Virus record (IMG/VR): IMGVR_UViG_3300033141_004201
Location: 1-31,036 of that record
Strand: one strand, 5' to 3'
DNA: 31,036 bases
Source of the DNA: a virus
Shown: positions 1 through 31,036 of the stretch, piece after piece
Position numbering within the stretch: the first letter of the stretch is position 1
How the letters are laid out: every line of letters starts with the position of its first letter
Made by a program: the position numbers and the translations under genes
The notes under the pieces: generated by a model
Database searches by the model: none
The model's input: only the letters and a program-made list of their open reading frames with translations
What the model was told of the DNA's origin: nothing

Positions 1-449
1 TGTAATTCTGCTGTTCTGTTTCCAAGTTTATTTGGTACTTTCTCCCAGTAAGCATTTCCGTTTAATTCAGTATAAAGCAAAGTTGATTCAAATAAATCAA
101 ACCTACTCATTGTATCATTAGGTTTTTCTAAAAGTTTTATAACCGGATGTGTCGGGTCGGTTATTTCCTTTTCTTTTCCATCTTTCCCCTTACTGATAAG
201 TTTGTAAGGCAAATCCGCTCCTGCCGTTGCTATAGCAAATATAGAAGCGTATACCCAAGGCATGTCTTTATATACACGTGAAAAACTTTCATAATTATCA
301 GGTATAGCTACACCTTTTTGTCCTGTATATAATCCTTCCAGTAAAAGCGGCCAAGTCTTGGAAGCTTTTTCAAGCCATTCCTTCTCTTCTTCTGGACTCA
401 CATAATCCCTGTGTAAAATGTTCTTAAAAAATTCTACCGTTTTCGACAT
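1..449 (-). CDS. Phage portal protein, N-terminal part (cut by window edge)
   Basis: The first 149 residues of a portal protein, the ring at the capsid vertex through which DNA is packaged. The match to the HK97-type portal family rests on the segment around residues 105-140: a HPVIKLLEKPN stretch, then SRFDLFE, then LNGNAYWEK, which corresponds to the family pattern 'P..LL.+PN..mt+feF.e.....lllyGNAY'. The start is an ATG preceded by an AAAGGA Shine-Dalgarno (SD) about 6 bases upstream. The gene follows terL by 13 bp, the usual terL-portal order, so the two are probably co-transcribed. The C-terminal part lies outside the window, so completeness cannot be judged. Confidence 0.87.
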   Translation of the reverse strand, partial: MSKTVEFFKNILHRDYVSPEEEKEWLEKASKTWPLLLEGLYTGQKGVAIPDNYESFSRVYKDMPWVYASIFAIATAGADLPYKLISKGKDGKEKEITDPTHPVIKLLEKPNDTMSRFDLFESTLLYTELNGNAYWEKVPNKLGNRTAEL

Positions 450-462
450 ATCTATTCCTTTC

Positions 463-2988
463 TTATATTAAATAAATATCTACGTCATCACCAAAACCAG
501 GGTCAGCGAAAGCCATTACAATAGCATCCGTTTCATCTGGCGACCTTTGTCCTCGACTTTTCATGTCCTGTTTTGATTCTATTTGTATTTTCTTTTCACG
601 TGATATTTTATATTTTATACCAGACATTTGTGAAATAAGTTCAGGATCGTTTGGTATATCTACCTTCCCTTCTTCAAGTTTCTGTCTGAAATTCCAATAA
701 GCTTCTGCTCTACGATTCAGAAAATCTATCTTGACAGAAGAATCAGCAAACGCTTCTTTCAAAGGTCTTTCCCCAGCAATGAATTCCCTAACATCAATTT
801 TTAACTGTTTTAATCTGTCATAAACACCGCTACCAACTCCGACCGTATCAACTAAAGTGATAACTCCCGTCTCATTTTCAAAACTATCTTCCTTTTTCTC
901 ATCTTCTTTTTTTTCTCTTGCTTCATTATATTCAGATATTTCTTCTTCAACTATCTTACCCGTTTCTTCAACCGTTTCCATAGTGTCTAATTTCGTGTCC
1001 TTGAATCTTATTCTTACTTTATTCCCTTTCCGAACTGCTACCACAATTTTATCACCGCCATACCTTGCAGGGTCAACACCGATTTGTATATCACTGTTAT
1101 CTGGTTCTGTTTCTCTTTCAGCCGCCTGCTTTACAAGATGATATGGAAATACAAAATTACCAGCCTGTGAAAAAACCCACAATCCTTCAACATACTTTTT
1201 GACAAGTTCGGGGGGTAAACCCTTTCTCAATCTCTGCTCGTAATCCTTTGGCAAATAAGGATTATCCTTTATCCTTGAAGGAATAAATCTATAATCTGGG
1301 TCCGGGTTCTCCACAAACGTATCGTGTACCCAACCTATTTCTGGGTTGCTTGTACACAACCCTTTATAAATGGGTCTTGTTCCATTCGGTAAAAGTATTC
1401 TCAATCTTGTTAGCAATAGTTCAAAATATTCCTTTGTAGTTTCTGAAGCTTCATCAATACCAAACCACCCAAGCGTCATTGACTTAATCCTATCAACTGG
1501 TTTGTCTGTTTGTGTGGGTTTCAATCCTCCGTAATATATAGCCGAACCATTTATAAATTTAATAACCTGTTCACTCTTATTATGTTGCTTCACCGTTTTA
1601 TCCCAAAGCCTACGAATGAGAACCTCCTCCAATAAAGTAAGTAAAGTCGTTTTTTTGAAAGTCGTATTTTCATGTCTGCAAAGATAACCCCTGTTTCCGG
1701 GAAAGATTAAACTCAATAAGACTGCATACCAACAAAGCCAAATGCTATTATGAGTTACTATAAAATCATCTGTTATATATAAACCATTTGGATTATCAAC
1801 AGTAATACATTGTGCTTCTTCTTTTCCAACGTATTCAACATCTATAATTCTTCTTGACAATTCAGAAACCCCACCATTAAAACCATTATTCATTCTTTCT
1901 CTTTTCCTTGAAAGAAAAACAAGCTGGTCATTTATTTTCGTATTAAAATAAATCGTATATGCCTTCTGTCCATTAAATTTCACATCCTTATAAACATAAG
2001 TAGGTATTTTATCCGTTATTGTAGCTTTCCCCCCTAAAGAATGAATAACAAATTGAAAATCTTTTGCTAACTTTTTGCTAACTGTCATATATGACATATG
2101 ACCCCTATCATCCACATAACCATCCGAATCCATAAGTCCTTGAATCAATTCTATTCTTTCTTCAATAGTCCCCCATTTATAATATTTAGGAATAAACTTA
2201 TTATTTGCTATGCAACCAAATATACCTAATTTTTCCAATTTATTTTTCAAAATTTTATTTTTATCTTCTATATACCAAGATTTTTTATTTTTACCACATT
2301 TTACCTTATACCCATATTCTTTCAATCTTTTACTTATTTCAATATCAAGTGATGTATAACTGATAAAATTGCTCTTATTAGTTAAACTACCATCACCAAT
2401 TAAAATACCCAATAAATATGGTTCAACTGTTCTTGGATTAACTGAATATGACTTTGTAAACCTTAATGGTTTACATAAAGGAATAAGTAAATTAACTCCT
2501 TTAATATAAGCTTTCTTATCTGCTTTTTCTTTATTTCGCAAAAATTCTATAATTTGTTGTGTTGTCCAAATCCTGCTTTCGCCTTGACAAAAATCAGTAT
2601 CAACCAAATAATTCCAATCTTTTCTCTTTGTTTTATGTGGCATTGTCTTTTTAATAAGCCATAAGTGTTCAAGACCAACTTTAGTTGAAGCTCCATCTGC
2701 AAAGGTAATTCGATATAAATCTTTAACTCCTTGTGGATGAACAGCAATAACTTTTTGTGGGGAACCATTAGGATTAAGAATGTTATCCCCTACTTTTATA
2801 TCCCCCATTTTTCTTGTACCATAAGGCGTATATACAATAGAATCAAGGGACTGTAGCTTCCCCCCGCCGACGGCGCCTCCAAATAATATATAGAGTTCTT
2901 CTGCTGAAACCGCCATCCTTTGTTGCTTATGCAATTCAGGCATCAATACATCTATTGATTCAATTTTCTTTTTTCTTGCTTTTGCCAC
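463..2988 (-). CDS. terL: Terminase large subunit (TerL) interrupted by an in-frame intein
   Basis: DNA-packaging motor: an N-terminal ATPase and a C-terminal RNase H-like nuclease that act at the portal. The 841-residue precursor contains a 370-residue intein (residues 45-414); the exteins join to 471 residues, a normal TerL size. Joining them restores a Walker A loop, GGAVGGGK plus S. Walker B is at 510-514 (FGIDEA). Nuclease aspartates are likely D639 (GVDPARYGGD), D714 (LVDTVG) and D821 (DETDAIV). A typical TerL segment, DNPYLPKDYEQRL, lies near 575-587. The start is GTG; an AGGTGA SD sits 4 bases upstream and no better in-frame start is visible. The gene follows an unknown Cys-rich gene and precedes the portal. 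Without splicing the ATPase would be inactive, because the P-loop is split. Confidence 0.95.
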   Translation of the reverse strand: MAKARKKKIESIDVLMPELHKQQRMAVSAEELYILFGGAVGGGKLQSLDSIVYTPYGTRKMGDIKVGDNILNPNGSPQKVIAVHPQGVKDLYRITFADGASTKVGLEHLWLIKKTMPHKTKRKDWNYLVDTDFCQGESRIWTTQQIIEFLRNKEKADKKAYIKGVNLLIPLCKPLRFTKSYSVNPRTVEPYLLGILIGDGSLTNKSNFISYTSLDIEISKRLKEYGYKVKCGKNKKSWYIEDKNKILKNKLEKLGIFGCIANNKFIPKYYKWGTIEERIELIQGLMDSDGYVDDRGHMSYMTVSKKLAKDFQFVIHSLGGKATITDKIPTYVYKDVKFNGQKAYTIYFNTKINDQLVFLSRKRERMNNGFNGGVSELSRRIIDVEYVGKEEAQCITVDNPNGLYITDDFIVTHNSIWLCWYAVLLSLIFPGNRGYLCRHENTTFKKTTLLTLLEEVLIRRLWDKTVKQHNKSEQVIKFINGSAIYYGGLKPTQTDKPVDRIKSMTLGWFGIDEASETTKEYFELLLTRLRILLPNGTRPIYKGLCTSNPEIGWVHDTFVENPDPDYRFIPSRIKDNPYLPKDYEQRLRKGLPPELVKKYVEGLWVFSQAGNFVFPYHLVKQAAERETEPDNSDIQIGVDPARYGGDKIVVAVRKGNKVRIRFKDTKLDTMETVEETGKIVEEEISEYNEAREKKEDEKKEDSFENETGVITLVDTVGVGSGVYDRLKQLKIDVREFIAGERPLKEAFADSSVKIDFLNRRAEAYWNFRQKLEEGKVDIPNDPELISQMSGIKYKISREKKIQIESKQDMKSRGQRSPDETDAIVMAFADPGFGDDVDIYLI
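1747..2856 (-). mobile_element. Class 3 intein with LAGLIDADG (DOD) homing endonuclease in the TerL Walker A loop
   Basis: A 370-residue protein-splicing element inside TerL. It ends in VTHN followed by Ser of the extein, the standard intein C-terminus. Its first residue is Leu (codon CTA at 2854-2856), not Cys or Ser, so the class 1 mechanism is unavailable. It has instead the three residues that define class 3 inteins: Trp in block B (W110, EHLW), Cys in block F (C394, QCITVDNPNGLYIT) and Thr in block G (T412, VTHN). Two endonuclease motifs are intact: LLGILIGDG with D199, and GLMDSDG with D289. The insertion is at the GK/S junction of the P-loop, a site that homing inteins favour because it is conserved. 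An active endonuclease and efficient splicing are inferred. Confidence 0.93.
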
Positions 2989-2996
2989 TCAATCAC

Positions 2997-3626
2997 CTAA
3001 ATCATATGATTTAAAATCTTTCCAACTAAATCACCGTTACATCTATAACAGTTATCATAAATGGAAATCAAATCGTTTGTCTTTCTGTTTCTGTAAACAT
3101 TTTCTCCCCATTCAGCTCCACATATACCACAAAAACAATGAAAGAATGCATCTTCATATATAATACAATCTTCTGGTATTTTTGATAAGTCTATTTTTCT
3201 GAATTCTAAATTCAAATCACGCCTAACCTTTATATAATCTTTTTTTTCTATTTTCTCCTTAACAACATCAAAACTGAATATATTTCTATTATTTCTTTCC
3301 AACACATAACTTTCTACATCTTCAAATAACATCTTTTCCATCACACTTTTTGGTTGTATCGTTTTGAAATAAGAATAAGAAGATTCAACAAGGCTTGGTA
3401 TGGATAAATTCTTTTGTCTGATATGTTTTGGTATCTTAAAGCTCCATCGAGCAGATTGATTACTATCAGGTTGGCTCACGTTCAATACAAAATACAATCT
3501 ATCGTTCAAAGATAATATTCTATTGCCCTTTTTGCTTAATACTATTTTCTCTTTTGCCAATCTGTCGCAAAGACAAGACAAAACTTTCAACAGGAAACTC
3601 AAGGACTTTCCAATTAAAATTTTCAT
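2997..3626 (-). CDS. Unknown Cys-rich protein upstream of terL
   Basis: A 209-residue protein I do not recognise. The C-terminal 45 residues hold two Cys pairs, CGIC and CYRC, about 30 residues apart, which suggests a zinc ribbon; there is also a preceding HCFC. The rest is mixed alpha/beta and rich in Lys, Asn and Ser, with no membrane segment. The frame is open from a TTG at 3662, but the ATG at 3626 has a GGAGAG SD about 10 bases upstream and is the better start. It ends 8 bp before the terL GTG, and its stop overlaps the terL SD region, so the two are co-transcribed. A structural or packaging-related role is only suggested by position. It is the first minus-strand gene after the plus-strand block. 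Confidence 0.75.
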   Translation of the reverse strand: MKILIGKSLSFLLKVLSCLCDRLAKEKIVLSKKGNRILSLNDRLYFVLNVSQPDSNQSARWSFKIPKHIRQKNLSIPSLVESSYSYFKTIQPKSVMEKMLFEDVESYVLERNNRNIFSFDVVKEKIEKKDYIKVRRDLNLEFRKIDLSKIPEDCIIYEDAFFHCFCGICGAEWGENVYRNRKTNDLISIYDNCYRCNGDLVGKILNHMI

Positions 3627-3662
3627 AAATTTTTGTCTCTCCAAAAAGATATAATTCTTCAA

Positions 3663-3779
3663 AAAAAGAAAATAATTCTTTTGTTTTAAAGAAACAAGAA
3701 AAAATAATTAAATTAATTTTCTCATTTTGGGATTTTATTTTGTATATTGTTATGAAAAGGCGTTGTTCTGAATGATTTA
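3663..3779. promoter_or_regulatory. Divergent intergenic region, probable promoters in both directions
   Basis: This AT-rich stretch lies between the leftward terL cluster and the rightward small-gene block, so each side must be served from here or from further away. Possible sigma70-like boxes can be seen, for example TTGTTT at 3681 with an AT-rich hexamer about 17-18 bases downstream. In DNA this rich in A and T such matches are expected by chance, so no specific promoter is claimed. No hairpin or repeat stands out. Confidence 0.3.
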
Positions 3780-3884
3780 TTGATAAAAGCAGGAACTAAA
3801 GTTATTAATGATGAAGAAAACTGTGATATTAATCTCAACCCTATGAAACTGGAAAAAGATACGATTATAAAAATTATGAAATAA
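3780..3884 (+). pseudogene. Short open frame, possible 3' remnant of a gene
   Basis: Thirty-four codons from a TTG to TAA give a protein-like sequence (LIKAGTKVINDEE, then LNPMKLEKDTIIKIMK). The frame stays open a further 7 codons upstream and then meets a TGA, with no ATG or GTG and no SD. This looks like the end of a gene whose 5' part has been lost, or a very small gene with a weak TTG start. It lies 23 bp before the next plus-strand gene. Function unknown. Confidence 0.25.
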
Positions 3885-3907
3885 TTAATTACAAAAGGAA
3901 TCCAATT

Positions 3908-4312
3908 ATGAGCATTAAAAATATAACAAATAAAAATAAGATAAACCCTTATTTCCCAAAGGACTATGAAAAGAGGCTGGAAGAAGAAAAAACAATTGAA
4001 ATAAATACTACTGAAAACCAAAAAGAAAATTTCCAAAGCCCTAATCACATTGATTCTGCTCCCATCTCCATAATATCAAATATAACAGCTCCTTTATTTG
4101 AAAATGTTATCGACCTTTGCGAAAAACAAATGAAACTGAATAGTTACAAAGACCACTGGTCAACGAGGTCAAATATATATCTGTTCAGAAACTTGTTGAA
4201 CAAATTAGATGAACTTGAACAGGCAGAGACAAGGGATAAGACATTGGAATATTGTGCTGATGCTATAAATTATTTGCTTATGATTGTCGATAACGAAAAG
4301 AGAAAGGAATAA
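3908..4312 (+). CDS. Small phage protein with a TerL-like N-terminal segment and a MazG-like C-terminus (weak)
   Basis: A 134-residue protein, first clear gene of the plus-strand block; ATG with an AAAAGGA SD. Residues 13-26 (NPYFPKDYEKRLEE) closely match a segment of TerL in this same window (NPYLPKDYEQRLRK), and the DNA is similar too, so the N-terminus may come from a captured terL fragment. Residues 90-130 (LLNKLDELEQAE, then EYCADAINYLLMIVDN) have the spacing of acidic residues and the D.xNYLLM pattern seen in MazG/dUTPase-like all-alpha pyrophosphohydrolases, but the full set of metal-binding acidic residues is not evident. Function is therefore open. The next gene starts 8 bp downstream. 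Confidence 0.72.
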   Translation: MSIKNITNKNKINPYFPKDYEKRLEEEKTIEINTTENQKENFQSPNHIDSAPISIISNITAPLFENVIDLCEKQMKLNSYKDHWSTRSNIYLFRNLLNKLDELEQAETRDKTLEYCADAINYLLMIVDNEKRKE

Positions 4313-4320
4313 TCAATTTT

Positions 4321-4647
4321 ATGGAGACAAATAGAGATAAAATAATTTCCCATTGCCGAATAGGTAGAGAAAACAAAATGGGAAACTGGATAACAAAAAC
4401 ATATAAAATAGAAAAAATAAAACCTGAAAAAAGAGAAATAATATCTGGTATTTTTACATGCGAAAAAGAATTAAAAGATTCAATAGAAAAAACAGTCCAT
4501 TGGATGAAAAAGAATAACTACGATGTAAGTGTTGAATATAAATATTTCCATGATGATAGATGTATGGTAGGTCATATTGATATACACGGTAAAAAATATT
4601 TTAAAAAGGGTCGAAGATATAAAATAGTTAAAATTGTAGATGATTAA
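4321..4647 (+). CDS. Hypothetical protein, 108 residues
   Basis: Not recognised. It is a basic, soluble protein with regularly alternating charged and hydrophobic residues, no Cys motif beyond isolated Cys, and a C-terminal half that looks like beta strands (VSVEYKYFHDDRCMVGHIDIHGKKYF). The ATG at 4321 has an AAGGA about 12 bases upstream, inside the end of the previous gene. A second ATG at 4378 is possible, but its upstream sequence is weaker. Its end overlaps a 23-codon open frame that leads into the next gene, so this looks like one transcription unit. Confidence 0.62.
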   Translation: METNRDKIISHCRIGRENKMGNWITKTYKIEKIKPEKREIISGIFTCEKELKDSIEKTVHWMKKNNYDVSVEYKYFHDDRCMVGHIDIHGKKYFKKGRRYKIVKIVDD

Positions 4648-4711
4648 AAGAGAAAGGATAATAAAAAAATTAATAAACAAATTAAGAAAATATAATAGGA
4701 AGGAAAGATGA
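4640..4711 (+). CDS. Tiny basic peptide (23 residues), translationally coupled on both sides
   Basis: An ATG overlaps the last codons of the preceding gene, and the TGA stop overlaps the ATG of the following gene in an ATGA junction. The predicted peptide is almost entirely Lys, Arg, Ile and Asn (RERIIKKLINKLRKYNRKER), an amphipathic basic helix. There is no obvious SD of its own, so translation would depend on re-initiation. Filling the gap exactly between two genes argues for a real coupling ORF, but AT-rich DNA can produce this by chance. Confidence 0.35.
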   Translation: MIKRERIIKKLINKLRKYNRKER

Positions 4712-5058
4712 TTGACTTTTATCCTGTCCTGGTTGCCTTAACAATATTAAGTGCATGTTTTATTTATATTATTTATACTGACTGGAAAAAAAGAAAAAAA
4801 CGAAAAGAATTATATAACGATAAAGAATTAAAAGCTTCCCTGCTTTGGTTCAAAGATTATGCTGAAAACTTTTTAGAAAAAGAAGAAGCAATAAGATATA
4901 AAAACACAATATTACAAATGCTGAACAACCACACACCTAAAGAAGAAATAAAAGCATATATTGAACACATAAAACCTTTTCAAGAAATGCTTGGAAAATT
5001 AAATAAATTAAATTGGAATAGAAAGGAAATTTCTAATTATAAAACTAAAAAATTTTAA
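4708..5058 (+). CDS. Small membrane-anchored protein
   Basis: A 116-residue protein with one N-terminal hydrophobic segment (about residues 5-24, VLVALTILSACFIYIIY) followed at once by a strongly basic patch (WKKRKKRKE), the pattern of a signal anchor with the C-terminus in the cytoplasm. The rest is a charged helical domain of about 85 residues. The SD is AGGAAGG, 5 bases before the ATG. No family is recognised. Small membrane proteins of this kind in phages often affect host envelope, lysis timing or exclusion, but nothing in the sequence points to one of these. Confidence 0.7.
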   Translation: MIDFYPVLVALTILSACFIYIIYTDWKKRKKRKELYNDKELKASLLWFKDYAENFLEKEEAIRYKNTILQMLNNHTPKEEIKAYIEHIKPFQEMLGKLNKLNWNRKEISNYKTKKF

Positions 5059-5077
5059 ATTATTTGGAGAAAGTAAA

Positions 5078-5470
5078 ATGGAAAAAGAATATGATTTTTC
5101 TCCGGATGATGTTATTGCGGGAATTTTGGCTTATTCAGAGTTAAAAGAAATGACTAGTTCAAAGGATAAGATTCATAAAATTATTTTTAACTTAAAAGAA
5201 GAATCAAAATCAGAACATCCTGAATTATTAGAAGATTTGAATTTCCCTCAAAACAATGTTTATCCTTTTTCAAGAGAATTGGAAAGCATTTTAATAGGTT
5301 TACAGATTAGTGGTATAATTGAAGCCAAAAATACTAAATATTTAGAGTATTTAATTGACGAATCTGGAAGAGAGTATATAAAAAATGAATTGATAAAGAA
5401 TTTTGATATTGAGCAAAAAGAATATATAAAAGAGTTAGGAAAGCGATTTAATGAATTGATAAAAGAATAA
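5078..5470 (+). CDS. Hypothetical helical protein, possible winged-helix fold
   Basis: A 130-residue soluble protein; ATG with GGAGA 8 bases upstream. The layout (a helix bundle with HKIIFNLKEE, an acidic linker, PFSRELESILIGLQISGII, a short LEYLI strand, then a charged C-terminal helix) recalls small winged-helix regulators of the YwgA/Panacea-like type found in phages and mobile elements. I cannot confirm the family. It has no Cys or His motif and no membrane segment. It lies 19 bp after the membrane protein and 121 bp before the next gene. Confidence 0.68.
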   Translation: MEKEYDFSPDDVIAGILAYSELKEMTSSKDKIHKIIFNLKEESKSEHPELLEDLNFPQNNVYPFSRELESILIGLQISGIIEAKNTKYLEYLIDESGREYIKNELIKNFDIEQKEYIKELGKRFNELIKE

Positions 5471-5591
5471 AAAATGCTAAAACAGTAAATCAATTGCATA
5501 AAGACGAAGAACCTCTTTTTTATATTTTTTTGTAAAAAATTTAACGTCGTTTTTCACATCAGAAAACTTTAATTTTTCCTGGATTTTTTAC

Positions 5592-5783
5592 ATGACAAAG
5601 AAAAAAGATTTTTCAAAGTCATTAAAAAACTACGAAAGCAAATGGGTAGCGTTATCATTCAATCAGAAGAAGATAGTATCATCTTCAAATAATCCAAAAC
5701 AAGCATTAAAATTAGCTATAGAAAAAGGCGAGAAAAACCCATTAGTGTTTAAAGTGTTAAACAACCATTATCGTTATTTCTGA
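5592..5783 (+). CDS. DUF5678-like small protein
   Basis: A 63-residue protein with the hallmark pattern of the DUF5678 family: KWVALSFNQKKIVSSSNNPKQA, then ALKLAIEKGEKNPLVFKV. In that family a 'WVAl' strand, a second strand with V.s..., a helix 'eAl..A.ekG' and a final strand 'p.lfkv' make up a compact domain of unknown function. The full domain is present, so it looks intact. The start lacks a good SD (only a GG about 10 bases upstream) and is set 121 bp from the gene before. It is the last gene of the plus-strand block. Confidence 0.68.
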   Translation: MTKKKDFSKSLKNYESKWVALSFNQKKIVSSSNNPKQALKLAIEKGEKNPLVFKVLNNHYRYF

Positions 5784-5945
5784 AATAATATCTTTCCTTA
5801 GCGTAAAAACAATATTAAAATAAAAAAGAAGTGTTAATATATTATTAAAATATTAGCAAAAGCAAAAACTACTCTCTATACCATAAAAACAGAAAAACCA
5901 CTCCTATTTTCACTTAATTTTTCCAAAAAATCAAATATAATCCCT

Positions 5946-5973
5946 CGCGCGTGCGCGCGTTTACATGATCATG
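5946..5973. repeat. Alternating CG tract followed by a 10-bp palindrome
   Basis: Positions 5946-5959 read CGCGCGTGCGCGCG, an alternating purine-pyrimidine run in otherwise AT-rich DNA, with potential to form Z-DNA. Four bases later comes the perfect palindrome CATGATCATG (5964-5973), and then an alternating TA run. Such a GC island beside easily melted DNA is a feature of some origins and some cleavage sites; no function is shown. Confidence 0.7.
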
Positions 5974-6019
5974 ATTTATATATATAGATAAATAAAATAC
6001 TAGGTCATTGTTTAAAAAA

Positions 6020-6057
6020 TTTTTACTGTTAAAATATTAATAAAATATCAGTAAAAA
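6020..6057. repeat. 9-bp inverted repeat
   Basis: TTTTTACTG at 6020-6028 pairs with CAGTAAAAA at 6049-6057, with a 20-base AT-rich spacer. The flanks carry T and A runs. It could be a weak bidirectional terminator for the converging gene blocks or a protein-binding dyad. The stem is AT-rich and therefore weak. Confidence 0.5.
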
Positions 6058-6313
6058 AAATTATAATTAAAACATTAGTGTTAGAAAACAGAGGAATATT
6101 TAGTTTAATGTGTGTGTGGTATATTACCTGTTTCCATATCTAACGTGAAAACGTGTTTAAAAAAATAATCTCTTTTTATGTTTTGTTGATTCGTGAACGG
6201 GTGGCATTTCATAAACACACTCTTCAATCGTTTTTCTCGATTTTTTATATAAACACACATCATTTAAAAATAACATGAGTTGTAATATACTGTTAGAATC
6301 GTTTAAAACACGT

Positions 6314-6391
6314 CTGGGAACGTCTGTATTGAAAGATAATAAAAAAGGTATGCTGGGAACGTCTGTATTGAAAGATAATAAAAAAGGTATG
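6314..6391. repeat. Perfect 39-bp tandem direct repeat, two copies
   Basis: Two identical adjacent 39-bp units, 6314-6352 and 6353-6391, each beginning CTGGGAACGTC and ending AAAAAAGGTATG. No difference is seen between them, so the duplication is recent or is maintained. The units are in non-coding DNA. Iterons (initiator-binding repeats) or packaging-protein sites are possible, as is simple slippage. Confidence 0.9.
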
Positions 6392-6409
6392 GTATTATAT
6401 GCCTAAAAA

Positions 6410-6555
6410 ATAAAAACACCTTACAAGTGGTATTTTAAAACAATAACAAAAAAGATTGCTTGTAAGCTACTTTCTCATTTTAGTTATATATTATCATTAC
6501 TTTTTAATAAAAGTTTGTTAGAAGACGTCTATGAAGCATATAGAGGTGTTTTTAT
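6410..6555. repeat. Nested inverted repeats, possible structured RNA
   Basis: A perfect 12-bp inverted repeat, ATAAAAACACCT at 6410-6421 and AGGTGTTTTTAT at 6544-6555, encloses a second, CTTACAAG at 6420-6427 with CTTGTAAG at 6459-6466, plus an AGACGTCT palindrome at about 6521-6528. Read leftward, the outer arm runs into a T-rich stretch, as in a terminator. This order of arms suggests a folded transcript of about 150 bases or a DNA cruciform or origin element. The strand, if it is an RNA, is not decided. Confidence 0.5.
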
Positions 6556-6684
6556 GTTATGTTTCAGACTGGATATTTACCTAATCGGTAAGGGTACAGT
6601 GGACAATCAACATCAGAACACGTAACAACTTGGTTTCTACCCTCGTATTTAAAAATAGAAATTGTTACCCGTAAAATAAAATTT

Positions 6685-6715
6685 TAGAATATATATATAA
6701 TATATATATATTCTA
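6685..6715. repeat. Perfect 15-bp inverted repeat with 1-base centre (AT palindrome)
   Basis: TAGAATATATATATA is followed by one A and then its exact reverse complement. It is long enough to extrude as a cruciform in supercoiled DNA. It is almost pure alternating AT and flanked by non-coding sequence. A second, 12-bp perfect palindrome, ACAATATATTGT, lies at 6967-6978 just downstream of terS. Confidence 0.85.
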
Positions 6716-7009
6716 CTACATGTCATTTACTATAGTGTTCATGACGATATATCAGGTTACAATGAACAATCTTATCACATTTATTACAAAGCATAACAAT
6801 ATATTTCATAATATTTCCCTTTCAATAAAAACAATAACTTATCAACTATCCATCTTTATAACTACTAATAATAATAAATACTTATTACAAGTTTACATAA
6901 TACTTATTATGCGACATATATAAATGAATAAAAACAACAGGTTAGCTTTTACGATAATAACATAACACAATATATTGTATGGTATGACATAATTACACAC
7001 AAGATTTAA

Positions 7010-7558
7010 TTACTTTTTCTTCACTTCTGTATATTCAGCTTCTTCTATATTCCCATCTCTAATTTCCTTCATTGACTTTCCTGATATTTTCTGTAAACCT
7101 CCTATTTTCAAGTTAATAGATACAGGGGCTTGCTTAACTGCTTTAACACTTTTAGGTCTCTGTCCAAACTCCTCTGGTAGATTTCTTTCCAAAATCCAAG
7201 AATATGCCATCCAAAATTTCTTTCCGTGTATCCTCAATGCTTTCAATATGTTAAGCACTCCTTCAGCTCTTGCTTTGTTCAGTTCCCGGGCTAGATTATC
7301 GTTGTTTTCCATCGCCTCTCTCACCTCATCCTCATATAATCCTACTGCCTCACAAGAATACTTAAAATTTCCCGTTTCCTTTAAATTTCTTTTAATTTTC
7401 TCTTTTACTTTGTACCATATTCCTTTTCTTCCTATTACCCCCGGCTGCCTCTTTTTCACTGGCATATTACTCCTGTACTTTCTCTTTTCTATTATCAAAG
7501 AAGCAAACATCCGCCTGATTTGTTTTTTCAACTGTGTTCTATTATATTCCTTCTCCAT
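7010..7558 (-). CDS. terS: Probable terminase small subunit (TerS)
   Basis: TerS recognises viral DNA and starts packaging. The 182-residue protein has a basic N-terminus, then a helix-turn-helix-like stretch (KYSCEAVGLYEDEVREAM), a long charged helix (ARELNKARAEGVLNILKAL) and a segment ending AYSWILERNLPEEFGQR, which matches the recurrent TerS ending 'a.wlLerr.PeefG'. The length is normal for phage TerS. The start is uncertain: ATG 7558 lies just after the 26-bp upstream element shared with the neighbouring gene, while an internal ATG at 7465 (151 residues) has a better SD, AGGAG, 4 bases away. It is separated from terL by 4 kb including an inverted gene block, whereas the two are normally adjacent. 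A generic HTH phage protein is the alternative. Confidence 0.72.
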   Translation of the reverse strand: MEKEYNRTQLKKQIRRMFASLIIEKRKYRSNMPVKKRQPGVIGRKGIWYKVKEKIKRNLKETGNFKYSCEAVGLYEDEVREAMENNDNLARELNKARAEGVLNILKALRIHGKKFWMAYSWILERNLPEEFGQRPKSVKAVKQAPVSINLKIGGLQKISGKSMKEIRDGNIEEAEYTEVKKK

Positions 7559-7572
7559 TGTTTCTTTCTCTT

Positions 7573-7598
7573 TAAAACTGAAAGTAAAAAATTCTTTT
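7573..7598 (-). promoter_or_regulatory. 26-bp element upstream of terS (copy 1)
   Basis: A 26-bp sequence identical to that at 7891-7916; read on the minus strand it runs from AAAAGAATTTTTTACTT to TCAGTTTTA and ends about 15 bases before the ATG at 7558. Similarity continues more loosely upstream (GTC, then TTTTAAAA). A shared, precisely placed element before two consecutive genes suggests a promoter or regulator site specific to this phage. Transfer with a duplicated 5' region is the alternative. Confidence 0.5.
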
Positions 7599-7658
7599 CC
7601 GACTTTTAAAATCTCACTATTTCAATCTTGATTTTTTTTTGAAAATTTAACTTAATGT

Positions 7659-7883
7659 TTACTCGTCTACACCAAAAAACTTATCTTGGCATTTCTGACA
7701 CATTCCAGAAATATTATATTCTTTCCAGCTCAATCCATCTCTAAAATCTTCTATTCTACACTTATCCGAATTACAAAAAACACATACTTTTTCTTTTTGA
7801 CTTTTTGAAAGACCTCTGCCAAATGACTTTTTGGCAAAACTATCAACAGCATTTTGCAATTCTTTAGTTCTTTTCATTTTCAT
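7659..7883 (-). CDS. Small zinc-finger phage protein
   Basis: A 74-residue protein with two Cys pairs, CVFC (near residue 36) and CQKC (near residue 64), set apart by a conserved-looking helix (FRDGLSWKEYNISGM). The layout SFGRGLSKSQ, CVFC, LSWKEYNISGMCQKCQDKFFG is one I know from small hypothetical proteins in many tailed phages. It probably binds one zinc ion. The function is unknown. The start ATG (with a second in-frame ATG 6 bases on) follows AGGAGG, the strongest SD in this region, and the 26-bp shared element lies just upstream, so it is likely well expressed. Confidence 0.75.
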   Translation of the reverse strand: MKMKRTKELQNAVDSFAKKSFGRGLSKSQKEKVCVFCNSDKCRIEDFRDGLSWKEYNISGMCQKCQDKFFGVDE

Positions 7884-7890
7884 TTCCTCC

Positions 7891-7916
7891 TAAAACTGAA
7901 AGTAAAAAATTCTTTT
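7891..7916 (-). promoter_or_regulatory. 26-bp element upstream of the zinc-finger gene (copy 2)
   Basis: Identical to 7573-7598. Here the element ends directly at the AGGAGG SD of the gene starting at 7883. Upstream similarity to copy 1 includes AGTC and TTTTAAAA blocks. No clear -10/-35 pair of the host type is seen, so if it is a promoter it may depend on a phage factor. Confidence 0.5.
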
Positions 7917-8030
7917 TGACTGTTTTAAAACGTGTTATTTTAGATTGTGTTTTTTTACTGTAGTTCTTTTATCCATTCTAATCTTCTTTTTATCAGGTGT
8001 CGTTACATTTCCTAATGTGGAGTCAAAATG

Positions 8031-8528
8031 TTAAAAACGATATGTAAAATTAACTAATGTCTTATTTTTGCCGAATGACAAATCAACATTGTATTTCTTC
8101 TTAAGATTTTCATTTATTTTTTTAGCTGAACTATAAGCGTCTGTTGAACTATAAACTATGTCAGTCAGAAGAACAATTGCTCCAATTGTGGCTATTGTGT
8201 TATTAGGTTCTGTTCTTATTCTTTTGAGATAGGGCGGCCATCCATCGTCGTAGCTATATATTACTTTGTCTTCTGGTTCTTCATAAGTAGCCATCATACC
8301 TGCTGATATTATGCCTGTAAGTAAAAATAATGTACCTTTCCCGACTTCACCGTTATAAAACTGACCGCTTCCTACAATTAATAAAGACAATAGAGCTGCT
8401 ACTCCTTGATTCTTTTTCTCCATTTGATATTTCATAAGGTTTTTCATTTCATTGTCTATTTCCTGTGAAATAGACAAATTTGGTGTTAATATTAACAAGA
8501 CTATCAAAATCATTATTGATTTTTTCAT
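8031..8528 (-). CDS. Secreted/membrane protein with a DUF5683/TM2-like core
   Basis: A 165-residue protein. It begins with a signal peptide (KKSIMILIVLLILTPNLSISQ) and then has QGVAALLSLLIVGSGQFYNGEVGKG followed by a second hydrophobic helix and, near residue 115-130, a third (IATIGAIVLLTDIVYSS). 'AallSllipGlGQfYnGe.gKG' is the core of TM2 and DUF5683-type membrane proteins. It ends in TYRF, an aromatic C-terminus like that of outer-membrane proteins, though no beta-barrel is evident. Start: ATG at 8528 with AAAGGA, rather than the upstream codons that overlap the next gene. An uncommon kind of gene in a phage; it may alter the host envelope. Confidence 0.72.
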   Translation of the reverse strand: MKKSIMILIVLLILTPNLSISQEIDNEMKNLMKYQMEKKNQGVAALLSLLIVGSGQFYNGEVGKGTLFLLTGIISAGMMATYEEPEDKVIYSYDDGWPPYLKRIRTEPNNTIATIGAIVLLTDIVYSSTDAYSSAKKINENLKKKYNVDLSFGKNKTLVNFTYRF

Positions 8529-8547
8529 AATTAAGTCCTTTCTAAAA

Positions 8548-8889
8548 CTAAATTGATTCCTGTTCTTTTTGGTTCTCATATATCTCGATTAACTTTTTCA
8601 AAGAAACCCTTTCTCCATTTGGCATATCAATTAATGTTTTTGGCTCTGATGGAAAACATATCAGTTTCCATTTACTTATTTTATTTCCATGTTTTTCGTT
8701 TATAAACTCAAGCAGGCATTCTGAAGAACAGAAAAAACAAGAAATATATATTTTATCGTCGTGTCTAAACTGCCAGACAGGTTTATCTGTTATGTAACTT
8801 GCTTTTTCTTCAAGCAACACATTATTACATTGATTGCAACGAATCAATGAATACATTGTTTTTTTCACTTTAAATGTATTGGTTTTCAT
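8548..8889 (-). CDS. Cys-rich protein with MYM/TRASH-like zinc motif
   Basis: A 113-residue protein. A first pair, CNQC (residues 18-21), and a second group, CFFCSSEC (residues 51-58), followed by LLEFI, resemble the C..C...C..C layout of TRASH/MYM-type zinc-binding domains, in which the last Cys is followed by an aromatic helix. The start chosen is ATG 8889 with GAGGGGG about 9 bases upstream; an ATG 18 bases further upstream has no SD. It ends 20 bp before the membrane-protein gene. The function is unknown; nucleic-acid or protein binding through zinc is the likeliest role. Confidence 0.68.
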   Translation of the reverse strand: MKTNTFKVKKTMYSLIRCNQCNNVLLEEKASYITDKPVWQFRHDDKIYISCFFCSSECLLEFINEKHGNKISKWKLICFPSEPKTLIDMPNGERVSLKKLIEIYENQKEQESI

Positions 8890-8931
8890 AATTAAATACC
8901 CCCTCAATTAAACTTTTTTATTTCCCTTTAA

Positions 8932-9087
8932 TCATTTTAATTTATTATTTCTGATTAATTCTTTTATCAATTTTAATAAATCATTTCTTTCTAATGTGAG
9001 CCAAAAATCATCGTGGTTTATTAATTCAGTAAAATGCAAATAATAATATCCAGGTTCTTCTTTATCTTTTTCAATATGAAATTCCAT
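8932..9087 (-). CDS. Hypothetical protein, 51 residues
   Basis: A short acidic-then-basic protein (starting MEFHIEKDKEEPGYYYLHF, ending in a Lys/Asn-rich helix). The beta-like first half and the charged helix (RNDLLKLIKELIRNNK) make a plausible compact fold. The SD is GAAGGG, 9 bases before the ATG. It overlaps nothing and fills the gap between its neighbours. Function unknown. Confidence 0.6.
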   Translation of the reverse strand: MEFHIEKDKEEPGYYYLHFTELINHDDFWLTLERNDLLKLIKELIRNNKLK

Positions 9088-9090
9088 TTT

Positions 9091-9168
9091 TTAAAACCCT
9101 TCAAATTCAGGAAGATTATTATATTCTTCATCAGTTAAATGAACAACACAGATTTCATAGACTTCATT
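9091..9168 (-). pseudogene. Duplicated 3' fragment of the gene at 9874-10062
   Basis: The minus strand encodes NEVYEICVVHLTDEEYNN and LPEFEGF then stop, nearly identical to the last 26 residues of the protein at 9874-10062. DNA identity over about 80 bases is very high, then breaks off sharply at the 5' side, where the end of another gene begins. A GTG that would give a 35-residue product overlaps the preceding gene by several codons and has no convincing SD. This is a partial duplication rather than a working gene. Confidence 0.75.
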
Positions 9169-9172
9169 TTTT

Positions 9173-9460
9173 CTACTTCTTTTCAGAAGAGAAATCACTC
9201 TCTATATCCGCCTCGAGTATAATATCTCTCAATTCTTTATAGGCTTTTATCAATTTAGAAAGCACTACAGCATATTCAGCCATTCTTTCCTTTAGACTTC
9301 TAACATAATTTCGCATTGAAACTAAATCTTTTGTTTCACTTTCAAATTTTCCTTCTTGCTCACCATATTCCTCTCCTACCCAAAACTGTTCGGGTCCTCC
9401 CCATTTAAATTCAAAATCTGGCAACCTTGCCACTTTTTCCGCTAATATTCTTAATTTCAT
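9173..9460 (-). CDS. Hypothetical helical protein, 95 residues
   Basis: The first 35 residues include WGGPEQFWVGEEYGEQ; the rest is one long charged helix (KDLVSMRNYVRSLKERMAEYAVVLSKLIKAYKELRDI, read in two parts) that would form a coiled coil. Start: ATG 9460 with AAGGAG 8 bases upstream; the ORF extends a further 11 codons upstream but without an SD. I do not recognise the family. A small self-associating accessory protein is plausible. Confidence 0.68.
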   Translation of the reverse strand: MKLRILAEKVARLPDFEFKWGGPEQFWVGEEYGEQEGKFESETKDLVSMRNYVRSLKERMAEYAVVLSKLIKAYKELRDIILEADIESDFSSEKK

Positions 9461-9489
9461 GGTATTTCTCCTTTTGTTAATTATTCTTT

Positions 9490-9801
9490 TCATTTATTCT
9501 GATATACAAAAAATAAACCATTTTTGTCTATCAAATCATTTTTATTTTTCTTTCTACAATAATTATCCAAAAGTATTCCTGCTATTTGACTCAAAAAATG
9601 AGTTTGATTATGTGTTATCAAGTTTATGTCAGAATCTTTTATAATTTCTTTAAAAGTTTCAATCAGACAACTTTCATCTAATTCAATTTTTTCAGAATGT
9701 TTTATCCATAATCTCACTTTTTCTAAAACTATTTTTTCAAACGTATCCCAGCCTTTTATCATATAAATAAATTCACGTTGTTCTATATTATATTTTGTCA
9801 T
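9490..9801 (-). CDS. Hypothetical protein, 103 residues
   Basis: A soluble, acidic, mostly helical protein (WDTFEKIVLEKVRLWIKH, then CLIETFKEIIKDSDIN), with two separate Cys and no clear motif. The start ATG has AAAAGGAA about 9 bases upstream. It ends 29 bp before the next gene. Not recognised. Confidence 0.6.
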   Translation of the reverse strand: MTKYNIEQREFIYMIKGWDTFEKIVLEKVRLWIKHSEKIELDESCLIETFKEIIKDSDINLITHNQTHFLSQIAGILLDNYCRKKNKNDLIDKNGLFFVYQNK

Positions 9802-9873
9802 AATTAATTATTCCTTTTATTATAACAAATATAAATAATTCGGTTTCTCTAACAAATATATCAAGCATATCTT

Positions 9874-10062
9874 TTAAAATCCTTCAAATTCAGAAAGATT
9901 ATTATATTCTTCTTCAGTTAAATGAACAACACAGATTTCATAGACTTCATTTTCTACATCTTCATCCAACATTTCATCAATAATATTCATAAAATCTTTT
10001 ATTCTGGTAATATACCAATTGCCTGTTTTCTGATGTTTAATTTTAATAAATTGCTTTTTCAT
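9874..10062 (-). CDS. Hypothetical protein, 62 residues, source of the duplicated fragment
   Basis: Starts MKKQFIKIKHQKTGNWYITR, followed by an acidic helix (DEMLDEDVENEVYEICVV) and the ending LSEFEGF. The pattern (a GNWYIT strand, then an acidic helix, then strand) suggests a small alpha/beta fold. Start ATG 10062 is preceded by AAAGGAGAAATA, a strong SD. An ATG 18 bases upstream overlaps the stop of the previous gene and is less likely. The last 26 codons are copied at 9091-9168. Function unknown. Confidence 0.65.
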   Translation of the reverse strand: MKKQFIKIKHQKTGNWYITRIKDFMNIIDEMLDEDVENEVYEICVVHLTEEEYNNLSEFEGF

Positions 10063-10065
10063 TAT

Positions 10066-10096
10066 TTCTCCTTTAATCATTTTAATTTATCACTAT
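10066..10096. repeat. 31-bp intergenic direct repeat, copy 1
   Basis: Identical to 10497-10527; it starts TTCTCCTTTAATCATTTT and ends ATTTATCACTAT. Read on the minus strand it carries the AAAGGAG SD of the gene to its left, so an SD-bearing junction has been copied. A shorter relative is at about 8922-8945. These copies are possible recombination points for gene duplication and loss here. Confidence 0.8.
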
Positions 10097-10495
10097 TTTT
10101 ATCCAATGGTAATCATTACCCACACGGCTACCGTAAATGTAATTATGACAACCAATATTTAATTTCTCCCATTCTTCCGGGGGATATATTTTTACTGTTT
10201 TTCCTTTTACCCATACAAGAGTATCATTATCAACAAACGTCTCAATTGAATCGTAATCATGGAAATATATTTTATTTTTATATTTATATATATCACCTAA
10301 AAATACATATTCTCTAAAAGCCACAAACTCATTAGGATTATACCAAAGGGTATCCTGCCCTTCTTCTAATCTCATATTACCACACATAATTGTTGTTGTA
10401 TCCTGCCCTTTCGATTCCTTAATGGCAAGCATAATTATCATTATAATTATTGACAATATAGCAAATATAACAAATATTAACTTATCTCTTTTCAT
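10082..10495 (-). CDS. Membrane-anchored or exported protein, 137 residues
   Basis: A short basic N-terminus (MKRDK), then a hydrophobic segment (LIFVIFAILSIIIMIIMLAI, residues 6-25) and an export-type domain of about 110 residues with many Tyr, Trp and Asp (EEGQDTLWYNPNEF, VWVKGKTVKIYPPEEW). Whether the segment is cleaved or stays as an anchor cannot be told; no lipobox is present. The SD is AAAGGAG, 3-4 bases from the ATG. A truncated paralogue of the first 30 residues is at 11315-11458. The role is unknown; position outside the cytoplasm suggests an action on the host envelope. Confidence 0.7.
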   Translation of the reverse strand: MKRDKLIFVIFAILSIIIMIIMLAIKESKGQDTTTIMCGNMRLEEGQDTLWYNPNEFVAFREYVFLGDIYKYKNKIYFHDYDSIETFVDNDTLVWVKGKTVKIYPPEEWEKLNIGCHNYIYGSRVGNDYHWIKIVIN

Positions 10496-10496
10496 T

Positions 10497-10527
10497 TTCT
10501 CCTTTAATCATTTTAATTTATCACTAT
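10497..10527. repeat. 31-bp intergenic direct repeat, copy 2
   Basis: Identical to 10066-10096, again providing the SD of the gene to its left. The downstream sequence adds one further CACTAT unit here. The distance between copies is 431 bp, which spans exactly the gene at 10082-10495. Confidence 0.8.
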
Positions 10528-10543
10528 CACTATTTTTCTCCAA

Positions 10544-11311
10544 TTAACTCTCTATATATAAATCTTTCAAAGCGTTTTCCAGTTCATCTATTGACAATTT
10601 TCTCAATATTTTCATTTTCTTGACTCTAAATTTACCACTTGAATTATAAGGAATAGCAACTATATCTTTTGCTGTAAACTCAACTTCAATATAAATTTTC
10701 GATAAATCTTTTTCTGTATCTCTCAAACACCAATCAAGTGTAGCAACATTATACCCACTCCCACACGAGTATCTTTCGTCATCATTATAGCCATATGTTT
10801 CATACGCTTTTCCTATTTCATATTTGAATTTTCGATAAGGGGATTCAAAAGTATTATCTAAATATTTATAAGCTCGTAGTTTTCCTGGTTGATATTTAAG
10901 AATATTTAATGAGGTTCTAAATATTGATGGTATGTTTTTTGCTTTTTCAAGATTTGCTCCATAAAGATTTGCCTTGTAAAGAATTGCTCCTTCAAGATTT
11001 GCCTTGTGAAGATTTGCCCCATAAAGATTTACTCCATAAAGATTTGCTCCATAAAGATTTGCCTCTACAAGATTTATTCTTTCAAGATTTGCCTCTTGAA
11101 GATTTGCCTCTTTAAGATTCGACTCTTTAAGATTTGCCTCTTTAAGATTTGCCTCTACAAGATTTATTCTTTCAAGATTTGCCTTGTGAAGATATGCTCC
11201 CTCAAGATTTGCCTTGTAAAGATTTACCTTGTGAAGATTTACTTTATAAAGAATTGCTTCTGAAAGATTTTTATCTTTTTTATACTTCTCCAAAACTTCT
11301 TCTCTGGTCAT
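10544..11311 (-). CDS. Pentapeptide-repeat protein with a C-terminal DUF7666-like domain
   Basis: A 255-residue protein. Residues 17-126 contain about 20 consecutive pentapeptide repeats of the A(N)LxX type (for example YKANL, HKANL, LKEAN), which fold into a right-handed beta helix. The C-terminal 110 residues (YRKFKYEIGKAY, YSCGSGYNVATLDWCL, then KIYIEVEF, KDIVAIPYNS, FRVKKMKILRKL) match the domain often found after short repeats in phage proteins, recently called DUF7666. The function of the pair is unknown; some pentapeptide proteins mimic DNA. The SD is not obvious next to the ATG. The DNA shows a clear 15-bp period caused by the protein repeat. Confidence 0.85.
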   Translation of the reverse strand: MTREEVLEKYKKDKNLSEAILYKVNLHKVNLYKANLEGAYLHKANLERINLVEANLKEANLKESNLKEANLQEANLERINLVEANLYGANLYGVNLYGANLHKANLEGAILYKANLYGANLEKAKNIPSIFRTSLNILKYQPGKLRAYKYLDNTFESPYRKFKYEIGKAYETYGYNDDERYSCGSGYNVATLDWCLRDTEKDLSKIYIEVEFTAKDIVAIPYNSSGKFRVKKMKILRKLSIDELENALKDLYIES

Positions 11312-11314
11312 AAA

Positions 11315-11458
11315 TTAATCCTCATAATTTTTAGTATAAAAACCGCTGTTTAATGTATTTTGTTCTTGCCCTCTTGATTCCTTAATGGCAAGTATAATTA
11401 TCATTATAATTATTGCCAATACAGCAAATATTACAAATATTAACTTATCTCTTTTCAT
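11315..11458 (-). CDS. Truncated paralogue of the membrane-anchored protein at 10082-10495
   Basis: A 47-residue protein whose first 31 residues are nearly identical to those of the 137-residue protein (KRDKLIFVIFAVLAIII, then IKESRGQ), followed by a short unrelated tail and a stop. The signal/anchor segment is kept and the external domain is lost. The ATG has AAAGGA, 6 bases upstream, and lies inside the end of the zinc-ribbon gene. It might still make a small membrane peptide, but a remnant of duplication is more likely. Confidence 0.55.
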   Translation of the reverse strand: MKRDKLIFVIFAVLAIIIMIIILAIKESRGQEQNTLNSGFYTKNYED

Positions 11459-11615
11459 TTTTTTCCTTTGATTTTTGCCATTCTTTATAAATCTTTGGAT
11501 ATACCCATTCAATTCTTTTGCAATTAAATTCACCTATGCCAAGAGAGCCACAATCGGGACACCACCACGTACCTGATACTACATATCTCTTATTTTTATG
11601 TCTGCAATATTTCAT
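11445..11615 (-). CDS. Small zinc-ribbon-like protein, 56 residues
   Basis: Cys at positions 4, 19, 22 and 32, including CPDC, with a nearby His 6: a single zinc-binding site of C/H type. Trp-rich (GTWWCPDCG) and basic at the C-terminus. The start overlaps the stop of the HD-phosphohydrolase gene as ATGA, which implies coupled translation, and the end overlaps the next gene by 14 bases. Gene fit on both sides makes it credible in spite of its size. Function unknown. Confidence 0.65.
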   Translation of the reverse strand: MKYCRHKNKRYVVSGTWWCPDCGSLGIGEFNCKRIEWVYPKIYKEWQKSKEKNEKR

Positions 11616-12136
11616 TTTCTCTTCTCTTTTATTTCATAATAACGTTCTAAAAAATTCTTTTTAGCTTTTTCTGAACACCAAGAATTTATTTTATAGTCAA
11701 AAGTTTTATATTTAGTATATCTATTCTTCATTAATTGCTTTTCTTCAGTCGATAACATTCTTGAATCGACTATTTTTACTTCCTCTGGTAAGGGAAATAT
11801 CAAACCAAACTTTTTAGCTACTACTTCCAATATTCTTTCTTCTTTAAACCACGCAGGAAAACCTAAAAATGAAGTAACTTTTTTTATCGGTCCCGGTATA
11901 TCTATACCAAAGAATGCCTCCGCTGAATCGTGTAATAAGCCCCACATTTCAAATTTTGATGGACAGAAATAGGAAACGTTTACCGAATGCTGTGCTACCG
12001 AGTAAAATACTTTTGTATGCCCACCAAACCTGCAAATTTGACTTAATGAATGCGCTATATCTTCTATTTCAAAATCATCTTCTTTCAATTCAAAAGGACT
12101 TACTAATTTTCCATTCAATAGTTGTATTGATGTCAT
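11612..12136 (-). CDS. HD-domain phosphohydrolase (nucleotidase-like)
   Basis: A 174-residue protein with the HD-superfamily signature: a first His (H50, in SVAQHSVNVS), the HD doublet H69-D70 (LLHDSAEAF), a following DIPGPIK segment, and a later Asp near 124 (KIVDSRML). The arrangement 'IEDIAHSLSQICRFGGH' before the first His is typical of the phage HD family that includes YfbR-like 5'-nucleotidases and the dATP triphosphohydrolase DatZ. It probably binds a divalent metal and cleaves (deoxy)nucleotides, adjusting the dNTP pool. No PurZ-like gene is in the window, so a link to modified DNA is not supported. ATG with AGGAAA SD. The family call is firm; the substrate is not known. Confidence 0.85.
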   Translation of the reverse strand: MTSIQLLNGKLVSPFELKEDDFEIEDIAHSLSQICRFGGHTKVFYSVAQHSVNVSYFCPSKFEMWGLLHDSAEAFFGIDIPGPIKKVTSFLGFPAWFKEERILEVVAKKFGLIFPLPEEVKIVDSRMLSTEEKQLMKNRYTKYKTFDYKINSWCSEKAKKNFLERYYEIKEKRK

Positions 12137-12154
12137 TTACTTTTCCTATTCAAT

Positions 12155-12358
12155 TTATATATTTTTCCTTTTTGGTTTTCCATTTCTTGGTCTCACTCTT
12201 TCGATTAAATTTTCAAGTCTATTAAAAAATTCTTCACTTGTGAAATATTTATGAACACCTCTTTTTGATTTGGGTTTGTCCCAATCTACTTTTAATTCCG
12301 CTCGTTTATAATACTTAAAAAATTCCTGAAAATATTTAGTATCAGTTACAAATTTCAT
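12155..12358 (-). CDS. Small basic hypothetical protein, 67 residues
   Basis: Basic and aromatic (KYFQEFFKYYKRAELKVDW, then SKRGVHKYFTSEEFFNRLENL), with a basic tail. No motif is recognised. The ATG begins one base after the TAA of the preceding gene, so it is translationally coupled; no separate SD is seen. It may bind nucleic acid given its charge, but this is a guess. Confidence 0.6.
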   Translation of the reverse strand: MKFVTDTKYFQEFFKYYKRAELKVDWDKPKSKRGVHKYFTSEEFFNRLENLIERVRPRNGKPKRKNI

Positions 12359-12359
12359 T

Positions 12360-12707
12360 TTATTCGATGTTATAATGTTCTTTCAAAATTTCATCCATCT
12401 TTTCATAAATAACATTAGAACTAAAAGGAGAGACACCCTGTTTTGTTTTCTTTTCAAAAACAATCTTTTTTGTTTTTATATTTACAATTTTTGTAATAAT
12501 TACTTTATCAATTCTATATTCCTGACTTTTTCTTATCACATAACAATAGACCCAATAATTTCTTTTTTTATAAACTATTTGAAATTTATAATAACTCCTT
12601 TGTTTTAAAAATTCATATCCTTTTACTGATTCTATGCTCTGAACGGTCTGCGGTTTCCAAACTTTTTCTTTTTGCATTTCTTCAATTATGCCCAATCTTT
12701 TCGACAT
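12360..12707 (-). CDS. Hypothetical protein, 115 residues
   Basis: Mixed alpha/beta and Lys-rich, with alternating strands (YYKFQIVYKKRNYWVYCYVI, then VIITKIVNIKTKKIVFEK). The ATG shares its A with the previous stop (TAATG), so it is coupled to the gene upstream. I do not recognise it. It and its two neighbours form a run of small tightly linked genes. Confidence 0.6.
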   Translation of the reverse strand: MSKRLGIIEEMQKEKVWKPQTVQSIESVKGYEFLKQRSYYKFQIVYKKRNYWVYCYVIRKSQEYRIDKVIITKIVNIKTKKIVFEKKTKQGVSPFSSNVIYEKMDEILKEHYNIE

Positions 12708-12982
12708 TATCTTATTTTCAACTGTTTGGATAATATTCTTTGATTTATCATTTTTGTAATTTTCTCCTTCAAAACATCTTTAACATTACCCTCTAACATT
12801 GGAATTATACCAGAAATATGTATCTGTTGTATTTTAATTTCATATTTATCTTCCTTATTAATACTATTGGGGAAAGCATTTATAGTAAAAAGAACTGTAT
12901 ATTTATTACCTTCAAAAATAAATGTGCCATGAAATTCTCTTAACACTGAAAGAATTTTTATTTCTCTTATTCCGTTTTTCAC
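12707..12982 (-). CDS. Hypothetical protein, 91 residues
   Basis: A beta-rich first part (GTFIFEGNKYTVLFTINAF) and a helical, basic end (VLKEKITKMINQRILSKQ). Similar in general make-up to the 115-residue neighbour, with which it shares a TAATG junction. Its ATG overlaps the stop of the preceding gene as ATGA. No family is recognised. Confidence 0.6.
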   Translation of the reverse strand: MKNGIREIKILSVLREFHGTFIFEGNKYTVLFTINAFPNSINKEDKYEIKIQQIHISGIIPMLEGNVKDVLKEKITKMINQRILSKQLKIR

Positions 12983-13365
12983 AATTTTTCCTCTTTTCTT
13001 ACCTTTTTATTATAATCTTCTGTATTATCGAAAGCCTGTATAATAAATCCTAACTTTTCTTTCCTCTTTTTATGTTTTTCATTTCCATATCTTTTCATAA
13101 ATTTATCTATCATACGACTCTCTCCAACCATCTGCTCCATTGTAAAAACTACACCTTCTTCATCATTTCTAAAATCCAACAAAGAACAACGCACTTCTTC
13201 TTTCCCTGAATTTACAAGTTTTTTGTTCATGTGCATATCATTTTCAATATGGAAAGCAAGAGACAATCCAAGAGGGTGTAAAATAGTCCTATTTATTTCA
13301 AATAATAATCCCGTTTCTATCAAAAATTTAGCTGGGTCCTTAACAAACTTTGGCTTCTTATTCAT
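12979..13365 (-). CDS. Conserved phage protein (DUF7415-like)
   Basis: A 128-residue protein. The segment DPAKFLIETGLLFEINRTIL, followed by HPLGLSLAF, resembles a recurrent small phage family in which 'liesGLlfeINR.vLHPlGlAl' is the core, here called DUF7415-like with caution. The C-terminus is highly charged and basic. The start chosen is ATG 13365 with GGA 7 bases upstream; a TTG four codons earlier is also open. Overlaps the next gene by 4 bases. Function unknown. Confidence 0.65.
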   Translation of the reverse strand: MNKKPKFVKDPAKFLIETGLLFEINRTILHPLGLSLAFHIENDMHMNKKLVNSGKEEVRCSLLDFRNDEEGVVFTMEQMVGESRMIDKFMKRYGNEKHKKRKEKLGFIIQAFDNTEDYNKKVRKEEKL

Positions 13366-13366
13366 T

Positions 13367-13513
13367 TTATTTTCCAATTTCTATTTGTTCAACTTTCACT
13401 ATTTTTTTGCACTCACTACACCTGTATTGCGTTACATTATTTATTTCAATTTCAAATATCCATTCATCACAACCGCATTTGCATTTTAACCAAGTCAATA
13501 TTTTTGTAGTCAT
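13367..13513 (-). CDS. Zinc-ribbon mini-protein, 48 residues
   Basis: Cys at 11, 13, 15, 32 and 35 (CKCGC and CSEC), separated by a beta hairpin (DEWIFEIEINNVTQYR): a classic small zinc ribbon. The stop is one base before the ATG of the next gene. The start ATG is 5 bp after the end of the gene upstream; an SD is not clear. Likely real given the fold and the gene fit. Confidence 0.62.
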   Translation of the reverse strand: MTTKILTWLKCKCGCDEWIFEIEINNVTQYRCSECKKIVKVEQIEIGK

Positions 13514-13518
13514 TATAA

Positions 13519-13884
13519 TTATTTTTTCTTTTTTAAATCTTTTATGGGGTTTTCACTACTAATTTCAAAATATATATCAAATATATTATCTACTACTTTC
13601 TTATTTAATATTCTTTTTCTTTTTTTCTTATTACTATATTTGCAAAAAAATTCCCTGCAAATAGGTGGTCTATAATTCCATATGCGGCATAGTCTTTTTC
13701 TTGAATCAAAAGCTCTGCATTTGAATAATCCATTTTTCTTTTTTACAAATGTTATTCCATGTGTATATATCCAACCTCCAACTGGAACTTCTTTTGGGTC
13801 TATTTCTCCTTTTATCTTTTTTTCCAATCTAATACCATCACAGCACGTCCGAACACACTCTTTACAATCAATTTTCTTTTTCAT
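13519..13884 (-). CDS. YkgJ-like Cys-cluster protein (Zn/Fe chelating)
   Basis: A 121-residue protein with the C..C...CC pattern at the N-terminus (CKECVRTCC), then FKCRAFDSRKRLCRIWNYRPPICREFFC. This is the signature of the CxxCxxCC/YkgJ family: eight Cys that bind zinc or an iron-sulfur cluster, with 'C.iy..RP..Cr.f.C' as the hallmark. The order and spacing are complete. The role of the family is not established; some members may modify other proteins. The SD is not strong. The C-terminal 40 residues are basic and helical. Confidence 0.85.
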   Translation of the reverse strand: MKKKIDCKECVRTCCDGIRLEKKIKGEIDPKEVPVGGWIYTHGITFVKKKNGLFKCRAFDSRKRLCRIWNYRPPICREFFCKYSNKKKRKRILNKKVVDNIFDIYFEISSENPIKDLKKKK

Positions 13885-13898
13885 GTAATTAATTATTT

Positions 13899-14252
13899 TT
13901 AAAATATAATATCGTTAGCTTTGCACCAAGCCATAGCAAATTTTTCAGCTGTCTTTTCAAAAGCATATTGAAATTCTCTTCTTTCATATAAAGAATGGAA
14001 CCATTCGTGGCAATAAATTAATGAAAACCCGCCCTCAAAATTAAAAACCCTGCCCCATTTATCTTTAAAAAGAAAAGTGCCGTTTTCAGGAATAAATATA
14101 GTAATAATTTTATTATTAAAATCACATTCTCCCCAAGTATCCTTTACTTCTTTTACCAAAACCACATTACATTTCCATTCTGGTAATAAAGGGGGTAACT
14201 TGCTTTTGATTAATTGTTTTGCTTTTCTTTTGTAATTGGGTTTTCTCGGCAT
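13899..14252 (-). CDS. Putative zinc metallopeptidase-like protein (HExxH)
   Basis: A 117-residue protein with HEWFH at residues 82-86 inside a hydrophobic helix (FSLIYCHEWFHSLYERRE), the HExxH site of zincins, followed by a second helix with acidic residues (YAFEKTAEKFAMAW) that could give the third ligand. The N-terminus is basic. Short single-domain zincins of this size are common in phages and resemble SprT or ImmA-type folds, but a specific family is not certain. ATG with AGGAAA upstream. It overlaps the 73-residue gene by 43 bases. Confidence 0.7.
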   Translation of the reverse strand: MPRKPNYKRKAKQLIKSKLPPLLPEWKCNVVLVKEVKDTWGECDFNNKIITIFIPENGTFLFKDKWGRVFNFEGGFSLIYCHEWFHSLYERREFQYAFEKTAEKFAMAWCKANDIIF

Positions 14253-14431
14253 CCTAATTCTTTCCTCAAAATATCTCTTTTATATCCAAAAATAGATAAT
14301 TTATACAAAGTTTTTCTTGAATGTTTATTTTTACGATTAATTTCTTTATATAACTTATCTGTTATACTATCCACTTTCCAGGTATAATAATTCAATAATA
14401 ATTCTTTCCAAACCTGTTTAATTTTTTTCAA
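14210..14431 (-). CDS. Small basic helical protein, TTG start
   Basis: A 73-residue protein (KKIKQVWKELLLNYYTW, then KLYKEINRKNKHSRKTLYK), rich in Lys, with no motif. The chosen start TTG 14431 lies inside the end of the phosphoesterase gene. The reason is that a second copy of the first 18 codons upstream (15692-15757) starts at the same codon with ATG. The first 49 bases are one arm of the direct repeat that flanks the phosphoesterase gene. It overlaps both neighbours, so reduced translation is likely. Confidence 0.5.
   Translation of the reverse strand: MKKIKQVWKELLLNYYTWKVDSITDKLYKEINRKNKHSRKTLYKLSIFGYKRDILRKELGCRENPITKEKQNN
14382..14430. repeat. 49-bp direct repeat, copy A
   Basis: Identical over 49 bases to 15708-15756 (starts GTATAATAATTC, ends TTAATTTTTTTCA). 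Copies A and B flank the metallophosphoesterase gene almost exactly, 1326 bp apart, with single mismatches just outside. Each encodes the start of the same small basic protein. Confidence 0.95.
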
Positions 14432-15695
14432 TGTTCTTTTCCATTGTATAAGGCGTAAAAATACCCTTCTCATCGGGTTCTAAAATTTTCCTTTCATCAA
14501 GTCTTACATTTATTTCTCTGTTAATGCCATGCTCTGGATGAAAATACCAGATTTTTTGGCTTGGGATAGATGTTACACTTAATTGACTTATTGTATATTC
14601 TGTTCCACCAACTAAATTTCCGTTTATCAATTTCATATCACCAAGATTGGATTGAATATGAAAATGACCGTAAAGTCCATAATCTATTCTGACGCCTGTC
14701 ATGGTTGTTATTTTCCAAAAGTCTCTTTCAACCCCATAATAAGGCGTACCCATCCAAGACCTTACCTGTTCACCATGAGATAAACAAAAATTATAATTTC
14801 CACATTTGATTAACATTCTTGGGGATTCACTTACATAAGAAACATAATTTTTCTGTTTTGCCATTAATTTTTGAACTATACGATTAAGCATATAATCAAA
14901 GTTATTTGTTGGTGGCATTTCTCCTGTTCTTTGTGTTAATCTTCCGTGATTCCCTTCAACACAAAACTCCTCTATTAAGGTAAAATGAGGTGCTAACGTT
15001 TGAATGAAATGTCTTTTAATATCCACCAAATCAATTAACTGCTCAACTACTGTTCTGTCAAGAAAATACGCCATTCCTGGACGTAAAGCGAAACCTTCTC
15101 CCATATCACCAAGATTAAATAAAACTAATTTATCAAGTCCGTGATTCTTTTTATCCTCATATTTGAAATGTATTATTCTTTCTGCTAATAAAGCTAACCT
15201 TTTTCTTGCTATGTCCTGATTAAACGAACCCAACCCCATAGTGGCATCTGGCTTAACTTTCAAGCCATAATGCCAGTCTGAAATCATCCCATGAAATTCC
15301 TGTTGTGTTTTCATTTTCGTTGAAGACCTTACCAAAACAGGAACTTCTCTAAATTTCAAATCCCCTATTAATGAAATGAAATAATTGGCTGTATTCTCAA
15401 CTTGAGCAGATAATTTTCTATACCTTCTTTTCCATTGTTCTAATTCCGATTCAAGTAAATGTTCAGGTGTTCTTTGTCTTTGACTTTGATGGTTTCTTTC
15501 AGATTGGGTATAAATTATTTTTCCTTTTTTTCTTTCCTTTCTTAATTTACCCCTAATATTTTCTTCAGAAATAACACACTTAAATCGTTCCGCTACTTTA
15601 TTGCTTATTTCTGCATAACTAAAAAGTTCATTTCTTAACTCAATACAATATTTCACTATCTCTGGATTGTTTTTCCAATCGAAACGTTTTCTCAT
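14418..15695 (-). CDS. Calcineurin-like metallophosphoesterase with N-terminal DNA-binding-like region
   Basis: A 425-residue protein with all metal-site motifs of the family: DWH (D140, H142), NLGD (196-197), EGNHGR (GNH 248-250), LSHGE (H307) and YGHFH (343-346). Residues 1-60 are helical (RKRFDWKNNPEIVKYCIEL, then AEISNKVAERF) and resemble a helix-turn-helix; a basic coiled region (LEQWKRRYRKLSAQ) follows. Such phage enzymes may cut DNA or phosphodiester signals; the substrate is unknown. The start ATG 15695 has GGAG 7 bases upstream. It overlaps the small upstream ORF by ATGA and is flanked by 49-bp repeats, so it may have entered as a cassette. Confidence 0.88.
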   Translation of the reverse strand: MRKRFDWKNNPEIVKYCIELRNELFSYAEISNKVAERFKCVISEENIRGKLRKERKKGKIIYTQSERNHQSQRQRTPEHLLESELEQWKRRYRKLSAQVENTANYFISLIGDLKFREVPVLVRSSTKMKTQQEFHGMISDWHYGLKVKPDATMGLGSFNQDIARKRLALLAERIIHFKYEDKKNHGLDKLVLFNLGDMGEGFALRPGMAYFLDRTVVEQLIDLVDIKRHFIQTLAPHFTLIEEFCVEGNHGRLTQRTGEMPPTNNFDYMLNRIVQKLMAKQKNYVSYVSESPRMLIKCGNYNFCLSHGEQVRSWMGTPYYGVERDFWKITTMTGVRIDYGLYGHFHIQSNLGDMKLINGNLVGGTEYTISQLSVTSIPSQKIWYFHPEHGINREINVRLDERKILEPDEKGIFTPYTMEKNIEKN

Positions 15696-15757
15696 TTCAT
15701 TCTCCATGTATAATAATTCAATAATAATTCTTTCCAAACCTGTTTAATTTTTTTCAT
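15692..15757 (-). CDS. 21-codon leader ORF, truncated copy of the 73-residue gene
   Basis: ATG then the same 17 residues as the 73-residue protein after its start (KKIKQVWKELLLNYYTW), then RMK and a TGA that overlaps the ATG of the phosphoesterase gene. No clear SD precedes it. It may only serve to couple translation. It is best explained as the 5' end of a gene cut off by insertion or duplication of the phosphoesterase cassette. Confidence 0.4.
   Translation of the reverse strand: MKKIKQVWKELLLNYYTWRMK
15708..15756. repeat. 49-bp direct repeat, copy B
   Basis: Identical to 14382-14430. On its outer side the sequence runs into the presumed left end of the TnpB element. Because the copies are perfect, the duplication is likely recent. 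Confidence 0.95.
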
Positions 15758-15759
15758 TG

Positions 15760-16925
15760 TTATAATAATTAAAATAATAGTTGTTTTTTAAAAACAAAAG
15801 CATTATCTTTACATATATGAAAATAACAATTAAATGCAAACTCAATCCAGACAAGAAACAAATTAAGATATTGAATAAGACTTTGTCTAAATGTCTTATA
15901 GCACTTAATTATGTTTCTAAAATCTCTTGGGATAACAAGTGCTTCAATCGTGTAGCACTTCATCATCTTGTCTATTACAAAATCAAATCTAAATTTAAAT
16001 TGTCTTCTCAAATATGCTGTGCAATTAAAGATAAAGTTGCTTTTTCTTATAAAGCTAATAAAAAGAAACAACATATTTTTAAGAAAGCTATATTGCCTCT
16101 TAATTTTAATCGCACCTTCAGTTTCAAAGATAATGAAATTGTTTCTATTTCTACTATTTCTGGTAGACAAAAAATTCCTTTTATGCTTGGAAAATACCAA
16201 AAACAAATGTTGTTTAAAGCTATTAAGTTTTGTGATAGTGAACTTATTAAACAAAACAATAAATTTTATCTTAATATTGTCATAGAAATCCCAAATGAAC
16301 CAATGAAAAAAACTAAAAATGTGCTCGGCATAGATTTGGGTATTAAAAATATAGCAACTTGTAGTAATGGTAAAAACTTTTCTGGCAATAAAGTTCAATC
16401 TGTTAGAAATCGTTATCAATCTTTGAGGGGAAGGCTTCAAAGTAAAGGCACTAAATCTGCCAAAAGACATTTGAAAAAAATTTCTGGCAGAGAGAAACGG
16501 TTTCAAAAATATATTAATCATCAAATTTCTAAACAGATTGTAAAATTTGCTGTTCAATCCAACTCGAGTATTGCTCTGGAAGATTTGACCAATATTAGAA
16601 AGACCACCAAACATAGAAAAAACTATAAAAGAATTTTTCATTGTTGGGCTTTTTTTCAACTTCGCCAATATATTCTTTATAAAGCACAACGAGCTGGTAT
16701 TCCTATCATTTTTATTAATCCCGCTTATACCAGCCAAATCTGCTCTTCTTGTGGTAAAAAGGGTATACGTAATGGTCAAAACTTTCATTGTAATCATTGT
16801 TCCTTTCAAGCAAATGCTGACTTTAATGCCAGTCTAAATATTCAAAGGGCTGCCATCAATCAGCCTATTGTAGGCAGTATTTAATATGACTTACAAGCCA
16901 TCTGCTTTAGCTGATGGTAGTTGAT
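15760..16925 (+). mobile_element. IS200/IS605-type TnpB-only element (element 1)
   Basis: A plus-strand tnpB with its right-end RNA, set among minus-strand phage genes and without a TnpA transposase, so it is non-autonomous. The left edge is uncertain: an 8-bp palindrome with 1-base centre (TTGTTTTT and AAAAACAA) at 15781-15797 may be the left-end hairpin. The right edge is about 16924, after the hairpin and GTAGTTGA. The gene at 16907-17179 takes its stop codon from inside this element, which shows insertion into or right at its 3' end. Confidence 0.75.
15817..16884 (+). CDS. tnpB: TnpB, RNA-guided nuclease of the IS200/IS605 group (canonical active site)
   Basis: A 355-residue protein, slightly short for TnpB (usually 370-410). 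RuvC residues are all present: D173 (GIDLGIKN), E255 (ALEDLTNI) and D335 (NADFNASLNI). A four-Cys zinc ribbon (CSSC and CNHC, at 309-328) follows INPAYTSQ. The N-terminal half has the usual basic helical region. TnpB cuts DNA next to a short motif, guided by the omega RNA made from the element's right end, which helps the element persist. The start ATG 15817 lacks an SD; a TTG 12 codons earlier is inside the left-end palindrome. No adjacent tnpA is seen. Confidence 0.93.
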   Translation: MKITIKCKLNPDKKQIKILNKTLSKCLIALNYVSKISWDNKCFNRVALHHLVYYKIKSKFKLSSQICCAIKDKVAFSYKANKKKQHIFKKAILPLNFNRTFSFKDNEIVSISTISGRQKIPFMLGKYQKQMLFKAIKFCDSELIKQNNKFYLNIVIEIPNEPMKKTKNVLGIDLGIKNIATCSNGKNFSGNKVQSVRNRYQSLRGRLQSKGTKSAKRHLKKISGREKRFQKYINHQISKQIVKFAVQSNSSIALEDLTNIRKTTKHRKNYKRIFHCWAFFQLRQYILYKAQRAGIPIIFINPAYTSQICSSCGKKGIRNGQNFHCNHCSFQANADFNASLNIQRAAINQPIVGSI

Positions 16926-16945
16926 CTACCTTTCAATTTTTGTCT
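16863..16945 (+). ncRNA. Predicted omega (right-end) RNA of element 1 with guide
   Basis: It overlaps the tnpB 3' end, as expected. A 5-bp stem (GCCTA, TAGGC) lies at 16863-16875, and the main hairpin CCATCTGC-TTTA-GCTGATGG at 16898-16917, followed by TAGTTGA. This 'hairpin then GTAGTTGA' ending is typical of IS605-family right ends. The guide would begin at about 16925 and read TCTACCTTTCAATTTTTG, which is phage-gene DNA (the last codons of the gene at 16907-17179). The 5' limit is not defined. Confidence 0.6.
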
Positions 16946-17179
16946 CAAGTATCTTTTCGGGTCATAATATTTTACTTTTTCACCTTTACCTTTTACATAA
17001 CAACTGAAACAAGAAGTTAATCCTGGATACCTGTAATTACCGCAATCTGAAAAATTTATACAAGGTAAACTTTTTAAAGAACGTTTTTTCTTTATTATGT
17101 TATCTTCCAGTATAATTTCTGGAAAATCTTTTTGCATATCTTTTCTGATTTTTTCGGGTATTCTTTTTGGTAATTTCAT
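16907..17179 (-). CDS. Cys-rich small protein with 3' end replaced by element 1
   Basis: A 90-residue basic protein with Cys at 40, 46, 57 and 60 (CINFSDCGN, CFSC), probably one zinc site; the C-terminus is KRYLRQKLKGR plus five residues (STTIS) and a stop codon that lie inside the right end of the TnpB element. The native end was therefore altered by the insertion, probably with little loss. ATG with GGAT about 9 bases upstream. It follows the three-span membrane gene by one base. Function unknown. Confidence 0.7.
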   Translation of the reverse strand: MKLPKRIPEKIRKDMQKDFPEIILEDNIIKKKRSLKSLPCINFSDCGNYRYPGLTSCFSCYVKGKGEKVKYYDPKRYLRQKLKGRSTTIS

Positions 17180-17180
17180 T

Positions 17181-17660
17181 CTAAATTAATCCACTAAAAA
17201 CACCAAAAATAAGAAAAATTAAAGATAATATTAAAAATAACCGCCATAAATAATCATATGTATCGGTTGCTTTTTTTCTCTTTTCTTCTAATCTAACAAA
17301 GGAATAAAAAGTAATGCTTTCTTGTAAAGCTTTACTTTCAAAAAACAAACCTTTTTCATATAAACTGATGAAAACGGAAAATAAAGAAAAGGAAAAAAAT
17401 AATATTGACAAATAATTTAAAATAATTATGCTATATATTACTCCTATTGAAGAAAAGAATAATAGACTGATTTGTAAAAATAAAAATTGAAAGAAGGACT
17501 GTTTTCTCAATAAATTAACACTGTTTAAATAATCTTTTGCGTTTATCTTTCGCAATTCCTTTTGCTTTTGTTCTTCTTCTTTAGTTAAAAACCTTGCTTC
17601 CAACTTTTCCTTATCTTCTTTATCAGCTAATTCTTGTAAATTGCTAAAAAGTGTTTTCAT
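17181..17660 (-). CDS. Membrane protein with three predicted spans
   Basis: A 159-residue protein with a charged coiled N-terminus (LQELADKEDKEKLEARFLTK) and hydrophobic segments at about 55-75 (FFQFLFLQISLLFFSS), 78-98 (IILNYLSILFFSFSLFSVFI) and 138-158 (LFLILSLIFLIFGVFSGL). No family is recognised. It shares one base with the end of the clamp gene upstream (TAATG), so it is co-translated with replication genes. It may sit in the inner membrane; a link to replication is only from position. Confidence 0.7.
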   Translation of the reverse strand: MKTLFSNLQELADKEDKEKLEARFLTKEEEQKQKELRKINAKDYLNSVNLLRKQSFFQFLFLQISLLFFSSIGVIYSIIILNYLSILFFSFSLFSVFISLYEKGLFFESKALQESITFYSFVRLEEKRKKATDTYDYLWRLFLILSLIFLIFGVFSGLI

Positions 17661-18700
17661 TATTTCTTCTTTTCCTTTATTACTAAAGCTATAAGATGTC
17701 TATATTTCTTATCTTTCGTATAAAAATATAAACAGTTCTTTTCTTCAATAAAATAGAACATATCACAAAAATCGAGAATTTGCAAAAGATGGACGGCGTT
17801 TGTGGAAAAGTCTATTTCTTCTTTCAATTTATTACATAGTATCGTTTCTTTTATCTCATCTTTTCTATCTCTGTAAGATAAGAACAATTTGTTTTCTTTC
17901 CCTATTACAGATACTATTGGTTCGTTATCGTAACTGGCAGAAGCAAAAGAGCAAATTCTCTTTAATGATTCCTTTGCTTTTTTAATATCTTTCAATTCCA
18001 CACTTACTTTTTTCGTTTCTTTTATATCAAATAGATTTTTCCATTTCGGAAAATCAACACCCACCAAATTACCCATTAATTGTTTTTCGTTTTCATAATT
18101 AAAATACAGAATATTTTTATGCATAATCATTCCAATAGGCAGTTCATTTTCAAGTAAACGGTTCGCTAATTCTTCAGTTATAAGACAATTGAAGACTTTT
18201 TTATCCAGTTTGAAAACACTCACGCGATTCTCGTCCCCGCTTACAAGAAAATTATCATCAAAACTTATACCTTCTAAATCTATTCTACCAATACCCTTTT
18301 TCACGTTAATAAGACAGAACTTAATTCCTTCTAATAAATCAGATGGGACTTCCTCTGTTTCTTTGAATTCTCTTTTTATATTTGGAAAAGAATCAATTGA
18401 ATTCAGAGAAAGCTTTACCTTGCTGCTTTTTGACTTTATCATTAAAACGTTATCTTCCAACAATAAATCAATTTCTTCAGTTTTCAATCCTTCTACCACC
18501 GAACTAAATTTCTTTGCATTTACTATAAAACTTTCTTCAATGCTACAAGGAATGGTTATACCCACACTTTTATTAAAAGCACATAAAGTACCTTTTTCAA
18601 ATTTAAGATTAGTTAATACCTGGTCAAGTTCGGTTTCAGTGCTTGCCATTCCTTTTACTTGTTTTATGTCGGATAACAATTTTTCTCTGTTTACTTTCAT
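17660..18700 (-). CDS. Sliding clamp, DnaN-like (second, divergent clamp)
   Basis: A 346-residue protein that maps to the three domains of the bacterial beta clamp: domain 1 with DNVLMIKSKSSKVKL and FPNI; domain 2 with LEGISFDDNFLVSGDENRVSVFKL (position of 'GV.f...l.v.aTDghRLA'); a linker LVGVDFPKWKNLF (position of 'i.G.yPdy..v'); domain 3 with FASASYDNEPIVSV and ISFS-like ending. Clamps ring the DNA and tether polymerases. It is more divergent than the DnaN at 22311-23429; the usual TDGHRL is GDENRV. The start ATG is preceded by GGAG within the upstream gap. It may serve a different polymerase or stage. Confidence is good for the fold, less so for the role. Confidence 0.82.
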   Translation of the reverse strand: MKVNREKLLSDIKQVKGMASTETELDQVLTNLKFEKGTLCAFNKSVGITIPCSIEESFIVNAKKFSSVVEGLKTEEIDLLLEDNVLMIKSKSSKVKLSLNSIDSFPNIKREFKETEEVPSDLLEGIKFCLINVKKGIGRIDLEGISFDDNFLVSGDENRVSVFKLDKKVFNCLITEELANRLLENELPIGMIMHKNILYFNYENEKQLMGNLVGVDFPKWKNLFDIKETKKVSVELKDIKKAKESLKRICSFASASYDNEPIVSVIGKENKLFLSYRDRKDEIKETILCNKLKEEIDFSTNAVHLLQILDFCDMFYFIEEKNCLYFYTKDKKYRHLIALVIKEKKK

Positions 18701-18715
18701 TTTAAAGGTCTCCTA

Positions 18716-19474
18716 TTAATTATTCACTTTTTCAATTTTCATTATTTTATAATCTGGTATTTGTTTATCATGTACAGTTCTATAAATTACGTGTAATTTT
18801 TCTATCTTGTTATTTTCACAAGGCAAATCATCACCTTCAATAAACACATCAAAATTATTTTCAGAAAGATTCATGGATTTAGTTTTTTTTATGTCCAATA
18901 TTTTCAAATTTTTTTCCTTCAACCTTAACATTTTTTCAAAGATAGAAGTGGAAGCCACAAAAACACCTTTTTTTACTTCTTTCGGTTTTCCTTTTTTAAA
19001 TGGACGCCAAGCTCGTATAGTATCAGAAGGCAATAAAAATAAATTTTGATGTCTTAAATTGTAATTTGCGGGCAAAGTGTTCAAATACGACAATACGTCA
19101 TATACAAGCATTTCCCTTTCTTTTGATTTTACTATTGGATAAACAACTGTTATGTTCTTAAACTCTTTTTTTTCACTCCCCTTTATCATTCCTTTTAACA
19201 TTACATAACCTAATACAGCTCTTACTCTTGCTATATATAATGCTCTTTTCCTGTTTTCTCTATCTTTTGGAGAACGTACCGATATACCAGCAAACATTCT
19301 TGCTCCTATTGGTATTCTTTTTTCCATGATTACCACTCTTGCTCGTCTTTCCCCTCTAATGTAAAAATCAATTATCTTTTCATTGTTTAAAGGGTTGCTT
19401 TTGTAAATATTCTTTTCTTTGTTTAATTCAAGCTCTTTTGAATTAGTAACTTGCCACATTGTTTCTGTATTCAT
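18716..19474 (-). CDS. Hypothetical phage protein, 252 residues
   Basis: Not recognised. A soluble basic protein with a first part rich in Arg (RGERRARVVIMEKRIPIG, then RSPKDRENRKRALYIARVRAVL), a middle part of strand/helix (EFKNITVVYPIVKSKER), and a beta-rich end (KLHVIYRTVHDKQIPDYKIM). No Cys or His site and no P-loop. The two ATGs at 19480 and 19474 share one AAGGA SD; the second has the better distance (about 9 bases). It lies between clamp and clamp loader genes, so a replication-linked role is possible but not shown. Confidence 0.7.
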   Translation of the reverse strand: MNTETMWQVTNSKELELNKEKNIYKSNPLNNEKIIDFYIRGERRARVVIMEKRIPIGARMFAGISVRSPKDRENRKRALYIARVRAVLGYVMLKGMIKGSEKKEFKNITVVYPIVKSKEREMLVYDVLSYLNTLPANYNLRHQNLFLLPSDTIRAWRPFKKGKPKEVKKGVFVASTSIFEKMLRLKEKNLKILDIKKTKSMNLSENNFDVFIEGDDLPCENNKIEKLHVIYRTVHDKQIPDYKIMKIEKVNN

Positions 19475-19502
19475 TTTCATTATTCCTTCATAAAAATAGT
19501 AA

Positions 19503-19724
19503 TTATTTATTTACTGTTTCTATTTTTTCATTACAAAAAGGACAAAAACTTATTTCCTTGCTATAAACAGGAAAACCAGTCCCTCTATGTATAAAAAACT
19601 TAATCTTGCCATTATCATTTTCTATGTAATGCCACTTATTATACAATTCTTTCAATTCAGCACAACACCATTCAAGATCATAATCAAACATTTCTCTTAT
19701 TTTTCTTATTTTTATTACTTTCAT
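19503..19724 (-). CDS. Small Cys protein, 73 residues
   Basis: A C-terminal CPFC (residues 61-64) and a CC pair at 20-21 could make one zinc site; between them are KFFIHRGTGFPVYSKEIS-like strands. A GGAGG SD lies 6-7 bases before the ATG, so expression is likely strong. Small proteins with FCPFCNEKI endings are common in phages and usually uncharacterised. It ends 28 bp before the next gene and sits just downstream of the clamp loader gene. Confidence 0.65.
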   Translation of the reverse strand: MKVIKIRKIREMFDYDLEWCCAELKELYNKWHYIENDNGKIKFFIHRGTGFPVYSKEISFCPFCNEKIETVNK

Positions 19725-19744
19725 AATAATACCTCCATAACTAA

Positions 19745-20674
19745 TTATTTACTCGCCTCATATAACATATTTAATAATCCAAATTCACCAGAAGCAAACA
19801 CATCTTCAATAAAACAACTACCTATTTCAATAGCTTTTTTTGTTTTATTTTCTTGCTTTGAATTCAACACAACTGATTTCATATAACCAAGTATAGCACG
19901 CCTTATCCTTTCTGGTTCAGGACTTTTAATCCCTTTATAAATATTCAATAATTGATTTAAAGAACAACTGTCATCGAGCAGCTTCCTGCAAAGTTCAATA
20001 ACATTATATTCAATACCCGTCTGCTCCATTATAATATCAAGAGCTTCTTGCGTCTTTTTTATACCATCAACTTTTTCAAGCATAATTAAAGCCGTTCTCG
20101 GCACGCCTTCACAATTTTCTATTATTAAACTTTTGACTTCTTTTTTTATATTCAAATTGTATTTCTTTATAGTATCATTAATTAAATCTGTTAAATCAGG
20201 ACCCCTTAACCTGTTCAATTCATATATAGCACATCTGTTTTTTATTGTTTTCAATATTTTTTGCGGGTCGGTACTGCAAAGGAAAAAGTAAACGTGATTT
20301 GGCGGCTCTTCTAAATCCTTCAACAAAGCATTCTGGCTACTATTTGATAACATATGACATTCATCTATAATATACGCTTTTGCTTTACTGCCAATGGGCA
20401 TAAATGAAAGGTCTCTTATTATGCTACGCATTGCGTCCACGCCTGTAAAATCAGAAGCGTTAATCTCAACAATAGAACGTTTCTTGCAACCGAATTTTCT
20501 TGCCATAATACGGGCGAGGGTTGTTTTCCCGCAGCCGGAGGCGCCTGTAAAAAGAAAAGCGTGATTCCGTTTTTCTATTGATTTTCCAATTGACATCAAC
20601 AAACTTATTTTTAATGACGAATTTCCATAAAAACTTTTTAAACTTTTCGGTCTGGCTTCTATATGTAAAGGCAT
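19745..20674 (-). CDS. Clamp-loader ATPase subunit (DnaX/RFC-small type)
   Basis: A 309-residue AAA+ protein that opens sliding clamps and loads them at primer junctions. Walker A GASGCGKT (44-51), Walker B YIIDEC (101-106), sensor 1 CSTD (133-136) and, in place of the usual SRC arginine-finger motif, NRC (146-148). A C-terminal helical collar follows. The size matches T4 gp44 or RFC small subunits and is shorter than DnaX. SD AAGGA before the ATG. Only one loader subunit is visible for two clamps; a partner may lie outside the window or be one of the unknown genes nearby. Coupled to the replication cluster. Confidence 0.92.
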   Translation of the reverse strand: MPLHIEARPKSLKSFYGNSSLKISLLMSIGKSIEKRNHAFLFTGASGCGKTTLARIMARKFGCKKRSIVEINASDFTGVDAMRSIIRDLSFMPIGSKAKAYIIDECHMLSNSSQNALLKDLEEPPNHVYFFLCSTDPQKILKTIKNRCAIYELNRLRGPDLTDLINDTIKKYNLNIKKEVKSLIIENCEGVPRTALIMLEKVDGIKKTQEALDIIMEQTGIEYNVIELCRKLLDDSCSLNQLLNIYKGIKSPEPERIRRAILGYMKSVVLNSKQENKTKKAIEIGSCFIEDVFASGEFGLLNMLYEASK

Positions 20675-20685
20675 TTTTCAAATCC

Positions 20686-21003
20686 TTAAATCTTAAATTT
20701 TTTTACAGTGTTTTGCAAAACATAATTTTTATTAATCCGCAAAGTTTGTCCGAAAAGACCGTCTATTGCATTGTAAGTTTGGGATATAATATATTCTTTA
20801 AAATTTTCTGCAACCAGAAAGCCAGCGGTCTGATAAGATTTTTTCACAAAGTTTTTTACTCTTCCTGAATATTTATCTTTTATCGGCGCTCGATTTTCCC
20901 ATTCCAAATATATAATTGTCAAATCTTTTTTATTCAAATTCTTTTTGAAAAAGAAAGCTGAAGAAGGTAAGTTTCCATCAGCATTTACTATATTCTCGTT
21001 CAT
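20686..21003 (-). CDS. Hypothetical protein, 105 residues
   Basis: Not recognised. It has a hydrophobic-aromatic segment (SAFFFKKNLNKKDLTIIYLEW) and a basic middle (KDKYSGRVKNFVKKSY), and ends in a helix/strand mix. Its ATG overlaps the stop of the zinc-finger gene upstream (ATGA), and it ends 11 bp before the clamp-loader ATG. Its place directly upstream of the loader makes a small partner of the replication complex conceivable; there is no sequence support. Confidence 0.6.
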   Translation of the reverse strand: MNENIVNADGNLPSSAFFFKKNLNKKDLTIIYLEWENRAPIKDKYSGRVKNFVKKSYQTAGFLVAENFKEYIISQTYNAIDGLFGQTLRINKNYVLQNTVKKFKI

Positions 21004-21440
21004 AGTTTTTCCTTATGTATTTTTAGATTATGTATTTCAAGCATTCTTTTTGTCTTGAATACTCTATTACATCTCGAACAGGTTCTTTCTGGAAAACATT
21101 CCGTCATTGGAAATTTGGGATTTTTCTTTTTAGTAGTCCATATCAATCCGCAATTTTTACATACATAATAGTAATATCCTTTTCTAAATCCTTTACCTTT
21201 CCTTTTCCAATTATGTTTACTTTTTATATCTGTTTCCATATCAGGATAAAAGTTTATGGCATATACTTTCCTTTGTCCTGTTTCATATTTTTTATTGAAC
21301 CATTCTATATATTCATCTATCTGTGTGCAAATATGCCAAGACTTTTGACCCCATCTTTTCTTTTTTACTCTTATATCTATTAACTCTGTCCAAGGCAATA
21401 ATCCTTTTCTTTTTGCACCTACAAGCATCTCTATAATCAT
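21000..21440 (-). CDS. C2H2 zinc-finger protein
   Basis: A 146-residue basic protein. The last 30 residues hold a canonical C2H2 finger, CSRC then 12 residues then H and H 5 positions apart (CSRCNRVFKTKRM, EIHNLKIH), and just before it a CKNC pair followed by another Cys 22 residues on. The first half is helical (DEYIEWFNKKYETGQ). C2H2 fingers of this classical spacing are unusual in phages; they bind DNA or RNA. Two in-frame ATGs (21440 and 21428) compete; neither has a strong SD. A role in transcription or replication is possible. Confidence 0.75.
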   Translation of the reverse strand: MIIEMLVGAKRKGLLPWTELIDIRVKKKRWGQKSWHICTQIDEYIEWFNKKYETGQRKVYAINFYPDMETDIKSKHNWKRKGKGFRKGYYYYVCKNCGLIWTTKKKNPKFPMTECFPERTCSRCNRVFKTKRMLEIHNLKIHKEKL

Positions 21441-21482
21441 ATCTAATTATCATTTTTTAAAAGTATCTTTCTTATTTTACCA

Positions 21483-21704
21483 TCAATCCTTCCTTTCTTC
21501 AAATCTTTTTATTAAATCAAGAATAAAACTTTTACCAGAAGTTAATGGTCTTTTTAATATTGCAGACATCCTTATATCTTCCTTCTTGAAGTAAGCATTG
21601 ATATATTCTCTTTGCCATTTCGATAAATAGACATCTGTATTTTCACCATATAACCAATTATAAAACCCTTCTTCACTATTCTCAAACTTTGATTTCTTTG
21701 ACAT
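21483..21704 (-). CDS. Small protein with a Walker A-like loop
   Basis: A 73-residue protein with YLSKWQREYINAYF followed by LKRPLTSGKSFILDLIKRF. The latter looks like the P-loop of phage helicases or terminases ('v.l.+..GKS..l'), with the GKS kept but the first Gly replaced by Arg or Pro. Nothing follows that could be Walker B, so it is either the N-terminal piece of a broken ATPase or a small binding protein. ATG 21704 has GGA 7 bases upstream; it overlaps the Rad50 C-half gene by 23 bases. Confidence 0.55.
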   Translation of the reverse strand: MSKKSKFENSEEGFYNWLYGENTDVYLSKWQREYINAYFKKEDIRMSAILKRPLTSGKSFILDLIKRFEERKD

Positions 21705-22293
21705 AACTAATTCCATTTTTATTTTGCCATACTTTAAAACACTTATCCCCAAATTCTTCTAATTCCGTTTCGTGTGTTATTATTATCATTTGTATTTTAA
21801 ACATATCAGAAACTTTTCTTATCATTTCACCAAAAGAACTTAACAAACCTTTTGATATACCTTTGCCAGGTTCATCAAGTAGAAATACAGAATCAGTTCT
21901 CGGTTCTTTTATGAACCAACTTGCCACTCGCCAAGCAAAAGAAATAATGTTTAATAATCCCTCCCCACACTCGTAATAAGGTGTTAAAATCTTACCACCC
22001 TTGTTAATCAAAGGCTCTGCTTCAGTTTGGTTTCTTTTCATTTTATAATCAAGTTTAAAAGAATACTCTTTCCCATAAACAGAGGCAAGGGCTAATGTTA
22101 TTACATCCTCAAAATAGGCTCCCACTTGCCTTTGAGTTGCTATCATAACATTGTTCACCAAATCCCTTGCCTCCGAATACGTCTTTGCCATCCTCCTGTT
22201 TTCAGTTTTTCGCTGTTTCTCTTTCTTGAGTTCAGACAATAATTGCCTTTTGACAGCTCTTTGCTCTGTATAATGCTTTCTGTATTTGTTCAT
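21682..22293 (-). CDS. Rad50/SbcC C-terminal half (ABC ATPase lobe) as a separate protein
   Basis: A 203-residue protein with the C-terminal motifs of SMC/Rad50 ATPases: a signature-like segment YYECGEGLLNIISFAWRVAS (107-126) in place of LSGGE, Walker B VFLLDE (136-141) with the D-loop after it (GKGIS), and an H-loop IITHE (H174). The first 50 residues are a basic helix, the stub of a coiled coil. It lacks Walker A; that lobe is encoded at 27121-28068. The two would form one composite ATPase with SbcD. The start has no good SD; a later ATG (22191) has AGGAGG but with no spacing, so 22293 is kept. Divergence in the signature is typical of phage forms. Confidence 0.82.
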   Translation of the reverse strand: MNKYRKHYTEQRAVKRQLLSELKKEKQRKTENRRMAKTYSEARDLVNNVMIATQRQVGAYFEDVITLALASVYGKEYSFKLDYKMKRNQTEAEPLINKGGKILTPYYECGEGLLNIISFAWRVASWFIKEPRTDSVFLLDEPGKGISKGLLSSFGEMIRKVSDMFKIQMIIITHETELEEFGDKCFKVWQNKNGISYVKEIKV

Positions 22294-22310
22294 AGCAGGA
22301 AAGTGTTGTA

Positions 22311-23429
22311 TTAATTACTTAATTTTCTTGGCATTACAAGGTTAACTTCATTTTCTTCAACATCATTAGAATCAAAAAATAATTGCTGACTAATATTATC
22401 TTTATATTTCCAAATGACTGTATTTCCTTTAATAGCGTTCAAACCCCTTACTAAATAAGACAAAGCAAAACCTATTGTCAAATCTACCCCCCTATGTTCT
22501 TCACACAAAAAAGAAATTTCAAACCCAATATCTTCCTCAACATCTAAAGCTACAATTGTTATTTCTTTTCCTTTAATAATCAATTTGATTGCTTCTGTTG
22601 TTTTACTCACAAAAGGCTTTGCTTGTTTTAAAGCATTCAACATTTCTTTTCTATCAAAAATAATTTTATTTTTCTGCTCGGTTGGGATAACTTTCCTGAA
22701 ATCAGGATACATCCCCTCAATCGGTCTTGAATATAAAATAATATCATCAGACAATTCAAATTTTATATACCTTTCACCTTTGAAAACCCCTGCAAAATCA
22801 AAGTCAATTCTTGTCAATATTTCAATTATTTTTCTTGATAAAATAATATTAAAATCTTTCATTAATAATTCACAATTGTTTTCAATATCAAGATTTTTTA
22901 TATACCTTAACGCATGTCCATCTGTACCACAACTTGATAATTTTTCTTCTTGTTCAATACAAACGCCTGTCAAACTATTCTTTATTCTCTCATTAGAAAC
23001 GAAAGAAAGTTGCATATATAATTTTAGAAAAATGTCTTTTGACCACAAACCTACTTGTCTGAATTCATCTATTGGTTCTTCTGGATATTCTTCAGTATCC
23101 ATATAAGGAAAAGAAACACTTTTACCATCAAATATTATCTTTACTCTTGGTTGCGTCTCTTCTAATTTAATTTCAATCTCTTTTGGTTTTGTTTTTATAA
23201 TTTTTTCCAATACTTTTAACGGAGCAGTATAATTTCTTTCATCGTCTATTTTCATTACAAGAATTGTTTCTAAATCAGTCGCTAATATATTTCCATTTTT
23301 TACACATACCTGCAAAAGAAATGGTAAAGATGCTTTTTTATCAACTACTTTTTCAGCTATCGAAACAAACTTTTTTAACCTTGCTAAATTTTCATTATTG
23401 GTAGGCGGAAAAAATTTTGTGTTTTTCAT
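22311..23429 (-). CDS. dnaN: Sliding clamp, DnaN (beta subunit)
   Basis: A 372-residue protein, normal DnaN length. Clear family motifs: ILATDLETILVMK in domain 1, TDGHALRYIKNLD in domain 2, RPIEGMYPDFRKVIPTE at the domain 2-3 link, and a VMPRK ending close to the usual MPMRL C-terminus. It forms a dimeric ring that tethers DNA polymerase. Start ATG with AGGAGC SD. It is followed by the Rad50 C-half gene, 17 bp away. This is one of two clamps in the window and the one closer to the host type. A polymerase gene is not in the window. Confidence 0.93.
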   Translation of the reverse strand: MKNTKFFPPTNNENLARLKKFVSIAEKVVDKKASLPFLLQVCVKNGNILATDLETILVMKIDDERNYTAPLKVLEKIIKTKPKEIEIKLEETQPRVKIIFDGKSVSFPYMDTEEYPEEPIDEFRQVGLWSKDIFLKLYMQLSFVSNERIKNSLTGVCIEQEEKLSSCGTDGHALRYIKNLDIENNCELLMKDFNIILSRKIIEILTRIDFDFAGVFKGERYIKFELSDDIILYSRPIEGMYPDFRKVIPTEQKNKIIFDRKEMLNALKQAKPFVSKTTEAIKLIIKGKEITIVALDVEEDIGFEISFLCEEHRGVDLTIGFALSYLVRGLNAIKGNTVIWKYKDNISQQLFFDSNDVEENEVNLVMPRKLSN

Positions 23430-23443
23430 CTTAAAAAGCTCCT

Positions 23444-23779
23444 TTATTTATTTATTCCTAATTTATGAAAAAGAATTATTCTTAAATCCTTTAGATGATC
23501 TTCAATTTTTTTCATTGCTCCTGCCGTACCAGCTCCTTCAGTAGGCCTAATGCCACAATCCCATAAATCATCCATAAGAATTTGGGCATTGTCAGGTGAT
23601 AATTTTAAACTAGGTTCGATTTCTATACCCATATCTTCTTCTGTTATTTTTTTCATTACAATATCTTCGCAAACAGTTTTTTGACCTTTCTCAAAATTGG
23701 TACTAAAGATATATATTTCTACGCTATCAAATAAAATAAAATTTTTCTTTGCCCGAAGACGAATACTTTTGTCATACAT
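23444..23779 (-). CDS. Conserved phage protein of unknown function
   Basis: A 111-residue protein. The segment LSPDNAQILMDDLWDCGIRP, followed by TEGAGTAGAMKKIEDHLKDLR, is a strong and recognisable pattern seen in many tailed-phage proteins of unknown function ('a..LmddLw..GirPteG.GsaGal.a...HL.dmR'). The whole motif is intact. The first 45 residues are less conserved. It overlaps the 46-residue membrane gene by 8 bases and is followed by dnaN. Confidence 0.72.
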   Translation of the reverse strand: MYDKSIRLRAKKNFILFDSVEIYIFSTNFEKGQKTVCEDIVMKKITEEDMGIEIEPSLKLSPDNAQILMDDLWDCGIRPTEGAGTAGAMKKIEDHLKDLRIILFHKLGINK

Positions 23780-23912
23780 AATTATTTTTTCCTATTAATT
23801 TACCTATTTTCTTTTTTAAACTTGTTAACGAACTAATAGCTCCAATAAAATAACCACAAATAAAAATTAAAACTATAATTACAATAATAATTATGGGAAA
23901 GAATATGTCCAT
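23772..23912 (-). CDS. Single-span membrane peptide, 46 residues
   Basis: One hydrophobic segment (residues 3-25, IIIIVIIVLIFICGYFIGA) followed by a Lys-rich tail (LKKKIGKLIGKN): an N-out signal anchor. It overlaps its downstream neighbour by 8 bases, starts 3 bases after the upstream gene, and has GGA 6 bases before the ATG. Gene fit and composition make it likely to be real. Function unknown. Confidence 0.6.
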   Translation of the reverse strand: MDIFFPIIIIVIIVLIFICGYFIGAISSLTSLKKKIGKLIGKNNYV

Positions 23913-23914
23913 TT

Positions 23915-24163
23915 TTATTCCAAAAATTTATCTAATTTAATTTCCAATTCTGATATTTTTTCTTCAAGTTCTTTTCTTTTTTTATTCATTTCACTCATTA
24001 ACTTTTCAGCTTCTTTTAATCCTTTGACGAGGAAATCATCTTTAAGTGTTTTATATGCTGATGATAATTTTCCACCAATTTCAGCATTCGCAAGCTCAAT
24101 CTCTTTCAACTGTTCCTGTGCGTCCTTGACTTTATCTAATATGCTTTTCATATTATCATCCAT
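23915..24163 (-). CDS. Coiled-coil protein, 82 residues
   Basis: Nearly the whole protein is a charged helix with heptad spacing (VKDAQEQLKEIELANAEIG, then AEKLMSEMNKKRKELEEKI). Such small coiled coils self-associate and are often chaperone-like or scaffold-like; the actual role is not known. The ATG 24163 is 1 base after the stop of the remnant frame upstream, with a GAAGAAGAA purine run as SD. A second ATG at 24151 is possible. Confidence 0.65.
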   Translation of the reverse strand: MDDNMKSILDKVKDAQEQLKEIELANAEIGGKLSSAYKTLKDDFLVKGLKEAEKLMSEMNKKRKELEEKISELEIKLDKFLE

Positions 24164-24164
24164 T

Positions 24165-24218
24165 TTATTCTTCTTCTTTTGGTATGCTTATTTTTGGTTC
24201 TGCCTTTCTAATTGTAGA
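24165..24218 (-). pseudogene. 3' tail of a gene interrupted by TnpB element 2
   Basis: The frame reads (MS)TIRKAEPKISIPKEEE then stop: a lysine/glutamate-rich tail with natural codon use but no gene in front of it, only the right end of the TnpB element. It is probably the former C-terminus of the gene now ending at 25381. An ATG at 24216-24218 inside the hairpin opens an 18-codon frame, but this is likely fortuitous. Confidence 0.5.
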
Positions 24219-24285
24219 CATAAATGTCTGTTAATAGATTACCCACCGAAATGGGCATGCTGGATAATTTCTCATCCAGAGCACT
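24200..24285 (-). ncRNA. Predicted omega RNA of element 2 with guide
   Basis: The tnpB 3' end can form three consecutive hairpins on the minus strand: CTGGAT/ATCCAG (24260-24279), CCCA/TGGG (24242-24255) and AGACAT-TT-ATGTCT (24216-24229). The same order of stems at the end of tnpB is typical of omega RNA scaffolds. The guide would start near 24215 and run into ACAATTAGAAAGGCAGAACC, which is the tail of the interrupted phage gene. Ends are approximate. Confidence 0.55.
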
Positions 24286-25377
24286 GGCCGTGCAATATTT
24301 TTTAAAAATGTTAATTGCTGAATTAATATCCCTATCCAGTTTCAAACCACAGTCACAGCTCATTGTTCTTTTATTGAGCGGCATGTTATGGGTTTTTCCG
24401 CATCGAGAACAAGTTTTAGATGTGTAAGCTTCGTTAATCTTAATTAAATTTTTTCCATACAACTTAGATTTATAATTCAGAAATTCTACAAATCTTCCTA
24501 TTCTCCATTCGTTCTGAATAATTCGATTAAACCAAGGCTGTTTTTCCTTTATCATTCCATTTAAATTTAATCTACCAACTACAATAGTTGATTCAGGGCG
24601 AATATTAGTTAACCAATAAGAAGCTTTGTGATAATAGTCGTTAATTCTGTTTAAATAACGAGTTATTTGTCTATGAAAAATTCTATTCTGTTTAAACCAC
24701 CTCCTTGAAAATTTAATGCATTTATCTCGTTTACTTCTTAATTTGTCAATGTGTTTCGTATAATGGGAAAACTTATCAATTCTAATTAATTCATTTCTGG
24801 ATGAATAACCGACAGCTAGAGTCTTGACACCTAAATCAATCCCTATTATGTCATCATTATTTATAATTAATTTTTCATCAACCTCAATAGCAAAACAAAC
24901 AAAATAGTTATTTTTCTGTTTAATTATAGTAACAGTACGATAATCATCAGGTATAGGTTCAGAAGTTCTTACTGTAAAATTGTTATATCCTCTACCTGTA
25001 GGAAGAATAAATCTATAATCATCTATTTTTTTAATATACATTCCGGGGTATTCCTGGGAAATAAATTCTTTTTTTCTCTTATATTTAGGAAAACCTTTAC
25101 CATTATTAAAAAACCGTTTAAATGCCTTATCAAGTCGAAAATACATGGCTGATAAACATTTATTGTAAACTTTGTTATATTCCGGATATTCCTTTTTAAT
25201 AGATGGTAATTGACTTTTCTGTTCATATATAGATAATTGCTTTTTGTTTTTCTCGTAAAAATCTATTTTTTCTTTTAATGCAAAATTATAAATTAATCTA
25301 CATCGTTCAGACGCAAACTCTAAATAATTTTTACATTCCTGATTAATCTTTATTTTTATCTTTTTTACTAAAATCAT
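24208..25377 (-). CDS. tnpB: TnpB of element 2, with apparently relocated catalytic Glu
   Basis: A 389-residue TnpB. RuvC Asp residues are kept: D181 (GIDLGVKT) and D350 (LDRDINSAINI). Where TnpB normally has the catalytic Glu (VVEDLN), this protein has VVGRLN (G268). A Glu appears instead at E316, in KINEAYTSKTC just before the zinc ribbon (C323, C326, C341, C343). I recall TnpB subgroups with this pairing of a lost Glu and a 'NEaYTS' Glu, so activity may be kept. No tnpA is adjacent. The ATG directly follows AAAGG, without normal SD spacing. Element limits are not exact: right end at about 24215, left end close to 25380, beside the truncated gene. Confidence 0.9.
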   Translation of the reverse strand: MILVKKIKIKINQECKNYLEFASERCRLIYNFALKEKIDFYEKNKKQLSIYEQKSQLPSIKKEYPEYNKVYNKCLSAMYFRLDKAFKRFFNNGKGFPKYKRKKEFISQEYPGMYIKKIDDYRFILPTGRGYNNFTVRTSEPIPDDYRTVTIIKQKNNYFVCFAIEVDEKLIINNDDIIGIDLGVKTLAVGYSSRNELIRIDKFSHYTKHIDKLRSKRDKCIKFSRRWFKQNRIFHRQITRYLNRINDYYHKASYWLTNIRPESTIVVGRLNLNGMIKEKQPWFNRIIQNEWRIGRFVEFLNYKSKLYGKNLIKINEAYTSKTCSRCGKTHNMPLNKRTMSCDCGLKLDRDINSAINIFKKYCTASALDEKLSSMPISVGNLLTDIYVYN

Positions 25378-25380
25378 CCT

Positions 25381-25683
25381 TTATCTTTTTTTTATAGGTT
25401 CGTAATCCATACATTCTCTTTTTGGAAACGGTAATTTTTCTTCTTTCCTTGCCATTTCTATATAATCCAACATATATATTTTATATAAATATCTTACTTT
25501 TGATATATAACATCTTTTTAATTGTTCCCTTTCTTCCAACCAATAACGAGCCATCTTTTCCGCCTCACTAACCAATTTTGTTTCCGTGCTTATATAAAAA
25601 GTCATTTGAAACGTAGAAACATATTCAGACACGGGCAAATCGTCAACAATAACCACTTCCCAACAATGCATTTCTTTTATCAT
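25381..25683 (-). CDS. CWEVV-domain protein, single domain, probably truncated at the 3' end
   Basis: A 100-residue protein that matches each half of the 151-residue neighbour: HCWEVV at the start, an STETKLVSEAEKMARYWLEE helix in the middle and YISKVRYLYKIYMLDYIE at the end. The family is not known to me. The stop lies 4 bases before the TnpB ATG, and a plausible former C-terminal tail is on the other side of the element (24165-24218). The ATG overlaps the previous stop by 4 bases. Function unknown. Confidence 0.68.
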   Translation of the reverse strand: MIKEMHCWEVVIVDDLPVSEYVSTFQMTFYISTETKLVSEAEKMARYWLEEREQLKRCYISKVRYLYKIYMLDYIEMARKEEKLPFPKRECMDYEPIKKR

Positions 25684-26135
25684 TTTATCTCCTCCAATAA
25701 ATAGACTTCAAATAGGTATTCCAATGAATATATAAAAAACTTTTCAACTCGCAGAGGTGCATCAGCAAAAAATTCTTTTAAACAAATATTAGCTATCTTT
25801 TCTACTTCTGCATATAATCTATTTTTTGTTGTAACAACACGAACAGTAAAATTAGGAACTGAATATTCCTTTGGTATGGTATTATGAAAAACAACTTTCC
25901 AGCAATGAAAAATATTATCTGTTTTTATTTCATTTTCTTCAATATTAACAGAAAATAAATTTGTCATTCGATTTATAAAACAACGACTAAAAAAAGCATC
26001 ATGCTTCCATTCATTTAAATTTAAAATCTCGCTTTCTACCAAATTAACAGTCTCTTTTTCCGTTATAAAATGTTTAATTCGTTCATCTGTTTCGTTATTA
26101 AAAACAACCTCCCAACAATACATCTCTTTTATCAT
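25680..26135 (-). CDS. CWEVV-domain protein with two tandem domains
   Basis: A 151-residue protein whose halves (residues 1-68 and 74-151) are similar: YCWEVVFNNE then FSRCFINRMTNLFSVNI in the first, and FHCWKVVFHNT then FFIYSLEYLFEVYLLEE in the second. Each has a beta start, a helix and an aromatic end. With the 100-residue neighbour this makes three copies of one domain, so duplication occurred both inside a gene and between genes. The start has GAGGAG about 8 bases upstream. Function unknown; no catalytic motif is seen. Confidence 0.72.
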   Translation of the reverse strand: MIKEMYCWEVVFNNETDERIKHFITEKETVNLVESEILNLNEWKHDAFFSRCFINRMTNLFSVNIEENEIKTDNIFHCWKVVFHNTIPKEYSVPNFTVRVVTTKNRLYAEVEKIANICLKEFFADAPLRVEKFFIYSLEYLFEVYLLEEIK

Positions 26136-26188
26136 TTTATTTCTCCTCTTTTTTATTATATTTATACTTCATTAATATAGTACTTTAA

Positions 26189-27118
26189 TCATTTTATTTC
26201 TTCCTGTGCTTCAGCTATTACGTTTATTATTTTTTTATTTGTATTATTTTTTTCATACCATTTCAGCAAGTTTTCTTGAAAAGAAACTTTTCTTTTATTC
26301 GTTTCTTTTTGGGATAAATATTTCAAAAACTTTTCAAGTTCTTCTTTATCTTTAGTATCAATTCTTTCTATAACCTCTTCAAATACTTCTTCAGACGGTT
26401 TAAAGGGTATCCAAAATAATTCACTATCCATTTCTTCTGTGTCAAATACAATACAAAAAGGTTTTATATCAGCTTCATCAATTTTCTTTCTCACCATTAC
26501 TCCTGTATTGAAAATGAATTTATCCTTTCCATAAACATCAGAAAAGGGTCTGTGATAATCACCACATAAAATCAAATCATAATCCGAATATTTCTGTCCA
26601 AAAACTCTTGGATGAATAAAATCTTGACCTGGATATATAGCTTCAGGGCTAATCATTTTGTGAACAACCAATACTTTAAATCCTTTTTCTTTTTTAGGAA
26701 TAGGTATCTTTTCGCCAAAAGAAGCTCCGTATAAATGAACAACTTTTTTATCCCCCTCTTTAAAATATTTAAAAGGTTTCTTTCCCAATATTCTAACAGC
26801 CCCGGCAGACCTGAATATACCTACACCTGTCTTTTTTATTTTCTTTTTGCTTCTATAATAATAATCATGTTGTCCTAATACAAGATTGATTTTAATTTTA
26901 TATTTAGATAGTAATTTCAAATAAGTAGATAAAACTAAAAAGGATGGATTTTGTGAATCAAAAAAATCACCTGCCTGCAAAAATAAATCACAATTTTCCT
27001 CTTTATATTTTTTCAGACACCATTCAAACTTGAATTTTTGTGTCTCAAAAAAATCATCTTTCCTGTTCTCTGGGTTGTTTTGTCTTAAATGTGTGTCTGA
27101 TAATAAAAATAGTTTCAT
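26189..27118 (-). CDS. sbcD: SbcD/Mre11-like nuclease subunit
   Basis: A 309-residue metallophosphoesterase that trims DNA ends and hairpins together with Rad50/SbcC. Motifs in order: DTHLR (D8, H10), AGDFFD (G50-D51), GQHD (82-85) in place of GNHD, VVHKM, and CGDYHRP in place of GHxH. The Asn to Gln change in motif III is notable, because the Asn helps to bind metal and phosphate; other acidic and His ligands remain. The C-terminal 60 residues are charged helices for Rad50 contact. It begins 2 bp after the Rad50 N-half gene; no SD is seen, so coupled translation is likely. Confidence 0.9.
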   Translation of the reverse strand: MKLFLLSDTHLRQNNPENRKDDFFETQKFKFEWCLKKYKEENCDLFLQAGDFFDSQNPSFLVLSTYLKLLSKYKIKINLVLGQHDYYYRSKKKIKKTGVGIFRSAGAVRILGKKPFKYFKEGDKKVVHLYGASFGEKIPIPKKEKGFKVLVVHKMISPEAIYPGQDFIHPRVFGQKYSDYDLILCGDYHRPFSDVYGKDKFIFNTGVMVRKKIDEADIKPFCIVFDTEEMDSELFWIPFKPSEEVFEEVIERIDTKDKEELEKFLKYLSQKETNKRKVSFQENLLKWYEKNNTNKKIINVIAEAQEEIK

Positions 27119-27120
27119 AG

Positions 27121-28068
27121 TTAATTATTTATTTTTTCTAATAAATTTATCTTTGCTTCCTTTGTCAATTTTCTTTCGCAAGTCGGACAAAAAGTCAAAG
27201 CCTTTCTCAATGATTTTAACGTTGTTTCCAAGTTATTTTTAATTCTTTCAGTTTCTTCTTTTTTCAATTCCAATTTTTTTATGTGTGTTATTACTTTTCC
27301 TAATTTATCTACATCATTATACAGTTTATTATATTTTTCAACAGATATTTTCAAATCGTTAATTATCTTTCCCATTTCTTTCGGTATTTTTATTTCCTTT
27401 TTTTCTTTTTCAAAATGTTTAATATTCTGAATACACACATTTAGTTTATCAATATTATTTTCTAATTCATCTAACTTTTCTTTGTATTTTTCATAGTTTT
27501 TCAAAAGTTTTTTATAATTATCCAAATAATCAAATGATTTTAACTGTTCTTTCAACTCTGATATATGTTCAATATTTTCTTTTTCTTTTCTTTCAGCTTG
27601 TCTCTTTCTTCTATTTAGCAAACTAACAATTTTACCCACGTTCTCTAAATCAGTCAACCTATTTATATATTCTGCTATCTTGCCAGGCGTATCTAAAATT
27701 AAGAAAAAAGATTTTAATTGGTCTTGTATATTTATTTCGTCCAAATCTAAAACATTTTTCACTTCTTCTGGGACATTTCCTTTTAACGCCTTATACAAAT
27801 TACCGTTAATATCATAATCATTTCTTTGCCTATCTTTTATTTTTGTTATTTTTCCTCTATCTGTAATAATTTTCGCTTTAGCTTTTTTCTTTCCCTTTCT
27901 TATTATAGAATCACCAAGAGGTCTATTCTTTATTATCCAACGTATTGCCCTAAATAAAGACGTTTTTCCTTTATCTGATTCTCCTATAATAAAATTTATC
28001 CCAGAACTGAATTGATATTTTGAAATTTTATGTGCTTGAACGTTCTTTAAAATAATTTTATTTATCAT
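27121..28068 (-). CDS. Rad50/SbcC N-terminal half ending in a zinc hook
   Basis: A 315-residue protein: a Walker A GESDKGKT (29-36) in an SMC-type N-terminal lobe, then a coiled coil from about 160 to 285 (KEKENIEHISELKEQLKSF and others), then CPTC (294-297), the zinc hook that joins two Rad50 arms. It stops 18 residues after the hook. In Rad50 the hook is in the middle and a second coil leads back to Walker B; here that half is missing and a separate C-terminal lobe is encoded at 21682-22293. Its ATG overlaps the end of the gene upstream by 11 bases, without SD. Partner of SbcD, next in the operon. Confidence 0.88.
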   Translation of the reverse strand: MINKIILKNVQAHKISKYQFSSGINFIIGESDKGKTSLFRAIRWIIKNRPLGDSIIRKGKKKAKAKIITDRGKITKIKDRQRNDYDINGNLYKALKGNVPEEVKNVLDLDEINIQDQLKSFFLILDTPGKIAEYINRLTDLENVGKIVSLLNRRKRQAERKEKENIEHISELKEQLKSFDYLDNYKKLLKNYEKYKEKLDELENNIDKLNVCIQNIKHFEKEKKEIKIPKEMGKIINDLKISVEKYNKLYNDVDKLGKVITHIKKLELKKEETERIKNNLETTLKSLRKALTFCPTCERKLTKEAKINLLEKINN

Positions 28069-28255
28069 GATTTTTTAATTTTTTTATATTTCCAATTCTA
28101 CCCACATCCGAATAGGTTTTCTTTCCAAACTCCAACCAATGTTTAAAACACAATTCTTCTTTGGCTGCCGGATGTGAAAAATAAGGAACATAGCTGTAAT
28201 AATTACAACCTTCTATCCTACATTTCTTTCCAGCTTTTTTTGTGTATTTCTTCAT
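28058..28255 (-). CDS. Small Cys/His protein, 65 residues
   Basis: Basic, with Cys at 12, 17 and 36 and His at 28 and 39 (CRIEGC, FSHPAAKEELCFKHW): a possible single zinc site of mixed type, as in small phage proteins of the 'C..GC....H......C..H' kind. It starts with ATG after a GGGAT SD-like sequence and overlaps the Rad50 N-half by 11 bases. Function unknown. Confidence 0.6.
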   Translation of the reverse strand: MKKYTKKAGKKCRIEGCNYYSYVPYFSHPAAKEELCFKHWLEFGKKTYSDVGRIGNIKKLKNHDK

Positions 28256-28261
28256 AATTTA

Positions 28262-28414
28262 CTATCCCGAATAAATCACCGCTTTCTCATCAACAGACAC
28301 TTCATGTCCACATTTAAAACATTTATAAATAATCAAATCATTTACAATATGCCATTGCTTTCGCCAATCTACGCAACCACAAATTGGACACGGCGTTGAT
28401 AACACAATAAACAT
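28262..28414 (-). CDS. Zinc-ribbon protein, 50 residues
   Basis: Two CxxCG pairs (CPICG at residues 9-13 and CFKCG at about 32-36) separated by a hairpin, a standard zinc ribbon. The start chosen is ATG 28414, right behind the TGA of the previous gene, with GGGGA about 6 bases upstream. Upstream in-frame ATGs overlap that gene and lack an SD. Function unknown. Confidence 0.65.
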   Translation of the reverse strand: MFIVLSTPCPICGCVDWRKQWHIVNDLIIYKCFKCGHEVSVDEKAVIYSG

Positions 28415-28415
28415 T

Positions 28416-28616
28416 TCATTCCCCTTTCTTTCTTTTTCTATTCTTACCAGCATATTCAAATTTCAAATTTTTATTACCACAATGGCCACATCGGCATTCG
28501 ATTATATCACCAGTTTCGGAATCGTGTCGAAAATAAACACCTACCTTACCACATTTACAAGTTTCAACTTTCACCCTGCCAATACCATTAACTTCAACAT
28601 ATATAAAATCATCCAT
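28416..28616 (-). CDS. Zinc-ribbon-like protein, 66 residues
   Basis: Two groups of Cys, CKCG (near 20-23) and CRCGHCG (near 41-47), linked by KVGVYFRHDSETGDIIE, probably bound to zinc. A basic tail (KNRKRKKGE) would suit nucleic-acid binding. ATG 28616 has AAAGGA 8-9 bases upstream and overlaps the resolvase gene by 8 bases. It and the next gene are two similar small ribbons side by side. Confidence 0.65.
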   Translation of the reverse strand: MDDFIYVEVNGIGRVKVETCKCGKVGVYFRHDSETGDIIECRCGHCGNKNLKFEYAGKNRKRKKGE

Positions 28617-29391
28617 TATCTTTTTCCTTTCCAAATAACCTCTTATTAGTTTCAAAACTAAAATCTATGAATTCTCGATTAAGCAAATTCACTTCTTGAT
28701 TTTTAGTTACTCGATTCATTACTTTTATTCTGTTTTCTGGCAACTTTTCCAATTTTATTTTTCCTTCACGCAATCTCAATTCTGTTCTCAATAAATGTGC
28801 CAACCAATATGCATCTGCTAAATCAGTAGCGGGTCCACCATAATCTTTCATTCCTTTATCAATTAGTTCTTTTGATATATCAAAACCTTTTTTTATTGCT
28901 TTTTGAACGCGATATTTTTTTGAAATAAACCCCTTCTTTATCCAAATTTGCAACGTTGTCGGCTCTATTACTCTTATTTTAAAACCCCAAGAAACTAAAT
29001 CATTAATCAAACTGCCTGTCTGCTCAGCTATTTGCAAAATTGAAGATGAAACACTACCATATGAATAACCTTCAATTGCTATATATACCTCATCATTCAC
29101 ACGTTCGCTTACTTTATATTTAAATATTTCTGTTCTAATTAATTCAATTATTTTTTTCATTCGATAATAATGATAAATTTCTTTTGTTATTCCCTTATTT
29201 CTATCGCTTTTTTTCAATGGAGGAAAATATAAAGCATGTTCACTTATTTCTTTTCTCATATTCAAATACTTTTTTTTATCAGAAAGAAACTTCCAAGATA
29301 TTATATTTCCTTTTTTATAATCCATATTAACAAGACCGAAATGCCTCAAACTTAAATCAATTCCAATTATAAAAGCGTTTTTTATTTTCAT
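28609..29391 (-). CDS. RuvC-like Holliday junction resolvase
   Basis: A 260-residue protein of the RNase H-like fold. Catalytic residues in order: D12 (IGIDLSLRHFG), E107 (AIEGYSYGS), and D190/D193 (TDLADAYWLA). The intervening segment IRVIEPTTLQIWIKKG fits the fourth strand and the DNA-binding helix of RuvC. Resolves recombination or replication junctions before packaging. The C-terminal 50 residues are an extra basic extension. Its ATG lacks a clear SD. It is encoded between a lipoprotein gene and zinc-ribbon genes, upstream of the Rad50/Mre11 genes. Confidence 0.85.
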   Translation of the reverse strand: MKIKNAFIIGIDLSLRHFGLVNMDYKKGNIISWKFLSDKKKYLNMRKEISEHALYFPPLKKSDRNKGITKEIYHYYRMKKIIELIRTEIFKYKVSERVNDEVYIAIEGYSYGSVSSSILQIAEQTGSLINDLVSWGFKIRVIEPTTLQIWIKKGFISKKYRVQKAIKKGFDISKELIDKGMKDYGGPATDLADAYWLAHLLRTELRLREGKIKLEKLPENRIKVMNRVTKNQEVNLLNREFIDFSFETNKRLFGKEKDNG

Positions 29392-29408
29392 TAATTTTTT
29401 TCGCTATA

Positions 29409-29792
29409 CTATATCACTTGAATATATATTATTTCTTCTACAGAATTATTACCATCAGTTAAATAACAGTTGATAGCAAATACACCAACATAATTAGGGG
29501 CAGTCCATTGAACAGTATTTTCCATATTTGTAGTTTGAAAACTTCCGTTTGGTGATGATATAAAATAAAACATACTATCATCTTCTGGGTCATTTACTAT
29601 TAATGTAATGCTACAAGTTTCCCCAACCCCCACAGTCTCCGGATAAATAATTTTAATTATTTCAGGCGGCTGATTTATTGGAACCGGAGCAGTAGGTTTT
29701 TTCCCACAATCTATCATAATAAAAAACAAAACAAAAATAATAAAAAGAATATTCAATTCATTTGTAAAAATTTTTGCAAGATTTTTAAACAT
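29409..29792 (-). CDS. Putative lipoprotein with an Ig-like domain
   Basis: A 127-residue protein. A hydrophobic signal (ILFIIFVLFFIMI) ends in DCGKK, where the Cys after a short hydrophobic run is a likely lipid-attachment site, though the lipobox (MIDC) is imperfect. After a Pro-rich linker (PTAPVPINQPPEI) comes a beta-sandwich pattern (IIYPETVGVGETCSITLIV, NDPEDDSMF, then WTAPNYVG), as in bacterial Ig/PKD-like domains. ATG 29792 has AGAGG 6 bases upstream. Phage-encoded lipoproteins often block superinfection; that is a guess here. Confidence 0.7.
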   Translation of the reverse strand: MFKNLAKIFTNELNILFIIFVLFFIMIDCGKKPTAPVPINQPPEIIKIIYPETVGVGETCSITLIVNDPEDDSMFYFISSPNGSFQTTNMENTVQWTAPNYVGVFAINCYLTDGNNSVEEIIYIQVI

Positions 29793-29811
29793 AATAACCT
29801 CTTTTCCATAA

Positions 29812-30096
29812 TTAATTACTTTCCTTTTCAACAGTTATTGTTTCAATTTCTCTATCAACAAACTCGTTCACTTTTTTCAATGTTATTTCTGAAGTCAAAA
29901 GTTTATTTATTTGCCTTGTAAAGTTTAATATAGCTTTTTCAGTAAAAATAATATTTCCATTATAAATCTTTCCTGATTCCAAAATATTAATAAGAGCTGT
30001 CTTTTCTGAAAGTCTTATACCTAATAAACAAACAGCCTTATCTTTTTTCTTTTCTGTCATTGCGGATATTATTTCAAAATTATTATGATGAATCAT
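29812..30096 (-). CDS. Hypothetical protein, 94 residues
   Basis: Not recognised. A soluble alpha/beta protein (FEIISAMTEKKKDKAVCLLG, SEKTALINILESGKIYN, then ILNFTRQINKLL) with a charged, acidic end. The frame is open further upstream, but that part overlaps the recA-like gene; ATG 30096 follows its stop directly, with AAGGG about 10 bases upstream. It may be co-expressed with the recombinase. Confidence 0.62.
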   Translation of the reverse strand: MIHHNNFEIISAMTEKKKDKAVCLLGIRLSEKTALINILESGKIYNGNIIFTEKAILNFTRQINKLLTSEITLKKVNEFVDREIETITVEKESN

Positions 30097-30097
30097 A

Positions 30098-31036
30098 TCA
30101 CCAAACCCTTTCCTTCCTTTCAATTGGCGTATAGATTTTTTGCCATATCTTCCAAATCTTTTCCTCAAGCTCTTTTTCAAGATTATTTTCTTCAATATTT
30201 CTTATAGCTTCATCCAAATTTTTATATTTCTTCTTATTATAAATAATACCTTCAGCCCTGCTTTTTGTTATTTTCTTTTTATTTTTTGCTCTAACATAAT
30301 TATTATAAAATTCAAGATTTGTTCCTATGTTATCAATACCATAATCAAATAATAAACGAAATTCCCCACTTTTGAAGGGAGGCGCTATTTTGTTTTTATC
30401 TACATAAAAATAAAATCTTTCACCTATCACTTTGTCATATTCATTTTTTATTTTTTTCCCAGAAGATAATAGAATTCTTACAGTGGCATGAAAATTCAAA
30501 GCCAAACCACCGCTCCAAGCAACTGAACTTTCAAACGCTCCCGCACTAATATTAATTTTCTGATGGTCAACCGCTATAAAAGTAAAATCATTCAAAGCAA
30601 ATCTTTTACCATACTTTCTACAAGCTTCAGACAATTTTTTCGCCCTTATAGTGCCATAACTTTTATCTTCCAATTTGTTTTTCATTTCAGTAATGGAAGG
30701 CAAAGCTGTAATGGAATCAACAGCCATAACAGTTGAGTATTTTCTTTCTTGTTTTGTTATTGTTTTTAATTCCTTTTCAACTTCTGTATCAAAGAGTTCT
30801 TCAAGAGTGTTCGGATTATTGTATTTCCAATTTTTAGTTTTCTTTTTCGGACTCATTGATACATCAAGACCAAATAATTTTCTTGCCCTATCAAAATCAA
30901 GAGTCATTTCTGAATCTTCATAAATAGATTTGCCTTTTAAAACTCTTTGATTATATCCAAGAACAGTTTGACATAATACTGATTTGCAAGCTGAACTTTC
31001 ACCTACTATATGTATAATTCTACCACCAGGAAAGCC
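30098..31036 (-). CDS. RecA/UvsX-like recombinase, C-terminal 312 residues (5' end outside the window)
   Basis: The strand-exchange ATPase of phage recombination. Visible features: a Walker A-like loop GESSACKS at residues 12-19 of the part seen, with Cys where the usual second Gly stands; Walker B VMAVDSITALP; then FIAVDHQKIN in the position of the sensor; GGLALNFHATVRI; and KNKIAPPFKSGEFRLLFDYGIDNIG, which closely matches the RecA family's 'kNK.apPfk.aef.i.yg.GI'. T4 UvsX also has a non-Gly residue here (GPSKSFKS), so activity is likely kept. It lies at the window edge, so its start and N-terminal helix are not seen. It is the first gene of the recombination cluster in the window. Confidence 0.9.
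   Translation of the reverse strand, partial: GFPGGRIIHIVGESSACKSVLCQTVLGYNQRVLKGKSIYEDSEMTLDFDRARKLFGLDVSMSPKKKTKNWKYNNPNTLEELFDTEVEKELKTITKQERKYSTVMAVDSITALPSITEMKNKLEDKSYGTIRAKKLSEACRKYGKRFALNDFTFIAVDHQKINISAGAFESSVAWSGGLALNFHATVRILLSSGKKIKNEYDKVIGERFYFYVDKNKIAPPFKSGEFRLLFDYGIDNIGTNLEFYNNYVRAKNKKKITKSRAEGIIYNKKKYKNLDEAIRNIEENNLEKELEEKIWKIWQKIYTPIERKERVW

Follow-up and report, generated by a model that had tools for sequence, protein, structure and literature searches.

A probable naturally split Rad50/SbcC encoded with an SbcD/Mre11-type nuclease in phages and plasmids

We consider it probable that the virus DNA analysed here encodes a Rad50/SbcC whose split is natural and whose partner is a nuclease of the SbcD/Mre11 type. 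This DNA is the whole IMG/VR virus record IMGVR_UViG_3300033141_004201, which is 31,036 bases in length (hereafter, the window). As judged from sequence comparison, three separate, co-inherited and conserved genes encode the N-terminal lobe with its arm and zinc hook, a small coiled-coil protein, and the C-terminal lobe, and a metallophosphoesterase gene adjoins them. From this co-occurrence and from homology, we infer that the chains assemble with one another. The usual view is that Rad50 and SMC ATPases require one continuous chain, going out to a hook or hinge and returning. In the window, the single polypeptide with an antiparallel two-stranded coil that characterises Rad50/SbcC was not found, and three ORFs stand in its place.

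Results

The split genes and their surroundings in the window

In the ORF table, the genes for the N-half (27121-28068), the nuclease (26189-27118), the small coil (23915-24163) and the C-half (21682-22293) all lie on the minus strand, as do the motifs located within them below. The initial annotation had described a Rad50/SbcC in pieces, with the Walker A lobe, an arm and the CPTC hook in the first of these genes and the lobe with signature, Walker B and H-loop in the last, and our analysis bears this out. It had also placed the halves 5 kb and about ten genes apart; the distance is indeed 4.8 kb, but the same-strand ORFs between them number seven, not ten. Among these seven are two genes that we regard as being outside the machine: a TnpB gene (IS605 OrfB; 24208-25377, minus strand), which is located within the cassette, downstream of the nuclease gene and upstream of the small coil gene, and a beta-clamp-like gene (22311-23429, minus strand; phrog_947, 8.2e-39, with DNA_pol3_beta domains), which is placed after the small coil gene and before that of the C-half.

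The domain matches of the TnpB gene are to OrfB_IS605 and a Cas12f1-like TNB domain. A further beta-clamp-like gene, at 17660-18700, also belongs to phrog_947 and is barely like the first, and a clamp loader is encoded at 19745-20674. Two adjacent small ORFs (25381-25683 and 25680-26135) have in common a repeated MIKEMxCWEVV domain. The large-terminase ORF (463-2988) contains a LAGLIDADG homing-endonuclease domain, which is probably an intein. A RecA/UvsX-like gene (30098-31036) is cut off by the right-hand contig end; its Walker A motif reads GESSACKS, in which the residue preceding Lys is Cys rather than the usual Gly. An Rfam scan of the whole window gave no matches.

The N-half, its terminal hook and its arm

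The N-half, of 315 aa, comprises a Rad50-type Walker A lobe, a single helical arm and a zinc hook near its C terminus. It matches phrog_16465 (1.7e-31) and, above the cut-off, Pfam AAA_23. A profile built from its relatives ranked Rad50 N-half chains first in the PDB (3aux, 1.6e-13; 1ii8_A, 9.7e-13), and the best Foldseek match of its AlphaFold2 model (pLDDT 84, pTM 0.39, the direction of the arm being uncertain) was to Rad50 3auy (E 2.4e-7). By motif reading, Walker A (GESDKGKT, residues 29-36) is located at 27961-27984, and a CxxC zinc hook (CPTC, residues 294-297) at 27178-27189, 21 residues before the chain end. The initial annotation had put the hook at the end of the first chain, and this chain-terminal position recurs in its relatives, in that 60 of 61 complete N-halves from the C-anchored search described below carry a CxxC hook no more than 30 residues from their ends. 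Both hook cysteines are invariant in the set of N-half relatives designated A6, and across the family the hook cysteines and Walker A are near-invariant.

PADLOC gave weak matches to LmuB, GajA and PtuA, most of which fall in the Walker A lobe. They raise the question of whether the cassette acts in defence or anti-defence, like systems with GajA, PtuA or the Lamassu protein LmuB, instead of in replication or repair. We consider this very unlikely: the defence matches are weaker than those to Rad50 and phrog_16465 (the best LmuB match is 1.4e-9), neither a full-length match to GajA, PtuA or LmuB nor a partner effector gene was found, no effector domain was found on the cassette chains, and the neighbourhood in the window is one of replication and recombination genes, with two clamps, a clamp loader, a RuvC-like gene and a RecA-like gene.

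The arms of the N-halves show a tandem period of 47 residues, which was detected in three separate sets (z of 10.8, 6.7 and 8.2 against heptad-preserving shuffles) and is accompanied in each by the 94 harmonic. This period was observed in loci L003, L037, L070, L038, L039, L043 and L071, among others. Among the N-half relatives, the distances from Walker A to the hook cluster near 265, 315 and 428 residues, and the arm seems to change in length in steps of approximately 50 residues. In the AlphaFold2 model, the arm of the window N-half is broken into helices at residues 141-178, 181-225 and 230-290. Because of these breaks and the 47-residue period, the arm may be built of helical units rather than as one plain coiled coil.

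The C-half

The C-half, of 203 aa, matches phrog_15167 (8.8e-27). A profile from its relatives found Rad50 C-half chains first in the PDB (3qkr_B, 3.8e-14; 1ii8_B, 1.7e-13), ahead of SMC proteins and ABC transporters, and its AlphaFold2 model (pLDDT 94.3, pTM 0.77) gave Foldseek matches to Rad50 and SMC heads. These better matches rule out an unrelated ABC protein, which the initial annotation had raised as a possible better model for this chain. The lobe has the three elements of a Rad50/SMC-type C-lobe, although the first is degenerate: a signature-like loop (ECGEG, residues 108-112), in which motif reading places CGEG at the canonical SGGE position (21958-21969); Walker B (FLLDEP, residues 137-142; 21868-21885); and an H-loop with His174. 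Across the C-halves, D140 and E141 of Walker B are invariant (25/25), whereas the signature loop is degenerate, with Ser in only 9 of 25 and xGGG instead of SGGE. Ahead of the lobe, the chain opens with one helix of 72 residues (residues 2-73), modelled with a pLDDT of about 90 or more, which contradicts the earlier claim that the C-half has only a short basic helix. In a phylum search with the set designated A5, nearly all matches were in reading frames of approximately 1,170-1,280 aa, as chromosomal SMC would give, and a genome scan with the pattern designated A9 gave at least one locus.

The nuclease and a coupled change at its metal site

The gene at 26189-27118 encodes a calcineurin-like phosphoesterase of 309 aa (Metallophos, 5e-12; the SbcD-like phrog_100, 3.3e-8; phrog_1649, 1.9e-12). 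As for Rad50/SbcC, a linked Mre11/SbcD-type nuclease gene is thus present in the window and in its relatives. Compared with the SbcD/Mre11 motifs DxH, GDxxD, GNHD and GHxH, the window nuclease conforms in DTH and GDFFD and deviates in the other two: as the initial annotation had read in this SbcD gene adjoining the N-half, GQHD (26864-26875) stands for GNHD and GDYH (26552-26563) for GHxH. The two deviations go together. In two overlapping samples, every nuclease with GQHD has GDxH (14/14 and 34/34), and the combination of GQHD with GHxH was found in none of the cassette nucleases sampled; GNHD pairs with GHxH or, in a minority that forms a third state, with GDxH. On the nuclease tree, the state with Q and D requires three changes, of which at least two are forced by well supported branches, and by this reconstruction it is a state that arose at least twice. 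The recurrent pairing and the repeated origin speak against decay, and the pair of changes is not peculiar to the window. Both positions in Mre11 bind the second metal ion, so the change looks like a coupled exchange of ligands rather than decay.

Recurrence of the cassette

A search anchored on the N-half yielded 40 viral loci, and a search anchored on the C-half yielded 331 relatives, of which 80 were kept, representing 67 non-redundant loci; the two samples share a handful of contigs. Co-occurrence of the halves was the check that the initial annotation had proposed, and both searches recovered the same four-gene cassette. Where the full region was available around the N-anchor, the N-half, nuclease, small coil and C-half are separate ORFs in every complete cassette (in L044, the coil gene is an 87-aa ORF directly before the C-half), and the sole single-chain case among the 40 loci is L045, of 680 aa. 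No fused halves were found among the 67 C-anchored loci; the order N-nuclease-coil-C is kept in 61 of the 64 with enough flank, and a coil gene precedes the C-half in 66 of the 67. One locus, L154, is without a recognised N-half, nuclease or coil gene, yet an 80-aa ORF overlaps the start of its C-half.

Exactly one C-lobe match was present in 20 of 21 records, the exception being a contig that ends 85 bases beyond the nuclease, and the N-half profile found one gene per record in 10 of 10. A second, complete Rad50, which had been named at the outset as evidence against a split, was not seen in these records (21 examined for the C-lobe and 10 with the N profile), although the records may be incomplete. 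The expectation that the ATPase would take at least two chains, with the nuclease in the set, accords with what was found, namely halves on separate ORFs in every complete cassette, no second Rad50, and a nuclease within the cassette.

A frameshift, an assembly error or a pseudogene is ruled out by the recurrence of the split in independent contigs and by strong purifying selection, which acts on all four cassette genes in the pair L010/L040. Because the same gene set is found in dozens of unrelated phages and in some plasmids, the putative split Rad50 is a stable alternative design and a trait of the family, not a broken gene. In Bacillus phage vB_BboS-125, the N-half has 471 aa and ends with a CPLC hook, the small coil has 78 aa, and the C-half has 211 aa. 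The SbcD-like gene of this phage (L003, 7977-8957 of NC_048735.1; 326 aa) is absent from the annotation of the record. Other carriers are Microcystis phage Mvi-JY20, an annotated relative, an uncultured phage of 485 kb, and Firmicute plasmids of Bacillus velezensis, Alkaliphilus, Geobacillus and Paenibacillus polymyxa; in the Geobacillus and Paenibacillus polymyxa plasmids, the nuclease is fused to the N-half.

Might the halves instead be degenerate remnants of independent ATPases, or have unrelated functions, the C-half acting for example as a lone ABC-like regulator, such that no Rad50 is formed? The lack of conservation of the signature Ser would suit such a reading, as would the distance that can separate the halves: in Microbacterium phage Magritte, the C-half (gene 2) lies at 0.3 kb, the N-half (gene 155) at 93.8 kb and a coil-like match at 127.2 kb, and no nuclease was recognised by profile. 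We nevertheless consider it improbable, given the strict co-occurrence of the halves, the invariant DE of Walker B, the near-invariant Walker A and hook cysteines, and the selection acting on the four genes of L010/L040.

The small coiled-coil protein

A family profile of the small coil matched the window at 23915-24163 (82 aa; 8.4e-18), and this match, its position before the C-half and purifying selection mark the protein as a candidate replacement for the returning coil. Against the 3,580 ORFs of the first, N-anchored set, all strong matches of the profile were cassette genes. The dN/dS of the gene is approximately 0.04 in L010/L040 and 0.03 in L035/L037, indicating purifying selection. In nearly every locus, the gene is located where the returning coil would be encoded, that is, between hook and C-lobe; an overlap of 4 bases between its stop and the start of the C-half is frequent among relatives, and in others up to several small genes intervene. 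The earlier statement that the second, returning coil is absent was incomplete, for it overlooked the 72-residue helix of the C-half and this third gene. Most likely, the small coil protein takes the place of the returning coil.

Do the lengths of the chains permit such a role? In the window, the N-half measures 294 residues to the hook, and the coil and C-half together have 285; T4 gp46, of 560 aa, has its hook at 288 and a similar remainder. The window lengths therefore fit a Rad50 of three chains. In the family as a whole, the coil and C-half together remain within 277-340 aa while the distance from Walker A to the hook varies over 263-439 (slope 0.10, Spearman 0.35), and thus these chains could not provide a full return strand in the long-armed members. 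Moreover, comparison with the return arms of SbcC, T4 gp46 and L045 detected no homology for the small coil, its profile found only generic coiled coils in the PDB, and it matched the repeat unit of the N-arm no better than heptad-preserving shuffles did (2/27 in the top 5%).

These observations leave room for a different arrangement, in which the two halves form a composite ATPase, the small coil has an accessory or regulatory role (for example as a loader, an inhibitor or a link to the nuclease), and the single-helix arm either folds back on itself or pairs with the arm of its partner protomer. The failure of coil length to track arm length and the absence of detectable homology to return arms are in its favour, and the 47-residue period and the breaks in the modelled arm suggest that the arm may be self-organised. 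Against it, the coil gene sits at the place of the return coil in nearly every locus, often with the 4-base overlap, and the lengths in short-armed members, the window among them, sum to a Rad50 of the size of T4 gp46. We regard this arrangement as possible but somewhat doubtful. A Rad50 of three chains, in which an independent, conserved protein of approximately 80 residues supplies the return coil and chain ends supply the hook, such that the arm can be dismounted and its length, in 47-residue repeats, is free of the head, is in our judgement about evenly balanced between true and false. If true, it would be a modular kind of Rad50/SMC architecture, for which we found no precedent in the open literature searched.

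Discussion

We propose that the N-half and the C-half would fold into one ABC ATPase head, in which the first helix of the N-arm would have the 72-residue helix of the C-half as its partner. A pair of these heads would hold two ATP molecules between them, with Walker A in the N-half of one head opposite the signature loop in the other head's C-half, while two N-chains would be joined at their arm tips by one zinc ion held by four cysteines. The small coil would most likely run beside the N-arm and form the distal portion of the return strand, three chains thus making up one Rad50. The nuclease would bind at the heads and trim or cut DNA ends, and the whole, by analogy with T4 gp46/gp47, would probably process DNA ends during recombination-dependent replication or repair. 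That a head can consist of two chains is shown by the Rad50 heads in the PDB whose N and C chains are separate (1f2t, 1f2u, 1ii8 and 3qkr). In those crystal heads, as here, the N-lobe and the C-lobe are separate polypeptides; however, they are laboratory constructs without a hook or a coil protein, whereas the split in the viruses is natural and conserved.

The cassette has in common with Rad50/SbcC (E. coli SbcC, T4 gp46) and Mre11/SbcD (T4 gp47) a Walker A lobe, a helical arm, a CxxC hook, a C-lobe with Walker B and H-loop, and a nearby metallophosphoesterase gene. It differs from single-chain Rad50/SbcC in its three chains, its hook at a chain end, its stand-alone coil gene, its xGGG signature and a nuclease that often has GQHD/GDxH. 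As classified here, it would work like Rad50, yet departs from the standard members in not being a single chain. The archaea-specific SMC-related proteins (ASRP/ClsN/Sph; PMC9389158) also have a Rad50-like layout with a zinc hook and a weak profile match, but are single chains. In PHROG, the N-half falls in phrog_16465 and phrog_1499 and the C-half in phrog_15167; the tables file the halves apart (exonuclease/unknown and ATPase/other) and link them neither with one another nor with the small coil gene. We found no description of a split Rad50/SbcC in open PMC full text.

A published account of Mre11-Rad50 fusions from Anaerostipes and from Bacillus phage 0305phi8-36 did not observe one P-loop NTPase segment of SbcC in them (PMC3175470). 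The Geobacillus and Paenibacillus plasmids likewise fuse the nuclease to the N-half, and their C-segment is a separate downstream gene. The unobserved segment of the reported fusions may therefore also be a separate gene, and the split may account for fusions that were reported without one ATPase segment.

If the proposed model is true, the return strand of a Rad50 need not be covalently joined, for in this common family the chain is interrupted twice, first at the hook and then ahead of the C-lobe. Three groups of phage genes, now named 'hypothetical', 'exonuclease' and 'ATPase', would become one annotated machine. The split Rad50 would also provide a dissectable system in which to ask whether signalling from head to hook travels via the outgoing strand alone.
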